A stretch of 64,000 nt of DNA from Rubeoparvulum massiliense (GCF_001049895.1 NZ_CVPE01000003.1:434001-498000), one strand, 5' to 3'; shown: positions 1 to 64,000, counted from the stretch's first letter. Translations and numbers: made by a program. Notes: generated by a model from the letters alone, not told the origin.

Positions 1-448
1 CTTCATAGCGGTCTACATATACGGTCAAAACTCCAAGTTTTAATACCTCTTCTTCCTTACTTACCTCCTGAGGCTGCGAATACTGATTGGAACGGCGTAG
101 GAGAGCACGTACATGAGCCACCACCTCCCGCGGACTGAAAGGCTTAGTCATGTAATCATCGGCTCCCAGTTCTAGACCTAAGACCTTATCAAACTCCTCA
201 TCTTTAGCAGTTAGCATAATAATGGGAACCATACATTCTGCCTTGCGAAGCTCCTTACAAACCTCAATGCCGTCCATCTTAGGAAGCATTACATCTAAAA
301 TGATACAATCAGGTTGCTCATGGAGCGCCATGTGTAAGGCTTGATTTCCATCCATGGCCTGAATCACTTCGTACCCTGCCTTCTCAAGATTAAACCGAAG
401 TAATGTTAGAATCGAGTGTTCATCATCTACGACTAAGATTTTACTCAT
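1..448 (-). CDS. phoP: PhoP-type response regulator, 3' part cut by window edge
   Basis: OmpR/PhoB-family response regulator; in Bacillus PhoP works with the kinase PhoR in phosphate-starvation control. The visible 149 codons cover the whole receiver domain: it begins [10 protein letters not shown], has the phospho-acceptor Asp in [12 protein letters not shown], and the Lys switch in [14 protein letters not shown]. The DNA-binding winged helix lies off the left edge. The ATG at 448 follows a strong GAGGAGGTAG ribosome binding site. The receiver closely resembles Bacillus PhoP ([20 protein letters not shown]), and proximity to mdh-icd-citZ fits the Bacillus phoPR locus. In Bacillus mdh directly precedes phoP; here the opp region sits between them. 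Confidence 0.9.
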
Positions 449-569
449 GGCTACCTCCTCTTACCATATCTATACATTCCTATATTCTACTTTACATGAT
501 TCCTCTTACTATCGCTATCCTTTCAGCAATCTTCATCATGTAAAGTTTCGGTTAAGTATCCATGAATTA

Positions 570-608
570 TAAGTAAAAACGCATAGCCCTTGATGACGGC
601 TATGCGTT
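570..608 (-). terminator. Rho-independent terminator of oppBCDF
   Basis: Perfect 11-bp inverted repeat AACGCATAGCC (578-588) / GGCTATGCGTT (598-608) with a 9-nt loop. On the minus strand it is followed by a TTTTTAC tail. It lies 35 bp after the oppF stop and ends the transporter operon before phoP. Confidence 0.85.
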
Positions 609-643
609 ATATGACGTTTTAATGGTTCAATGAATAGTTAAGA

Positions 644-1603
644 TTAATCATAGAGATGACAAGCTACCCAATGATCCTTTTCTAGTTCCTTCATAACTGG
701 TCGTTCTTCAGCGCAGCGACCCATCGCTTTTGGACAACGGGTGCGGAAGCGACAACCGCTAGGTGGATTAATTGGGCTTGGTACATCACCCTGTAAAATA
801 ATCCGTTCCCGCTTACGCTCAATCTCTGGATCAGGAATAGGAATGGCAGATAGCAAGGCTTCTGTATAAGGATGAAGTGGATGATCATATAGCTTCTTAC
901 TTGGAGCAATCTCCACAAGATTCCCAAGATACATAACACCCACACGATCGGAGATATGCTTCACCATGGAGAGATCATGGGCAATAAAGAGATAAGTCAA
1001 GCCATGTTTCTCCTGCAATTCTTTTAGCAAGTTAACAACCTGAGCTTGAATGGAAACATCAAGGGCTGAGATAGGCTCATCCGCAATAATAAATTTTGGC
1101 TCTACTGCAAGGGCACGGGCGATACCGATCCGTTGACGTTGTCCACCACTAAACTCATGAGGAAAACGATTCACGTGTTCCTTATTCAGACCTACTGTTT
1201 CAAGCAATTGACGAACACGATCCTGACGATCCTTGCCTCGGTAGAGGCCATGAATATCAATACCTTCTGCAATGATATCCATAACCGTCATCCGTGGATT
1301 GAGAGAAGCGTATGGGTCTTGGAAAATCATCTGCATCTCCCGATTGAACTGCTTCATCTCACTTTTTTTCAGCTTGTGCACGTCTTTTCCTTGATAAAGA
1401 ACTTCACCAGCAGTTGCGTCGTACAGACGAATGATGGTTCGGCCTGTGGTTGATTTACCACAGCCAGATTCACCAACCAAGCCTAAAACTTCTCCTTGTT
1501 TGATTGAAAAGGAGACATCATCCACAGCCTTGAGCGCGAGAGGTCCACTACCAAAATACTTCTTCAGATTCTTTACTTCAAGAATTGGTTGTGATTCGCT
1601 CAT
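644..1603 (-). CDS. oppF: Oligopeptide ABC transporter ATP-binding protein OppF
   Basis: Second ATPase of an oligopeptide/dipeptide importer; it hydrolyses ATP at the cytoplasmic face of OppBC. The 319-aa protein has Walker [12 protein letters not shown] (about 44-54), the signature [15 protein letters not shown], Walker [13 protein letters not shown] and the family's C-terminal Cys-rich extension ([11 protein letters not shown], then MGRCAEERP). In experimentally studied OppD/DppD relatives this extension can bind an iron-sulfur cluster. It is the last gene of oppBCDF; its ATG overlaps the oppD stop by 4 nt, implying translational coupling. The pairing with OppD and four OppA-like proteins favours Opp over Dpp, but substrate range cannot be read from sequence. 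Confidence 0.93.
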
Positions 1604-2628
1604 TGTGCTTTCACCTCCCCAGCATCTACTGGACGTTCAACCTTAGGAGCACGTGGATCCTCGAGCCAACATGCTACACGATGCTCAGTTGAGAGCGTTG
1701 TATACTCTGGCATTGCTTGTTGACAAACCTTCATCGCATAATCGCAACGGGCTGCAAATGGACAACCTACTGGAGGATTTAGCAAGTCCGGTGGTGTTCC
1801 CTGAATTGGGACTAATTTTTGACCATGTACGAGATCAAGGCGAGGGACAGACTGCAATAATCCCCAAGTATATGGATGCTTAGGATTAAAGAATATTTCA
1901 TCCACTGTCCCTGTCTCTACTACTTTGCCAGCATACATAACAATTACACGCTGAGCCATTTCTGCAACAACACCCAAATCATGGGTGATAAGAATAATCG
2001 AAGTATCTAGTTTATTCTGAAGACCTTTCATCAGATCAAGAATCTGTGCTTGTATCGTTACATCCAAAGCTGTGGTTGGTTCATCTGCAATCAATAGCTT
2101 TGGCGAGCATGCTAAGGCAATAGCAATCATCACACGCTGCCGCATCCCACCACTAAATTGATGTGGATACTGTTTAACCCGTTCCACCGGATTGGGAATT
2201 CCAACTAATTCAAGCATCTCGATAGCGCGTTTCATGGCATCGGCTTTGCTCAAGTGTTGGTGCTTTATTAAGCCCTCACTAATTTGCTTTCCAACTGTCA
2301 TTGTAGGATTTAAGGATGTCATCGGATCCTGGAAGATCATGCCAATATCGGCACCACGAACCTTTTGCATCTCCTTCTCCGACAGCCGGGTTAGTTCAGT
2401 TCCCATGAATGTAATGCTGGAACCTCGAAGAATCTCAGCAGGTGGAGTAGGATTGAGACGCATGATGGTTTTGGAAGTAACCGACTTACCACATCCTGAT
2501 TCACCTACGATGGCGACGCATTCCCCTTTTGCTACATCAAAGGAGACTCCACGTACTGCCTTCACTTCTCCAGCATACGTATGGAACGATACATGGAGAT
2601 TGTTCACCTCAAGTACTTTTTCCATCAT
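1600..2628 (-). CDS. oppD: Oligopeptide ABC transporter ATP-binding protein OppD
   Basis: First ATPase of the peptide importer, forming the ATP-binding heterodimer with OppF. The 342-aa protein shows Walker [14 protein letters not shown] (about 43-55), signature [15 protein letters not shown], Walker [13 protein letters not shown], switch His in [10 protein letters not shown], and the C-terminal peptide-transporter extension ([20 protein letters not shown]). Two ATGs are adjacent at 2628 and 2625 behind GGGAGGATC; either may be used. It lies 12 bp after oppC and overlaps oppF by 4 nt, in the order B-C-D-F typical of these operons. Confidence 0.93.
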
Positions 2629-2640
2629 GATCCTCCCTAT

Positions 2641-3582
2641 CTATTTCCGCATTTTCGGGTCAAACGCATCACGTAACCCATCTCCCAGAATGTTAAACGC
2701 TAAGATGATAATACTGATTACTGCAGCGGGAAACCACAGGTTCCATGAATAGGTACGCAACATCTTATACCCATCGTTTACAAGGGAGCCTAAACTTGCT
2801 AACGGCGGTTCAAGACCTACACCAATAAAGCTCAATGTTGCTTCTGTAAAAATGGCACTTGGAATTGTAAATGTTACAGTAACGAGGATGGGACCTAATG
2901 CATTAGGAATCAAATGCTTCAAAATCATCCGTTTTGTATCGGCTCCCAGTGTCGTAGCTGCCATGACAAATTCTTGTTCCTTCAATTGCAGAATCTGTCC
3001 ACGAGTTAACCGCGCCATTCCCATCCAGCCCGATATGGCCATGGCAAGAATGATGGTCCAAAGACTACCACCAAGAATTAATACAAGTAAGATAACAAGA
3101 ATCAATTGAGGGATACCAACAACAACCTCAATGATCCGCATCATGATCGTATCGGTTTTTCCACCTTTATAACCAGCAATTGCACCATAAAGAACACCGA
3201 TGATCAAATCTAGTAAGGCCGCCATCACCCCAATAAAGAGGGAGATTTTCGTACCAACCCAGATCCGTTGCCAAATATCACGTCCAAGATCATCTGTTCC
3301 AAAGAAATGATTGTTCTCCAATGCAGCCGCTGAAAATGGCTTTAAATTCAATTCAGAATAGTTCTGATCACTGTAACGAAAATCGTTCATAAACGGGCCG
3401 ATAATCGCTACCACAACTAATAGAACAAGAAGCATCAATGATGCCATAGCTGCCTTATTACGTTTTAAGCGTGCCCAAGCATCCTGCCAATATGTGACAA
3501 TAGGCCGATTGATCTTCTCTGCATCTAGTGAATTCTTATCTAAAGGAGTAAACATATCCTCTGTAATATCTCGTTCCACCAT
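2641..3582 (-). CDS. oppC: Oligopeptide ABC transporter permease OppC
   Basis: Inner-membrane permease subunit of the peptide importer (BPD_transp family). The 313-aa protein has a long cytoplasmic N-terminus, TM1 at about 44-66 (MASLMLLVLLVVVAIIGPF), the FGTDDLGRDIWQRIWVGTKIS segment typical of OppC/DppC, and the coupling loop AATTLGADTKRMILKHLIPN that docks with the ATPases. The ATG overlaps the oppB stop (TAATG), so translation is coupled. Length and motif order are normal for the family. Confidence 0.93.
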   Translation of the reverse strand: MVERDITEDMFTPLDKNSLDAEKINRPIVTYWQDAWARLKRNKAAMASLMLLVLLVVVAIIGPFMNDFRYSDQNYSELNLKPFSAAALENNHFFGTDDLGRDIWQRIWVGTKISLFIGVMAALLDLIIGVLYGAIAGYKGGKTDTIMMRIIEVVVGIPQLILVILLVLILGGSLWTIILAMAISGWMGMARLTRGQILQLKEQEFVMAATTLGADTKRMILKHLIPNALGPILVTVTFTIPSAIFTEATLSFIGVGLEPPLASLGSLVNDGYKMLRTYSWNLWFPAAVISIIILAFNILGDGLRDAFDPKMRK

Positions 3583-4511
3583 TACTCCTTCCCTCCTGCC
3601 ACACGTATTCTCGGGTCAACAAATCCATATAAAACATCCACGAGGAAGAGGGAAACAATATAAAATGCTGCAAGCACCAATGTTAATCCCATTGTGATTG
3701 AGTAGTCATTTCGATAGATTGATTCTACCAACCATTTCCCCATACCTGGAATTGCAAAGATCTGCTCAATTACTAGGGAGCCTGTAATCAAGCCTAATAC
3801 TGTAGTAGGAATGAAGGTGATAACTGGTAAAATAGCATTTCGAATGGTATGACGCCATACAACAGCAATTGGCTTAATCCCTTTTGCTTTCGCTGTCATC
3901 ATATAGTCTGCGCCAATAACATCAAGCATACTTGCACGCATCATCCGTGCGAAGAAAGCGATCTGCCCAAAGGCAATGGCTAAAGTAGGTAAAACACTAG
4001 CATACTCTCGGTCCCACCGAGCAACCGGGAACCACCCCAGCTTCAACCCCACAAAATACTGCAATAAGGTAGCAATAACAAATGAGGGAACTGCCATAAA
4101 AATTACCGCAAAAATAATGGTAAAGTAGTCCGCAAAGGTATTCTGCTTCAATGAAGCGATAATCCCTAGTAGTAAACCAAAGATAATTCCTACCGCTGCT
4201 GCTTGCGCACCGATTTGGGCAGAGATTGGAAGTGCCCCACTTAATATATCATTCACCGTTTGTCCCGTACTTTTCATCGATGTCCCCAAATTACCTGTGC
4301 CCAACTCTTTCAAATAAACAAAGTATTGGAAGATTAAAGGCTTGTCTAAGCCATAATTAGACAGCAACTGTTGCCGAATTTCTGGCGTTAGCTTTTCAAT
4401 ATCGGAAAAGGGATCGCCAGGCAATAGATGCATCAGAAAAAAAGTGAGTGTTATGATCACCCAGAGGGTGAGTAACATATAGAGAAAACGTTTGCCTACA
4501 TAACGTACCAC
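3582..4511 (-). CDS. oppB: Oligopeptide ABC transporter permease OppB
   Basis: First permease subunit of the peptide importer. The start chosen is the GTG at 4511 (VVRYVGKRFLYMLLTL), because a GAGGAGGTG ribosome binding site lies just upstream; an upstream in-frame GTG at 4559 has no such site and would add 16 residues not typical of the family. The resulting 309 aa show LMHLLPGDPF after TM1, a large periplasmic loop, and the coupling motif MTAKAKGIKPIAVVWRHTIRN. It is the first gene of oppBCDF; the oppA1 terminator lies upstream, so the transporter genes have their own transcript. Confidence 0.92.
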   Translation of the reverse strand: MVRYVGKRFLYMLLTLWVIITLTFFLMHLLPGDPFSDIEKLTPEIRQQLLSNYGLDKPLIFQYFVYLKELGTGNLGTSMKSTGQTVNDILSGALPISAQIGAQAAAVGIIFGLLLGIIASLKQNTFADYFTIIFAVIFMAVPSFVIATLLQYFVGLKLGWFPVARWDREYASVLPTLAIAFGQIAFFARMMRASMLDVIGADYMMTAKAKGIKPIAVVWRHTIRNAILPVITFIPTTVLGLITGSLVIEQIFAIPGMGKWLVESIYRNDYSITMGLTLVLAAFYIVSLFLVDVLYGFVDPRIRVAGGKE

Positions 4512-4943
4512 TTGGGCACCTCCTCGATTAAGATTCTTGGTTGTACTGATTAGTGACACAGGTTAGGGGCATCGAGGCGAAATGATAGTAGAATATGATC
4601 AAGTATATCACAACTTGTCATAAATGATGATGCCCTTTAAAAAATTCTATTAATTTTTCTGAATATGATGCCGATTATTTTGCAGACAAATCTATCATAT
4701 TGCAAAATTTGAAATTATAAGGTTAATTCTCGTAATACCAAGCCTCCTCTTGAGTACAGCCCTATATGCAAAATCCGTCATGTTATTTAACTATTTTATA
4801 CTAAACTCACTGGAAGGGGAAGAAAATTTTATTTCCAAACTTCAAAATATTCGTCATCTTACATGGCGATTTATGTCGAATTTGCCTATCATTGAACAGA
4901 GTAAACATTGTTTAGGGGAAAGTATATATAACATCATCAAGAT
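4512..4943. other. Intergenic region upstream of oppB, no gene recognised
   Basis: About 430 AT-rich bases between oppB and the oppA1 terminator. It should hold the oppBCDF promoter: a TATACT -10 candidate is visible on the minus strand near 4602-4607, but no good -35 partner. A 73-codon plus-strand reading frame at 4750-4971 runs into the terminator stem and is judged accidental. No riboswitch or T-box pattern was recognised. Confidence 0.4.
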
Positions 4944-4986
4944 AAAAAAAGTATGTGAAAGGAAGATATAGCTTCCTTTCACATAC
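4944..4986 (-). terminator. Rho-independent terminator of oppA1
   Basis: Perfect 15-bp stem GTATGTGAAAGGAAG (4951-4965) / CTTCCTTTCACATAC (4972-4986), loop ATATAG, with seven T on the minus strand. It lies directly after the oppA1 stop and separates this abundant solute-binding protein gene from oppBCDF. Confidence 0.92.
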
Positions 4987-5010
4987 CCGTGATAGCTTAT
5001 AAATAGCCTT

Positions 5011-6654
5011 TTAGTGAGCTCCGATTTCTACCCATTTCCACTCGTGATCTGCACCAAAGGGATGCATAACGAAGTTCTGTACATAGGGTTTTTGTAAGTA
5101 AGCAATCGTCCGATAGTAAGCAGGAACAATGGCAGCTTCATCTTGGATCAAAATGCGTTCAGCTTCTAGTAGACGTTCCATCCGAGTTTTTGTATCCGAT
5201 GTACTCTTTGCAAATTGAATAATTTCATCGTATTGGGCATTGGACCATTTTCCTTCATTAAATGGACCATCGGTTACCCATAGATCCATGAAGGTCATCG
5301 GATCCCAGTAGTCTGGTCCCCAGCCACCGAAGTAAAGCTCAAATTCGCCCTTTTGGCGCTTTTCTTTTACAGTTGCTACTGGTACAAGTTCTACAGCAAT
5401 ATCGATGCCCAATTTAGTGTAGTTTTCTTTTACAAATTCTGAACCCTTAATTCCTGTGGTTGAATCCGTACTTAGATAACGGAGTGGAGGTAATTTCTCT
5501 AAACCTAATTCTTTCAATCCTGCATTTAAAAATTCTTTTGCCTTTTCTGGATCATAAGTGACTAAATCTCCATTCGCAGAACGGAAGTCCTTGGCACCTT
5601 CTGGTCCAGGCACATTATCTGGGATTAACCCATGTGCTGGTACCGAGCCATTGTTTAAGATTACATCAGTGTATGCTTGACGGTCAAAGCCATAAGAGAG
5701 TGCTTTACGAATATTGCTATTAGCTAGCACATCGGTCTTGGTATTTAACATCATATAGAATACAACAGGTTCACTAATGGTGTTATATTCTGCATGGTCC
5801 TTAAACATTGGAACTTGTTCCCGTGCAAGGCCAACCCGATCGATGGAGCCTTCTTCGTAAAGAGCTAAATCAGCATTCCCATCCTTCACAATATCGAGGG
5901 TAATTTTAGTCAATTTAACTGTATCTGCATCCCAATAATTCTCGTTTTTCTCGAGGACGAGTCGATTATTATGCTCCCACTGTGCTAACTTGAAGGGACC
6001 ATTATATAGTAACTTATCAGGTTCTGTTCCATATCCTTCGCCATTTGCTTCAACAAATTCTTTCTTCGCAGGGAAGAAGGTTTGGAAGGACATCAATGAT
6101 TCAAAGTAAGGTGTTGGATTTGCCAATTCCACTTTTAACGTCTTTTCATCAAGTGCTTCAGCATTTTTCACGTGGTCAGATACGATGGAGGCATAGATGG
6201 AGCCAATAGCTGGGTCCACTGCACGTTCCCAAGCATAAACAAAGTCATGAGCCATTACAGCCGTACCATCATTCCACTTCGCCTCACGAAGGTGGAAGGT
6301 CCAAACCATCCCATCTTCAGATGCTTCCCATTTCTCTGCAATTCCAGCAGTTGGTTTACTCTCTTGATCCAAACGGAGTAAGCCTTCCATCACACCATTA
6401 ATAACGAGAAATTCAAAATTGTACTGTGAGCGTTGTGGATCTAAGAGTGGTTCGTCAGAAATCGTAAGACGAAGAACTTGTTCTACAGCTGGTGTTTCTT
6501 CTGGCTTTTCTTCTGGCTTTTGACCCTCTGTACCTGATTGATTCTTGTTATCACCTGTTGTGCTCTCTTTACCACCGCATGCTGTTAAAACAACACTAAA
6601 CACTAACAGCATGGAGAGGATGAGTAGCAGCCACTTGTTACGGTTCCCCTTCAT
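5011..6654 (-). CDS. oppA: Oligopeptide-binding lipoprotein OppA, copy 1
   Basis: Extracellular lipid-anchored solute-binding protein (SBP_bac_5 family) that delivers peptides to OppBC. The 547-aa precursor has a type II signal peptide with lipobox VVLTAC (lipidated Cys about 26), a low-complexity linker rich in Glu, Pro and Lys, then the binding fold starting at SDEPLLDPQRSQYNFEF and including WTFHLREAKWNDGTAV, a family hallmark. Strong AAGGAGGAAG ribosome binding site. It has its own promoter and terminator and is one of four OppA-like genes in tandem; copies 1-3 are closely related. Copies probably differ in peptide preference, which is inference. Confidence 0.92.
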   Translation of the reverse strand: MKGNRNKWLLLILSMLLVFSVVLTACGGKESTTGDNKNQSGTEGQKPEEKPEETPAVEQVLRLTISDEPLLDPQRSQYNFEFLVINGVMEGLLRLDQESKPTAGIAEKWEASEDGMVWTFHLREAKWNDGTAVMAHDFVYAWERAVDPAIGSIYASIVSDHVKNAEALDEKTLKVELANPTPYFESLMSFQTFFPAKKEFVEANGEGYGTEPDKLLYNGPFKLAQWEHNNRLVLEKNENYWDADTVKLTKITLDIVKDGNADLALYEEGSIDRVGLAREQVPMFKDHAEYNTISEPVVFYMMLNTKTDVLANSNIRKALSYGFDRQAYTDVILNNGSVPAHGLIPDNVPGPEGAKDFRSANGDLVTYDPEKAKEFLNAGLKELGLEKLPPLRYLSTDSTTGIKGSEFVKENYTKLGIDIAVELVPVATVKEKRQKGEFELYFGGWGPDYWDPMTFMDLWVTDGPFNEGKWSNAQYDEIIQFAKSTSDTKTRMERLLEAERILIQDEAAIVPAYYRTIAYLQKPYVQNFVMHPFGADHEWKWVEIGAH

Positions 6655-6789
6655 CTCTTCTTCCTCCTTAAGTCTACTTTTCTTTACTTTATATGGTCTA
6701 GACCGATGGTCTGGGCCAACATAATGAGGTTTAACATAGAAACCCGTTCATTCATTAACTTTTATGGTATTTATGACTAGTTATTACTT

Positions 6790-6818
6790 ATTTTAATACT
6801 TTGTAATAATTATGTCTA
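6790..6818 (-). promoter_or_regulatory. Candidate sigma-A promoter of oppA1
   Basis: On the minus strand: -35 TAGACA (6813-6818), 17-bp spacer, -10 TAAAAT (6790-6795). The surrounding sequence resembles the promoter of copy 3 (10202-10230), including the ACTAGACA at the -35. The predicted leader is about 130 nt and contains the palindrome GGTCTAGACC near 6697-6706, a possible operator. Confidence 0.45.
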
Positions 6819-6886
6819 GTCTGTTTTTATATAATTTTCTGTTAATTACTTTCCTGTTCATTCATGTAGCCTGGTACCCATTACTA

Positions 6887-6934
6887 GAAAAACAATAAAG
6901 AAGAGAAGAAGCTAAACTAGCTTCTTCTCTTCTT
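6887..6934 (-). terminator. Rho-independent terminator after oppA copy 2
   Basis: Perfect 17-bp stem AAGAAGAGAAGAAGCTA (6898-6914) / TAGCTTCTTCTCTTCTT (6918-6934) with a 3-nt loop and a T-rich tail on the minus strand. It follows the copy 2 stop, so this 3' end is intact even though the 5' end of the gene is not. Confidence 0.88.
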
Positions 6935-6980
6935 ACTGAACAAAAAACATTAATTCAAGTGGAACTGCTACTAAGAATAA

Positions 6981-8459
6981 CTATTTTGCTGGAGCTTCCT
7001 TACCTACAATCTCTACCCACTTAAAGTCTGTATCTGCACCAAATGGATGGGTAACGAAGTTCTTCACATATGGCTTTTGTAGCATTGAAACATTTCGATA
7101 GTAAACAGGAATGATACCTGCATCCTCTTGGATAAGAATCTTTTCTGCTTCAACAAGTCGTTCCATCCGTGATGCTGAATCAGAGGTCGTCTTAGCGAAT
7201 TGTATGATCTCATCGTATTTTGCATTGGACCATTTGCCTTCATTAAATGGGCCATCTGTAACGAATAAATCCATGAAGGTCATTGGATCCCAATAGTCTG
7301 GACCCCAACCACCAAAGAAGAGGTCAAAATCGCCATTGGCACGTTTTTCTTTCACAGCTGCTACTGGTAGGTTTTCTACAGTAATATCCACACCTAATTG
7401 TGCATAGTTTTCTTTAACAAATTCTGAACCTTTAATACCAGAGTCACTATCATAACCAAGATAACGAAGTGGTGGTAACTTCTCCAAGCCAAGCTCCTTC
7501 AAGCCTTCAGCAAGGTATTGTTTAGCTTGATCTAAATCATAGGTGACTAGATCCCCATTGGCAGAGCGGAAGTCCTTGGCACCTTCAGGACCAGGCACCT
7601 CATCTGGAATTAAGCCATTGGCAGGTACGGATCCATTATTTAAGATAACATCACAATAGCTTTGACGATTAAATCCATAGGAGAGAGCCTTACGGATATT
7701 GGCATTTTTCAATACATCAGTTTCTGTATTCACTAGCATGTAGAAAACAACCGGGTCATTTCGAGTCATAAATTCTGCATGATCCTTATAGAGAGGTACC
7801 TGTTCACGTGCGAGACCTACACGGTCAATGGAACCCTCTTCGTATAGAGATAAGGCAGCATTGGAGTCTTTCACGATATCCATAGTGACTTGCTCTAGTT
7901 TTACAGTATCAGCGTCCCAATAAGTTGGGTTCTTCTCTAAAACAATGCGATTATTATGTTCCCATTGCGCTAACTTGAATGGGCCATTATATAAGAGTTG
8001 GTTTACATCTGTCCCATATTTTTCACCAGCAGCCTCCACAAACTCTTGCTTAGCTGGGAAGAAGGTTTGGAATGTCATGAGAGAATCAAAGTAAGGAGTA
8101 GGATTCGCTAGTTCTACCTTCAATGTTTTCTCATCGAGAGCTTCTGCTTTCTTCACATGGTCTTCTACGATGGTAGCATAGATTGAACCCACAGCTGGGT
8201 CTACAGCTCGTTGCCATGCGTATGCGAAGTCTTGAGCAGTTACAGGAGTACCATCACTCCATTGTGCATCACGGAGATGGAATGTCCATACCATACCATC
8301 TTCAGAGATCTCCCAGGTTTCAGCAATTCCAGGTGCTGGTTTGCTTTCAGGGTCTAAGCGAAGTAATCCTTCCATGACCGCATTCACAATCTCAAACTCA
8401 ATATTATATTGAGCACGTTGAGGGTCTAAAAGTGGTTCAAATAAAGAGGAGTATCGCAT
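6981..8459 (-). CDS. OppA-like solute-binding protein, copy 2, signal peptide lost
   Basis: A 492-codon open frame closely related to copies 1 and 3 across the binding fold (EPLLDPQRAQYNIEF, WTFHLRDAQWSDGTPVTAQDF, WGPDYWDPMTFMDL). It lacks the signal peptide, lipobox and linker: it opens MRYSSLFEPLLDP, and homology to its paralogues begins only at EPLLDP. The ATG lies in the 6-nt loop of the terminator hairpin of copy 3, with a GAGGAG in the hairpin stem as the only ribosome binding site. No copy 1/3-like promoter precedes it. Without a signal peptide the product cannot be lipid-anchored, so this is probably a recent 5'-deleted pseudogene or a cytoplasmic relic; the body has no frameshift. 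An assembly join is possible. Confidence 0.8.
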   Translation of the reverse strand: MRYSSLFEPLLDPQRAQYNIEFEIVNAVMEGLLRLDPESKPAPGIAETWEISEDGMVWTFHLRDAQWSDGTPVTAQDFAYAWQRAVDPAVGSIYATIVEDHVKKAEALDEKTLKVELANPTPYFDSLMTFQTFFPAKQEFVEAAGEKYGTDVNQLLYNGPFKLAQWEHNNRIVLEKNPTYWDADTVKLEQVTMDIVKDSNAALSLYEEGSIDRVGLAREQVPLYKDHAEFMTRNDPVVFYMLVNTETDVLKNANIRKALSYGFNRQSYCDVILNNGSVPANGLIPDEVPGPEGAKDFRSANGDLVTYDLDQAKQYLAEGLKELGLEKLPPLRYLGYDSDSGIKGSEFVKENYAQLGVDITVENLPVAAVKEKRANGDFDLFFGGWGPDYWDPMTFMDLFVTDGPFNEGKWSNAKYDEIIQFAKTTSDSASRMERLVEAEKILIQEDAGIIPVYYRNVSMLQKPYVKNFVTHPFGADTDFKWVEIVGKEAPAK

Positions 8460-8473
8460 TTGATACTCCTCTT
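8440..8473 (-). terminator. Terminator hairpin of oppA3 overlapping the copy 2 start
   Basis: 12-bp stem AAGAGGAGTATC / GATACTCCTCTT (8444-8455 with 8462-8473), 6-nt loop, followed on the minus strand by TATTTG. The loop contains the ATG (8459-8457) of the truncated copy 2 and the 5' arm contains its only Shine-Dalgarno-like GAGGAG. It should end oppA3 transcription and would also hide the copy 2 initiation site. Confidence 0.75.
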
Positions 8474-8513
8474 CATTGCACTTATTAATTTCTATTCACA
8501 TATGGTGTAAGAC

Positions 8514-10124
8514 TTATTTACCTTCAATGGATGTCCATTTCCAATCAGCATCTGCACCATAAGGATGGGTTACATAGTTTTTGATATAAGGCTTTTGTAG
8601 TATGGATACACGTTTGAAGAAGACTGGTGAAATACCTGCTTCATCTTGAATCAAGATTTTTTCTGCTTCTAACATACGGGTCATCCGTTGCTCAGCATCA
8701 CTGCTTGATTTTGCGAAAGTAATCGCTTCATCATATTGAGCATTAGACCATTTACCTTCATTAAAAGGACCATCAGTAACGAACAAGTCCATGAAGGTCA
8801 TTGGATCCCAATAGTCTGGACCCCAGCCGCCGAAGAAGATATCAAAGTCGCCATTGGCACGTTTTTCTTTTACAGCTGCTACAGGTAGATTCTCTACAGT
8901 AATATCAATACCAAGATTCTTGTAGTTTTCTTTGAAGAACTCAGCACCTTTAATACCAGAATCATTATCATAGCTTAGGTAGCGAATCGTTGGTAGCTTC
9001 TCTAAGCCCAGTTCCTTCAAGCCAGCTGTCAAATATTCTTTGGCCTTATCAGCATCATAAGTAACAAGATCACCATTGCCTGTACGGAAATCTTGATCGC
9101 CTAGTCCTGGTACTTCAGGAGGAATTAAGCCACTAGCTGGTACAGAGCCATTATTTAAGATAACATCGCAATAAGCTTGTCGATCAAAACCATAGGAGAT
9201 GGCTTTGCGGATATTTGCATTTTGCAATGCTTCATTTTTAGTATTCAATAGCATATAGAAAACCGTTGGTTCACTAAGGGTTAAAAATTCAGCATGATCT
9301 TTGTATAAAGGCACTTGCTCACGAGCAAGGCCAGTACGATCGATGGAGCCTTCTTCATAAAGTGCTAGTGATGCGTTACTATCCTTTACAATATCTAGGG
9401 TGATTTCTGTCAATTGAACAGTTTCAGCATCCCAATAGTTATCATTCTTCTTCAATTCTAGGCGGTTATTATGCTCCCATGAAGTAAGCATGAATGGGCC
9501 GTTATAAAGAAGCTTATCTGCATCAGTACCATATTTTTCGCCATTTGCTTCAACAAACTCTTGCTTCGCTGGGAAGAAGGTTTGGAATGCCATCAATGTT
9601 TCAAAATATGGAGCTGGATTAGCTAACTCTACCTTCAAGGTTTTTTCATCTACAGCTTCTGCTGTCTTCACATGGTCAGAAACGATGGCTGCATAAATCG
9701 AGCCTGTCTCTGGTGCAACTGCACGTTGCCATGCATAAGCAAAATCTTGAGCGGTTACTGGTGTTCCATCACTCCATTTTGCATCGCGGAGGTGGAATGT
9801 CCAAGTCATCCCATCTTCAGAGATATCCCAGCTTTCTGCTATACCAGGTGTTGCCTTTTGGTTTGCATCAAGACGAACTAGACCTTCCATCACATTATTA
9901 AGAACACGGAATTCATAGTCGTATTGGGCTTTTTGTGGATCAAGTAGTGGTTCGTCACTCAAATCCAAATGCATTACTTGCTCACTTGCTTCTGCTGCTG
10001 GTTCTGCTGGTTCATTGTTGTTAGCTGCTGGTTGTTCATCTTTACTACCGCATCCTGTAAGAGCAACGCTCATTACAAGAACAACAGCTAACATGGTTAG
10101 CAACCATTTGTTCATGCGTTTCAT
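8514..10124 (-). CDS. oppA: Oligopeptide-binding lipoprotein OppA, copy 3
   Basis: Complete 536-aa SBP_bac_5 lipoprotein. Signal peptide MKRMNKWLLTMLAVVLVMSV with lipobox ALTGC (Cys about 25), an Ala/Glu/Pro/Asn linker, then the binding fold beginning SDEPLLDPQKAQYDYEF. It shares long identical stretches with copies 1 and 2 (NNGSVPA, GGWGPDYWDPMTFMDL, FNEGKWSNAQYDE). The ribosome binding site is AAAGGGGGAACAG before the ATG. It has its own promoter and ends at the hairpin in which copy 2 starts. Likely delivers peptides to OppBCDF. Confidence 0.92.
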   Translation of the reverse strand: MKRMNKWLLTMLAVVLVMSVALTGCGSKDEQPAANNNEPAEPAAEASEQVMHLDLSDEPLLDPQKAQYDYEFRVLNNVMEGLVRLDANQKATPGIAESWDISEDGMTWTFHLRDAKWSDGTPVTAQDFAYAWQRAVAPETGSIYAAIVSDHVKTAEAVDEKTLKVELANPAPYFETLMAFQTFFPAKQEFVEANGEKYGTDADKLLYNGPFMLTSWEHNNRLELKKNDNYWDAETVQLTEITLDIVKDSNASLALYEEGSIDRTGLAREQVPLYKDHAEFLTLSEPTVFYMLLNTKNEALQNANIRKAISYGFDRQAYCDVILNNGSVPASGLIPPEVPGLGDQDFRTGNGDLVTYDADKAKEYLTAGLKELGLEKLPTIRYLSYDNDSGIKGAEFFKENYKNLGIDITVENLPVAAVKEKRANGDFDIFFGGWGPDYWDPMTFMDLFVTDGPFNEGKWSNAQYDEAITFAKSSSDAEQRMTRMLEAEKILIQDEAGISPVFFKRVSILQKPYIKNYVTHPYGADADWKWTSIEGK

Positions 10125-10201
10125 TTCTGTTCCCCCTTTAGTTGAATGAGCAAGGCATTCACCTTGTTTTTTAGAAATATTGATTCAATACTATGTAATA
10201 C

Positions 10202-10230
10202 ATTGTAATATTACGTTACATATTTGTCTA
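10202..10230 (-). promoter_or_regulatory. Candidate sigma-A promoter of oppA3
   Basis: On the minus strand: -35 TAGACA (10225-10230), 17-bp spacer, -10 TACAAT (10202-10207). The layout and part of the flanking sequence match the promoter proposed for oppA1. The spacer carries an AT-rich inverted repeat (GTAATATTAC), which might bind a shared regulator. Confidence 0.5.
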
Positions 10231-10314
10231 GTGCTTTTCTTCAAAAAAAACAGAATATTTATTGCTCTCATAAGATTTACACAAAAATTTACTACTCTAC
10301 AATTTACTATTCCA

Positions 10315-11835
10315 CTATTGAATAAACGCATATTTGCAATCATAGATCCCTGTAATTCGTTGAAATCTCAACTCATGAAGAGAGTCTACTTGCTGAACCT
10401 GACGGTACTCTAAATAAAGAGGCAGAATCGAACTATCACCTAGTAGAAATAAGTCTACATCTCCAAAGGCGTCTGCCCGCACATCAATATTTTCACTACG
10501 AACTGCCTGTTCAAGCAGTTCTTGATACTCTTTCTCTTTCTGAAGTGATAATGAGTCACCACTAAGATGAACTATGCTTTGAAACAGGTGGATAGGATCA
10601 TTGATCAATGGCGTAAATTCGCCAATGATGAAGGAATACTCACCATGTTGACGTTCTTCCTTCCATTGGTTCTGGTCAACAAGAACTACTTGTATCGGTA
10701 TTCCTGCTGCTTGGAGCTGACTTTTGATTACTTGTCCTTCCTCCCAATTTCTTCGGTTCCATTGAGCTAAAAGCACAAGCTCCTCCATTGCTTCAAACTT
10801 ATGATCCTCAACCCTGGTTACTTCACGCTTTGCTTGATTAAGAAAAAAATCTGGCAGAACCTGAAGCCACTGATGAAGACGTTGATGTTGCGATAATTGA
10901 AGTGTCCCTAACAGCTCCTCATTATTTAGGGACCAGTCCAAATAATGTCGTACCTCCTTATAATTTAAGGAAATGCGAGGGTTGAATTGAAGGTAGTGAA
11001 TAATTGGTACAGGTATTTGAAGTTGTGTCCCTTTTAATTGATAGGATGGGTAAGGTAACTTTTCTAGGCTTAATAGATGAAGCTTACCTGCTTGGTATGC
11101 AGCAAGTTGCTCTCTCTCATCAGGGAGCAAATGAAAGATCACCCGATCCAGCTTTACATGAGGTGAATCCCAGTAATTCTGATTCTTGACTAATATGAGC
11201 TGTGTTGCCGTATTCTCTGTCAAACGAAAAGGTCCATTGCTAATCACAAGCGGCTGATCCTCATCAAAGCTAGGCGCCATGGGGTAAAAAGGAATGGTGG
11301 CTAACCATTGGATCAGATCTGGTTCTGGTTGCTTCATTATGATTTGCAGACTTCCCTCATCATTTACCTTCATCTCTGAGATGCGTTCCTGCAGAATCCA
11401 CTGATATAGTGTTTTATACTCCTTCTTCTGTATCCACTTCCAAGTTATCAGAAAGTCCTCTGCACGGATCGGTGTGCCATCTGACCACTTTGCATCGCGA
11501 ATCTGAAAACGCCAAGCTTTATAATCAGGCGATACACTCCAGCCTTTCGCTAAGCCATATTCGATACCTCCATCAGAAGCAATCCGAAATAATCCTTCCA
11601 TCATTTGATAGAGAGGGATCCAATGACTTGGATTTTCAATGGTATATGGATCAAGGTTGGGAAGGCTATCAAGGGGAAGATGAAGTTCGTGTAGCATATA
11701 CTGTTCATCTTGGCCAATTGGATTAATGTGCAACTTTGATTCACTATTTTCTTGGAATTCACCTTGACAACCTATTAACAAGAAACAGTTGGGTAGTATT
11801 AGAAGTATTGCCATCCATAAGAACCTTTTTCTCAT
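10315..11835 (-). CDS. Divergent peptide-binding lipoprotein (SBP_bac_5 family)
   Basis: 506-aa solute-binding lipoprotein only distantly related to the three OppA copies. Signal peptide MRKRFLWMAILLILPNCFLL with lipobox LIGC; the fold starts near DSLPNLDPYTIENPSHWIPL, and WRFQIRDAKWSDGTPIRAEDF is the family hallmark. It is more acidic and richer in Gln and Trp than the paralogues, with reduced match in the C-terminal half (the WGPDYWDP motif is replaced by GEFTPLINDP). The start is the ATG behind TAGGGGGTGATTACC. It is the first of the four binding-protein genes; no clear terminator separates it from oppA3. It may serve OppBCDF with other peptides or act as a sensor; neither is shown. Confidence 0.82.
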   Translation of the reverse strand: MRKRFLWMAILLILPNCFLLIGCQGEFQENSESKLHINPIGQDEQYMLHELHLPLDSLPNLDPYTIENPSHWIPLYQMMEGLFRIASDGGIEYGLAKGWSVSPDYKAWRFQIRDAKWSDGTPIRAEDFLITWKWIQKKEYKTLYQWILQERISEMKVNDEGSLQIIMKQPEPDLIQWLATIPFYPMAPSFDEDQPLVISNGPFRLTENTATQLILVKNQNYWDSPHVKLDRVIFHLLPDEREQLAAYQAGKLHLLSLEKLPYPSYQLKGTQLQIPVPIIHYLQFNPRISLNYKEVRHYLDWSLNNEELLGTLQLSQHQRLHQWLQVLPDFFLNQAKREVTRVEDHKFEAMEELVLLAQWNRRNWEEGQVIKSQLQAAGIPIQVVLVDQNQWKEERQHGEYSFIIGEFTPLINDPIHLFQSIVHLSGDSLSLQKEKEYQELLEQAVRSENIDVRADAFGDVDLFLLGDSSILPLYLEYRQVQQVDSLHELRFQRITGIYDCKYAFIQ

Positions 11836-11856
11836 TTGGTAATCACCCCCTAAGCA

Positions 11857-11886
11857 AAAGAAAAAAGGAACTCAGTTGAGTTCCTT
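11857..11886 (-). terminator. Rho-independent terminator of citZ-icd-mdh
   Basis: Near-palindromic stem AAGGAACTCA (11865-11874) / TGAGTTCCTT (11877-11886) followed on the minus strand by TTTTCTTTTGC. It lies 57 bp after the mdh stop. Confidence 0.85.
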
Positions 11887-11943
11887 CATATATATATGCT
11901 TTTCAATTGATTCTATGAAATAGATCTCTTGATTAAGTAGTCC

Positions 11944-12885
11944 TTATAATGGTAGGACCTTCATCACATTGCGGACAGATTCTGCAGATTTATCTAAGGC
12001 AGCTTTCTCATCTGCTGTTAGCTCTAGTTCAAAGATTTTCTCAATCCCATTACCACCTAATAGAGTTGGCACACCGAGATAGAGATCCTTATAGCCATAC
12101 TCACCTTCGAGATATGCAATGGTTGGTAGAATTTTCTTTTGGTCCTTCAGAATTGCTTCAGCCATCTCTACTAAGGAAGCAGCTGGTGCATAGTATGCGG
12201 AACCATTACCTAAGAGATTGACGATTTCGCCACCACCCTTACGTGTACGTGCAACGATGGCATCTAAGCGTTCTTTTGGAATCAATGTTTCTAATGGAAT
12301 GCCTCCTGCATAGGAGTAGCGAAGCAGTGGCACCATATCATCACCGTGACCACCTAGAACAAAGCCAGTGATATCAGTTACGGCAATATTTAATTCCTCT
12401 GCAACGAATGTACGGAAACGTGCTGTATCTAAGACACCAGATTGACCAATCACACGATGCTTAGGAAATCCAGATGTTTTATATGCCACATAAGTCATTG
12501 CATCAACAGGGTTGGTTAATACGATAATCGTTGAATTTGGTGAGTACTTCACCACTTGCTCTGTTACAGATTTCATGATCGCAGCGTTTTTGCTAACTAA
12601 ATCGTCACGACTCATTCCTGGTTTTCGAGCAAGCCCTGCTGTAATAATGACAAGATCTGAATCTTTTGTATCCTCATAGCTGGAGGTACCTGTAACTTTG
12701 ACATTGAATCCTTGAACTGGACTTGCTTCAAGCATATCCAATGCTTTACCCTTTGTTGGGTTCTCCATTTGAGGAATATCTACAAGGACTACATCCCCGA
12801 GTTCTTTTTGTGCAAGCATGAATGCTGTAGTTGCTCCTGTGAAGCCTGCGCCAATTACAGAAATTTTATTTCGACGAAATGCCAT
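11944..12885 (-). CDS. mdh: Malate dehydrogenase
   Basis: NAD-dependent malate dehydrogenase of the lactate-dehydrogenase-like type; interconverts malate and oxaloacetate in the TCA cycle. The 313-aa protein has the Rossmann motif [17 protein letters not shown] at the N-terminus, the NAD-side Asp in VVLVDIP, substrate Arg residues around [11 protein letters not shown], and the catalytic His in [12 protein letters not shown]. Length is normal for Bacillus Mdh. It is the last gene of citZ-icd-mdh, 41 bp after icd, and is followed by a strong terminator. Confidence 0.97.
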
Positions 12886-12926
12886 GATGTTCTCATCCTT
12901 TCTTATTTGCTCTCAGCTCGATCAGC

Positions 12927-14222
12927 TTACATATTTTGAATCAATGCATCGCCAAATTGAGAGCATTTTAATTCTGTTGCGCCATCCATAATACGAGCAA
13001 AGTCATAGGTTACTGTTTTTGCTAAAATCGTTTTTTCCATTGATTTCACAATGAGGTCAGCTGCTTCGTTCCAACCAAGGTGACGTAACATCATCTCACC
13101 TGACAGAATTACAGAGGATGGATTCACTTTATCCATACCTGCGTATTTGGGTGCTGTACCATGAGTGGCCTCGAAAATTGCATGCCCCGTTACATAGTTG
13201 ATATTGGCACCAGGTGCGATTCCAATACCGCCAACCTGAGCTGCTAATGCATCAGAGATATAATCCCCGTTTAAGTTCAGCGTTGCAACCACATCATACT
13301 CGGCAGGGCGAGTGAGAATCTGTTGTAAGAAGGCATCGGCGATCACATCTTTAATGATAATCTTACCTGCAGCAATTGCTTCATCTTGCGCTTTATTTGC
13401 TGCTTCTACACCAGCTTCTTCTTTGATGCGATCATATTGGGCCCAAGTAAAGACCTTGTCGCCAAACTCTTTCTCAGCCACTTCATATCCCCAGTTCTTA
13501 AAGGCTCCTTCTGTAAACTTCATGATATTCCCTTTGTGAACAAGGGTTACGCTCTTGCGGCCTTCCTTTAGAGCAGACTGGATGGCAGCACGAACAAGTC
13601 GTTCTGTACCTTCTTTGGAGACCGGCTTAATCCCGATTCCTGAGGTTTCAGGGAAGCGGATTTTGGTGATGCCCATTTCCTCTTGAAGGAAACGAATGAC
13701 CTTCTTCACATCATCTGTACCTTCTTGCCATTCAATCCCTGCATAGATATCCTCAGTATTTTCACGGAAGATGACCATGTCCACTCGTTCAGGATGCTTC
13801 ACTGGGGAAGGTACGCCATCATAATAACGAACAGGACGTAAGCAAGTATATAGATCTAATTGTTGACGAAGCGCTACGTTCAAGGAACGGATACCACCGC
13901 CAATGGGTGTGGTTAATGGACCTTTGATCGCCACTAAGTATTCACGGATCGCTGTCAAAGTATCTTCAGGTAGCCACTCTCCAAATTGGTTAAATGCCTT
14001 TTCACCTGCAAATACTTCATACCAAGCGATTTTTTTCTTTCCATCATATGCTTGCTCAACCGCTGCATCCAAAACTCGAACTGCTGCGCGCCAAATATCT
14101 GGACCTGTCCCATCTCCTTCAATAAAAGGGATAATAGGATGATCAGGTACCTGTAATTGTCCATTGATTAGACGAATTGCTTCTCCCTCGGTGGGCTGGG
14201 GGAATTTTTGTAGTTGTACCAT
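12927..14222 (-). CDS. icd: Isocitrate dehydrogenase (NADP-dependent)
   Basis: Oxidative decarboxylation of isocitrate to 2-oxoglutarate. The 431-aa protein carries the substrate loop [15 protein letters not shown] with its conserved Ser, [16 protein letters not shown], the metal-binding Asp region [18 protein letters not shown], and the nucleotide-site [13 protein letters not shown]. These are features of Bacillus/E. coli-type NADP-IDH. It lies between citZ (53 bp upstream) and mdh (41 bp downstream), the standard Bacillus TCA operon. Confidence 0.97.
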
Positions 14223-14275
14223 CGTAAGCCTCCTTAATTCTTTTTGATGATGAGCTTCGTCAAGTAGCTAGATTC

Positions 14276-15388
14276 TTAGCGTTCTTCAATAGAAACGTAG
14301 CGTTGGTTACTTTCTCCTATATACTCTGCACGAGGACGGATAAGGCGGTTATTCTCATATTGCTCTAGAATATGAGCCGTCCAGCCTGACATCCGACTGA
14401 TAGCAAAGATCGGTGTAAATAGGTCATGAGGAATGCCCAAGCTATGATATGAGGTAGCAGAATAGAAGTCTACATTAGGAAGCAGCCCCTTCTCTGATAC
14501 CACTAGTTCTTCAACTTTGCGTGACATGACATAGTATTTCTCATTGGTTGTTCCTTTAGTTAATGCTTCTGACATCTTACGCAGATGCTTGGCACGTGGG
14601 TCCCCATTCTTATAAACACGGTGACCAAAGCCCATGATCTTCTCTTTGTTTTCAAGCTTCTTCATAATATAAGGTTCAACGTTCTCTACCTCGCCGATCT
14701 CCATCAACATTTTCATGACAGCCTCATTGGCACCACCATGAAGTGGCCCTTTTAAGGCGCCAATAGCGGAGGTAACACCAGAATAGATATCAGATAGAGT
14801 TGCCACAGTTACACGACCAGCAAAGGTAGAAGCATTCAATTCATGATCAGCATGCAGAATCATCGCCTTATCAAAGGTCTCTACCTCAACTGCACTAGGT
14901 TCTACTCCCTTCAGCATATAAAGAAAATTCTTCGAGAAGGAATAGTCAGGATGAGGAGCTACAGGCTCTTCTCCACTCCGAAGACGTTGAAACGCTGCAA
15001 CGATTGTGGGAGTTTGGGCCATTAGACGTAACGCTTTTCTTTGGTTCGCTTCGGTAGTCATGATAGGCTCTTCATCATCATATAAACCTAAGGAGGAGAC
15101 AACCGTCCGTAGTACAGCCATAGGATGTACATTTTGGAGAGGAAGACTACGAAGTAGCTTTAGAACCTCATCTGGTAAAGCAGCGTTTTGACGAAGTTGA
15201 CTTGTGAATACTTCCAATTCTTCCTTGTTTGGTAATTTCCCATGCCACAATAAATAAACCACTTCTTCAAAGGTGGCATTCTCCGTCAAATCATCAATTT
15301 CATAACCTCGGTATGTAAGAACACCGTCAATAATCGAACAAACTGCTGATTGTGTTGCCACTACACCTTCTAATCCGCGGGTACTCAT
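14276..15388 (-). CDS. citZ: Citrate synthase
   Basis: Condenses acetyl-CoA with oxaloacetate to citrate. The 370-aa size fits the short Gram-positive form. Catalytic regions visible are HADHELNASTFAGRV, KGPLHGGANEAV and GFGHRVYKNGDPRA, which carry the two active-site His residues, and the catalytic Asp in PNVDFYSATSYH. First gene of citZ-icd-mdh; ribosome binding site AAAAGGAGG. A well-formed promoter lies at 15469-15497. In B. subtilis this promoter is repressed by CcpC and CcpA; I could not identify their operators with confidence here. Confidence 0.97.
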   Translation of the reverse strand: MSTRGLEGVVATQSAVCSIIDGVLTYRGYEIDDLTENATFEEVVYLLWHGKLPNKEELEVFTSQLRQNAALPDEVLKLLRSLPLQNVHPMAVLRTVVSSLGLYDDEEPIMTTEANQRKALRLMAQTPTIVAAFQRLRSGEEPVAPHPDYSFSKNFLYMLKGVEPSAVEVETFDKAMILHADHELNASTFAGRVTVATLSDIYSGVTSAIGALKGPLHGGANEAVMKMLMEIGEVENVEPYIMKKLENKEKIMGFGHRVYKNGDPRAKHLRKMSEALTKGTTNEKYYVMSRKVEELVVSEKGLLPNVDFYSATSYHSLGIPHDLFTPIFAISRMSGWTAHILEQYENNRLIRPRAEYIGESNQRYVSIEER

Positions 15389-15468
15389 ACTATTTCCTCC
15401 TTTTCCTTAGTTAATCCTATTGCAAGATTCCATACTCCAAATAGATACATAGCTTTTCTCTCAACCTA

Positions 15469-15497
15469 ATTATAAGACACTTTGAACTTTTTGTGAA
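15469..15497 (-). promoter_or_regulatory. Sigma-A promoter of citZ-icd-mdh
   Basis: On the minus strand: -35 TTCACA (15492-15497, one mismatch to TTGACA), 17-bp spacer, perfect -10 TATAAT (15469-15474). Predicted leader about 75 nt. Confidence 0.7.
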
Positions 15498-15544
15498 CAG
15501 CACTTTTGCTTTGAAGAACTCTTTGTGAAAGGAGTGAACCTTTT

Positions 15545-16648
15545 TTGAATCATCTACCCATCGAACGATTCTACTTTGTTACCTTCATCATCCTCGCAAT
15601 TATCCTAAGCGGTCTCTACCTTTTGCCTCTTCTCTACCCTTTCATCATCGGTTTGATTCTTGCAATGATCATTCATCAACCTGTTACTGCTTTGCAACAT
15701 CGACTCCTACTCCCACGCTGGTTAGCCATCATCCTCTGGTTGCTACTCCTCATTAGTATCATAACGGGGATCATGATTCTCTTAATTACCCAAGCGATCC
15801 TGGAGCTATCAACACTTAGTAGTAAACTACTGGTTTCCATTGACCGCTTCATTCACCAAATGAATCAGCAGCTTCAAAGTAGTGAATGGCTCCAATGGAT
15901 GGAACAGTTAGAACAAATTCTTACAGGATTTTCCCCACAACTTCAAGAGACTGTCCAAGGTAATCTCGGAGAATTGCTCACTTCTCTGGGAAACTCCTTG
16001 AAAAACTTGATTTCAGCCATCTTTGGTCAGCTTGTTAAATTTGTAGCAGTGATTCCTAATGCTACTTCCACCTTCTTCATCGCCATTCTCTCTACCTTCT
16101 TTATTGCCCTCGATTATGACAAGCTCAGGGATAGACTTCATCGCATGCTCCCAGCTGAACGAATGATGAACATTCAGCTTGTCTACAACGATTTAAGACA
16201 AGCACTATTTGGCTTTTTTCGCGCTCAATTTAAGCTAGTCAGTGTCACAGCGCTACTCATCATGGTAGGTCTACTCTTTCTCCAGGTGGAACATGCCTTT
16301 ACCATCGGAATGATGATGGGTATGATCGACTTCATTCCTTACTTAGGAGTAGGGGTGATTATGCTCCCCTGGATTCTCATCTCTTTTATTGAGAATGATT
16401 ATACCATGGTGATGGGTCTTTCCATTCTGTTTGGAATTGTCGTCCTCGTCAGACAGTTCATGGAGCCGCGGATTATGGCAACCACCATTGGGCTAAATCC
16501 TCTAATTACACTGATCGCTCTCTTCGTCGGCTTACAGCTTTTCGGATTTTGGGGGTTAATGATCGGCCCCATTCTCTATGTGATCTTACTCAGTCTATGG
16601 AAGGCGGGGATCTTTCATGAGGTATGGTCCTATATACGTAATGGCTAG
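15545..16648 (+). CDS. ytvI: YtvI-like AI-2E/PerM family membrane protein
   Basis: Polytopic membrane protein of the AI-2E exporter/PerM family; the family includes exporters and Na+/H+ antiporters, and the substrate here is unknown. The 367-aa protein has two N-terminal TM helices, a hydrophilic segment around residues 90-150, then clustered TM helices ending in LQLFGFWGLMIGPILYVILL with the family's GLNPLITLIALFVG signature. Start is TTG at 15545, 8 nt after AAAGGAGTG; no ATG fits as well. Divergent from citZ; its place next to citZ and pyk matches B. subtilis ytvI. The ytwI and fxsA genes found beside it in B. subtilis are absent. Confidence 0.85.
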   Translation: MNHLPIERFYFVTFIILAIILSGLYLLPLLYPFIIGLILAMIIHQPVTALQHRLLLPRWLAIILWLLLLISIITGIMILLITQAILELSTLSSKLLVSIDRFIHQMNQQLQSSEWLQWMEQLEQILTGFSPQLQETVQGNLGELLTSLGNSLKNLISAIFGQLVKFVAVIPNATSTFFIAILSTFFIALDYDKLRDRLHRMLPAERMMNIQLVYNDLRQALFGFFRAQFKLVSVTALLIMVGLLFLQVEHAFTIGMMMGMIDFIPYLGVGVIMLPWILISFIENDYTMVMGLSILFGIVVLVRQFMEPRIMATTIGLNPLITLIALFVGLQLFGFWGLMIGPILYVILLSLWKAGIFHEVWSYIRNG

Positions 16649-16660
16649 ATTCTCACAACA

Positions 16661-16700
16661 AAACAGGCAAAGGGCTATTTTCCATGCCCCTTGCCTGTTT
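16661..16700. terminator. Shared hairpin between convergent ytvI and the thioesterase gene
   Basis: AAACAGGCAA (16661-16670) pairs with TTGCCTGTTT (16691-16700), extended by GGGC/GCCC. It overlaps the last codons of the minus-strand thioesterase gene. The T-tracts are short on both strands, so efficiency is uncertain. Confidence 0.55.
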
Positions 16701-17115
16701 CATAAATCTGTTCTAACAATTGATAAAGCTCTGGATGCTTCCTTCTTAAATTAATGGGGCGAAAGGTTGCATCCACCCATGCATGCTGTGTACTTCCATG
16801 CATCAATAGCTTACCTGATGCCTGACAAAACACTTCATATTCAAAAATAAGTCGTACATTACTATATTCTGCAATGGTTGTCTGCACGATGATCTCATCC
16901 TCATAGTGAGCAGGTGCTCCATAGTAGCAATGGGCCTCCACCACTGGCAGGAGGAAGCCTCCACGCTCCAGATCCCCATAGCTCATCCCCCAATTACGTA
17001 ATAAAGCAGTACGTCCCACTTCAAACCAGCTCAGATAATTAGCATGATAAACCACCCCCATCTGATCGGTCTCCTGAAAGCGTACACGTAGTGATGTACG
17101 AAAACGCTCATCCAT
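16675..17115 (-). CDS. YbgC/4HBT-family acyl-CoA thioesterase
   Basis: Hot-dog-fold acyl-CoA thioesterase, 146 aa. It carries the YbgC/4-hydroxybenzoyl-CoA thioesterase motif FQETDQMGVVYHANYLSWFE with the catalytic Asp, and the following EVGR. Family members hydrolyse short-chain or aromatic acyl-CoA; the substrate here is not predictable. It lies 19 bp after pyk and probably shares the pfkA-pyk transcript. The 3' end overlaps the transcription terminator, so the last residues form part of the hairpin stem. Confidence 0.88.
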   Translation of the reverse strand: MDERFRTSLRVRFQETDQMGVVYHANYLSWFEVGRTALLRNWGMSYGDLERGGFLLPVVEAHCYYGAPAHYEDEIIVQTTIAEYSNVRLIFEYEVFCQASGKLLMHGSTQHAWVDATFRPINLRRKHPELYQLLEQIYETGKGHGK

Positions 17116-17134
17116 CTCCTGTTCCTCCTGGTAC

Positions 17135-18886
17135 TTATAAAATTTTGATTTGGCCTGCGTAGATATGACCTACACGGGGATCGAGGGTCAGCTCTTGATC
17201 ATCATGAAAACGATCCATTGCGTCTTTAACTCCTACCACAACAGGAATTCCCAGATGTAAGCCCATGATTGCTGCATGGGAGGTAAGTCCACCTTCTTCT
17301 GCTACAATAGCCACGGCTTTTTCCAACGCTGGAACCATTTCACGATCGGTACTATAAACTATCACGATTTTACCTGCTGTTTCCTTTTCCATGGCCTCTT
17401 TGCCATTGCGAATTAACACAGCTGGTGCATTTACAATCTCCTTACCAATTCCTTGACCCTGAGCTGTTGCATCACCAACAATATGAATTTTCATCAGATT
17501 GGTGGTACCTGGTTGACGAACTGGTACACCTGCAGTAATCACGACTAGATCACCGTGCTGGATCAGTTGAGTAGCTAAGGCGGCTTGCACTGCTTGTGTC
17601 AGCATCGTATCCGTATTCCCTACCATGTCCACAAGAATGGCATGGACACCCCATACTAAAGCTAATTTGCGTCGCACTTCTTCATAAGGAGTCACTGCAA
17701 TAATGGGAGCAGCAGGGCGATGCTTAGAGATTAACTTCGCAGTTTGCCCGCTTTCCGTCGGTGCTAAAATGGCTGCTGCATGGAGATCGAATGCAGCATT
17801 ACTAACCGCTTCGCTAATCACATCAGTAATTGAGCGAGGTCCCACCGCTGAAAGCTGCTTATGCCTTTCTTTTCCTAAATAAGCAGTCTCGGTCCTTTCA
17901 GCAATCCGTACCATGGTTTTCACAGATTCTACAGGATATTTACCAGCTGCTGTCTCTCCAGAAAGCATAATCGCATCGGTACCATCAAGAATGGCATTAG
18001 CCACGTCACTGCTTTCTGCTCGCGTTGGACGAGGATTACGCTGCATGGAGTCTAACATCTGTGTTGCTGTTATTACTGGCTTTCCTTTTAAATTACATTT
18101 TTTAATGAGCTCTTTTTGAACAATGGGCACCTCTTCAACAGGGATCTCTACTCCAAGATCACCACGAGCCACCATCAACCCATCAGCTACATCGAGGATG
18201 TCATCCACATTTTCTACACCCTCCCGATTTTCAATCTTAGGGATAATCTGAATGGTGCTACCATGCTCCTCCAGGATTCGGCGAATTTCTAGAACATCAC
18301 TGGCTTTACGAACAAAAGAAGCAGCGATAAAATCCACCTTGTGTTCAATGCCAAAGCGAATATCCTCTTCGTCTTTTTGTGTAATGCCAGGAAGCTGAAT
18401 CTGCACATCGGGCACATTGACCCCTTTTTTACTCTTTAGTTCGCCACCATTTAGGATCCTGCAACGGATCTCAGTATCCGTTGTAGAGAGTACTTCCAGA
18501 CCAATTAATCCATCGTCTAATAAGATTCGGTCACCAGCTTGTACATCATGAGGGAGCTCTGTATAGCTAATCGAGAGTCGGGTAGCGTCTCCTAAGATCT
18601 CCTCTGTGCTTAATACGATCTCTTCACCTGCTTCCAGCTGAATCAGTTCTTCTCGCAGCTTACCAGTACGAATCTCAGGACCCTTGGTATCGAGAAGAAT
18701 TGCAATATCCTTTCCTGTCAAACCTACTGCAGCCCTAATATTTTTAATGCGTTGCGCATGCTCTTCATGGGTACCATGAGAAAAATTGAGCCGTGCTACA
18801 TCCATCCCAGCCTGAATGAGTTCTACTAATTTTTCCACTTGTTCCGATGCAGGTCCAATGGTACAGACGATTTTTGTTTTTCGCAT
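17135..18886 (-). CDS. pyk: Pyruvate kinase with C-terminal PEP-utiliser-like domain
   Basis: Final step of glycolysis: phosphoenolpyruvate + ADP to pyruvate + ATP. The 583-aa protein begins [15 protein letters not shown] and has [15 protein letters not shown], the Mg/substrate region [26 protein letters not shown] and the [10 protein letters not shown] motif. After the regulatory domain (to about residue 470) comes an extra domain ending in [20 protein letters not shown]; its TSHAAI matches the PEP-utiliser mobile domain but serves no known phosphotransfer here. This extension is usual in Bacillus and Geobacillus Pyk. Lies 20 bp after pfkA. Confidence 0.97.
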
Positions 18887-18906
18887 AGGCTTTATCCCTC
18901 TTTCGT

Positions 18907-19893
<987 letters not shown>

Positions 19894-20002
19894 CTATCCT
19901 TTATAGTTTACTCATTGCATCGAAAATTTCCTGTTTTTCAGCAAATTTCATTTAAAGTGAAGCGATTTAGGTTCAGATGAGACCCTTTAGTTGGGACAGT
20001 AG

Positions 20003-20043
20003 AGAGAAAAAAAGCCACCATCGACAGATACCGATAGTAGCTT
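20003..20043 (-). terminator. Rho-independent terminator of accDA
   Basis: 12-bp stem on the minus strand with two G-U pairs (20032-20043 with 20012-20023) followed by seven T. It ends accD-accA transcription 12 bp after the accA stop and separates it from pfkA-pyk. Confidence 0.8.
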
Positions 20044-20055
20044 GAAAGCTGAATT

Positions 20056-21036
20056 TTACTGATAATTTAATAATTGTTCCGCAGCAAAAGTATATTGACC
20101 CATCGCTCGATACTTATTGTAGCGTTGTTTCCGTAATTCTTTTTTGCTAAGACCTACTAATTGCTGAAGATTCTGCTCTAATGATTGACGGAAGGATTCC
20201 ATTAAAGCCTCATGGTTGCGGTGAGCACCACCTAAGGGCTCAGGGATAATCGCATCGACGACACCAAGCTCCATAAGATCCTTGGCTGTGATTCGCATGG
20301 TCTCTGCGGCTAATTGAGCCTTACTAGCATCCTTCCATAGCAAGGCTGCTGCACCCTCAGGTGAGATGACAGAATAAAAGCTATTTTCTAGCATTAGGAT
20401 ACGATTCCCTACACCGAGAGCCAATGCACCACCGCTACCACCCTCACCGGTAACGATAGAGATTACAGGAACATCAAGGGAGGCCATTTCTCTTAGGTTT
20501 CGGGCAATCGCTTCACTTTGTCCCCGCTCCTCTGCGGCAATTCCAGGATATGCCCCTGGGGTATTAATGAGGCAGATGATGGGACGACGAAATTTATTGG
20601 CTTGATACATGAGCCGTAATGCTTTGCGATATCCTTCAGGGTGGGGCATCCCAAAGTTACGATAGATATTCTCCTTTGTATCGCGCCCCTTCTGATGGCC
20701 AATCAACGTAACAGGACGACCGTTAAACTTAGCAATTCCTCCTACAATAGCCGGATCATCGCCATAAAGTCGATCACCATGCATCTCGATAAAATCGGGA
20801 AAGCAAGCTCGAATAAAGTCTAATGTAGTAGGACGTTGAGGATGACGAGCAATCTGTACACGCTGCCACGGCGTTAGACTCCCAAAGATCTCCGTTGCCA
20901 CCTGGTGAAATTTCTCTTCTAGACTATTGATCTCTTTACTAAAATCGATACCTTTTTCCTCTGTTAATTGTCGTAATTCTGCAATCTTTTCTTCTATCTC
21001 ATGTAAGGGTTTTTCAAACGGAAGGAAGGTGCTCAT
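20056..21036 (-). CDS. accA: Acetyl-CoA carboxylase carboxyltransferase subunit alpha
   Basis: With AccD forms the carboxyltransferase that moves CO2 from biotin to acetyl-CoA, making malonyl-CoA for fatty acid synthesis. The 326-aa crotonase-fold protein has a helical N-terminus ([16 protein letters not shown]), the acyl-CoA site [18 protein letters not shown], and [11 protein letters not shown]. Length is usual. The ATG overlaps the accD stop by 4 nt, consistent with coupled 1:1 synthesis. Confidence 0.96.
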
Positions 21037-21893
21037 ACAAGTTCATTCCTTTCCATGTGAAGCTCCAATAGTTTAGCTAATACCTGACGCAATTCCTGGC
21101 GCTTCACCACCATATCCAATTGACCATGATCCATTAAAAATTCGGCAGTTTGAAAGTCCTTCGGTAATTCTTGCCGTATGGTCTGTTCAATGATCCGGCG
21201 ACCGGCAAAGCCAATCAGGGCACCTGGCTCTGCAATATTAATATCACCCAGTGAGGCAAAACTTGCAGAGACGCCTCCTGTTGTAGGATTGGTTAAGACA
21301 GAGATAAACAGCCCCCGCTTCTCATGAAACTGGGCAAGGGCAACACTGGTCTTCGCCATTTGCATCAAGCTGAGAATCCCCTCTTGCATCCGAGCACCAC
21401 CAGATGCTGAAAATAAAACAAATGGATATCTCTTCTTTTGAGCTACTTCTACAGCTCGAGCGATCTTTTCTCCGACGACCGATCCCATGCTTCCCATCCG
21501 AAAACGGGAATCCATTACACCCATTACCACAGGATATCCTTCAATCGTTCCTTCACCTGTTACCACAGCCTCTGCCAATCCTGTTTTCTCCATATCGGTC
21601 TTGAGCTTTTTCATATATTCAGGAAAGTTCAGAGGATCCTCTGAGAGCATGTCATTATCATACTCATGGATCTGACCATCATCTAAGGTAAATTGAATCC
21701 TCTCTTGTGCCGAGAGAGGAAAGTGATAACCGCATTGCTGACAAACTTTATACGATTTAAGTAACTCTCTGCTATACGTGATCGTACCACAAACATTACA
21801 TTTCACCATTACACCCTCGGGAATATCATTCTTCGCTTTTTCCGATGGAATGGTAGCGTAGCGTTTCCGCTTAAAAAATGTATCACGAAGCAT
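21033..21893 (-). CDS. accD: Acetyl-CoA carboxylase carboxyltransferase subunit beta
   Basis: Beta subunit of the carboxyltransferase. The 286-aa protein has an N-terminal Cys4 zinc ribbon (VKCNVCGTI at about 31-36 and VCQQCGYHF at about 52-55) followed by the carboxyltransferase domain with [20 protein letters not shown] and the acyl-CoA/biotin-site [20 protein letters not shown]. First gene of accDA. The 180-base region upstream of it is AT-rich; no FapR operator was recognised. Confidence 0.95.
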
Positions 21894-22078
21894 GCTTCCA
21901 CCTCAATTTCTTCAAATCACATTACCTCTGTACAATGTTTTTTTGGATGAAAAGGTAAAAATATCAAACATGTGAGTAGTCACTCGCTAAGAATAGTATG
22001 TTTGGTTCATGATAACATATCTATTTTAAAAAAAGCAATAAGCCTGCCAATGGTTGGCATAATGTTACATGAAATACG

Positions 22079-22108
22079 AAAAAGCCCCACGGTTTTGTAC
22101 CTTGGGGC
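22079..22108 (-). terminator. Rho-independent terminator of the malic enzyme gene
   Basis: GCCCCAAGG / CCGTGGGGC (22100-22108 with 22084-22092 on the minus strand, one mismatch) followed by TTTTTCG. It lies 16 bp after the ytsJ stop. Confidence 0.8.
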
Positions 22109-22124
22109 CAAAAGCAATCTTTTA

Positions 22125-23357
22125 TTACTTCCCTTGTGTCAGTTCAATGGTATGGCGTTCAACCTCAGCAGGATCCACATGTCGACGAGCAACATTGGTT
22201 TCCATAGCTGCCTTGGCTACTGCAGCAGCAACCTTAGGAGCCACCTCTGGGTTAAACGGTTGGGGAATGACACAATCCTCATGAAGTTCCTCTGGTTTAA
22301 CCAGATCAGCAATGGCATATACCGCTGCCTTTTTCATCTCTTCGTTAATCTCTGAGGCATGCACATCAAGAGCACCACGGAAAATCCCGGGGAATGCTAA
22401 GACATTATTCACTTGATTGGGAAAATCAGAACGACCAGTACCAATTACACGAGCACCTGCAGCCTTAGCTTCCTCTGGCATGATTTCTGGAATTGGATTA
22501 GCCATAGCAAAGATGATCGCATCTTTATTCATGGTTGCTACCATTTCCTTCGTCAATGCTCCAGCTACAGAGACGCCGATGAAGACATCTGCACCTTTTA
22601 TGACATCTGCTAGAGTACCTTCAATGTGTTCATGATTGGTCACTTCAGCAATCCGATCCTTGATGGGATTCATGCCAAAGGGACGATCTTTATAAATAGC
22701 GCCTTTGGAATCGCACATGATTACATCTTGAACACCTAAGCTCATCAACAGCTTGATAATAGCAATGCCCGCTGCTCCAGCACCACTAGCAACCACCTTA
22801 ATCTGATCGATGGACTTATTCACAACGCGTAATGCGTTAATCAGCCCTGCAGCAGTTACGATGGCTGTACCATGTTGATCATCATGGAAGACAGGAATCC
22901 CCATCTCTTTCTTCAATCTCTCTTCAACAATGAAGCAATGAGGAGCGGAAATATCTTCAAGGTTAATACCACCGAAAGTAGGCTCTAAGTGTTTCACTGT
23001 ACGGATAATCTCTTCCACATCTGTGGTATTTAAACAGATCGGAAAAGCATCCACACCTGCGAAAGTTTTAAAAAGGACAGCTTTACCTTCCATGACCGGC
23101 ATAGCTGCTTCAGGTCCGATATCACCAAGACCTAGAACTGCAGTTCCATCACTGACGACCGCCACAAGATTCCCCTTCGCTGTATACTCATACACTTTCT
23201 CAGGGTTCTCATGAATCTCCTTACATGGTTCTGCAACACCAGGGGAATAGGCTAACGAGAGGTCACGAGCATTTTTTAATGCCACCTTAGATTCCACTGT
23301 GATCTTTCCTTGATGTAGTCGATGCATATTTAAAGCGTCTTCCCGTAAATTGGCCAT
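22125..23357 (-). CDS. ytsJ: Malic enzyme (YtsJ-like)
   Basis: Oxidative decarboxylation of malate to pyruvate. The 410-aa size and order are those of the short bacterial malic enzymes: malic N-terminal domain with [10 protein letters not shown], the catalytic Lys/Asp region around [18 protein letters not shown], metal site EDISAPHCF and FHDDQHGTA, then the NAD(P)-binding domain with [14 protein letters not shown]. Its place between accD and dnaE matches B. subtilis ytsJ, the main NADP-dependent malic enzyme there. Cofactor use cannot be decided from sequence alone. Confidence 0.92.
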
Positions 23358-23493
23358 TCCAATTTCACTCCTTCAAGACATCTCGAGAATATTAAGGAAA
23401 TGTGCTATACAATTTGATGAAATGTACCTCACAATGGTTTCATTATACCAAAATGGCGGGCAAGTAAAACCTCCAAACATCTTAGACAAACTT

Positions 23494-26400
23494 TCAGATG
23501 ATTTTCTTCAGTATAACAGAATTCTTACCCAATAACTGTTCTATCGTCGTTAATAGTTCTGTACTACCACTACAATTATACTTATAGCTTAATTTTCGTG
23601 TTTTTTTCGTCGATTCATAATGAAGATAGACTGGAATAGACCCAGGATGCTGTAATAGTCGTTCCTGTAATGTGAGGAGTACTCCTTCATTCTCTGCTGC
23701 AGGGATACGGATGAACAGCTGTGCTTCATCCATTCCTTGAGATCGCCTGCGCTTGAGTTGATTCAATACTTGCTGAGGTTCATAAAGCTGTTCTACTACA
23801 ATCTTGCTATTTTCTTCACTCTGTTCCACCTTCCCAGCGATGACAACGATACGGTTTCGTTCACAAAATTGTTGATTTTTCGAGTAGCTGTCAGGGAATA
23901 GCACTAGCTGCATGGTGGAAAATCGTCCTTCCACATTGGCAAATGCCATTCTTTCACCCTTTCGTGTTCGAATGGGCTTTACATCTGTAATAAGACCTAG
24001 GGTAGTTACCATGGTGCCAGCCTTTACCCGTGCTACCTGCTCTAAGGAGAGCAAGGGAGGTGTTTCCATTAAGCTGATCCATTCATCTAGAGGATGTCCC
24101 GAAACATAGAAGCCTAGCAGTTCTTTTTCATAATGGAGTTTTTCTAATAAGGTAAAGGGAGGTAACTCTGGGTATTGAATCTCCTCTTCCTCCGCTTCAC
24201 CCTTAGCGAAGAAGTGCAGCTGTTTCTCTGCTTTTTTCCTTTGATACTGCTGTCCCATTTCCATCACTTGATCAAGTATGGCCAGCATTTGTGCCCGATG
24301 TCCAGGAAAGATATCCATCGCTCCACTCATAATTAAAGATTCTATTACTCTGCGATTACAGAGTCGTAGATCAACTCGCTGACAGAAATCTGCTAAATCA
24401 CGAAATGCTTCCACCTTACGCTTTGTAATAATTTCATGCAGTGCAAGGGTCCCCACATTTTTTGTACTGGCTAAGCCAACCTGAATTTTGCCTTGCTCAT
24501 AGGTGAAATGAAGCTGGCTCCGATTCACATCGGGAGGAAGAATCCCAAAGCCCATCCGCTTTGCCTCCTCTACGTACTCCGCCAGCTTATTTTGATTGCC
24601 CATGGATTGAGAGAGAAGGCTAGCCATAAAGATGCCTGGATAGTTTGCTTTTAGATAAGCAAGGCGATACGCTAACATGGCATAAGCAGCAGAATGACTA
24701 CGATTAAAGCCATAATCTGCAAAACGAACGATCAAGTCATACACTTCATGAGCTAAGGCGTCATCATACCCTTTCCCTATACAGCCTCGAACAAAATGCT
24801 CCCGCTCCCGATCGAGAATCTCCCGTTTTTTCTTACTCACCGCCCGTCTTAAGAGGTCAGCTTCACCTAAGGAGAAACCAGCCATCGTCGAGGCGATCTG
24901 CATGATCTGTTCCTGATAGACGATGATACCATAGGTGGATGAAAGGATTCCTTCTAGATCAGGGTGAGGATATTGAATTGGGAGTTCGCCATGCTTTGCC
25001 TTAATAAATATAGGAATATTCTCCATGGGGCCAGGCCGGTATAAGGCTAGAACGGCCACAATATCCTCGAAAGAATTGGGTCGTAGCTCACGTAAGACAT
25101 GACGCATCCCCTCTGATTCTAATTGAAAGATCCCTGTGGTATCACCTTTAGCTAGTAGCTCATAGGTGGATGCATCATCAAAGGGTAAGTGATCCAACTG
25201 AAGCGCTATCCCTTCATGCTCTTCTACTTGAGCTAGAATCTCTTCAATCAGCGAAAGATTGCGTAAGCCTAAGAAGTCCATTTTCAATAATCCCAATACC
25301 TCTAGGACATTCATGGGATACTGAGTTAACCAGTGCTCGTCGGATCCTAACTGCAGAGGAACATGGGTTAGTAAAGGCTCCCTTGAAATAACCACACCTG
25401 CAGCATGTGTTGATGTATGTCGGGGCAATCCTTCTACCTTCTGAGCCAGTTGAATTAATTTCGTCACCTGGAGATTGTGGTTGAAGAGCTGTTCAAGCCT
25501 AGGTTCATCCTGCAATGCTTGGGCCAGCGTCATCCCAGGTGACTGAGGAATTAGCTTGGCAACGCCATCGATTACCTCCTTGGGATAATTAAGAACACGA
25601 CCTACATCGCGAATCGCTGCCCGTGCAGCCATGGTGCCAAAGGTGACAATTTGTGCGACATGTTCCTTCCCATATTTCTGCACCACATAGCGAATCATTT
25701 CATCACGCCTGCGGTCGGAAAAATCAATATCAATATCCGGCATGGAGATCCGTTCTGGATTTAGGAAGCGCTCAAATAATAGCTGGTGCTCCAAAGGATC
25801 GATATCAGTGATGCGTAATACATAAGCCACTAAACTACCAGCTGCAGAGCCCCGGCCTGGTCCAGTCATAATTCGTTGCTCATGAGCATAACGCATGAAA
25901 TCCCAAACGATTAAGAAGTAATCAGCAAATCCCATCTTCTCGATAATGGTTAATTCATGCTCCAAGCGTTGTTGAATAAGAGGAGTGACTGTTCCATATC
26001 GCTCTTGAACCCCTTTTTCACATAGAAGACGTAAATACTCTGCTGCACTCCAGCTTTTCCCCGAGGACTGAGATGACGTTGGTAATGGGTATGCCGGTAG
26101 AATCATCTGGTTCATAGGAATTTCAATGTGACAGCGCTGGGCAATGCGCGCTGTATTGGCTAAGGCTTGGGGAAATGCAGAAAATTGTTGAACCATTTCT
26201 TCTTCATCTTTTAAGTAGTATAAATTGGAACGAGCCTCTCCATTCTCTTCCAATGGTTCTCCTTTTTCGATGGCCTCTAAGATAGTTGCCAACACCGCAT
26301 CCTCTTGCTGTAAGTAATACACGTCATTGGTTACCACTAGTGGGATCCCTAATTCTTGATGGAGTGTAACAAGATACTGGTTGATGAGTTTCTCTTCCTC

Positions 26401-26931
26401 AAGTCCATGATCCTGTAATTCCAAAAAGAAGTGCTCGGCTCCGAAAAGCTGGAGATAGCGCTGGGCAATCGCTTTTCCCTGTGAGATGCCTCCATTTAAC
26501 AATACACTTGCCACTTCACCATGAATTCCTCCGCTTAAGGCAATTAAACCTTGATGGTGTTGAGCCAGTCGTGAAAAAGGGAGAAGTGGACGATGCTGAA
26601 TTAGCTGTATATTCATATGAGAGCTAATTCGCATTAAATTTTCATATCCTTCATAGGATTCAGCGAGAAGTACTAGTGTGAAGACAGGTGGATCCTTCAT
26701 TTGCATTGCTTCATCATGGATCAGTTCTACCTCTAGTCCTAGAATGGGTTGAATTCCTTGGCGGCGACATGCTTGATAAAAAGGAATCGTTCCATACATG
26801 GTATTTCGGTCTGTACAGGCGAGGGCTTTCATTCCTAAATCATTGGCCTTCTTAACTAAATCATCAATCCGATTAGGACTACGTAGTAGATCATATTCTG
26901 TATGTACATGAAGGTGGACAAAATCCCCCAT
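23494..26931 (-). CDS. dnaE: DNA polymerase III alpha subunit DnaE
   Basis: Replicative polymerase that in Bacillus extends RNA primers before handing over to PolC. Start chosen at ATG 26931 (MGDFVHLHVHTEYDLL), 6 nt after GAGGGTGA; a GTG at 26940 is a less likely alternative. The roughly 1145-aa protein has an N-terminal PHP domain (HLHVHTEYDLL; ALACTDRNTMYG), the polymerase core with catalytic PDIDIDFSDRRRDEMIRY, the fingers region NRSHSAAYAMLAYRLAYLKA, a helix-hairpin-helix and a C-terminal OB fold (VARVKAGTMVTTLGLITDV). Slightly longer than B. subtilis DnaE. Position after ytsJ matches Bacillus. Confidence 0.96.
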   Translation of the reverse strand: MGDFVHLHVHTEYDLLRSPNRIDDLVKKANDLGMKALACTDRNTMYGTIPFYQACRRQGIQPILGLEVELIHDEAMQMKDPPVFTLVLLAESYEGYENLMRISSHMNIQLIQHRPLLPFSRLAQHHQGLIALSGGIHGEVASVLLNGGISQGKAIAQRYLQLFGAEHFFLELQDHGLEEEKLINQYLVTLHQELGIPLVVTNDVYYLQQEDAVLATILEAIEKGEPLEENGEARSNLYYLKDEEEMVQQFSAFPQALANTARIAQRCHIEIPMNQMILPAYPLPTSSQSSGKSWSAAEYLRLLCEKGVQERYGTVTPLIQQRLEHELTIIEKMGFADYFLIVWDFMRYAHEQRIMTGPGRGSAAGSLVAYVLRITDIDPLEHQLLFERFLNPERISMPDIDIDFSDRRRDEMIRYVVQKYGKEHVAQIVTFGTMAARAAIRDVGRVLNYPKEVIDGVAKLIPQSPGMTLAQALQDEPRLEQLFNHNLQVTKLIQLAQKVEGLPRHTSTHAAGVVISREPLLTHVPLQLGSDEHWLTQYPMNVLEVLGLLKMDFLGLRNLSLIEEILAQVEEHEGIALQLDHLPFDDASTYELLAKGDTTGIFQLESEGMRHVLRELRPNSFEDIVAVLALYRPGPMENIPIFIKAKHGELPIQYPHPDLEGILSSTYGIIVYQEQIMQIASTMAGFSLGEADLLRRAVSKKKREILDREREHFVRGCIGKGYDDALAHEVYDLIVRFADYGFNRSHSAAYAMLAYRLAYLKANYPGIFMASLLSQSMGNQNKLAEYVEEAKRMGFGILPPDVNRSQLHFTYEQGKIQVGLASTKNVGTLALHEIITKRKVEAFRDLADFCQRVDLRLCNRRVIESLIMSGAMDIFPGHRAQMLAILDQVMEMGQQYQRKKAEKQLHFFAKGEAEEEEIQYPELPPFTLLEKLHYEKELLGFYVSGHPLDEWISLMETPPLLSLEQVARVKAGTMVTTLGLITDVKPIRTRKGERMAFANVEGRFSTMQLVLFPDSYSKNQQFCERNRIVVIAGKVEQSEENSKIVVEQLYEPQQVLNQLKRRRSQGMDEAQLFIRIPAAENEGVLLTLQERLLQHPGSIPVYLHYESTKKTRKLSYKYNCSGSTELLTTIEQLLGKNSVILKKII

Positions 26932-27078
26932 CCTATTCACCCTCTTTCTACCATATAATATCTCTTACTATTATAGCGATTTGATCGACTTTGGCACACT
27001 TCGTGATTTTTTACATAAAATCCCGGAATTAGTACTTGCCAAAAGTGATATGAATAGTGTAAAGTATCAAGTAACAAC

Positions 27079-27103
27079 CTGCTAACCATTAATTGGTTGG
27101 CAG
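27079..27103. repeat. Inverted repeat in the leader of the 70-aa gene
   Basis: CTGCTAACCA (27079-27088) / TGGTTGGCAG (27094-27103), one mismatch, 5-nt loop, without a T-tract. It sits about 50 bp before the start codon of the next plus-strand gene and could be a leader hairpin or operator. Confidence 0.4.
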
Positions 27104-27155
27104 ACCACAAAACGGTATGCGTGCAATTCGATTCTAGATGAATGGAGTGATGTCC

Positions 27156-27368
27156 ATGATTATCAATCGACGTAAACTGGTAGATGCTAAGATGGAGCGG
27201 TTACGGAGTGGATATTCCGCCTTTGCAGAATCCAAAGAAGTGGTTACACTTCTGGAAGAAGAGATTATTCGTGAACAGCTACCTGTCATTATTGAAAAAA
27301 CAGAGCTAGGGTGTTGGTTTATCCCTGAAAAAGAACGGAGCTTTTCTAGACAAGTTCAGCATGAATAA
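27156..27368 (+). CDS. Hypothetical 70-aa protein
   Basis: Small soluble protein with no recognised family. Start chosen at ATG 27156 (MIINRRKLVDAKMERLRSGY), 8 nt after GGAG; ATGs at 27138 and 27150 are in frame but poorly placed. The N-terminal 45 residues are predicted helical and charged (VDAKMERLRSG, SKEVVTLLEEEI), loosely recalling the layout of Spo0E-like phosphatases, but the SQELD motif is absent, so I do not assign it. The C-terminus is short and hydrophilic. It occupies the place next to dnaE where B. subtilis has the sporulation genes ytrH/ytrI, but does not resemble either. Confidence 0.6.
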   Translation: MIINRRKLVDAKMERLRSGYSAFAESKEVVTLLEEEIIREQLPVIIEKTELGCWFIPEKERSFSRQVQHE

Positions 27369-27370
27369 AT

Positions 27371-27395
27371 CCCAGGAATCTATGCTATTCCTGGG
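27371..27395. terminator. Bidirectional terminator between convergent genes
   Basis: Perfect 9-bp stem CCCAGGAAT (27371-27379) / ATTCCTGGG (27387-27395), 7-nt loop. Only weak T-richness follows on either strand. It lies between the stop of the 70-aa gene and the stop of the HAD gene. Confidence 0.6.
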
Positions 27396-27405
27396 ACTAC
27401 TTCAT

Positions 27406-28233
27406 TTAAAATGGGTAATTCGCCAATGTTTCCACCTGAATAAGTGATGGGTGAGTAAACTCCATCTTCCCATCATAAATGTAGATGGACTTCATCCCCA
27501 ATTCAATGGCAGGCAACACTTCATTGAACAAGTTATCTCCAATGGAGATGGCATGCTCTGGTTGGATTTGATATGTTTGTAAGACTTTTTGCAACCAGTT
27601 CTTCGTCTCCATCGGTTTGCCTGCTCGTGGGATGAGCCAATCAAAATAGGAATGCAGATCCAACTTCTCCAGGATTTCATGAGCGGCATCTTCATCACTA
27701 TTAGATAGTAGAACGATCTTCTTTGTACCTTGATAACGGGCCAGTGCTTCTTTTAATCCCGGGGTCTTCCTCATCATAAAATCAGGAGAAGCTAGGTATA
27801 GTTTGGTCTTCTGATAGGCAGGATAGCCATTGGTTAAACCTTGGTGAAGGGCTGCTGTGGTAGCAAGAATCCAACGGTCGCCGATCCCCAAAAACTCTCC
27901 ATATCGCAATTCAATCGGTGCTTGATATTCTGAAGGCCACTTTGACTGAGGTAGTGGTTCTCCATTCCAGCAATGAACCGCTTGTACCCTTTTCATCAGC
28001 GGCTCCACTGTTAATACAAGATCACGCTTAATATCGTAGATCTTTCCGATCAAAGCAATGTGGGTGCCACTCTGCATATTTTGATAGTCCTGCCAAAAAT
28101 CTGCTTGCCGCTCTAAAGGTAACATTTCCTGTAAGCAACGAGCGTAGTAAGTAAAATGAGCTTGCTCCTCATACAGGGTCCCATCCAGATCAAATACGAG
28201 AAGCTCCATTTGAGCCACAGTCCAATCTACCAT
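27406..28233 (-). CDS. HAD-superfamily hydrolase
   Basis: Haloacid-dehalogenase-like phosphatase or phosphohydrolase, 275 aa from the ATG at 28233, which lies 8 nt after CGGAGG; an in-frame TTG at 28239 is too close to that site. Motif I is VFDLDGTLYEE (nucleophile Asp), motif II VLLSNSDED, the motif III Lys lies around RAGKPMETKNW, and motif IV is ISIGDNLFNEV. The helical cap is inserted after motif I. The substrate is unknown. It follows ytoI by 24 bp and is probably co-transcribed. Confidence 0.85.
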   Translation of the reverse strand: MVDWTVAQMELLVFDLDGTLYEEQAHFTYYARCLQEMLPLERQADFWQDYQNMQSGTHIALIGKIYDIKRDLVLTVEPLMKRVQAVHCWNGEPLPQSKWPSEYQAPIELRYGEFLGIGDRWILATTAALHQGLTNGYPAYQKTKLYLASPDFMMRKTPGLKEALARYQGTKKIVLLSNSDEDAAHEILEKLDLHSYFDWLIPRAGKPMETKNWLQKVLQTYQIQPEHAISIGDNLFNEVLPAIELGMKSIYIYDGKMEFTHPSLIQVETLANYPF

Positions 28234-28257
28234 TATCAATTCCTCCGTTTATTCTAC

Positions 28258-29565
28258 TTATCGTTGTAACAATTGAGCTGTGAGAATTGCCTTCCCCATG
28301 ATTTTACCATCATTTTTGATGACTACTTCTAGTTTAGCGAATTTTCGACTCATTTCCAAAATATTAGTACAGATATGAATGGTCGCATCAATTTGAATGG
28401 GCTTAATAAAATAGATAAAGACATCCTCTGGTACCATATCACAGCGCTTAGCATAGCGTAGATAACGACGAGCCGCTTCGGTTAAGAGGGTGGTACATAT
28501 ACCGATGGATAGATTTCCATATGGATTGGTCATCTGTGGCGTAACCTTACCTTTAAAACAAATACAGCCATCCGACTCTTCTTCTTCGAAACCAGACATG
28601 ATTAGATTGACAAAGGTTTCACCCTTCTGGGGCTGACGTTGAATAAATTGCTGTGCTTTAAGGAGATCTTGACGTGTAACAATCCCTAACATCACTTTGT
28701 TACTATCCACAATGGGAAGCATTTCTATCCCCTCCCAGAGCATCACATGGGAAGCTGATGCAACGGAGGTCTGTGGAGTAATGGTGATGGGCTGCTTCGT
28801 CATCACACGATGAATCGGTGTATCTATCTGTGCGCCTACCATATCTCTACTTGTGACAATCCCCACCAATCTATTCTCCTCGTCAATAACAGGAAAACGA
28901 ATATGCTTACTCTCTTGCACGAGCTTTTGCCAATCTTCCACGGTCTGCGTAGGTCGCAAAGTGGTTACCTGCTCACTAGGAACCAATATATCCTCCACGG
29001 TCATAATCTCTTTTTTTATTAATTGATCATAGATGGCTCGGTTAATCATGGAGGCTACTGTAAAGGTATCATAGCCACAACTAATAATAGGAAGGGATAA
29101 CTGATCAGCAAGCTGTTTTACTTCGTCACTGGTATCAAAGCCCCCTGTGATCAAGACCGCTGTCCCATGCTGCAATGCTAATTTATGTGCTTGATAACGA
29201 TTTCCTACAATCAACAAGCTTCCTGGCTCAATATAACGTAACATGGCATCCAATTGCATAGCACCAATAAAGAACTTATTCAGCGACTTATGCAGACCAT
29301 TTCTTCCGCCTAGTACTTGTCCATCCACAATTTTTAATAATTCAGCAAAGGTCAAGCGTTCAAAGTTCTCTTTACGCTTTCGCTCAATCCGTACTGTTCC
29401 CACCCGTTCGATGGAACTGACTAGCCCCTGTACTTCTGCCTCCTTGATCGCCCGATAAGCTGTACCCTCACTTACTTCAAGATCCTTGGCAATTTGACGA
29501 ACAGAAATCTTCGTACCTACGTCCAGTGATTCAATATATTGGATGATAGCTTCATGTTTCGTCAT
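28258..29565 (-). CDS. ytoI: YtoI-like DRTGG/CBS/hot-dog regulatory protein
   Basis: 435-aa multidomain protein, probably cytoplasmic. Order: winged-helix-like DNA-binding segment (KISVRQIAKDLEVSEGTAYRAIKEAE, about 17-42), DRTGG domain (about 75-185, LLIVGNRYQAHKLALQHGTAVLITGGF), two CBS domains (about 190-310, with RFPVIDEENRLVGIVTSRDM and MLPIVDSNKVMLGIVTRQDL), and a C-terminal hot-dog thioesterase-like domain (about 330-435, TPQMTNPYGNLSIG). CBS pairs usually bind adenine nucleotides. The arrangement matches B. subtilis YtoI, whose role is unknown. Lies 59 bp after the small membrane gene. Confidence 0.88.
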   Translation of the reverse strand: MTKHEAIIQYIESLDVGTKISVRQIAKDLEVSEGTAYRAIKEAEVQGLVSSIERVGTVRIERKRKENFERLTFAELLKIVDGQVLGGRNGLHKSLNKFFIGAMQLDAMLRYIEPGSLLIVGNRYQAHKLALQHGTAVLITGGFDTSDEVKQLADQLSLPIISCGYDTFTVASMINRAIYDQLIKKEIMTVEDILVPSEQVTTLRPTQTVEDWQKLVQESKHIRFPVIDEENRLVGIVTSRDMVGAQIDTPIHRVMTKQPITITPQTSVASASHVMLWEGIEMLPIVDSNKVMLGIVTRQDLLKAQQFIQRQPQKGETFVNLIMSGFEEEESDGCICFKGKVTPQMTNPYGNLSIGICTTLLTEAARRYLRYAKRCDMVPEDVFIYFIKPIQIDATIHICTNILEMSRKFAKLEVVIKNDGKIMGKAILTAQLLQR

Positions 29566-29624
29566 TATCGTTCCTCCACACTCTGTTTCAATGGTTACTG
29601 TATCTATTATATAACAAGGAGAAA

Positions 29625-29870
29625 CTATTTACCTAGTGCTCTCTTCTCATTTCCTCTACTTTGTAAGACTTCTTTCGCTTCTTGAGTAAAACGCCCCTGT
29701 AGTAATCCACTATAAAGGTAGGAAAATAATGTGATTACAGCTAGAGCGATCCATAATAGTGCAAATGGTGTAGAGAGTCGCTCTTCGTCTTCGATATGCA
29801 ACATGGGAATAGCAAAGTAGAGGGCGATGATACCTAGAATAAAAAACAAATAATGTCCCATTCTTTTCAT
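29625..29870 (-). CDS. Small two-TM membrane protein, YtpI position
   Basis: 81-aa protein from the ATG at 29870 (MKRMGHYLFF), preceded by AAGGGGTGA. Two hydrophobic helices (YLFFILGIIALYFAIPML, about 7-24, and FALLWIALAVITLFSYLYSGLL, about 36-58) joined by an acidic loop (HIEDEERL), then a positively charged cytoplasmic tail. It holds the position of B. subtilis ytpI next to ytoI, but I could not establish sequence similarity, so this is a positional guess. Confidence 0.65.
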   Translation of the reverse strand: MKRMGHYLFFILGIIALYFAIPMLHIEDEERLSTPFALLWIALAVITLFSYLYSGLLQGRFTQEAKEVLQSRGNEKRALGK

Positions 29871-29940
29871 CAATTCACCCCTTCATGCGATTCTATTTAG
29901 CCTTACTCCATATGTATGGCTGATCCATTAATAATATACA

Positions 29941-29994
29941 GATCAAAAGAGACACCCCTTGAATCGGTCAAAGAAATACCGATTGAGGAGTGTC
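29941..29994 (-). terminator. Rho-independent terminator of the yheA-ytkL-peptidase operon
   Basis: Imperfect long stem (29951-29968 with 29978-29994; inner AATCGGT/ACCGATT and outer GACAC/GTGTC are perfect) followed on the minus strand by TCTTTTGATC. It lies just after the M20 peptidase stop. Confidence 0.75.
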
Positions 29995-30001
29995 ATCTCT
30001 C

Positions 30002-31375
30002 TTAGAATGCTAGCTTTGCCACCTCCTGTAAATAATAACCAATGGTAACTAAGCCTTTATCATAATTATCCAATGTAAAGAATTCATTAGGTGCATGGAA
30101 GTTCTCTTCAGGCAGGCTAAATCCCATCAATACTACAGGTGCCTGCAAAATCCTTCCGAAGGCTTCTACAATAGGAATGGATCCTCCCATTCTAGTAAAT
30201 GCTGCCGTTGCACCATAGGCGGTTTCATAGGCTTTAGCTGCCGCTTGTAGGGCAGGATGATGAAGCGGTGTAACAAAGGGATGTCCTTGATCAGTTAGCA
30301 TGACCTCCACAAAGACACCCTTCGGTGTATACTTCCTAACATGCTGAGCAATTAATTGTTGGATCTCTGCTGGATCTTGGTTACTCACCAAGCGGCAGGT
30401 GATCTTCGCACTTGCCTTGGCAGGGATCACCGTTTTGGTTCCTTCACCTTGGAATCCTCCTGAAATCCCGTTGATTTCAAGGGTAGGGCGAGCCCACATC
30501 CGCTCTACAGGTGAATAGCCAGCTTCCCCAAATAAGCTAGGAACACCAAGCTCTTGCTCTAATTTTTCTTGGGAAAAAGGAATGGAAGCCATTGATACTC
30601 GTTCCTCTTCTTCTAGAGCCTCCACGCGATCATAGAAGCCTTCCACCGCAACCCGTCCTTCATCATCATGAAGTGAGGCAAGGATCTTGCTAAGTGCTTG
30701 GATCGGATTTGCCACGGCACCGCCATATAAGCCAGAGTGAAGATCACCCTTCGCTCCTTTCACGATGACTTCTAGTCCTGCAAGACCTCGTAATCCATAA
30801 CAAATGGCTGGCTTCCCCTTTTCTAGCATGGAAGTATCAGAGATGAGAAGAAGATCACAGGCGAGGCGCTCCTGCTCATGCTCCAACAAAGATGGTAGGT
30901 TTCTGCTACCTACCTCTTCCTCGCCTTCGATGCAGAACTTGATATTAACCGGGAGACTTCCCGTGGATTTTAAAAGAGCTTCAACTGCTTTAATATGCAT
31001 GAAAACCTGGGCCTTATCATCTGATGAGCCTCGAGCATATAACCTGCCCTCCCGAATGGATGGTTCAAATGGTGGCGTTTCCCATAGCTCGAGTGGGTCT
31101 ACAGGTTGTACATCATAGTGACCATAGACCAGTACTGTAGGTTTTCCCTCTGCATGCAGCCAATCCCCGTAAATAACAGGATTGCCTGCTGTTTCAAGGA
31201 GTTCTACATGCTCAAGGCCCGCCTTCTTCAAGGCTTCCTTCAGCCATTCTGCTGCAGCTCGTACATCTTGACGATGCTCTGATAATGCGCTGATACTTGG
31301 GATACGCAATAATTCCTTTAATTCTTCTAACTGTTCTTCCCGACTTTTCTTTAGATATGAGAGATACTTTTCCAT
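30002..31375 (-). CDS. M20-family dipeptidase
   Basis: Zinc metallopeptidase of the M20 carnosinase/DapE-like dipeptidase group, 457 aa, cytoplasmic (no signal peptide). Metal and catalytic residues are visible: VYGHYDVQPVDP (His, Asp), ARGSSDDKAQ (bridging Asp), EGEEEVGS (catalytic Glu pair), and the final metal His in LPEENFHAPNEFF. The lid/dimerisation domain lies between about 200 and 330. Probably trims dipeptides, which suits a cell with a large Opp system, although linkage is inference. Downstream of ytkL in the same operon. Confidence 0.9.
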   Translation of the reverse strand: MEKYLSYLKKSREEQLEELKELLRIPSISALSEHRQDVRAAAEWLKEALKKAGLEHVELLETAGNPVIYGDWLHAEGKPTVLVYGHYDVQPVDPLELWETPPFEPSIREGRLYARGSSDDKAQVFMHIKAVEALLKSTGSLPVNIKFCIEGEEEVGSRNLPSLLEHEQERLACDLLLISDTSMLEKGKPAICYGLRGLAGLEVIVKGAKGDLHSGLYGGAVANPIQALSKILASLHDDEGRVAVEGFYDRVEALEEEERVSMASIPFSQEKLEQELGVPSLFGEAGYSPVERMWARPTLEINGISGGFQGEGTKTVIPAKASAKITCRLVSNQDPAEIQQLIAQHVRKYTPKGVFVEVMLTDQGHPFVTPLHHPALQAAAKAYETAYGATAAFTRMGGSIPIVEAFGRILQAPVVLMGFSLPEENFHAPNEFFTLDNYDKGLVTIGYYLQEVAKLAF

Positions 31376-31398
31376 CGAATGAATCCCACCTCTTTTTT

Positions 31399-32091
31399 CT
31401 ATAATTCTAATGATTCACCTGGTTGAAGTGGCACGCCGCTGATCCCAAGCTCTTTTATTTTTTGAATATATTCCTTCTCATCCTGTTGAATCACAGGGAA
31501 TGTATTGTAGTGAATGGGTAACACCTGCTCCGCCTTTAGCCACTGCGCAGCATAAACAGCATCATCTGGATCCATGGTAAAATTACCACCAATGGGCAAG
31601 CAAGCCAGAGTGATTGAATGAAGCTCACCGATCATCTTCATATCTTGAAATAGTCCAGTGTCCCCAGCATGATAGATGGTTTTTCCTTCTGCTGTAAGGA
31701 GAATACCAGCAGGCATCCCCATATAAATAATCTCTTTACGCTCAGGAATCGTATACCCAGACCCATGAAAAGCTTGTGTAAATTTTACATCACCAAAGGG
31801 GAATGAATTGCCGCCACCAATCTGTAAGGGGTGCGTCTCTACATCCTGCCACTGAAGATAAGTGGCTAATTCAAATGGTGCAATCACCATTGCACCTGTC
31901 TGTTTAGCCAAGGGAATGGTATCTCCCACATGATCATCATGTCCATGGGAGAGAATGATATAATCAAGCTTCTGCACCTCTTCCCGAGTCAAATCACTTA
32001 AAGGATTCCCCGTAATGAATGGATCAATCAAGATATGAAATTCTCCTGTGTTGATCGATACACAACTGTGCCCATGGTATGTAATCTTCAT
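31399..32091 (-). CDS. ytkL: YtkL-like metal-dependent hydrolase (UPF0173)
   Basis: Metallo-beta-lactamase-fold hydrolase, 230 aa, of the conserved UPF0173 group; substrate unknown. Metal ligands: YHGHSCV near the N-terminus, [10 protein letters not shown] at about 49-58, [10 protein letters not shown] and the terminal [10 protein letters not shown]. Length matches YtkL. It lies between yheA (21 bp) and the M20 peptidase (23 bp), apparently one operon. Confidence 0.9.
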
Positions 32092-32112
32092 GCCATGACC
32101 TCCTCTACATGA

Positions 32113-32475
32113 TTAATGCTGTTCCACATCGGAGTTCGCGTCTGGAAACAGTTCTTGTAGTGGCTCCGCAACAATCCGATTCACATCGTTCAATAGCAAG
32201 GAGAAACGTCTCTCCGCATCAAGCAATTGGGCAATATCTGGATTGAGACGAAGCACTTCGAACAATTGCTGAATTCGTTCTTCTTCCTCTTCATTGACCT
32301 CCTCTCCACTCATCTGCTTCAATTGATATGCCATCTCCTGCATGCGAAACTCTTCATACATCTTCTTCGTGCTTGCATCCTGATTCACCTTTTTTTGTAA
32401 GCGTTCAACATCCTTATACTCTTCACTTTCTCTCATCGCTCTTGCCAATTGATAAGCTGCATCATATAAATTCAT
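32113..32475 (-). CDS. yheA: YheA-like protein (UPF0342, YlbF/YmcA superfamily)
   Basis: 120-aa helical protein. Start chosen at ATG 32475 (MNLYDAAYQLARAMRES), 8 nt after AGAGGAG; the open frame extends 39 codons upstream without signals. It aligns by eye with B. subtilis YheA, including QMSGEEV and LDAERRFSLLLNDVNRIVAEPLQELF. YlbF/YmcA relatives form a complex affecting RNase Y and sporulation/biofilm decisions; YheA itself is uncharacterised. In B. subtilis yheA lies near yheC-yheD; here it is divergent from the YheC/YheD-type genes. Confidence 0.88.
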   Translation of the reverse strand: MNLYDAAYQLARAMRESEEYKDVERLQKKVNQDASTKKMYEEFRMQEMAYQLKQMSGEEVNEEEEERIQQLFEVLRLNPDIAQLLDAERRFSLLLNDVNRIVAEPLQELFPDANSDVEQH

Positions 32476-32590
32476 CTCAAAAACTCCTCTCCGTTTTTCA
32501 TACCTAGATTGCAATATTCTCCTCTTTCCAATTACCTCATCGAACAGGCTAACTTTTCCCCATCTTTTCCAATTCACCATGATATGAAGC

Positions 32591-32618
32591 ACCTGTACAC
32601 TTCATCCCTCATACACTA
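32591..32618 (+). promoter_or_regulatory. Candidate sigma-K promoter of the ATP-grasp operon
   Basis: -35 ACC at 32591-32593, 16-bp spacer, -10 CATACACTA at 32610-32618, matching the mother-cell sigma-K consensus (AC, N16-17, CATAnnnTA). Predicted start near 32625, 26 nt before the first ATG. The match is to a short consensus, so chance is possible, but YheC/YheD proteins are spore-coat associated. Confidence 0.45.
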
Positions 32619-32650
32619 CATTATCTTGATGCATAAAGAAGGGGATTTCC

Positions 32651-34093
32651 ATGCCAATACAAGTTCGTGTTCTTGTTAATGCAGAGCTACAAGAAGGACG
32701 GAGGATTGACTTACTCCTTCATCAGGATTATCGAAACAAACTGAATTTACCTTCACATTTTTATTGTACATTGGAGCATGGTGGGCAACAAGCTCTTTGC
32801 TTCTGTCAGATTGGAAATGTAGGCACTCCAATGCTGAAGGTGGATCAGCAAACTGCCCAGCAATTGTCCCTCTATGATGGACAGCAGCTACATTTGAAGA
32901 TATCCTCCCGTGGTCGCCTCCTTCTAGGCCCCATTCTTGGCATTCTCGTCTCTCGTCATTATAGTAATACACCCGAGCAGCTCTTTGGAAACCTTACAAC
33001 CTTCTGTCATGAAGTGTCAACAGCAGCACAAGCTCGCTACATTGAGACAATCATCTTTACCCCAGAGCAGCTATTAAAAGCCACCGATCATCGAATGGAG
33101 GCCTTTGTATATCGTCATGGTATCTGGAGCATGGTGCATTGCCCACTTCCCCACCTCGTCTATAATCGCCTCTCCAGTAGAATCTACGAACATTCTGAAG
33201 CGTATCAGCAACTAAAAGCTGTCTTGAAACGACATCATATTCCCATGTTTAATGAGAACTTTTTAGATAAGTGGCAGATCCACCAAACCTTTGCACAGCA
33301 AACAGAGCTTCAGCCTCATCTCCCAACTACCACGATGTTCCAAAATAAAGCATCTCTACGGCAAATGCTAAAAAAATATGCCATTCTCTATCTCAAGCCA
33401 ATTCATGGTAGCATGGGACGGGGAATATATCGAATTCAACGACTCACTCAGGTCAAAAATCCTTACCTCCTCCAATATATGACCCTTCATGGCCTACAAC
33501 AGCGAAGCTATCCTACCTTTCAGCGACTCATCGATTCCCTTCGTGTTCGCATGAAGCAGCCTTATCTGATCCAGCAAGGACTCCTCCTGATCAAACAGCA
33601 TGGAAGTACTGTAGACTTTCGTGCCTTGGTACAGAAGAATGGGAATGAGAGTTGGAGTATTACATCATTGGTGGCACGCTTCGGTTCTTCGAACAGCATC
33701 GTCTCCAATGTGGCCCGTGGTGGTCATGCGCTCAATGCCCAACAGGCGCTCCAAACGCTCCATGGCTGGAAAGGTAGAGCTCCAACCATTCAGCAACTTC
33801 GGCAAATGGCTTTACGAGTAGCAGAAATATTTGATCAAAGCATCGATGGGGACTTCGCCGAACTAGGTATCGACCTCGGAGTGGATATTTACGGAAAGAT
33901 CTGGATTCTCGAGGTGAATTCCAAGCCTTCAAAAACAGATGATACATTACTTCAAGAGAGAACAATTACGCGCCCATCGGTAAGAAAAATGCTTCAATAT
34001 GTATTACATCGCACCCAGTTCTTATATGAGACACCAGCAAGCAACTCCATATCAGGAAGCTTGCTTCAGCGTAGAAAACGCTTGGGGAGGTAA
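32651..34093 (+). CDS. YheC/YheD-family ATP-grasp protein 1
   Basis: 480-aa protein of the endospore coat-associated YheC/YheD family. An N-terminal beta-rich domain (1-88) precedes the LLGPILGILVS strand (91-101) that begins the ATP-grasp part. Motifs: HLVYNRLSSR (168-176), NFLDKWQIHQ (203-212), the ATP-binding Lys in ILYLKPIHGSMGRG (245-258), VDFRALVQ (321-328), and the metal-binding pair E421/N423 in ILEVNSKP. ATP-grasp enzymes form C-N or C-S bonds through acyl phosphates, so an amide ligase is likely but the substrate is unknown. First of five plus-strand genes; 5 bp before the next. Confidence 0.88.
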   Translation: MPIQVRVLVNAELQEGRRIDLLLHQDYRNKLNLPSHFYCTLEHGGQQALCFCQIGNVGTPMLKVDQQTAQQLSLYDGQQLHLKISSRGRLLLGPILGILVSRHYSNTPEQLFGNLTTFCHEVSTAAQARYIETIIFTPEQLLKATDHRMEAFVYRHGIWSMVHCPLPHLVYNRLSSRIYEHSEAYQQLKAVLKRHHIPMFNENFLDKWQIHQTFAQQTELQPHLPTTTMFQNKASLRQMLKKYAILYLKPIHGSMGRGIYRIQRLTQVKNPYLLQYMTLHGLQQRSYPTFQRLIDSLRVRMKQPYLIQQGLLLIKQHGSTVDFRALVQKNGNESWSITSLVARFGSSNSIVSNVARGGHALNAQQALQTLHGWKGRAPTIQQLRQMALRVAEIFDQSIDGDFAELGIDLGVDIYGKIWILEVNSKPSKTDDTLLQERTITRPSVRKMLQYVLHRTQFLYETPASNSISGSLLQRRKRLGR

Positions 34094-34098
34094 ACGGA

Positions 34099-35199
34099 AT
34101 GTTGACATCACAGCACCGTCCGCGCTTAGGAATTATGACATGCCATCTCTTTTCTGAAGAGGGCTTTTTTCGTTTTTTAGCACAGGCTGGGCAGAAGATG
34201 GGAATGGAGGTGATCGTCTTTCAGCCTCAATCCTACTCCAGCAAAGAAGGTAAGATTTATGGTATCCACTGGAGAGGCGGAAAATGGCGTAAAGGTTGGT
34301 TTGAAAAACCCCATCTAATTTACGATCGCTGCTTTTATCCTAATTCCCGAGTTTATCAACAATTACAACCATTTCTTCAGAACTTAAAAAAGGATCCATT
34401 CATTCATTTTTTAGGCTTTGGTTTACATGGCAAGCTGCAGATCGTACAGCTCCTCTCTAAACATGAGCAGCTAGCACATTTCCTACCACCTACTGAAGCA
34501 TTTACGAGTACCGCTCTACTTCGTAAATGGTTGGATCGCTTTCAAACCATTATTCTAAAGCCAACGGGGGGTAGCCTAGGCAAGCGGATACTCCGGATTC
34601 AGCAGCTCAAAAAACAGTACTTCGTCGCTGGACGTAATCGTTCTAATCAGTATTTTCAACAACGGTTTCAACAGGAATCCTCACTATTAGCATGGCTCAA
34701 ACAATTTATGGGTGGTAGTTCCTACGTTATTCAGCCCTACCTTTCCCTGCAAACCAAGGATGAAATCCCCTTCGACTGTCGTTTGCTCGTTCAAAAAAAC
34801 GGACACGGAAAGTGGCAATTAACAGGTCAGGCCATCCGCCTCGGTAAGCAAGGTCAGATTACCTCCAATCTACATGGCGGTGGTACAGCCATGCCCGTGC
34901 AGCACTTTCTCAAAAAGTATTACAAGCCAGAACAACAAGATGCGATTCAGCGCCAAATTAATATAATACTCCAACACTTACCCCATTATCTAGAAGAACA
35001 GCATGGTCGCTTGGTAGAACTGGGGATTGATATTGGAATCGAACCTTCTGGAAGGGTATGGATCATTGAAGCCAATTCGAAGCCCGGTCGCCGCGTATTT
35101 TCCATTATCGGTGATAAACAGACCAGTGAAGCAGCACATCTTCAGCCCATCTACTATGCAAAATATCTGCTTACCAGTAACAAGGAGGTAGTAAACTGA
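34099..35199 (+). CDS. YheC/YheD-family ATP-grasp protein 2 (YheC-like, short)
   Basis: 366-aa ATP-grasp protein lacking the N-terminal beta domain of its neighbours, like B. subtilis YheC. It begins directly with RPRLGIMTCH. Motifs: HLIYDRCFYPNSR (72-84), the altered FGLHGKLQIVQ in place of FFDKW, ILKPTGGSLGKR (152-163), FDCRLLVQKNG (225-235), ITSNLHGGG (254-262) and E324/N326 in IIEANSKPGR. Catalytic residues are retained. Good ribosome binding site GGGAGGTAAACGG; its stop overlaps the next ATG by 1 nt (TGATG), so synthesis is probably coupled to protein 3. Confidence 0.88.
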   Translation: MLTSQHRPRLGIMTCHLFSEEGFFRFLAQAGQKMGMEVIVFQPQSYSSKEGKIYGIHWRGGKWRKGWFEKPHLIYDRCFYPNSRVYQQLQPFLQNLKKDPFIHFLGFGLHGKLQIVQLLSKHEQLAHFLPPTEAFTSTALLRKWLDRFQTIILKPTGGSLGKRILRIQQLKKQYFVAGRNRSNQYFQQRFQQESSLLAWLKQFMGGSSYVIQPYLSLQTKDEIPFDCRLLVQKNGHGKWQLTGQAIRLGKQGQITSNLHGGGTAMPVQHFLKKYYKPEQQDAIQRQINIILQHLPHYLEEQHGRLVELGIDIGIEPSGRVWIIEANSKPGRRVFSIIGDKQTSEAAHLQPIYYAKYLLTSNKEVVN

Positions 35200-36569
35200 T
35201 GGTAGCCAAGATGTATCAAATACGACAGGTGAAACAAGGTTCTCATCCCCTGATCCTACTCCCTCGTCAAGTGATGGAGATGTATCATCTCTCTCCTGGG
35301 AAGTCTGTCACATTAGCTCTTGGGCAATTGGATGTACGGGCAAAAATCAAGCTTTCCCCCGATTCTCAAAGTATCGCGCTCACCCCTGCACTTTATCAAG
35401 CCCTAAAGCTCCCCTATAAAGCAAAGTTGAACATCTATCAGGATCACCATGGTCAACTTCGCTTAGGACCAGTGATCGGTATTCTCACAACCGGTGTGCA
35501 CCCTTTTACATCGATACCTGTGGGACGACGTAGTAATTTTTTTCGCCATCTCCTTACTGCTCAGCTCAATAAGGGGGTTCTCTATTTTGTCTTCTCACCT
35601 CAATTGATCAATTGGCAGAATAAAACGGTTCAAGGGCTCTTTCTTCTACCCCATGATAGCGGTTGGAGCTGGCGCGTTTACACCGTACCTATACCTGATG
35701 TGGTATATGATCGTGTACCCAACCGTCAGACTGAATTATCCCCACAGGTTCAAACTTGCAAGAAACGTCTTGAGCAGATGGGGATTCGTCTATTTAACCC
35801 AGGCTTCTTCGATAAGTGGTCGATTCATCAACTCCTAGAAGATCACCCACTAGCGCAAAATTATATTCCTGAAACCTATATGGCCCCTACGAACAAGGTG
35901 CTGCAGTACATGTTAAAAAAGTATCATATGATCTATCTGAAACCAGCTAAAGGTAGCCTCGGTCTCGGTATTTATAAAATCACCTATAAACCAAGCGAAG
36001 GCTATTATTGTCGCTACCGTCATGGTAATCAGAATCGGTTAAAGCAATTTAAAACCCTCGATGGGCTTCTTCAGCACCTCTTCCAAAATAAGCTCTCCCT
36101 CCGCCGCTACTTAGTTCAACAAGGCATTGATCTGCTTAAGTACCAAGGGAGAAATCTCGATCTACGAATGCATCTCCATAAGGATTCAGAAAATCAATGG
36201 CAGGTGGTAGGGATCGGCGCCAAGGTTGCAGGCCTCGGTAGCGTTACCACCCATGTTCGCACAGGTGGTAGCATCGTCTCTGCTCAGCAGGTTTTTCTCC
36301 AGCTTTTTGGAAAGAAAGCAGGCGCCATGGAGGAGAAGCTCAAACAGGTTAGTATTTTATTGGCAAAAGCCATTGAAGAACGGATCGGTCAGCCCATCGG
36401 TGAACTGGGCTTTGATATTGGGATTGATAGCAATTATCAAATCTGGATGTTTGAAGGAAACTCTAAGCCTGGACGCTCCATCTTTAAGCATCCAACACTG
36501 CGAAAAGCAGATTACCAATCCCTCTCGATGATCATTGATTACAGCCAATACTTGGCACAACATGCATAA
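35199..36569 (+). CDS. YheC/YheD-family ATP-grasp protein 3 (YheD-like)
   Basis: 456-aa protein with an N-terminal beta-rich domain (about 1-85, including LILLPRQVMEMYHLSPGKSV) and a complete YheD-like ATP-grasp part: LGPVIGILTTG, DVVYDRVPNRQTE, NPGFFDKWSIHQ, IYLKPAKGSLGLGIYKI, LDLRMHLHKD, VTTHVRTGGS, and FEGNSKPGRS with the metal-binding Glu and Asn. Its layout most resembles B. subtilis YheD. The gene overlaps protein 2 by 1 nt. A role in spore-coat assembly is known only for family members; chemistry has not been established. Confidence 0.88.
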   Translation: MVAKMYQIRQVKQGSHPLILLPRQVMEMYHLSPGKSVTLALGQLDVRAKIKLSPDSQSIALTPALYQALKLPYKAKLNIYQDHHGQLRLGPVIGILTTGVHPFTSIPVGRRSNFFRHLLTAQLNKGVLYFVFSPQLINWQNKTVQGLFLLPHDSGWSWRVYTVPIPDVVYDRVPNRQTELSPQVQTCKKRLEQMGIRLFNPGFFDKWSIHQLLEDHPLAQNYIPETYMAPTNKVLQYMLKKYHMIYLKPAKGSLGLGIYKITYKPSEGYYCRYRHGNQNRLKQFKTLDGLLQHLFQNKLSLRRYLVQQGIDLLKYQGRNLDLRMHLHKDSENQWQVVGIGAKVAGLGSVTTHVRTGGSIVSAQQVFLQLFGKKAGAMEEKLKQVSILLAKAIEERIGQPIGELGFDIGIDSNYQIWMFEGNSKPGRSIFKHPTLRKADYQSLSMIIDYSQYLAQHA

Positions 36570-36581
36570 GGAGGTGGTTGT

Positions 36582-37898
36582 ATGCTCGAAGAAGCATGGA
36601 TGGTGTACGGTGGGGAGACTCCGATTATCTATCAATCGAACTTAGCATCCATTCTACCCGTTTCCCGTCGCCACACCTGTCTACTAGGTCCATATCAAGA
36701 GACTACTGTGAAGCTCTCCTCACAACCTGCAAGAACACCAAGCCAGCCAGAGTTAATCCGTAATCGCATGCTGCTGCGTAAAAATCTTCAAGGAAAGATG
36801 GAATTGGGACCCATTATTGCTATCCTCACATCCAAGGGGAAAAATGGCAGTTTTAAAGGTAATCGTAGCAATTATAAGGATATTATGCGAACCGCTCAAG
36901 AGCTTGGTGGCCTCGTTTATGTTGTCACACCAGAGGGAGTTGATTTTAAGCAAAAAAAATGCCATGGTTATATCTGGTCCTTCACCTTAAAGCGTTGGCT
37001 ACAGCTAACCTTTCCCTTTCCTCACATCTTCTATAATCGGATCCCCTATCGCCATGATGAGAGTCAGCCTTTGGTACAGCAATTACTCTCTCGCCTTCAG
37101 CAGTTAAAACAGGTCCATCTCTACCCTGACTCCTTTTTTGATAAGTGGCTCTTATTTCAATGGCTACAACAAGATTCGGAGCTTACCCAATACCTTCCTG
37201 ATACAAAACTGTTAACCAAGGAGAGTTTGCAACAGATGTATCATCGCTACGGCGATCTCTACTTGAAGCCGATTCATGGAAAAGCAGGTCAAGGGATGAT
37301 TCGAATGACGCAACAAGGAGAGCAAGTTCAGGTGATCCATCAATTGAAGAGTGGTCGCAATCATTGGAAGTTCTCCTCCCTCTCAAAAGCCATGGAGACC
37401 ATACATCTTCTCACGAAATCGAAGGAGTACCTCGTGCAGCAGGCGATCCCTTTAGCTCAAGTGAAGCAGTCTCCCTTTGATATCCGTATCCTTGTGATGC
37501 GTGACGGTCAAGGAAAGTGGAAGGTGACGGGAATTGGTGTACGGGTAGCCGGTCAAGGGGGGATTACCACTCATGTTCCACAAGGGGGACGAATCATCTC
37601 ATTTCAGCAGATGGTGCAACAGGTCTTCCCTAAACGGAATTATCATGAATTCGAACGGCAAGTAAAACAGATTGCCCTACTTGTTGCCCATAATCTCGAG
37701 CGAATTCAGCCCGCACTCGCAGAGTTCTCCATGGATCTTGGCGTGACAGCGCAAGGCTCATTCTGGATTTTTGAAGCCAATGCGAAGCCGATGAAATTTG
37801 ATGAGCCCCATATTCGGCAGCGTTCTCTTCAGAGACTGATCCAATATGCTCAATACCGTAGTGGATTCCGCGGTAAAACCGGTGGAGGTGCACGCTGA
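36582..37898 (+). CDS. YheC/YheD-family ATP-grasp protein 4
   Basis: 438-aa protein, the fourth tandem member. The N-terminal domain is shortened and divergent (about 1-75, MLEEAWMVYGGETPIIYQSN). The ATP-grasp part is complete: LGPIIAILTSKGK, HIFYNRIPYRHDESQ, DSFFDKWLLFQ, LYLKPIHGKAGQGMIRM, FDIRILVMRDG, ITTHVPQGGR and IFEANAKPMK. In the last motif Ala replaces the Ser of the other three copies. Strong AAGGAGGTGG ribosome binding site. It ends with a Gly/Arg-rich tail (RGKTGGGAR). Followed by the acetyltransferase gene after 2 bp. Confidence 0.87.
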   Translation: MLEEAWMVYGGETPIIYQSNLASILPVSRRHTCLLGPYQETTVKLSSQPARTPSQPELIRNRMLLRKNLQGKMELGPIIAILTSKGKNGSFKGNRSNYKDIMRTAQELGGLVYVVTPEGVDFKQKKCHGYIWSFTLKRWLQLTFPFPHIFYNRIPYRHDESQPLVQQLLSRLQQLKQVHLYPDSFFDKWLLFQWLQQDSELTQYLPDTKLLTKESLQQMYHRYGDLYLKPIHGKAGQGMIRMTQQGEQVQVIHQLKSGRNHWKFSSLSKAMETIHLLTKSKEYLVQQAIPLAQVKQSPFDIRILVMRDGQGKWKVTGIGVRVAGQGGITTHVPQGGRIISFQQMVQQVFPKRNYHEFERQVKQIALLVAHNLERIQPALAEFSMDLGVTAQGSFWIFEANAKPMKFDEPHIRQRSLQRLIQYAQYRSGFRGKTGGGAR

Positions 37899-37900
37899 TT

Positions 37901-38380
37901 ATGAATATTTTACAATTGTCTGAAGAGCAGTTTTCCAAGCATCGTGGTGCACTTCTCCACTTTATTCAACGCTACGGTGATCAGCGAATTACCTTTCGAG
38001 CCATCCGCTGGATCAAGCGGCTACCTGCTTCTAAACTGTCGGAAGCAGGTACGTTCGTCCTTGTTGCTCGATCAGGGAATGAGCTGAAGGCAGTACTTGT
38101 AATCGGGGACTATGGAAAGGAAGAAGCATTGGTGGTTGTTCACCCTGACTCTCGTAATGATGGGATAGGTAAAGCGCTCCTCGATCATCTCTTTCGGCGA
38201 ATCGATCGGGCCTATGGTCGCGTAGCCATCGATAATCTTCCAAGCATGAAGATGTGTTTTGGCATGGGGATGGTAGCGATCCAATTAACCACAGGTCCTA
38301 CTGGAAAACCTACCCTCTGGTTTGGTATGGGAAAATGGTCGTTAGATGACCTTCCAAAAAGTTCGTTCAAACCAAATTAG
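37901..38380 (+). CDS. GNAT-family N-acetyltransferase
   Basis: 159-aa GCN5-related acetyltransferase. The acetyl-CoA pyrophosphate motif is visible in VVHPDSRNDGIGKALLDHLF (about 88-107, with R-N-D-G-I-G-K), and the preceding strand contains VLVIGDYGKEEA. Substrate unknown. It lies 2 bp after ATP-grasp gene 4, with the ribosome binding site inside that gene's end (GGTGGAGGTG), so it belongs to the same transcript and possibly the same pathway. The operon ends at the terminator just downstream. Confidence 0.85.
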   Translation: MNILQLSEEQFSKHRGALLHFIQRYGDQRITFRAIRWIKRLPASKLSEAGTFVLVARSGNELKAVLVIGDYGKEEALVVVHPDSRNDGIGKALLDHLFRRIDRAYGRVAIDNLPSMKMCFGMGMVAIQLTTGPTGKPTLWFGMGKWSLDDLPKSSFKPN

Positions 38381-38404
38381 GAGGCTAGGATTGATCACAA
38401 TAAA

Positions 38405-38456
38405 AAGAGGTTGACCCATTTAGTCGTATTACACGACTAAGTTGAGTCAACCTCTT
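38405..38456. terminator. Bidirectional terminator between GNAT gene and ferredoxin gene
   Basis: Two-part stem: outer AAGAGGTTGAC (38405-38415) / GTCAACCTCTT (38446-38456) and inner TTAGTCGT (38420-38427) / ACGACTAA (38433-38440). It is flanked by AATAAAA on the left, giving a T-rich tail for the minus-strand ferredoxin transcript. Confidence 0.8.
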
Positions 38457-38470
38457 CTGAATTCCTAATT

Positions 38471-38749
<279 letters not shown>

Positions 38750-38836
38750 TCAGGTAGAGAACATTACTACTGTTGATATTGTAGCACAAATTTGAAAAAT
38801 AGGTAAAGAAGTTTTGCTTCATGAAGACTCCTTCCT

Positions 38837-38865
38837 TTCCTTCCCTAGCTTAGATCTATTATAAT
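38837..38865 (+). promoter_or_regulatory. Candidate sigma-A promoter of the RNase J gene
   Basis: Perfect -10 TATAAT (38860-38865), 17-bp spacer, weak -35 TTCCTT (38837-38842). Predicted leader about 70 nt. Confidence 0.45.
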
Positions 38866-38940
38866 GTTAGTATACTTCTACATAATTGAGGTCATGCCAG
38901 TTGCTTTCCATAAATACATTATCCAAAAAGGAGGAAAAGA

Positions 38941-40638
38941 ATGAGTAAAGAGAATTCAGTGCGAGTCTTTGCCCTCGGAGGGTTAGACGAAATCGGTAAA
39001 AATATGTATGCAGTGGAGTATAAAGATCAGATTTTTGTGGTGGATGCAGGAATTAAGTTTCCCGATGATGACATGTATGGGATCGACTATATTATTCCTG
39101 ACTTCACCTATTTAATTCAAAACAAACAAAAGGTGAAGGGCCTCTTTCTAACCCACGGCCACGAAGACCATATCGGAGGTATTCCCTATCTATTACGGGA
39201 AATCAATCTTCCTATCTATGGAAGTCGCTTCACAATCGGACTCGTTAAGGGGAAAATTGAAGAAGCTCGGCTTAAGCCTCCCACCTATGTGGAAGTAGAC
39301 GAAGAGAGTGAAGTAAGGTTGGGTGACTTCACCATTCGCTTCTTTAATGTTAACCATAGTATCCCCGATGCACTCGGGATTATTTTTGAAACACCAGAAG
39401 GGATCATCGTCCACACTGGTGATTTTAAATTTGATCAGACCCCCATTGGGAAAAAGGCTAGCTATGCTACTCTAGCTGCTTTATCGAAGCAGAATGTACT
39501 GGCGCTATTAGCTGATAGTACCAATAGTATGCGCCCTGGCTACACCTTCTCAGACTCGATAATTGGTCAAAATATCATGGAGATCGTAGAACAGGCAACG
39601 GGACGAATTATTTTAGCTACATTCGCTTCCAATGTGCATCGCCTACAGCAAGTGGTAGAGGCTGGAGAAAAGGAAGGACGAAAGATTGCCTTAGCAGGCC
39701 GAAGTATGGAACGTGTCTTTCAGGTGGGTCAAGAATTAGGGTATATCAATGTACAGAAGGATACCATCGTTCCCCTTAAGAAGGTGAACCAGCTTCCTGA
39801 CCAGAAGGTGCTAATTATTTCTACCGGGAGCCAAGGTGAACCGATGGCCGCTCTTACCCGAATGGCCAATGGAGCTCACCCTGATATTGAACTACATCAT
39901 ACAGATACCATCATTATCTCTGCTTCCCCCATCCCTGGTAACATCAAGAGCGTATCAAGGGTAATTAACCAATTATCCAAAACAGGTGCCAATATTGTTT
40001 ATAATTCCAATACGGAAATACATGCCTCTGGACATGGGAGTCAGGAAGAGTTAAAACTAATGTTAAACCTAATCCAGCCCAAATATTTTGTCCCTATCCA
40101 TGGTGAATACCGGATGCTACACACCCATGCAAAATTGGCAGAAATGACTGGCATCCCTCCTGAGAATATCTTTATCCTTGATAATGGTGATCAGGTTCAC
40201 TTTACCCGAGATGATGCATGGATTGGTGGGAAGGTCCAAGCAGGTCCTGTCTTTATCGATGGGCGTGGTATCGGTGATATTGGGAATGTGGTAATGCGTG
40301 ATCGTAAGACGCTATCCCAAGATGGCGTGATCCTACTCGTTGTAGCCATCGATATGAAAAAGCGTCAAATTCTTGCTGGACCCGATATTATTACCCGCGG
40401 TTTCGTCTATGTCCGCGAGTCCCAAGAATTAATCGACCAATTACAAGCCCTCGCTCGTGAAACGCTAGAGAAACAGCTATCCAATAAAGTGACAGACTGG
40501 GGTCGCTTAAAACAGGCCTTAACCGACCAGATTACACCCTTTGTTCAAGAAAAAACAGGACGGTCTCCGATGTTCTTACCGATCATTTCTGAGATTCGCT
40601 TGGAGGACAACCCTTCAGCCAGCAAAGCTGAAGCATAG
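38941..40638 (+). CDS. rnj: Ribonuclease J
   Basis: Metallo-beta-lactamase/beta-CASP ribonuclease with 5'-3' exonuclease and endonuclease activity in mRNA decay and rRNA processing. The 565-aa protein has the intact metal motif THGHEDHIGG (71-80), VHTGDFKFD, the beta-CASP ATFASNVHRLQQVVE, SGHGSQEELKLML and PIHGEYRML, then the C-terminal domain. The complete HGHEDH resembles active J1 rather than J2 (HGHDEN), but other stretches are J2-like (GYTFSDS, DRKTLSQDGVIL), so the J1/J2 assignment is left open. AAAAGGAGG ribosome binding site. Confidence 0.93.
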   Translation: MSKENSVRVFALGGLDEIGKNMYAVEYKDQIFVVDAGIKFPDDDMYGIDYIIPDFTYLIQNKQKVKGLFLTHGHEDHIGGIPYLLREINLPIYGSRFTIGLVKGKIEEARLKPPTYVEVDEESEVRLGDFTIRFFNVNHSIPDALGIIFETPEGIIVHTGDFKFDQTPIGKKASYATLAALSKQNVLALLADSTNSMRPGYTFSDSIIGQNIMEIVEQATGRIILATFASNVHRLQQVVEAGEKEGRKIALAGRSMERVFQVGQELGYINVQKDTIVPLKKVNQLPDQKVLIISTGSQGEPMAALTRMANGAHPDIELHHTDTIIISASPIPGNIKSVSRVINQLSKTGANIVYNSNTEIHASGHGSQEELKLMLNLIQPKYFVPIHGEYRMLHTHAKLAEMTGIPPENIFILDNGDQVHFTRDDAWIGGKVQAGPVFIDGRGIGDIGNVVMRDRKTLSQDGVILLVVAIDMKKRQILAGPDIITRGFVYVRESQELIDQLQALARETLEKQLSNKVTDWGRLKQALTDQITPFVQEKTGRSPMFLPIISEIRLEDNPSASKAEA

Positions 40639-40662
40639 AGCTATGATTGCTTAATAAGTGTA

Positions 40663-40698
40663 GAGAAGCCCCTCATGTGCTAATATGAGGGGCTTCTC
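40663..40698. terminator. Shared terminator between RNase J and M14 peptidase genes
   Basis: Perfect 14-bp stem GAGAAGCCCCTCAT (40663-40676) / ATGAGGGGCTTCTC (40685-40698), 8-nt loop. It overlaps the last codons of the minus-strand peptidase gene; T-tracts are weak. Confidence 0.65.
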
Positions 40699-41602
40699 TT
40701 GCAAGCCATAGGACCAGGGGCAGATGGATATGAAGCTCCTCTTGGAAACAATGGAGGGGTAAATGGCGTTCGCCAGGATAGTAGCCTAGTTCAGGTGTAA
40801 AGCCTGGTCGCTGAAATGTTTCAATAAACCAGTCGGTATATCCACCACCATTAGGTGATAATTCAGGCTGGACAAGACGGTAACCACTTCGCATCGCAAA
40901 TTGGTTGGCTAATCGACAATCTCGCGCCAATGTTTGAGGAGAGTTATGAAAGTACCAATAGAGTACCTTCCCCGCTGAATGATATGCCAAGGCTAGCCTT
41001 GGCTCAATGGCATATGTGAGTTCTACTAGCCATTTCGCCTCATTAGCCTCCAATGGTTTCCTCCCTTTATACTGCTTATAGCAAGGACGCCCCATATCAT
41101 CTTGAATCTCTGCCCAGCGTGCAGGGTATTGGCGATTTAAATCGATCCCCTCACCATTAGCCTTCCAACGTGTAAAATCACGGGAACCAAGATTAAACTC
41201 CAGTAGTTGTTGATGAACCCTTATTGGAAACGCTTGAACACCAAATTGCTGAAGAGTGACACCATCTGGGTTTACCATTGGAACGATCCAGAGGGTAACT
41301 TCCTCTAGCAATTGACGGAGGTCTAGCTGCTCATATACTTCTTGCTTCATCACTAGTCGGCTGTATTCCTCCACCATTTTCATAAGCAATAGACTGGTTA
41401 ACCACTCGCGACCATGATGAGCACCATTCAAGAATAATGGCACCGCTCCTTTTCCGAGACGGAGGCACCAGATCTCCCGATTATAAATTGTTTTACCTAA
41501 TGAATCGTAAGCGATCCATTTTGGATAGGCTAAGGCTAGTGCCTGCAAATTGATACAGAGCTTCTCATAGGTATACATGGATTGAGTCTGCACAATTCTC
41601 AC
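40673..41602 (-). CDS. M14-family zinc carboxypeptidase
   Basis: 309-aa peptidase of the gamma-D-glutamyl-meso-diaminopimelate peptidase I type. Zinc ligands in FLNGAHHGREWLTS (HxxE), substrate-binding GIDLNRQYPARW (the NR pair), third His in LALAYHSAGKVLYWYF, and catalytic Glu in FTPELGYYPGE. GTG start at 41602 behind GAGGAGGAAAAG. It has neither a LysM domain nor a signal peptide, unlike B. sphaericus endopeptidase I, so it may act in the cytoplasm on imported cell-wall peptides or in the mother cell during sporulation. Confidence 0.87.
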   Translation of the reverse strand: MRIVQTQSMYTYEKLCINLQALALAYPKWIAYDSLGKTIYNREIWCLRLGKGAVPLFLNGAHHGREWLTSLLLMKMVEEYSRLVMKQEVYEQLDLRQLLEEVTLWIVPMVNPDGVTLQQFGVQAFPIRVHQQLLEFNLGSRDFTRWKANGEGIDLNRQYPARWAEIQDDMGRPCYKQYKGRKPLEANEAKWLVELTYAIEPRLALAYHSAGKVLYWYFHNSPQTLARDCRLANQFAMRSGYRLVQPELSPNGGGYTDWFIETFQRPGFTPELGYYPGERHLPLHCFQEELHIHLPLVLWLAREAPHIST

Positions 41603-41776
41603 TTCTTTTCCTCCTCATCTCGTCCTTCCAATAGATCATCCAGCACGCTTCTCGAAAGAAATAGACAGATTATTTTTTTTGATTGTTAATGTGATCCTAT
41701 GGGTTTACAATATGTTTGATCCGCTTAACGTACTTGCCAAGCTTCATCTTATCAAGATGGAAACGGGGAATACACC

Positions 41777-43174
41777 ATGAAAAATCGTCAGCTTGGTTTT
41801 TTTATCTTAACGGCAATGGTAATTGGCAATATGGTTGGTTCAGGTACGTTTATGCTTCCACGAACACTGGCTGAGGTTGCCAGTCCTGCAGGTGTTTTAT
41901 GGGCTTGGGGTATAACCGGATTTGGCGTATTTATGCTGGCATTGGTTTATGGTAATTTGGCGATTCGGAAGCCAGGGATCACTGGTGGACCGCAAATCTA
42001 TGCCAAGGAATTATTTTCCCAGCATCCAAAACGTGCGCGCCTCAGTGGTTTTATTGTCACTTGGGGGTACTGGGTAGCCGATTTCGTTGGAGTGGTTGCA
42101 ATTCTTATTACCTTTGCAAGTTATCTTTCTACTTTCTTTCCCATCCTTACCAGCCAAGCAATCCTCATGGAGATCGGAACATTTCAATTAAGAGTGGGTA
42201 ATGCCCTTACCTTCCTTGTCTGTTCTGGCCTTCTTTGGCTAATTGTTGGCACAATCTTACTTGGTATGGATACAGCTGGGCGGGTCAATTTTATTGCTAC
42301 ATTTACGAAAATACTAGGATTTCTCTTCTTCATTGGCGTCACACTCTTCACCTTTGACATCAATAACGTTGTTCCTTTAGTTCAACCGCGATTTGATGAG
42401 GTGGGCGTACCCGTATCATTGTTCGGTCAAGTAAATCACGCTGCGATCTCCACCTTATGGGCATTTGCTGGGATTGAGTCAGCTCTCGTTTTATCTGACC
42501 GTGTCAAACGAGCATCCGATGTAAAATGGGCTACTGTTACCGGCCTCTTGATTGCTACGTTGATCTATATTGGCATTACTCTATTAGTGATGGGCAATAT
42601 GGGACAAGAAGAGTTAATCCAATCAGAAAAGCCATTGGCCGATGCCTTAATTCATGCTATTGGCCCTTCCGGTGGCTATATCATTTCCCTCCTCGGTTGT
42701 GTGGCCATCCTAGGTACATCCATTGGTTGGATTATGATCGCTGCTGAGGTTCCCCATCAAGCTGCGAAAAATGGCATGTTTTTACGATTTTTTCTACCAA
42801 CAAACAAAGCGCAAGTACCACATCGCTCTTTATTGCTATCTTGTGGCTTAACACAGATTTTTCTCTTTTCCACCATCTCGCAATCAATGGCACGTGTCTT
42901 TGATCTGTTTGTCTTCGTCTCCATCCTCACATACTTATTGCCACTGGGCATCGCATCCTTCTATCAGCTCAAGCTCGTCTTCACAGGTGAAACCTATGAA
43001 AAGGAGCGAGGGAGACGCTGGGTTGATGGCATTATTAGCACACTTGCATCGCTATACTCCGTCTGGCTTGTTATCACAGGTACAGCGGACCCTATTGGAT
43101 TCCTTCTAGGTATCCTTTTACTGGTCAGTGGGTTGCTCTTTTATCCACTCCTCCCCAAAAAAAAGATATCCTAA
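41777..43174 (+). CDS. Amino-acid permease/antiporter, APC superfamily, copy 1
   Basis: 465-aa polytopic transporter, about 12 TM helices. The first helix carries the APC substrate motif GNMVGSGTFMLPRTLAEVASP, and TM6 contains HAAISTLWAFAGIESALVL. Overall it resembles basic amino-acid/polyamine or arginine-ornithine antiporters, but substrate is not predictable. A closely related copy lies at 44894-46312. Monocistronic, with its own terminator at 43189-43221. A strong Shine-Dalgarno is lacking; GGGG lies about 7 nt before the ATG. Confidence 0.88.
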   Translation: MKNRQLGFFILTAMVIGNMVGSGTFMLPRTLAEVASPAGVLWAWGITGFGVFMLALVYGNLAIRKPGITGGPQIYAKELFSQHPKRARLSGFIVTWGYWVADFVGVVAILITFASYLSTFFPILTSQAILMEIGTFQLRVGNALTFLVCSGLLWLIVGTILLGMDTAGRVNFIATFTKILGFLFFIGVTLFTFDINNVVPLVQPRFDEVGVPVSLFGQVNHAAISTLWAFAGIESALVLSDRVKRASDVKWATVTGLLIATLIYIGITLLVMGNMGQEELIQSEKPLADALIHAIGPSGGYIISLLGCVAILGTSIGWIMIAAEVPHQAAKNGMFLRFFLPTNKAQVPHRSLLLSCGLTQIFLFSTISQSMARVFDLFVFVSILTYLLPLGIASFYQLKLVFTGETYEKERGRRWVDGIISTLASLYSVWLVITGTADPIGFLLGILLLVSGLLFYPLLPKKKIS

Positions 43175-43188
43175 TAAAAACTATCTTG

Positions 43189-43221
43189 AGAAGCACCTGT
43201 TTGCGGCAGGTGCTTCTTTTG
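43189..43221 (+). terminator. Rho-independent terminator of permease copy 1
   Basis: 11-bp stem AGAAGCACCTG (43189-43199) / CAGGTGCTTCT (43207-43217), 7-nt loop, followed by TTTG. Confidence 0.85.
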
Positions 43222-43292
43222 TTCCACTTCGTATTTTCTTCACAGTTTTATGGTACAGTTACCCTATATTCTTCGAGCAGGAGGAGAGGATT

Positions 43293-44693
43293 ATGGGTTA
43301 CACAAGGAAAAAGAGCACCTCAAATCTACTATTGTCACAGTTGTTAACTGTACTCATAGTATTGAACACCTCATTTCCCATGGTGACAGGTGCCGATTCA
43401 GAACCACAGAGGGAATTGGTGACTCCAAAGCAGTCACTTCAACAGGTCATCGATGATGCTCAGCCTAACAGTACCCTAATCCTGTCAGCAGGCAACTATC
43501 AAGGGCCGATCCAGATTAATAAGCCGATCCATCTAAAAGGAAATGGTGCTGTTATTACAGGGATGGGAACCGGACATGTAATTCAGATTGAGGCAGATTT
43601 TGTAACACTAGAAGGCTTATTCATTCAGGAGAGTGGTCTCGGTTCCCGCGATGCTGGGATCTATGCAGAGGGCTCCCACTTCATTTTCGCTGATCTCACC
43701 ATTAACCAGGTGAAACACGGAGTTTATCTTAATCAAGCAAAGGATGTGGTCATCAAGACTAGTACCATCTCTAGTTACCCTGACCACTTCTCAAAGCGGG
43801 GAAATGGAATCCACGTAGCAGGAACAGAACAGGTAAATATCCTACAGAATAAGATCACGGGTGTCCAAGATGGGATCTATTTGGAATACGCAAAAAAGGT
43901 TGGAATAACCGGTAATGAGATTAGCAATTCCCGCTATGGTACTCATTTTATGTTCTCAGAGAACACACAAGCTATAGAAAATTACTTTCATCATAATATT
44001 ACGGGTTTTATGGTGATGTATTCCAATCATTTAGAGCTCAATCAGAACCTGATTTCCCATCATCTTCATTATCGAGGGTATGGCACCATGATCTATGAAG
44101 CTGATCAAATTCAGTTTATGAGCAATCAATTGGTTCAGAACAGTAATGCCCTTGCTTTAGAGAATGCTCAAGAGCTCACCATTGCGGAGAATCAAATTAC
44201 AGGCAATCATACCGGATTACTGCTGCTTCAAGTAAATAATGAGCTCCAAATTAAGCGGAATCAATGGATAGGAAATATGATTCAAATCCGCCTTGGGTCA
44301 GCTGATGCTTCTCCTGTTCCAGATGGAAGCCTACAGGATAATTATTGGGATGGATATCAGGGAAGAGATTTGGACCACAATGGATTTGGTGATAGCCCAT
44401 ACTTTGCTTACTCCTCTACCGGTGACTTCATCATGGAAATTCCAGCGTTTCAACTCTTTTTTCAAAGCCCTGCTATGCAATTCTGGTCAGCGATCAATGA
44501 ACAAATGCTTAATCCTACCATGATCAAAGGAATGGATCCTTCTCCACAAATGGCTCCCTTCTTACATTGGGGGCAAAATCAGTCTATAGGTAAATCCGCT
44601 CACTTTCCTATAACACTCCTACTTTTCAGTGGGTTACTTTTAATGATTGTTTTGGCGCTACTAAATTGGGCGAGAGTAGAGAAATTGAGCTAG
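43293..44693 (+). CDS. nosD: NosD-like copper-site maturation protein
   Basis: 466-aa extracytoplasmic right-handed beta-helix protein of the NosD/CASH family, needed with NosF and NosY to mature the Cu(Z) centre of nitrous oxide reductase. Start is ATG 43293 behind AGGAGGAGAGG; the frame extends upstream without signals. An N-terminal signal/anchor (LLLSQLLTVLIVLNTSF) is followed by LQQVIDDAQPNSTLILSAGNYQG and many helix rungs (NGIHVAGTEQVNILQNKI, DGIYLEYAKKVGITGN, RYGTHFMFSENTQ). A C-terminal TM helix (ITLLLFSGLLLMIVLALLNW) probably anchors it. It stands alone between two permeases; nosY and nosF lie 2.3 kb downstream. Confidence 0.85.
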   Translation: MGYTRKKSTSNLLLSQLLTVLIVLNTSFPMVTGADSEPQRELVTPKQSLQQVIDDAQPNSTLILSAGNYQGPIQINKPIHLKGNGAVITGMGTGHVIQIEADFVTLEGLFIQESGLGSRDAGIYAEGSHFIFADLTINQVKHGVYLNQAKDVVIKTSTISSYPDHFSKRGNGIHVAGTEQVNILQNKITGVQDGIYLEYAKKVGITGNEISNSRYGTHFMFSENTQAIENYFHHNITGFMVMYSNHLELNQNLISHHLHYRGYGTMIYEADQIQFMSNQLVQNSNALALENAQELTIAENQITGNHTGLLLLQVNNELQIKRNQWIGNMIQIRLGSADASPVPDGSLQDNYWDGYQGRDLDHNGFGDSPYFAYSSTGDFIMEIPAFQLFFQSPAMQFWSAINEQMLNPTMIKGMDPSPQMAPFLHWGQNQSIGKSAHFPITLLLFSGLLLMIVLALLNWARVEKLS

Positions 44694-44893
44694 ATCAGCT
44701 CTAGATCTAAAGATTGCCATAATATATTCTTATATTTTCCCGTTTCAACATTGAGAAACCATTTTTAATTAACTATATTAAAGATGATCCTATTCATCTT
44801 AAACAAAAAACAGAGTAAATCTTCACCCCTTCATCATCCCTAAAAGATAAGTTGCGTGCGCTTGCACAAAAACTAACAAAAGGGGATAAATGA

Positions 44894-46312
44894 ATGGAAC
44901 AGGAACAGCAAAAGATGGGGTTTTGGCTACTAACAGCCCTCGTTGTTGGTAATATGGGCGGATCAGGTATCTTTATGTTGCCACGAACCCTCGCAGCCGT
45001 AGCAAGTCCATTAGGTGTTTTACTGGCTTGGAGTTTTACCGCTTTGGGTGTACTAATGTTAGCTTTGGTTTATGGAAATCTATCACTTCGTAAACCAGAC
45101 ATTACTGGCGGACCACAAATCTATGCCAAGGAGCTCTTCCAGAACAAACGCCGTTCTCTCCTCGGTGGATTTTTGGTGACTTGGGGCTACTGGGTTGCAG
45201 ACTTCATTGGAGTGGTAGCTATGCTAATCACTTTCACCAGTTATCTGTCTGCAATCTTCCCGATTCTATCTAGTAAAGAAATTATATGGTCTCTCGGTTC
45301 CTTTGACTTGTACCTAGGTAATTTTCTGTCCTTTCTCATTGCGTCTCTACTCTTATGGTTAATCACATTTACGATTTGGCGAGGCATGGAGACTGCTGGT
45401 AAGGTGAACTTTATCGCGACCTTAACAAAGGTTCTTGGCTTCCTTTTCTTTATTGTGGTTGCCATCTATTCCTTTGATGCCAGCTACTTCTTTCCTCTAG
45501 ATCAACCGCGCTACAACGATGCAGGAGAAGTCGTGAGTGTTTTTGGCCAGGTGAACCATGCTGCTATTTCTACATTGTGGGCATTTGCTGGAATTGAGTC
45601 AGCTGTCGTCTTCTCTGATCGTGCCAAACGAAAAAGTGATATTAGAAAGGCGACGATTACTGGACTCTTTATCACAACCATCCTCTATGTAGGGATCACA
45701 TTGCTCGTTATGGGTACCATGCCCCAATCCCAATTAATTGTTTCGGAGAAGCCATTAGCGGATGCCATGTATAATGTGGTTGGGTCTGCAGGAAGTAGTA
45801 TCATTGCCATTCTAGGCTGTATTGCCATTGTAGGGACAACCATCGGTTGGGTTATGATCTCAGCAGAGGTTCCCTATCAAGCAGCAAAAAATGGGATGTT
45901 CATCGAGAAATTCGCCAAAGAGAATCGTCGAAAAGCGCCAGTCTTTTCCTTGTTTCTTTCTTGCTCCTTAAGCCAACTTTTTCTTTTCTCTGCCATTTCT
46001 CAATCCATGGCACAAGTGTTTGACTTTATCGTCTTTGTCTCCATCCTAACCTACCTATTGCCATTAGGCATGGGACCCATCTACCAGCTGAAACTGGTGA
46101 TAAGCGGAGAAACCTATGAAAAAGATAAAAGAGCTCGTACCATCGATGGTATCATCTCCTTTATCGCTGCGATCTACTTTACCTGGCTGGTCTTGACAGG
46201 TACATCCGATATGAAAGGCTTCATCCTCGGTATCTGTCTCATCTTATCCGCCTTCATCTTCTACCCACTGTTGAAGCTTCCGCCCAAGGAGAATCAACAG
46301 CGTAGTAAGTAA
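44894..46312 (+). CDS. Amino-acid permease/antiporter, APC superfamily, copy 2
   Basis: 472-aa paralogue of the permease at 41777-43174, alike along its whole length (GNMGGSGIFMLPRTLAAVASP; HAAISTLWAFAGIESAVVFSDR; LVVGNM and ILTYLLPLG segments). Start is ATG 44894, 8 nt after AGGGG. The same uncertainty about substrate applies. It is separated from nosD by a 200-base AT-rich gap without a clear terminator, and from nosL by a strong terminator. The duplication flanking nosD suggests local rearrangement. Confidence 0.88.
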   Translation: MEQEQQKMGFWLLTALVVGNMGGSGIFMLPRTLAAVASPLGVLLAWSFTALGVLMLALVYGNLSLRKPDITGGPQIYAKELFQNKRRSLLGGFLVTWGYWVADFIGVVAMLITFTSYLSAIFPILSSKEIIWSLGSFDLYLGNFLSFLIASLLLWLITFTIWRGMETAGKVNFIATLTKVLGFLFFIVVAIYSFDASYFFPLDQPRYNDAGEVVSVFGQVNHAAISTLWAFAGIESAVVFSDRAKRKSDIRKATITGLFITTILYVGITLLVMGTMPQSQLIVSEKPLADAMYNVVGSAGSSIIAILGCIAIVGTTIGWVMISAEVPYQAAKNGMFIEKFAKENRRKAPVFSLFLSCSLSQLFLFSAISQSMAQVFDFIVFVSILTYLLPLGMGPIYQLKLVISGETYEKDKRARTIDGIISFIAAIYFTWLVLTGTSDMKGFILGICLILSAFIFYPLLKLPPKENQQRSK

Positions 46313-46351
46313 ACAGGCAACCCTAGTATGTAACAATAGAAGTTACTCTTT

Positions 46352-46381
46352 GGAGTTCAACATGGTTGAACTCCTTTTTTT
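46352..46381 (+). terminator. Rho-independent terminator of permease copy 2
   Basis: Perfect 10-bp stem GGAGTTCAAC (46352-46361) / GTTGAACTCC (46365-46374), 3-nt loop, followed by seven T. Confidence 0.9.
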
Positions 46382-46471
46382 GTCTTAAAGATTCGGAATT
46401 TCGCACTTTCTTCACATTTTCCTGTTACATTGACGATGTGTCTAATTTGTGACGAAGTAAGGAGGTATACC

Positions 46472-46957
46472 ATGTATATTAAACAAAAAAGAGTACTTCT
46501 AACGCTACTGATGCTGACGACCATTCTCATCCTGGGTACTGCCTGTAGCAATGATAGTACCTATCCACCAGAGTCGATCAACCCAGAAGTGGATGTTTGT
46601 GCAGTCTGTAATATGTCACTTGTTCACGATGAACATATCACACAATTAATAACAAAGGATAAGACTGCCTATAAATTTGATGATATTGGCTGTATGGTTC
46701 AGTTTATTGAAGCAGGGGAAAAGAACAGCCTCGATTTAGGTGCTGTCTATGTGAAAGATACCGATAATAATCAGTGGATTGAATGGACCAATGCTGTCCA
46801 TGTTTACCACCCTGACATTTGGACACCCATGGCCTATGGGGTGATTAGTTTTAGTAATGAAGAGTCTGCACGGAGGTACATGATGGAATATCCTGATGCT
46901 GAGCTAATTACCACACCTCAGTTATTTGAGCATAACTGGTTTGAGCTAGTGAAATGA
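46472..46957 (+). CDS. nosL: NosL-family copper-binding lipoprotein, copy 1
   Basis: 161-aa lipoprotein from ATG 46472, behind TAAGGAGGTATACC. Lipobox LGTAC with lipidated C25. The NosL signature CAVCNM (C43, C46, M48) binds Cu(I), and the YKFDDIGCM motif is also conserved. In denitrifiers NosL delivers copper to apo-nitrous oxide reductase. It lies 7 bp before nosY and is the first gene of nosL-nosY-nosF, the maturation module, consistent with this role. Confidence 0.88.
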   Translation: MYIKQKRVLLTLLMLTTILILGTACSNDSTYPPESINPEVDVCAVCNMSLVHDEHITQLITKDKTAYKFDDIGCMVQFIEAGEKNSLDLGAVYVKDTDNNQWIEWTNAVHVYHPDIWTPMAYGVISFSNEESARRYMMEYPDAELITTPQLFEHNWFELVK

Positions 46958-46964
46958 GGGTGCG

Positions 46965-47792
46965 ATGATGAGAAAGCTTCGATCCGTTGCACGCCAAGAG
47001 CTATTGATGCTGATCAAAAGCAGGTGGATCCTCCACTATTCCATTCTTTTTGCTATTCTTGCCCTGATTATTTCAATGATTGGTACGCGAGCATATTCAG
47101 GCTATGATGGGTTCACGATCAGCACTGCAAATTTACTTAACCTCTCACTATTACTAGTGCCATTAATTGCACTCCTATTTGGTAGTATGAACTGGGCTGG
47201 TGAACAGGAGGATGGTTGGCTCCCCCTTCTCCGTACCTATCCTTTGAGTAGACTTAGTCTAATCGGTGGTAAATATTTGGGCCTACTCTTGGGCATGGTA
47301 ATGGTTATTTCCATAGGTTATGCCATTTCAGGATTCTTTTTTGTCTTTCAAGGTGCTACTTTCCCTGTTCAGACATTTCTCACCTTTTGGAGTGCTTCCA
47401 TCATCCTGGCAGCGATTTTTCTTGCCATAGCCATTATGCTTGGAGCCTGGAGTAAGAATCGCTTACAGGCAATGGGGACAAGCTTAATCATCTGGGCTTG
47501 GCTTCTCTTATTCTATGAATTCTTCCTATTTATATTGGCTACATGGCTACCAAAAACATGGATTCTTCCTTTTCTTGTGGTCTCTCTTTACTTTAATCCC
47601 GTAGAGCTCGTTCGCTCCTGGGTTATCTTATCTATGGGCAGCGGCATCCTCTTCGGACCCGAGCTCTACTCATTTGTTACCTGGAGTGAAGCCTGGGTAG
47701 GACAGCTTCTCTATTTAGGTGTAGCAATACTTTGGATCATCATCCCATTGTTTTTTACCCTGATAATGGAGAGGAGAACCCAAGATGAGTGA
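46965..47792 (+). CDS. nosY: NosY-type ABC transporter permease
   Basis: 275-aa ABC-2 permease with about six TM helices. It matches NosY in MNWAGEQEDGWLPLLRTYPLSR (first loop) and NPVELVRSWVILSMGSGILFGPELY (last loop). With NosF and NosD it forms a complex that supplies sulfur for the Cu(Z) site of nitrous oxide reductase in studied denitrifiers. Its 3' end overlaps nosF by 8 nt. Confidence 0.85.
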   Translation: MMRKLRSVARQELLMLIKSRWILHYSILFAILALIISMIGTRAYSGYDGFTISTANLLNLSLLLVPLIALLFGSMNWAGEQEDGWLPLLRTYPLSRLSLIGGKYLGLLLGMVMVISIGYAISGFFFVFQGATFPVQTFLTFWSASIILAAIFLAIAIMLGAWSKNRLQAMGTSLIIWAWLLLFYEFFLFILATWLPKTWILPFLVVSLYFNPVELVRSWVILSMGSGILFGPELYSFVTWSEAWVGQLLYLGVAILWIIIPLFFTLIMERRTQDE

Positions 47793-48510
47793 AGGATACA
47801 TTCTTGAAGTAGAGAATATTAGTAAATCATTTCATAACCAAGTCAAGCTAGCCCCCATCTCATTTCAAGTGCGAGAAGGTGAGGTTCTAGCTCTATGTGG
47901 CGGTAATGGTGCTGGAAAGAGCACATTACTCAAGATCATCGTCGGTATGCTTAAGCCAACCACAGGGAGGATCCTACTTCAGGGCGAGACATTCTCTTCG
48001 CTCGCTATTAAGAAGCGCCAGCTCTTTGGCTATTTCCCTGATCAAATCCGTTATCCCATTCATTTAACTGCCAGGGAGATCTTATGCTACCTTGCTCGAT
48101 TACAAGATGCTCCACTTTACCGCGTACCTGAAGTATTAGAGTTGGTTGGCCTTACCTCCCATCAAGATGAGAGGGTGCGTACTTTCTCCAAGGGGATGCA
48201 GCAAAGACTAGGGTTAGCTCAGAGTTTACTTACCGATCCACCATTACTCATCTTTGATGAACCGACCAATGGCTTGGACCCCATCTGGGTTCACCATTTT
48301 AAGCAGATCGTTCGTCAGCTTCAGCAGAATGGCAAGACCATTCTCTTTACATCTCATATCCTACACGATGTGGAGGAATTAGCGGACCGTGTTGCTTTAA
48401 TGAATGAGGGTAAGCTCCTTGTACTAGGGAGCTTAGCAGAGCTACGGCAGCAGGATGGCGTGTTGATGTCATGGGAGGATCTATTCTTCCACTATCTTCA
48501 GTCCACTTAA
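47785..48510 (+). CDS. nosF: NosF-type ABC transporter ATP-binding protein
   Basis: 241-aa ATPase partner of NosY. Walker A LCGGNGAGKSTLLKI (about 37-51), Q-loop GYFPDQIRYP, signature FSKGMQQRLGLAQSL, Walker B LLIFDEPTNGLDP, switch His in ILFTSHILHDVEE. Overlap with nosY implies coupled translation. Followed by a strong bidirectional terminator. By sequence alone it could be a general ABC-2 exporter ATPase; the NosD/NosL/NosY context decides the call. Confidence 0.85.
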   Translation: MSEGYILEVENISKSFHNQVKLAPISFQVREGEVLALCGGNGAGKSTLLKIIVGMLKPTTGRILLQGETFSSLAIKKRQLFGYFPDQIRYPIHLTAREILCYLARLQDAPLYRVPEVLELVGLTSHQDERVRTFSKGMQQRLGLAQSLLTDPPLLIFDEPTNGLDPIWVHHFKQIVRQLQQNGKTILFTSHILHDVEELADRVALMNEGKLLVLGSLAELRQQDGVLMSWEDLFFHYLQST

Positions 48511-48519
48511 ACGGCATAT

Positions 48520-48552
48520 AAAAAGAGCATGGCTGTTAACCATGCTCTTTTT
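48520..48552. terminator. Bidirectional terminator between nosF and second nosL
   Basis: Perfect 13-bp stem AAAAAGAGCATGG (48520-48532) / CCATGCTCTTTTT (48540-48552), 7-nt loop, giving a U-tract on both strands. Confidence 0.92.
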
Positions 48553-48582
48553 CGCCAGTCTATTCCTTACTTGTACTCTTGC

Positions 48583-49299
48583 TTAATGACCACTATGGTC
48601 TTGGTCATCTTGCTTCTCTTCTTGCTGATGTTCTCCATGATCGTCAGTACCATGTTCACTATTATCCTGATTCATTTGACTCTCTTGCATTTTTTTCATT
48701 TTCTTTTCCCAACGTTCCTTAGAAACCTGATCAATTTCGGCTTTATCTGCTAAGAGCTCTGCTTCTACATCTTGATGCGTATCAACATAAGCTTGAGCGT
48801 CCTCTGCTCCAGTGAAGAAGGCATAACCATATTTCATCGGCGTTAGAATATTAGCTGAAACAGCGATGGCTTCTTCATATTCAACCCATTCCAACGTATT
48901 TAAGTCTCGCACCCATTCATGAGCTACCTCAGCTTCTAAGGTACGTTGAAAATTAAGCATGCAACCTACATCATCAAAGAAATAGTGTGTACCATCTGCA
49001 GTGACTAGTTGTGCTGTAAAAGCACCCATTTCATGATCATCATGGTAGACTACCATATTACAAAATGCACACTTTTCGTCTGCACCGGGCTCTTGTGGAG
49101 TGAAGATGGCATCCGCTTCTGTTTTTTCAGCTAGATTCTCTGCAGCTTCATGACTTTCTTGTTGTTGAGCCATAGCTGCTTCAGTGGCAGAATTGTTTGT
49201 TGTGTTCGGTGTAGTGTTACTCTCACTATTTCCACAGGCTGTAACCAATAGTAAAGCACTCATCGTTACGAATAGGATAAAAATGCGTGAAAATTTCAT
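48583..49299 (-). CDS. nosL: NosL-family copper-binding lipoprotein, copy 2, with His-rich tail
   Basis: 238-aa lipoprotein from ATG 49299, 6 nt after AAGGAGG. Lipobox LVTAC with C22, a low-complexity Asn/Thr/Ala/Gln linker (25-70), the NosL copper motif CAFCNM (C77, C80, M82) followed by VVYHDDHE, and the YFFDDVGCML motif. Beyond the NosL domain, the protein ends in a charged tail rich in Lys and Met, then in His and Asp (HGEHQQEEKQDDQDHSGH), which probably binds metal. Such tails are unusual for NosL. It is convergent with nosF and has its own promoter region. Confidence 0.85.
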   Translation of the reverse strand: MKFSRIFILFVTMSALLLVTACGNSESNTTPNTTNNSATEAAMAQQQESHEAAENLAEKTEADAIFTPQEPGADEKCAFCNMVVYHDDHEMGAFTAQLVTADGTHYFFDDVGCMLNFQRTLEAEVAHEWVRDLNTLEWVEYEEAIAVSANILTPMKYGYAFFTGAEDAQAYVDTHQDVEAELLADKAEIDQVSKERWEKKMKKMQESQMNQDNSEHGTDDHGEHQQEEKQDDQDHSGH

Positions 49300-49450
49300 A
49301 CAAATCCTCCTTATTTTCAACTATTGTTACCATAGTTAACGTAGCAAATGTTTTTGAGGATTGTGTGAACTTTTCTCCAAAAAAGCACGAAGTGTACCAA
49401 ACTATTGAGCCTAAATAATAGAGCCCATCATTTCCTTTGAAGTGGAGGAC

Positions 49451-49464
49451 TTCTTTCGAAAGAA
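49451..49464. promoter_or_regulatory. 14-bp palindrome upstream of the lipoprotein/two-component operon
   Basis: Perfect palindrome TTCTTTCGAAAGAA at 49451-49464, about 95 bp before the lipoprotein gene and just upstream of a TAAAAT -10-like sequence at 49468-49473. Its place suggests an operator; no regulator is identified. Confidence 0.35.
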
Positions 49465-49557
49465 TGTTAAAATAGAGGTGAAATATCCTGCTTCATCATT
49501 TGGTCCAATTTCGAAGTCTGCTCCAATTGATCATGTAAGCAGAAAGGAGGTATTTCA

Positions 49558-50541
49558 TTGGTGAAACGTCTTTCCCTACTTGTTACATCGTTATTCTTCA
49601 TACTTATTCTTTCTAGTTGTGGTAAAGAGAGCTTTCAACCACTATTAACTAAGCAACCAGTATTATTGGTTTTTAACCAAGGAGATCATACGCTCTCCTT
49701 TATAGAACGCTCTTCCTTTCAAGAGATCACACGTTGGCAATGGAAAGAAGCAATTACAGGAGGGTTGCTGTTCCCTGATCAGGACCATCTCTTATTATAC
49801 GGAAAGGATCTATCCTACATTATGATTTACTCACTCTCTACCGGTGAGGAGATCACCAGATGGCCTGTCGGTACTGGAATTACCAATGCTGCCCTCTCAC
49901 ATGACGGTACGACCATCTATCTCACCGATCACGAGAAAAATTCCTTGCGTTTTTTTTCACTTGAAGGCCATGAAATCAAGGAATTACAAGGTGGTGAACG
50001 ACCTTATACATTACTTGTAGGTCCTGATTATCTCTTTGTTTATCACTTTTACGATGATATGATCGGAAGGGTGAATCTCACTGAGATGAATTATGATCAA
50101 ACCTTCCCTTCATCCCCTTTTCCCTTTGGCGGCTTATACCGAATTGATGAGAATGAGCTTTGGGTTGGAGGTCATGGAGCAGGTTCAGAAGTGGAGGAAG
50201 CGGTTACCATTTTCAATACGATAGATGGTAGTATCAAAACAACCATTCAAACACCTTATATGCCCATCGCTTTTGCTGAATGGGGAGACTTCGTTTATGT
50301 GCTGAGCCATGGAACAAGCACACTCTATCAGGTGGATGCAGAGAGCAAGCGTGTTGTAAATTCCTTGCAGGTAGGTAGTAATTCATCGAGCTTGATTGCA
50401 GATCATGAGTATCTCTATGTTACTAGTCTAGATAGTAATGAGCTCTATGTAATACATCCGTCGAAGTTGCAGATTGAAAACACAATTCAAGTAGGTAAAC
50501 AGCCCTTCCAGCTAATCCTACGAGAGGAAGATGAATCATGA
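49558..50541 (+). CDS. Beta-propeller lipoprotein (YVTN/cytochrome-d1-like)
   Basis: 327-aa lipoprotein. Signal peptide MVKRLSLLVTSLFFILILSS with lipidated C21. The mature part consists of short repeats typical of YVTN beta-propellers: ILSHDGTTIYLTDHEKN-like blades, VVNSLQVGSNSSSLIADHEY, LYVTSLDSNELYVIHPSKLQ, IENTIQVGKQPFQLIL. No haem or metal motif is evident. The start is TTG 49558, 7 nt after GAAAGGAGG; a GTG follows at 49561. Its stop overlaps the response regulator ATG by 4 nt, so it is probably an outer sensor or ligand-binding partner of the kinase, which is inference. Confidence 0.8.
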   Translation: MVKRLSLLVTSLFFILILSSCGKESFQPLLTKQPVLLVFNQGDHTLSFIERSSFQEITRWQWKEAITGGLLFPDQDHLLLYGKDLSYIMIYSLSTGEEITRWPVGTGITNAALSHDGTTIYLTDHEKNSLRFFSLEGHEIKELQGGERPYTLLVGPDYLFVYHFYDDMIGRVNLTEMNYDQTFPSSPFPFGGLYRIDENELWVGGHGAGSEVEEAVTIFNTIDGSIKTTIQTPYMPIAFAEWGDFVYVLSHGTSTLYQVDAESKRVVNSLQVGSNSSSLIADHEYLYVTSLDSNELYVIHPSKLQIENTIQVGKQPFQLILREEDES

Positions 50542-51212
50542 ACCAATTGCCCATTCTAATCGCAGATGACGAAGCAGAGATGCGTGAGCTAATCGCTCTC
50601 TACCTACAACGTGAGGGCTATGCTGTTGTGGAAGCATCCAATGGCTTCGAAGTCCTACAACTATTGAAGAATCATGAGGTAGCCCTTATCCTTCTTGACA
50701 TCATGATGCCCCAGCTTGATGGAATGAGTACTTGTGTAAAGATACGTGAGGTCTCCAATGTCCCTGTTATTTTTGTGACTGCACGCGGTGATGAATGGGA
50801 TACGATCCATGGTTTACGAATTGGAGCGGACGATTACATTAGTAAACCATTCAGCCCTCATGAACTAGTAGCACGAATTGAAGCTGTTCTACGTAGAACG
50901 CAAAAAATCGAACATGAAGAAGAGACAACCAATTATGGTCCTATCTCCATTGATGAAAAAGGGCGCTTGGTCAAACTGAATGGGCAATTAATCACATTAA
51001 CCTTGAAGGAATTCGATCTGCTTCTCACCTTTTGTCAGCATGAGGGTCAAGTACTTAGTCGCGAACAGTTACTGAATAAAGTATGGGGCTATGATTACTA
51101 TGGAACAGTACGTACTGTCGATACTCATGTGAAGACGCTCCGCTTAAAGCTAGGAAAAGAAGCATCATTAATCCAAACAGTCTGGGGAATTGGTTATAAA
51201 TTTGAGGTGTAA
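50538..51212 (+). CDS. OmpR-family response regulator
   Basis: 224-aa two-component regulator. Receiver domain with acidic D10/D11, phospho-acceptor D54 (ILLDIMMPQLDG), switch Thr in FVTARGDEW and Lys in DDYISKPFSPHEL; the winged-helix output domain (about 128-222) has LTLKEFDLLLTFCQHEGQVLSREQLLNKVWGY-type residues and RTVDTHVKTLRLKLG. It overlaps the lipoprotein gene (ATGA) and the kinase gene (TAATG). Target genes are unknown; the adjacent nos genes and nosL2 are candidates. Confidence 0.92.
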   Translation: MNQLPILIADDEAEMRELIALYLQREGYAVVEASNGFEVLQLLKNHEVALILLDIMMPQLDGMSTCVKIREVSNVPVIFVTARGDEWDTIHGLRIGADDYISKPFSPHELVARIEAVLRRTQKIEHEEETTNYGPISIDEKGRLVKLNGQLITLTLKEFDLLLTFCQHEGQVLSREQLLNKVWGYDYYGTVRTVDTHVKTLRLKLGKEASLIQTVWGIGYKFEV

Positions 51213-52633
51213 TGATGAAAAAGTTAACACTTTCATTACAACAGAAGCTATGGCTAACCATCAGTGCAACTTTTATTATTGCACTCTTGCTCTCCTATGG
51301 GCTTGTACAGTTTTTCTATGAACGGCTCTATGTAGATGGTGTTGAAAACTCCTTGCTATACGAAGGGAAGCAGTTAGTCCAAGAGTATCATGGTGGTCCT
51401 GTTAAAGAGGTACTAGGTGAGAAGGTAGAATGGTATAATCGCATCTCTGAAGCAGAGATTTTTCTTGTGGAAAATCCTCGGGAGCTAAGTGCTTGCTTAC
51501 CCTTTGATATTCAATATGACTCCTTAATCAGCGGTGAGGAACGAGCAGAACTCTTACAAGGGAAAGCGCTGACCAAACGCAGCTATGAACCCCGATTTGA
51601 GCGGGATATTCTTGCCGTCATGGTCCCTCTATTAGAAGAGAATCGATTGGCGGGCGTGCTCTACCTCTATGTTCCCCTCGCCTCTATCCAAGAGACATTA
51701 CAAAACGCTCAGCATATCTTAATTCTTTCTGCCATTCTCTTGATTGGTATCGCACTCTTGATGGGGCAACGAATTGCTTCTTACCTTACAAGGTCATTAA
51801 AGTCCATGGAAAAAATCGCTTTAGAAATGGCGAAGGGTAATTTTTCTGATAAGATTACCATCCCTACTGAGGACGAAGTAGGACGCTTAGGTATGGCTTT
51901 CAACATCATGTCGGATGCATTACAAAGTGAAGATGAGCGTAAGAAGGAATTCCTTGCCAATGTCTCCCATGAATTGCGAACACCCATCAGTTATATTCAA
52001 GGGTATAGCGAAGCGCTTCTCGATGGTGTTGTCTCCTCTGAAGAGCAGGAACAGAAATACCTTCGTTTAATTCGACGTGAGGCAGGTCGAATGGAACGGC
52101 TGGTTCGGGATCTCCTTGACTTGGCTACATTGGAAGGGGATTATCCACTGCAACAAACCGCCTTACCCTTTGCCCAACTCATTACCGAGGTGGCAGATAC
52201 TCTATTGCCGCATATTGAAATGAAAAAACAGCATTTACATCTCCAATTAGATCATGACGTGATTGTTTTTGGTGATGAGGATCGATTGGAACAGGTTATC
52301 CACAATTTATTGACCAATGCCAATCGCTATACACCTGAGGGAGGAATGATCAAGCTCTCCTTACGACAAGAGGATGAACAAGCACTCTTAGCTATCTCCG
52401 ATACTGGAATTGGTATTCCTGCAGATGATCTTCCGCGAATTGGTGAACGTTTCTTCCGTGTAGATAAGGGACGTAGTCGACAAGAAGGGGGAACTGGTTT
52501 AGGACTGGCAATTGTGAAGCAGATCGTGATTCGTCATCATGGTACCTTGGAGATCCAAAGTGAATGGCAAAAAGGAACGACCATTACAATTGCTTTACCT
52601 ACTTTTCGTGGCAATGTAGAGGAGAAAAAATAA
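51212..52633 (+). CDS. Membrane sensor histidine kinase
   Basis: 473-aa kinase paired with the regulator just upstream. TM1 about 13-35, extracytoplasmic sensor domain about 36-167 of no recognised type, TM2 168-188, HAMP 187-240, HisKA with H253 in FLANVSHELRTPISY, then HATPase_c with N box HNLLTNANRYTPEGG, G1 DTGIGIP, and G2 GGTGLGLAIVKQI. The outer domain contains one Cys (C95). It may contact the lipoprotein encoded in the same operon. No clear terminator follows; sda is convergent. Confidence 0.92.
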   Translation: MMKKLTLSLQQKLWLTISATFIIALLLSYGLVQFFYERLYVDGVENSLLYEGKQLVQEYHGGPVKEVLGEKVEWYNRISEAEIFLVENPRELSACLPFDIQYDSLISGEERAELLQGKALTKRSYEPRFERDILAVMVPLLEENRLAGVLYLYVPLASIQETLQNAQHILILSAILLIGIALLMGQRIASYLTRSLKSMEKIALEMAKGNFSDKITIPTEDEVGRLGMAFNIMSDALQSEDERKKEFLANVSHELRTPISYIQGYSEALLDGVVSSEEQEQKYLRLIRREAGRMERLVRDLLDLATLEGDYPLQQTALPFAQLITEVADTLLPHIEMKKQHLHLQLDHDVIVFGDEDRLEQVIHNLLTNANRYTPEGGMIKLSLRQEDEQALLAISDTGIGIPADDLPRIGERFFRVDKGRSRQEGGTGLGLAIVKQIVIRHHGTLEIQSEWQKGTTITIALPTFRGNVEEKK

Positions 52634-52684
52634 AGAACATCTTCATATTCATAGGTCTTAGTAACTGGGAATAGCCATCATTGT

Positions 52685-52825
52685 TCATTCTCCAATGGCT
52701 TCCTGTAAGGTTAGATTACGTCGTTCAATCTCTCGGTATAATAGATGGATAAACTCTAAATCTAATTGAAGCTCCACCGCTTTAAAATATGCTTCAATTA
52801 AAGATTGATCGCTTATCACAGTCAC
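52685..52825 (-). CDS. sda: Sda sporulation checkpoint inhibitor
   Basis: 46-aa inhibitor of the sporulation kinase KinA that couples sporulation to DNA replication in B. subtilis. The gene is short and starts with GTG at 52825, 6 nt after GGAGGG. The translated core (SDQSLIEAYFKAVELQLDLE, then FIHLLYREIERRNL) matches Sda ([20 protein letters not shown], then FIELIENEIKRRSL), keeping the two-helix hairpin and the Leu, Tyr, Phe, Glu and Ile/Arg positions. Length equals Sda. A promoter and a cluster of DnaA boxes lie directly upstream, as in the known sda control region. Convergent with the kinase gene. Confidence 0.9.
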   Translation of the reverse strand: MTVISDQSLIEAYFKAVELQLDLEFIHLLYREIERRNLTLQEAIGE

Positions 52826-52855
52826 TGGTATCCCTCCACTTCCATAATTTGCTTA

Positions 52856-52884
52856 ATCATATCATAGATAAATTTGTGGAACAA
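52856..52884 (-). promoter_or_regulatory. Sigma-A promoter of sda
   Basis: On the minus strand: -35 TTGTTC (52879-52884), 17-bp spacer, -10 TATGAT (52856-52861). Predicted start near 52849, leader about 24 nt. The DnaA boxes begin 9 bp upstream of the -35. Confidence 0.6.
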
Positions 52885-52892
52885 GCGTTCTG

Positions 52893-53011
52893 TTATCCAC
52901 AGATTTATGTGGATAATATGTGGATAGAGTGTGTATAACCCTGTTTTTTCGCTTGGTATCTTGTCATTTTTTGTGGATAAGTTATTCACAGAACGTATGC
53001 TCTGTCGATAA
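52893..53011. promoter_or_regulatory. Cluster of DnaA boxes upstream of sda
   Basis: Three perfect TTATCCACA boxes: 52893-52901 (+), 52908-52916 (-) and 52972-52980 (-). Two further TTATNCACA matches: 52930-52938 (-, TTATACACA) and 52982-52990 (+, TTATTCACA). Two one-mismatch sites: 52919-52927 (-) and 53003-53011 (-). In B. subtilis DnaA binds a similar cluster to activate sda when replication starts or stalls. Confidence 0.88.
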
Positions 53012-53113
53012 CCTTCGTATTTATTATCTGTTTGCAAAAATTTGCATTATTTATCCTGTTTAATTATAATAATTATTAAGTAATAAAAACTAAATTATAT
53101 GGGAGTGAAGCAT

Positions 53114-53680
53114 ATGTATGATGTAGCAATTATTGGTGCAGGTCCTGCAGGAGCTAGTGCAGCTCTATTCATCGCCAAAGCTGGCAAGCATGTACTCCTG
53201 GTGGATAATGATAAAAGTATTACCAAAAGAGCTTGGATGGAGAACCATTATGGGGTGATGGAGATTTCAGGACCTGATCTCATGGAAACTGGGATCAACC
53301 AAGCGAAACGGTTTGGTGCAGAGGTAACACGGGAGGAAGTTCAACACATCAAAAAAGAAGAGAATGGGTTTATACTACAAGGTGAAAAGGGATCATATTC
53401 TGCCCAGCAAGTGATTCTAGCAACAGGAATGTCTACTGATCTCGGTGCTGAACTGGGGTTGGAAATCGTTCCAGGTACAGAGCCACGGGTAAAATCAATC
53501 TATAAGGTGGATGAAGAAGGAAGAGCCTCACTTCCTGGTGTTTGGGCAGCTGGTATCTGTGCAGGCGTTAGCCTACATACCATTATTACCGCAGGCGATG
53601 GGGCCAAAGTAGCTATCAACCTACTCAGCGCAATGAATGGTCAACGCTATGTGGACCACGATGTTTTTCAACCAAAGTAA
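53114..53680 (+). CDS. Short thioredoxin-reductase-like flavoprotein
   Basis: 188-aa FAD-binding protein. Start ATG 53114 follows GGGAGTGA; an upstream in-frame ATG at 53099 has no site. FAD motif YDVAIIGAGPAGASAALFIA (1-20) and C-terminal LPGVWAAGICAGVSLHTIITAGDG match the two FAD-binding halves of thioredoxin reductase. The NADPH-binding domain between them and the redox CxxC are missing: length is about 60 percent of TrxB. The frame is intact. It may use another protein as reductant or act as a ferredoxin/flavin oxidoreductase partner; function is unknown. Single gene, upstream of DnaA boxes in the opposite direction. Confidence 0.8.
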   Translation: MYDVAIIGAGPAGASAALFIAKAGKHVLLVDNDKSITKRAWMENHYGVMEISGPDLMETGINQAKRFGAEVTREEVQHIKKEENGFILQGEKGSYSAQQVILATGMSTDLGAELGLEIVPGTEPRVKSIYKVDEEGRASLPGVWAAGICAGVSLHTIITAGDGAKVAINLLSAMNGQRYVDHDVFQPK

Positions 53681-53713
53681 AGTTCTTCTCTAACTAGCGG
53701 CATAAAAATATAT

Positions 53714-53757
53714 AGAGCAAGCGCCTACCCATTGAGGAATGCGCTTGCTCTTTTTAT
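53714..53757. terminator. Bidirectional terminator between flavoprotein and chemoreceptor genes
   Basis: Perfect 11-bp stem AGAGCAAGCGC (53714-53724) / GCGCTTGCTCT (53741-53751) with a 16-nt loop, T-tracts on both strands. Confidence 0.85.
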
Positions 53758-53768
53758 TAATCTTGGTA

Positions 53769-55490
53769 TTATCTTTCCTGTTTTATTGACCCAAACCTGA
53801 ATTTCGCAGTTGCTTCCTGTAGTTGGGAAGAGGTTTGTGCCAACGTTTCCGCTGCTGCCACCATCTCCTCCATGGTCGCATTCTGCTCTTCAGCTGCTGC
53901 AGCAACATTCTCAATAAAGGCAGAGGATTCCTCTGTAAGCTTTTGGACATCCTGCATAACTTGAACCATGCGCTGTGATGAAGCTGTCATTCCCTCTGCA
54001 CCTGACATCACTCCCTCAACCTGTTGAGCAACAATTCGAATATTATCTAGGATCGTGGAGAATTGTTCACCTGCCTGCTGCACTAGTTCAATACCTTTTG
54101 CTACTACCTCTTCTTCCGTTTTCATTCCGGTAACCGAATAAGAGATGGAGACCTGAATCTCATTGATTAGATCCTTAATCTCTTGTGTAGCAGTAGCGGA
54201 TTGCTCTGCAAGCTTTCGAACCTCGTCGGCAACAACAGCAAAGCCCTTGCCGTGTTCACCTGCCCTTGCAGCTTCAATGGCCGCATTGAGGGATAAAAGA
54301 TTGGTCTGTTGAGCGATCTCTGTAATCATGGTAACGATCTGCTGAATAGCTCGGGATTTTTCTCCAAGATCGATGACGTTACCAGCAATCCCCTTCGTCG
54401 TCTCCTGTAGATGATTCATGTGCTGAATTGTATCTTTAACCACCTGATGCCCTTGTTCAGCAATCTGGGTTGTCTCAGCGGTTACTCGATTCACTTCGGT
54501 CACTGCATGAGCCACCTCATCAATATCACCTGCAATGGAGTTGATCAATTGATGCGCTCCTTGTACCTTCGCAAATTGCTGCTCCGAGGAAGCGGACACC
54601 TCCTGGATGGAGAGGGTGATGCTTTCTGTAGTCTTTCCTGTCTCCTCCATCCCAGCCTGTAGCTCTTCCGCCGAACTGGCTACCAGCTCCGCTGAATCCT
54701 GAACGTGGAAAACCAGCTTATGCAATTGCTCCCGCATCTGGTTATAGGAGTTTCCAATCTGACCGATCTCATCCTGTGAGGCTGTATGAATCGTTTGTTC
54801 AAAGCTGCCTTCACCAGCTAAGAGCATAGCATCTGTAAGATGATGCAATTGCTTTTTCATCCCTCGTGTAAAGAACAGCACCACAAGCACTGACAAGAGA
54901 ATCACAATGGGAATAAAAACAAAGATCTTCATGGTGATCTTTTCAAGTGTCTCATCGATCAGTGCTTGTGAGGCACCAACATACCACATTCCAATAATCT
55001 CATCCTTGGCATTCCGAATCGGCATATAGGCTGCTTGATATGTTTTCCCCGCTACATCTGCTTCACCATAGAAGTTTTTACCCTGGTTCAATGTTTGCCC
55101 AATGACAGCCTCCGAAGCCTTGGTTCCAACTGCCCGATTCCCATCACGAATGACATTGGTTGTAATTCGCGTATCACCTTGAAAGATGGTAACCGTTCCA
55201 CCGGAATAGGCTGCAATTTGATCAACCATTTCCTCATTATCATTGACAAGAACATGCCCTTTGTACAGTTGTCCGTTCCGGATCTCCCAACCACCTGGAT
55301 AAAGGTGATCCAAGGTGGTATAACCGAATTGTAGATCAGACCGTGCTTTCTCCACGGCTGTTGCTTTGATCCCGTCATATACCTCCTGATACACAATAAG
55401 CCCTATTCCTCCCCCTAGGAATAGCAACAAAAGAACCACCAACAGATTGATTTTTACAGTGATTCCTAAGTTAGAAAGGAATTTTCTCAT
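53769..55490 (-). CDS. Methyl-accepting chemotaxis protein with single Cache domain
   Basis: 573-aa chemoreceptor. TM1 about 13-34, extracellular Cache-type sensor about 35-192 ([59 protein letters not shown], features of the sCache_3 group), TM2 about 194-214, HAMP, then the signalling hairpin with the conserved tip [40 protein letters not shown]. Methylation helices flank it. The ligand is unknown. ATG behind GAAGGGGGAGCAG. Implies a motile organism. Confidence 0.93.
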
Positions 55491-55616
55491 ATCTGCTCCC
55501 CCTTCAATGTAGGCAAATACACCTATACATATTCTATACCATAGAGGGTAGCATGTCGTAATAGACTAAAGTCATATTTATCAGTTTTGTTCGTATTTTT
55601 AGGAAAAATAAATCTT

Positions 55617-57017
55617 CTAAACATGAGGGAGCGCTGTTCTTTTTGTTTTTTCCCCATCATAGGAAAAGAGAAATTCTCGTTGATCGAGAATGGTTTCCAG
55701 ATAAACATTGGTACCCCATAGCTGATAGAGATAAGGCAAACATTTTTCGAGATACTGGATATCTAACTCGATACCTTCGTAATAGTGACGAATATAGAGA
55801 CCACCTTGTTTCCCATAATCAGCATCCTCCACCATTAGATACGGGAAGCCACCATTCACCCGCATATTCACAAGATGATCCCGTACTTCCTCCCAATTCT
55901 TGCTTGTAATCTTATACTCTCGTCCCTCTTTGCTAAAGAGATAAAGATCGAGATCCTCAATGATGTCTCCATTGAGATAGTTTCGTAAAAAAGACTGATC
56001 TGATTCTACCTCCCTAATTTCGAATATTTTCTCCCTACCCCATCGTTTCTCCAATGCTTCAAACATTCGATAGCCCAGATAGTAGGGATTGATACCCGTA
56101 GATGAGGGATGAATAACCTGGCTATGCAAACAAGCAAATTCGATGGTCTCCCCTTCATCGAGATCCAGCTGTCTTAGGAGGCGTGTATGCCAGTAGGTGG
56201 CCCAACCTTCATTCATGATCTTTGTTTCTATTTGTGGCCAGAAGTAGCGCATCTCGTCACGTACAATCGAGAGGATATCACGCTGCCATTCCTCCAAATA
56301 GGAGGAATGCTGAAGAATAAAGAAGAGAATATCCTTCTCTGGGTGAGAAGGATAACGTTTACCCCCTCTTTCTTCTCCCGCTTCTGTTGCTGAAGAATTC
56401 CATTGGTCTAGCTTCCATAATTCTTCATAAGGATTTTTATTCCTCTGTGGATTCCGGGATGTCATTGACTTTTTTTGACCTATTCTTTGCTCTTTTTTAT
56501 GTCCGCTTTGCTCTTTAAATCCAGATGGTTCAATATGTTCCTGAAAGGCCATGGCCGCATCTAGAAACCGCTCAACCCGTTCACGTCCATACAGCATCTC
56601 ATATTGACGAATTCGCTCTGCATGTAAAGTCATGCTATGAACCATCTTTCGGTTGGTACCAGTAAAGCATTGATTATTCTTAAAAAAGTCACTGTGACCT
56701 AAGACATGAGCCACGATCATTTTATTTTGAATGAGTGAATTTCCTTCCAATAAGAAGGCATAGCAAGGATCCGAATTGATGACAAGTTCATAGATCCTGC
56801 TGAGTCCAAGATCATAATCCAATTTCATTCGATAGAATGCCTTGCCAAAACTCCAATGGGAGTAGCGAGTTGGCATCCCATATGCACCGAAGGTATAAAG
56901 GATATCCGGAGGGCAGACTTCATAACGCATATCAAAGAAGTCTAATCCCTCCAATTTGGCTAAGGATGTCAATTGCTCAATCGCCTGTTCTAATTCACCC
57001 CACGCATCCCTAACCAA
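55617..57017 (-). CDS. spoVR: SpoVR family protein
   Basis: 466-aa protein of the SpoVR/YcgB family, required for normal spore cortex formation in B. subtilis; biochemical role unknown. Motifs: [22 protein letters not shown] region, [37 protein letters not shown], and [13 protein letters not shown] with its His/Glu. TTG start at 57017 follows CAAGGAGG and overlaps the yhbH stop. Middle segment (about 170-215) is an unusually charged linker. Last gene of prkA-yhbH-spoVR, an arrangement common in other bacteria though separate in B. subtilis. Confidence 0.93.
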
Positions 57018-58167
57018 TGGTACTTCCCTCCTTGGAAAAAAAGTGCCTTAGAGCATGATAGATCTGGCGGCGTTCTCGAATCTGAACATAACGAAAGGCA
57101 GGGTGGATGATTTTTTGAAAAACGGACATCAACGTACTATATCGATTATATTGATTCACTTCCCCATAGCCAAAAAAATTTATCTGTGTCAGCAGCTCCT
57201 TAACTAAGGTAAGACTGCGATTATTATCCGAGGAAAGGTTATCTCCATCAGAAAAATGCACCACATAGCGGTTAAAGCTCGCGTGAGGATAGCGTTCCGC
57301 CAAGATGTTCAATGCCAGTTGATATGCTGATGAACAGATGGTACCACCACTCTCCCCACGGAGAAAAAAATCCTCTTCCGTTACTTCACGTGCTTCCGTA
57401 TGATGAGCAATGAATACTAGCTCCACATCATCGTATTGTGTTCGTAAAAATCGTGTCATCCAGAAGAAGAAGGTACGTGCAACATACTTCTCAAACGCTC
57501 CCATACTACCTGATGTATCCATAATCGCAATAATAACTGCATTGGAATAAGGTTTTATCTCCTCTTCCCAGGTTTTGAAACGCAGATCCTCAGGATGAAG
57601 GGTAAAAGATGTAGCCCCCTGACGACGATGACGTTTTAGTGCTTCCAAGAGCGTTCGTTTCTTATCAAGATTACCCATCAAGCCTTTTTTTCGGATATCA
57701 GTGAAACGTATGGTGGGGTACTTGAGATTTCGCGGTTGCTTAACCTCTTGAAGATGAGGCAGCTCAAGCTGTGTAAAGAGCATCCCCTCTATTTCCTCTA
57801 GGGTTACCTCTGCCTCAATATACTCGACACCTGGTTCCGTTCCCGCAGTTCCTTCGCTCCCCTCACCATTTCCTTGCTCCTTAGAAGGGGAACGAGCAAT
57901 CACATCCCCCACTTGGCTGGAGCCATCCCCCTGGCCAATATGCTGATTTTTCTCATAATTATAGCGAATTCGATACTCCTCCAAGCTACGAATGGGGATG
58001 CGAATAACCTGACTGCCATTGGACAACACAATGCTCTCTTCACTGAGAAGGTCGTCTAATCTACTTCGAACAGCTTGACGAACCTTCTCTTTATGACGCA
58101 TCTGATCCTCATGACCTTTGCGATGTAAGGACCAATCGTCCCGTGATAATATAAATGACTGATCCAT
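57010..58167 (-). CDS. yhbH: YhbH-family VWA-domain protein
   Basis: 385-aa protein (DUF444, YeaH/YhbH family). Start ATG 58167 ([18 protein letters not shown]) after GGGGGAGAG; a TTG at 58185 is less likely. N-terminal charged region, then a VWA/MIDAS domain with [15 protein letters not shown] (about 207-221) and [16 protein letters not shown]. Expressed during sporulation in B. subtilis. It lies between prkA and spoVR, its usual partners, suggesting a shared complex. Confidence 0.93.
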
Positions 58168-58192
58168 GAACTCTCCCCCTTCCAATCTCCTA

Positions 58193-60091
58193 TTAACGAT
58201 TCAGGAGACTTCCCACATATCGTAAAATCTCATTGGCACAGACAGGGCAGTAGCCATACTCTTCAATTAAGCGAGCACTCACCTCATTGATCTTCTTCAG
58301 CTGCTGTTCATCTGGTGTTTTACTCGAGGTCGTGATCTTAACAACATCCTTTAAATCAGTGAATAATTTTTTCTCAATGGCTTCCTTTAAGCGTTCATGA
58401 CTTTGATATTCAAAACGCTTCCCTTTCCGAGCATAGGCGGAGATTCGGATCAGAAGCTCTTCACGAAAGGCCTTCTTCGCATTCTCTGAGATCCCGATTT
58501 GCTCTTCGATGGAGCGCATTAACCGCTCATCGGGATCCAATTCCTCATCGGTGATGGGATCCTGCATCTTGTGACCATGACAGTAAGCTTCTACATTATC
58601 TAAATAGTTCTCCAGTAAATGGCGTGCTGATTCTTCATAGGAGTAGACAAAGGCCTTCTGAACCTCTTTCTTCGCCAACTCATCATATTCCCTACGAGCG
58701 ATGGCTATATAGTTGAGATAGCGCTCCCGTTCCTCCTTCGTGATGGCAGGATGCTGATCCAGTCCATCCTTCATGGCACGTAAGATATCAAGCGCGTTGA
58801 TACATGTGGCGTTAGAACGAATTAAGGCGCTGGAAATGCGGTTCATCACATAGCGTGGATCAATCCCGCTCATGCCTTCCTCAGGGAATTCCTGTTCCAA
58901 CTCTCTTAAATCCGTATGATTCAGCCCTTCCACAGCTTCACCATTATAGAGCTTTAGCTTTTTCATCAGGTCAATCCCCTGCTTATTCGTGGGAAGTAGC
59001 CGTGTAAGAATGCTAAACATGGCTGTAATATAGAGTGCATGTGGAGCAATGTGTACATGGGATAATTCACTTTGGCTAATTAATTTTCGATAGATTTTTT
59101 CCTCATCATTTACTCGCAGATTGTAGGGAATAGGTATGACGATCATCCGTGACTGTAGCGCTTCATTTTTTTCATTGGCCACGAAGCTTCGGTACTCCGC
59201 TTCATTGGTATGGGCGATAATCAGTTCATCGGCAGAAATCAAGGCAAAACGACCTGCCTTAAAGTTTCCTTCCTGCGTGAGCGATAAGAGATTCCAAAGA
59301 AATTTCTCATCACATTTCAGCATTTCCTGAAATTCCATTAGGCCACGATTAGCAATATTCAATTCACCATCAAAACGGTAAGCACGAGGATCCGATTCCG
59401 ATCCATAATCACCAATGGTAGAAAAATCAATACTCCCCGTAAGCTCTGCAATATCTTGTGACTTGGGATCAGAAGGGCTGAAGGTGCCGATCCCTCGTCT
59501 TCCTATTTCTGAGAAGAGAATACGTTCTACAGGTACCTCATGGAGTCGTCCTTGATACTCTGAATTGACCATATGCTGACAATGGGGGCAGAGCTCTCCT
59601 TCAATAAAGATTCCCAGCTCTTGTTCCACCTCGCTACGCATAAAGTGTGGAATAAGATGAAGTGGCTCCTCGTGCATGGGACACCCTTTGATCCCATAGA
59701 GCGCCCCTGCCTCTGTACGTGAATATGCCTCTAAGCCTTTCTTCAACATGGTAACAATGGTTGATTTGCCGCCGCTAACAGGTCCCATTAATAACAGAAT
59801 ACGCTTCCGAACGTCCAGTCTGCGTGCAGCAGAATGAAAGTACTCCTCCACCAATCTTTCCAGAGTACGTTCTAAGCCATATAGTTGGTCCGTAAAGAAT
59901 TGATATTCATTACTGTCATCCTCTCGTTGTTCAATACCTGCATCCCGAATCATATTGTATAATCGAGCGTGTGATAGCTGCGCCACATAGGGCCGCTCCT
60001 TCACGATGGCGAGATAATCTGCAAACGTACCATTCCAATGTAATTCGCTTTCCTCCCTTTGGTACTGGGCAAGTCTATTGAGAATATCCAC
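58193..60091 (-). CDS. prkA: PrkA serine protein kinase / AAA+ protein
   Basis: 632-aa PrkA/YeaG-type protein. N-terminal AAA+ domain with Walker A LLLMGPVSGGKSTIVTMLK (about 99-117) and a C-terminal kinase-like part (from about 430). A Cys motif GELCPHCQHM lies after Walker A. In B. subtilis PrkA is a sporulation protein with kinase or protease activity reported. GTG start 60091, 7 nt after GAGGAGGATAACT. First gene of prkA-yhbH-spoVR; a candidate sigma-E -10 lies at 60147-60156. Confidence 0.94.
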   Translation of the reverse strand: MDILNRLAQYQREESELHWNGTFADYLAIVKERPYVAQLSHARLYNMIRDAGIEQREDDSNEYQFFTDQLYGLERTLERLVEEYFHSAARRLDVRKRILLLMGPVSGGKSTIVTMLKKGLEAYSRTEAGALYGIKGCPMHEEPLHLIPHFMRSEVEQELGIFIEGELCPHCQHMVNSEYQGRLHEVPVERILFSEIGRRGIGTFSPSDPKSQDIAELTGSIDFSTIGDYGSESDPRAYRFDGELNIANRGLMEFQEMLKCDEKFLWNLLSLTQEGNFKAGRFALISADELIIAHTNEAEYRSFVANEKNEALQSRMIVIPIPYNLRVNDEEKIYRKLISQSELSHVHIAPHALYITAMFSILTRLLPTNKQGIDLMKKLKLYNGEAVEGLNHTDLRELEQEFPEEGMSGIDPRYVMNRISSALIRSNATCINALDILRAMKDGLDQHPAITKEERERYLNYIAIARREYDELAKKEVQKAFVYSYEESARHLLENYLDNVEAYCHGHKMQDPITDEELDPDERLMRSIEEQIGISENAKKAFREELLIRISAYARKGKRFEYQSHERLKEAIEKKLFTDLKDVVKITTSSKTPDEQQLKKINEVSARLIEEYGYCPVCANEILRYVGSLLNR

Positions 60092-60146
60092 AGTTATCCT
60101 CCTCTTCTTTCCTTTTGATGAAGCATGGTCGCTTAATGAGTACTAT

Positions 60147-60156
60147 ATTTGTATGC
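60147..60156 (-). promoter_or_regulatory. Candidate sigma-E -10 element upstream of prkA
   Basis: GCATACAAAT on the minus strand resembles the sigma-E -10 GCATACAAT with one extra base. A -35 of the ATATT type is not evident at the right distance. prkA is sigma-E dependent in B. subtilis, so the site is plausible but weak. Confidence 0.3.
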
Positions 60157-60263
60157 GTCCGTAAAAAACTTGTTGTCAAATTCGCCACAGCTAACTTCTT
60201 CTCTTCATTTAAATATGAACATTTGTTATACTATAGGAAAGAAAGTACTAGGGGGAATTGCTC

Positions 60264-60353
60264 ATGAAGATCGCCATTATCATTCTTGTTACGGTTCTCA
60301 TTCTGGGAGGTATTTTTACAGCGGGGTATGATGATAAAGTACGGAATCTTTAA
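60264..60353 (+). CDS. Candidate 29-aa single-TM membrane peptide
   Basis: Short gene MKIAIIILVTVLILGGIFTA followed by GYDDKVRNL. ATG 60264 lies 7 nt after AGGGGGA. Residues 2-20 form a TM helix, ending in a short charged tail. A TATACT -10 (60235-60240) with a weak TTCATT -35 17 bp upstream precedes it, and a perfect terminator stem follows at 60373-60405. The combination of ribosome binding site, helix and terminator supports a real gene. No family recognised; sporulation-related small membrane peptides are an obvious comparison given the divergent prkA. Confidence 0.55.
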   Translation: MKIAIIILVTVLILGGIFTAGYDDKVRNL

Positions 60354-60372
60354 GCCCTACAATTCATTTAAA

Positions 60373-60405
60373 AAATCACCTTAGTCTTCACGACTAAGGT
60401 GATTT
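60373..60405. terminator. Bidirectional terminator
   Basis: Perfect 14-bp stem AAATCACCTTAGTC (60373-60386) / GACTAAGGTGATTT (60392-60405), 5-nt loop, T-rich on both strands. It serves the 29-aa gene and the minus-strand phosphorylase gene. Confidence 0.9.
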
Positions 60406-60428
60406 ATTTTGTAACGCGTATTTGTGAG

Positions 60429-61292
60429 CTATTGCTCACGATACTCATCTTTTAAAAGGGTCTTCTTACGTAGGAGATGACAGCCACATGCTTCTTGGTC
60501 ATCATGAGTCTCTTTAAGAGCATTGAGAAGGATATTGGCAATGGTTTTAGCTTCCTTGTAGAAGATGTCGCTTAAATCTTTATGCTCCCATTCCTTGCGA
60601 ATTCCTTCTGCAAAGTTGACTACCATGTCAATTCGCGCATAACAAGCACCGATTTCTCGAGCCAGATATACTTCAGGACACATGCTCTGCCCCACCATAT
60701 CCACTAAGTCACGGCGAAATGCATCTACCTCTGCAACACTTTCAAAGTGGCGTCCATCGGTGTTCATATAGACACCTCGTTTAAACACATGACGATCACT
60801 TCCTGCTACTGCTTCTTTCGCTGCATGATATAAAGCTTCTACACCTGTAGGGCAGACAGGTTGACGCATCACAAGCAGATAGGAACCGCCTAAATCAATA
60901 TCCGTACGTAAGGATCGATCAATATAATCATGAGGTATGACTAAATCTCTTAATTCTAGGAGATGATTAACACTCCCAACGCCACCCTCTGCATAGATCT
61001 TCTTTACGCCTGCTTGCTGCAAGACCCAAAACAATTGTTGCGATGCGACTCCCCGCTTAACTTCATTGGGACGCCAACCATGCATTTTACATGTGAGAAA
61101 TGTTTTGTTATCAAGCTGGACATATTTAAAAATCGGACTAGGGCCATAGGGCGTTTGGAAAACAAGCTGTGATGCTAGTACTTCCGTATCATCTCGTTCT
61201 AGATCCTCGGGAAAACTTAATGAAAGTGTGCTAGAACCACCAATAATGGCATATGGGGTTTTGGGTATCTGGTCTGCTGCTAAGATTGTCAA
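60429..61292 (-). CDS. Divergent MTAP/purine nucleoside phosphorylase family protein
   Basis: 287-aa phosphorylase-fold protein related to methylthioadenosine phosphorylase. TTG start 61292 behind AAGGAGTGA. It keeps the overall order (YAIIGGSSTLSL, YAEGGVGSVN, DLVIPHDYIDRS, VYMNTDGRHFESVAEV, VDMVGQSMCPEVYLAREIG), but the GGTG phosphate loop is GGSS, the RHG motif is MHG, EGPRF is TDGRHF, and the NMT motif is lost. The substrate is therefore uncertain and may not be methylthioadenosine. C-terminal tail Cys- and Lys-rich (EACGCHLLRKK). Upstream neighbour on the same strand is trmL. Confidence 0.75.
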   Translation of the reverse strand: MTILAADQIPKTPYAIIGGSSTLSLSFPEDLERDDTEVLASQLVFQTPYGPSPIFKYVQLDNKTFLTCKMHGWRPNEVKRGVASQQLFWVLQQAGVKKIYAEGGVGSVNHLLELRDLVIPHDYIDRSLRTDIDLGGSYLLVMRQPVCPTGVEALYHAAKEAVAGSDRHVFKRGVYMNTDGRHFESVAEVDAFRRDLVDMVGQSMCPEVYLAREIGACYARIDMVVNFAEGIRKEWEHKDLSDIFYKEAKTIANILLNALKETHDDQEACGCHLLRKKTLLKDEYREQ

Positions 61293-61319
61293 GATGGGTC
61301 ACTCCTTCTCGTCGTTCTA

Positions 61320-61793
61320 CTACTTCATCTGAGGAAAATGTAGTTGACGTAATGCTTCGAAGATTACAATGGCTGCTACATTGGATAAATTCAATGAGCG
61401 GGTCACATCATTCATAGGCAAGCGCACCACTTGGTGAGGGAACTGAGCAAGGATTTCTTTGGGAATTCCCTTGGTCTCTCTACCTAAAATTAAAAAATCT
61501 TCATCCTGATATTCAACTTCATGATAGTACCGATCATTGGCGAAGGTTTCAACAAAAAACATCCGATCCTTTTTATCATGATGAATCTCCATAAATTGCT
61601 CGAATGAATCATAGTAGGTAATATTTACAGCATACCAGTAATCGAGACCAGCACGCTTTAACATACGATCATCTGTAGAAAAACCCAATGGCTTTATAAG
61701 ATGAAGATGAGTACCAGTACCTGCACATGTACGAGCAATATTGCCTGTGTTGGAGGGTATCTCAGGTTGGTATAGGACAATATGCAAAGCCAC
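61320..61793 (-). CDS. trmL: tRNA (cytidine/uridine-34-2'-O)-methyltransferase TrmL
   Basis: SPOUT-class methyltransferase, 157 aa, that 2'-O-methylates the wobble base of tRNA-Leu. Motif 1 EIPSNTGNIARTCAGTG, motif 2 LILGRETKGIP, motif 3 MNDVTRSLNLSNVAAIVIFEALRQ, the family's knotted SAM site. Length usual. GTG start 61793; the ribosome binding site (GGGAG) is weakly placed. Downstream of ogt with a 138-bp gap. Confidence 0.92.
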   Translation of the reverse strand: MALHIVLYQPEIPSNTGNIARTCAGTGTHLHLIKPLGFSTDDRMLKRAGLDYWYAVNITYYDSFEQFMEIHHDKKDRMFFVETFANDRYYHEVEYQDEDFLILGRETKGIPKEILAQFPHQVVRLPMNDVTRSLNLSNVAAIVIFEALRQLHFPQMK

Positions 61794-61931
61794 TCTCTAG
61801 GACTCCCTTCTTCAGCTTGAATCATACTCCATACCTCTTCACATTACCATGAACTATCATAGCGAAACAGGCATCCACTCGTCCAGTATGAAAATGGTTA
61901 TCTGCTAAGCTCCTCTTGGGGCTTACTGGCT

Positions 61932-62447
61932 TCATTCAGAAGGATATAAGCTTGCCTTTTCTAAAGCGAGTAATTGCTGTTTGCGCTCAATCCCACCGCC
62001 ATAGCCTACCAGTGCCCCATTACTTCCAATTACGCGATGGCAGGGGATAATGATGGCGATGGGATTCTTGTTATTGGCATTGCCTACTGCACGTACCGCC
62101 GTAGGCTGTGCAATGGCATTAGCAATCTCTTTATAGCTTCTTGTTTCGCCATAAGGAATACTTAATAGTGCGGTCCACACCTTTTTTTGAAAGGGTGTAC
62201 CAAACAGTTGGAGTGGAATATCGAATGTGAAGCATTTACCCTGAAAATACTCATCCAGTTGACTGATTACAGATGCAAATGCTTGATCATCCCGACAGAA
62301 ACGTGACTGTAATAACCAACGCTTCGCCCAACAATTCAGGGTGTTCTCAAGTGATTGCCAAGTTCCAAACTCTAGTACGCATATACCTTTCTCCGTACTC
62401 AGCATCGTTAGCGGACCAATGGGAGATTGCCATTCAGTGTAAAGCAT
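61932..62447 (-). CDS. ogt: Methylated-DNA--protein-cysteine methyltransferase
   Basis: 171-aa suicide repair protein that removes O6-methyl from guanine. Start ATG 62447 (MLYTEWQSPIGPLTML), after GGAGGGAG; the frame extends 23 codons upstream without signals. Active-site motif IIPCHRVIGSNGALVGYGGG with the acceptor Cys, preceded by the helix-turn-helix (SYKEIANAIAQPTAVRAVGNA), is complete. It lies 19 bp after queG and is probably co-transcribed. Confidence 0.93.
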   Translation of the reverse strand: MLYTEWQSPIGPLTMLSTEKGICVLEFGTWQSLENTLNCWAKRWLLQSRFCRDDQAFASVISQLDEYFQGKCFTFDIPLQLFGTPFQKKVWTALLSIPYGETRSYKEIANAIAQPTAVRAVGNANNKNPIAIIIPCHRVIGSNGALVGYGGGIERKQQLLALEKASLYPSE

Positions 62448-62466
62448 CACTACTCCCTCCATTCCA

Positions 62467-63639
62467 TTACTTTTGTACACACTTTGCAAGACATTGCAGG
62501 ATTTCCTCACGTACATCAGGATCCTTTTCTAAAGCTAAACTCTCCTCCAAAATAGGGCGACATTCATCTCCAAATATTTCGTATAAGGACCATGCTGCAA
62601 TTCCGCGGATTGGTGGTCGAGGATCTTGGCGTAAAATTTTCGTTAAGAGTGGAGCTGCTGTTCGATCTCCATAATGGGCTAATGCAATAATTGCATTACG
62701 CTGGAGTGGCTTCTTACCACGCCAGGCTGCTGCTGTTTTACCATATATTTCGGTAAATTCCCTCTTGCCCAGTGAAATAAAGGGCTTAAGCAAGGGCTTC
62801 ACCAACTCACCTACCGGTTCCATTTCCGGATGAAGATGAAAATCCTTTTTACGATTGTAAGGGCAGACCTGCTGACATGTATCGCACCCATAGAGTCGAT
62901 TCCCTAACTTGAGACGAAACTCTTCATGAATCCAATTCTTCTCTTGGGTTATCTGCGACAAGCAACGCTTTGCATTCAGTTGATGTGGACCAAGAAACGC
63001 TTGGGTAGGACATGCCTCCAAACAACGCGTACAAGTACCGCACCCATTTTCCATTGGTGAATCAGGAGGAAAGGGAATCGTTGTGATCAATTCACCGAGA
63101 TAGACCCATGAACCGAATTCAGGTGTAATGAGCGAACAGTTTTTCCCGATCCAACCGATGCCTGCCCGTTCTGCAACTGCACGATCCACCAGGGCGCCTG
63201 TATCTACCATCCCTGTGATCTTAACTTGCGGCACACGTGCCTTAAGGAATGCTTCAATCTCCTCAAGCTTGGCACGTAGCACCTGATGATAATCAACGCC
63301 CCAGGCTGCACGACAAATCATCCCACGATACCCTTCTTTGCTTCCATGGGGTGTCTCTCCAATTCGACTAGGATAAGCTAGAGCAATGGCGATGAGGGAT
63401 GCTGCGCCAGGTAATATACGTTGAGGATCGATGCGTAGCGAGATATCCTGTTCTTCAAATGAAGAGGCATGACCGGCTTCTTGTCGTCTTTGCAGGATAG
63501 GGAGAAGGTCATCGAAAGGCTCCACTGTTGCAAAACCGATCTTATCGATGCCAATCTGGTGGGCATATGCTATCAGTTCTTGTTTAAGCTCCAGTAGTTC
63601 CCCATGAGAAAAAGCTATGCTGATATTGGAGTCAGTCAC
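62467..63639 (-). CDS. queG: Epoxyqueuosine reductase QueG
   Basis: 390-aa cobalamin-dependent enzyme that reduces epoxyqueuosine to queuosine in tRNA. GTG start 63639 behind AGGAGGCTTGAC. Catalytic Asp in VDTGALVDRAVAERAGIGWIGKN, two 4Fe-4S clusters (CGTCTRCLEACP, about 197-208, and CDTCQQVCPYNR, about 247-258), then C-terminal HEAT-like repeats (NAIIALAHYGDRTAAPLLTKIL; IRGIAAWSLYEIFG), which occur in the Bacillus form. First of queG-ogt. Confidence 0.94.
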   Translation of the reverse strand: MTDSNISIAFSHGELLELKQELIAYAHQIGIDKIGFATVEPFDDLLPILQRRQEAGHASSFEEQDISLRIDPQRILPGAASLIAIALAYPSRIGETPHGSKEGYRGMICRAAWGVDYHQVLRAKLEEIEAFLKARVPQVKITGMVDTGALVDRAVAERAGIGWIGKNCSLITPEFGSWVYLGELITTIPFPPDSPMENGCGTCTRCLEACPTQAFLGPHQLNAKRCLSQITQEKNWIHEEFRLKLGNRLYGCDTCQQVCPYNRKKDFHLHPEMEPVGELVKPLLKPFISLGKREFTEIYGKTAAAWRGKKPLQRNAIIALAHYGDRTAAPLLTKILRQDPRPPIRGIAAWSLYEIFGDECRPILEESLALEKDPDVREEILQCLAKCVQK

Positions 63640-63708
63640 GTCAAGCCTCCTCCCTTCTTACCGACATTTCTATAGCCTCTTTGTTAGCCAATGTAACGTA
63701 CACAAAAA

Positions 63709-64000
63709 CTATGAGCGTGGAATTGCAGAGGTAGCCAGTTCATCAGCACGTTGATTCAAGCGATCATCAGCGTGACCTTTTACCTTGATCCACTCTACCT
63801 GATGAATGGAGACCAGTTCTAATAAACGGCGCCACAGATCTTGATTCTCAACGGCTTGATTCTTGGAGTTTCGCCAACCATTCTGTACCCATTTCTTATA
63901 CCATCCCTGCTGAAAACAATTAATTAAATAGGCACTATCCGAATGTAGTCTGACCATACATGGTTCTTTTAGTGCCTCGAGCGCTTTGATGGCAGCCATC
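63709..64000 (-). CDS. rnhA: Ribonuclease HI, 5' part cut by window edge
   Basis: Partial RNase H type I; the visible C-terminal 96 residues match E. coli RNase HI (MAAIKALEALKEPCMVRLHSDSAY against [24 protein letters not shown], split here only for comparison). Catalytic Asp in HSDSAY, VKGHADDRLNQRADELA with the last active-site His and Asp are present. Degrades RNA in RNA-DNA hybrids. The start and first catalytic residues (Asp and Glu) lie beyond 64000. Confidence 0.88.
   Translation of the reverse strand, partial: MAAIKALEALKEPCMVRLHSDSAYLINCFQQGWYKKWVQNGWRNSKNQAVENQDLWRRLLELVSIHQVEWIKVKGHADDRLNQRADELATSAIPRS

Follow-up and report, generated by a model that had tools for sequence, protein, structure and literature searches.

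In Bacillus subtilis, the YheD protein assembles first into rings and later into a shell that surrounds the spore, in a SpoIVA-dependent manner (PMC7769602, PMC7911427). Both yheC and yheD have been assigned to sigma-E with activation by SpoIIID, and not to sigma-K (PMC517825). A two-hybrid study found only self-interaction of YheD (PMC7911427), which counts against the reading favoured below, namely that proteins of this family modify another component of the coat. We found no literature on the chemistry of YheC/D proteins. The analysis of amidoligase networks by Iyer and colleagues in 2009 and the Pfam texts derived from it reportedly predict that YheC/D proteins modify the spore coat or wall, and describe PF14395, YheC/D and CotE as genomic neighbours. 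Measured here are a four-clade ordered operon with a GNAT acetyltransferase, its nested distribution, a sigma-K motif, and a change in the CotE tail.

The window, by which we mean the whole analysed stretch of 64,000 nucleotides from Rubeoparvulum massiliense (genome size 2.84 Mb), contains the following features at this locus:

32113..32592, minus strand: YheA orthologue (Com_YlbF, by Pfam), the divergent neighbour that marks the yhe locus and is the same in 36 loci
32591..32618, plus strand: predicted sigma-K-type promoter, AC-N17-CATACACTA (ACCTGTACACTTCATCCCTCATACACTA), from motif enrichment upstream of the first ATP-grasp gene
32651..34093, plus strand: A1, YheC/D ATP-grasp ligase, N-terminal beta domain present (480 aa; Pfam; A1 clade 99)
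34099..35199, plus strand: A2, YheC/D ATP-grasp ligase without the N-terminal beta domain, YheC-like (366 aa; Pfam; A2 clade 95)
35199..36569, plus strand: A3, YheC/D ATP-grasp ligase with the N-terminal beta domain, YheD-like (456 aa; Pfam; A3 clade 99; AF2 model)
36582..37898, plus strand: A4, YheC/D ATP-grasp ligase with a somewhat shorter N-terminal region (438 aa; Pfam; A4 clade 90)
37901..38380, plus strand: GNAT N-acetyltransferase, final gene of the conserved operon (159 aa; Pfam GNAT cut-offs passed)
38404..38456, no strand assigned: strong hairpin where the GNAT and ferredoxin genes converge, with a T-run on the minus-strand side

ORF calling and Pfam searches thus bear out the five tandem plus-strand genes (32651-38380) of the first-pass annotation, and also their tight junctions, which measure 5 bp between A1 and A2, a 1-bp overlap between A2 and A3, 12 bp between A3 and A4, and 2 bp between A4 and the GNAT gene. 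The divergent gene upstream of A1 is of the yheA type by Pfam, as in yheC-yheD loci, and probably has its family-like start near 32475. Many relatives also carry yheB, in whose place the window has a UPF0173-like hydrolase. The single terminator ascribed to the operon exists as a hairpin that folds on both strands (z about -7), but because the T-run is on the minus-strand side it is primarily that of the ferredoxin gene and at most bidirectional. A shuffle-tested terminator scan gave no signal above chance. Four further members of the YheC/D family are encoded in the genome, isolated from each other (C6:771337, C6:685661, C6:816332, and C3:24163 in G000; L082-L085), and none of their neighbours is informative. 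The copy at C6:816332 has a stop inside the matched stretch, and the ORF at C6:685661 lacks its N-terminal domain, and a 124-aa ORF similar to that domain precedes it.

All four ATP-grasp proteins of the operon match the Pfam family ATPgrasp_YheCD (PF14398) with 251-283 bits at a cut-off of 26.8 (E-values of 7.8e-76, 1.6e-78, 3e-84, and 1.5e-74 for A1 to A4). Their mutual identity is just 27-33%, and they are therefore old paralogues and not recent duplicates. As described in the first-pass annotation, the K-P, D-x-R, and E-x-N motifs are kept throughout, and the residue set of the ATP-grasp carboxylate-amine ligases is intact in every one of them, with both ATP lysines, D-x-R, D, and E-x-N (K207, K249, D322, R324, D408, E421, and N423 in A1; K112, K154, D226, R228, D311, E324, and N326 in A2; K188, K229, D300, R302, D385, E398, and N400 in A4). 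The FFDKW motif is indeed altered in A2, where its lysine is retained (K112). As annotated, A1 and A3 have the N-terminal domain and A2 lacks it, but in A4, where it was called reduced, it falls short of that in A3 by only about 20 residues. This beta domain has no significant Pfam match, and its profile matches to PDB entries, AbrB and the PEX1 N-domain among them, are insignificant (E 0.5-0.9); from its repeat pattern we would guess at a duplicated barrel of the AbrB/double-psi type.

The same residue set is found in 229 orthologues of A1-A4, none of which deviates at the two ATP lysines, D-x-R, D, or N; the E of E-x-N gives way to D only, in a minority of A2 and A4. Given this near-invariance, catalytically dead scaffolds, the outcome that the earlier annotation had named as fatal to its proposal, are unlikely. 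The more general idea that the proteins are coat building blocks using an old enzyme fold as scaffold, with catalysis being unimportant, would have to accommodate both the conservation of the catalytic residues over four ancient clades and the co-occurrence of an unrelated amide ligase, PF14395, and we consider it very improbable. A structure prediction, which had been proposed as a check, gave an AF2 model of A3 with a pLDDT of 96 and a pTM of 0.92 and placed it near the folds of amino-acid and peptide ligases. By E-value the best match is Ddl, a small-molecule ligase, which counts against the favoured reading; the highest target-normalised TM-scores (0.70-0.72) belong to LysX/ArgX, and the graspetide ligase PsnB is also among the nearest solved folds. 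All of these enzymes form amides or esters, and two of them act on proteins or peptides. A structure-by-sequence search with A1 returned nothing beyond weak matches to glutathione synthetase.

Searches at the family and order level returned the R. massiliense genome alone, which is the only genome of its order in the searched set, and the class Bacilli was therefore used. A search with A3 yielded 43 loci. The order A1-A2-A3-A4 is fixed in 30 loci and recurs in the Bacillaceae, Fictibacillaceae, and Thermoactinomycetaceae, the exact five-gene order including the GNAT gene is repeated in many further families, and eight Bacillales loci have A1-A3-A4 with A2 absent. In a tree of 156 proteins each operon position forms a clade of its own (A1 99, A2 95, A3 99, A4 90). 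Because the same order is fixed across many families of Bacilli and each position has its own clade, the four non-redundant paralogues must be ancient. In some families a fifth, A2-like ATP-grasp follows the GNAT or A4 gene (L086, L096, L097, L098, L100, and L107), so that the full set can hold five ligases there. A Bacillus-like genome (G065) has a two-gene locus only, whose products score as A2 (363 aa) and A3 (452 aa) and which adjoins YheA- and YheB-sized neighbours; judged by this relative, the yheC-yheD pair of B. subtilis is apparently a reduced A2+A3 form.

The comparison of gene sets across spore formers that had been suggested shows that YheC/D tracks the sporulation marker SpoIVA, with agreement in 136 of the 151 genomes (104 with both, 32 with neither, 5 and 10 with one of the two), counts that span related species, so that Fisher values overstate their independence. 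The five genomes with YheC/D and without SpoIVA all have weak or few matches. The sets are nested, the GNAT lying within the PF14395 set and PF14395 within those of YheC/D and CotE. The Bacillales keep A1-A4 or part of them without PF14395 and mostly without the GNAT. Therefore, the ATP-grasps cannot depend on either of these, and since A2, GNAT, and PF14395 are lost piecemeal in the Bacillales, a strictly linear pathway with no dispensable step is disfavoured. The locus had been put forward as the best candidate for an undescribed pathway in the window. The operon is real, but it is ancestral and widespread and nothing special to the window. What is seen here is a known, functionally unexplained family in its ancestral form and not an isolated new pathway. 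The family also occurs outside sporulation, since the non-spore-forming alphaproteobacterium Pseudovibrio has a single A3-related YheC/D (L075 7929-9287, also L076-L079), which adjoins RepABC-like replication genes and is itself followed by an SDR and a GNAT gene.

Of 64 loci, 38, including that of the window, carry the sigma-K-type motif AC-N17-CATAnnnTA ahead of their first ATP-grasp gene, against an expected mean of 1.4 and a maximum of 4 in 200 Markov resamples; the 38 loci are not all independent, some being close relatives, and unrelated families share the motif as well. Expression is therefore predicted to occur at a late stage in the mother cell, where the coat is built. The sigma-E assignment in B. 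subtilis does not agree with this motif and counts against our reading. A mother-cell sigma promoter motif combined with a presence limited to spore formers is what characterises mother-cell sporulation genes, and with these promoters and the co-presence with SpoIVA the proposed role in the spore is strongly supported.

In three genomes, a gene of 490-530 aa between the ATP-grasp genes encodes a COOH-NH2 ligase of the family PF14395 (E about 1e-95 by Pfam). This ligase is found in 92 of the 151 genomes, all of which also have YheC/D, SpoIVA, and CotE, and it is located within 7 kb of cotE in 89 of the 92. R. massiliense is one of these, with the order miaB-ricA-cotE-PF14395-mutS-mutL (names other than CotE assigned by eye from the sequences). 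YheC/D genes and the PF14395 ligase stand directly behind cotE in several families, either with two YheC/D genes before the ligase and one after it (G112, G090, G033, G120, and G046) or with three before it (G016 and G037). That two unrelated amide-ligase folds share a locus with a coat scaffold gene is the strongest evidence for both the chemistry and the target. Support for amide ligation thus comes from the conserved residues, from the similarity in fold to amino-acid and peptide ligases, and from the presence of an unrelated COOH-NH2 ligase in or beside the operon. The earlier proposal that ligations make a spore component is probably right as far as ligation is concerned; the gene context points more to modification of the CotE scaffold than to a strictly sequential building of a new component. 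It would also be conceivable that amide-bonded amino acids decorate a coat or wall polymer such as a spore polysaccharide, the cortex, or a teichuronopeptide-like glycan. Amino-acid-substituted cell-surface polymers are known in this group of bacteria, and the next-best Pfam family of the proteins is the sugar-transfer-associated ATPgrasp_ST. However, the fixed neighbourhood has no recognisable glycosyltransferase or sugar gene and the constant partner is cotE, so that we regard a polymer as a rather unlikely acceptor.

Two observations on these loci stand apart. An inserted element, about 4-17 kb in size, divides the cotE gene into two parts in L208 (G049), L209 (G063), and L210 (G089), and also in G100 (C8/C47). 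The element encodes a serine-recombinase-like protein of ~520 aa and a sensor-like protein of ~578 aa, to which the G089 copy adds a CRISPR-like repeat array with cas-like genes, and it resembles an element of the skin type that has entered a coat gene. PF14395 also has matches of a second type, located away from the cotE-linked copies in open frames of some 870-920 aa (G083:C1:71123, G094:C20:65553, G077:C210:5246, G144:C19:33186, and L147).

The last protein of the operon has the GNAT fold and a CoA-binding loop according to Pfam, sequence, and structure comparison, and keeps the CoA-loop-like segment HPDSRNDGIGKALL. Its fold is normal and close to polyamine and protein N-terminal acetyltransferases, which does not fix the substrate, and it resembles small-amine acetyltransferases such as SpeG and PaiA. 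The structure-by-sequence search with this protein returned no matches. A GNAT of the operon type is present in 46 of the 151 genomes of the class Bacilli. Alkalihalobacillus bogoriensis (L055 10561-11058), whose genome has no PF14395 match, encodes a divergent GNAT with a clearly degenerate CoA loop. An acetyltransferase with a CoA-loop-like segment and a likeness to SpeG and PaiA could also cap a small free peptide-like metabolite that the set builds stepwise and that is stored in or on the spore. Four distinct ligases in a fixed order would resemble the stepwise assembly by Mur-type enzymes, and the closeness to Ddl fits the same idea. In the neighbourhoods of the relatives, however, the operon is not accompanied by any transporter, amino-acid-modifying enzyme, or carrier protein, its linkage is to the coat scaffold gene, and the loss of members one by one in Bacillales fits parallel modifications better than one linear pathway. 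A free metabolite is therefore unlikely, if somewhat less so than a decorated polymer.

The CotE protein itself offers a possible acceptor. An acid-flanked lysine is present in the acidic CotE tail in 49 of 57 genomes with the PF14395 ligase and in 4 of 20 without it, and an IDDL-type end (IDDLD or similar) in 34 of 57 against 2 of 20, which together with the ligase loss is a single coincidence and not a statistical test, because the genomes without the ligase form one clade in the CotE tree. The CotE of R. massiliense ends in ...DLDPDLIIDDLD. The closest ligase-bearing relatives of that clade keep both the tail lysine and the IDDLD-type end. Co-variation of tail and ligase over several losses was not found, the CotE tree showing one loss.

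Taken together, we think it probable that the operon provides late mother-cell amide ligases and a GNAT and that a component of the coat is modified by them, the acidic tail of CotE being the favoured acceptor. The gene set and its order, the orthology, the promoter motif, the intact active sites, the nested distribution, and the linkage to cotE are established here, and the amide chemistry and the coat target are inferred. Four specialised carboxylate-amine ligases and the GNAT would be produced late in the mother cell under sigma-K. During coat assembly, each ATP-grasp would use ATP to phosphorylate a carboxylate and would then join the resulting acyl phosphate to an amine, so that A1-A4, together with the cotE-linked GS-fold ligase encoded elsewhere in the genome, might add amino acids to a coat component or form isopeptide bonds on it. 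The acidic C-terminal tail of CotE, with its conserved lysine and its ...LDPDxxIDDLD end, could be attached through the lysine side chain or terminal carboxylates, the GS-fold ligase may add a further bond, and the GNAT might acetylate a free amine, either of the donor or of the tag once it is complete. CotE as the actual acceptor, the order of the steps, and the role of the GNAT are speculative and rather doubtful in this detail, and capping by the GNAT is a guess. Even more tentatively, most spore formers of the Bacilli might tag or cross-link CotE via its acidic tail with four ATP-grasps, a GS-fold ligase, and a GNAT; in the line leading to B. subtilis the GS-fold ligase and the corresponding tail features, and in most cases also the GNAT, would have disappeared. 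If so, this loss means that the model organism, which appears to keep only a part of the machine without the PF14395 ligase, hides the system. Should our reading be correct, spore-coat assembly would have a new layer in the form of enzymatic amide tagging or cross-linking, with relevance for spore resistance and surface chemistry. The intact ancestral set offers clean genetic targets together with a candidate acceptor, the CotE tail, and a partner enzyme, PF14395, and it is the cotE link and the tail change that make the operon worth testing.

Compared with known systems, the locus shares the Pfam family and the YheA-type divergent neighbour with yheC-yheD of B. subtilis, but R. massiliense has A1, A4, the GNAT, and PF14395 in addition in its genome, and its promoter looks like a sigma-K promoter instead of a sigma-E one. 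LysX/ArgX, ATP-grasps that join an amino acid to the C-terminus of the acidic protein LysW, provide a possible model for the CotE tail, but they belong to a different sequence family and no amino-acid biosynthesis genes travel with the R. massiliense operon. RimK and the graspetide (RiPP) ligases have the same K, K, D-x-R, D, and E-x-N set and act on proteins or peptides. In contrast to graspetide systems, the operon is without a precursor peptide gene: none would fit into junctions of at most 12 bp, and relatives have no conserved small ORF inside their operons; no RiPP transporter or protease was recognised with the operon either. Finally, although PF14395 is a family separate from PafA and GCS, this partner likewise belongs to the GS/GCS-type COOH-NH2 ligases, and PafA demonstrates that GS-type folds can make isopeptides on lysine.
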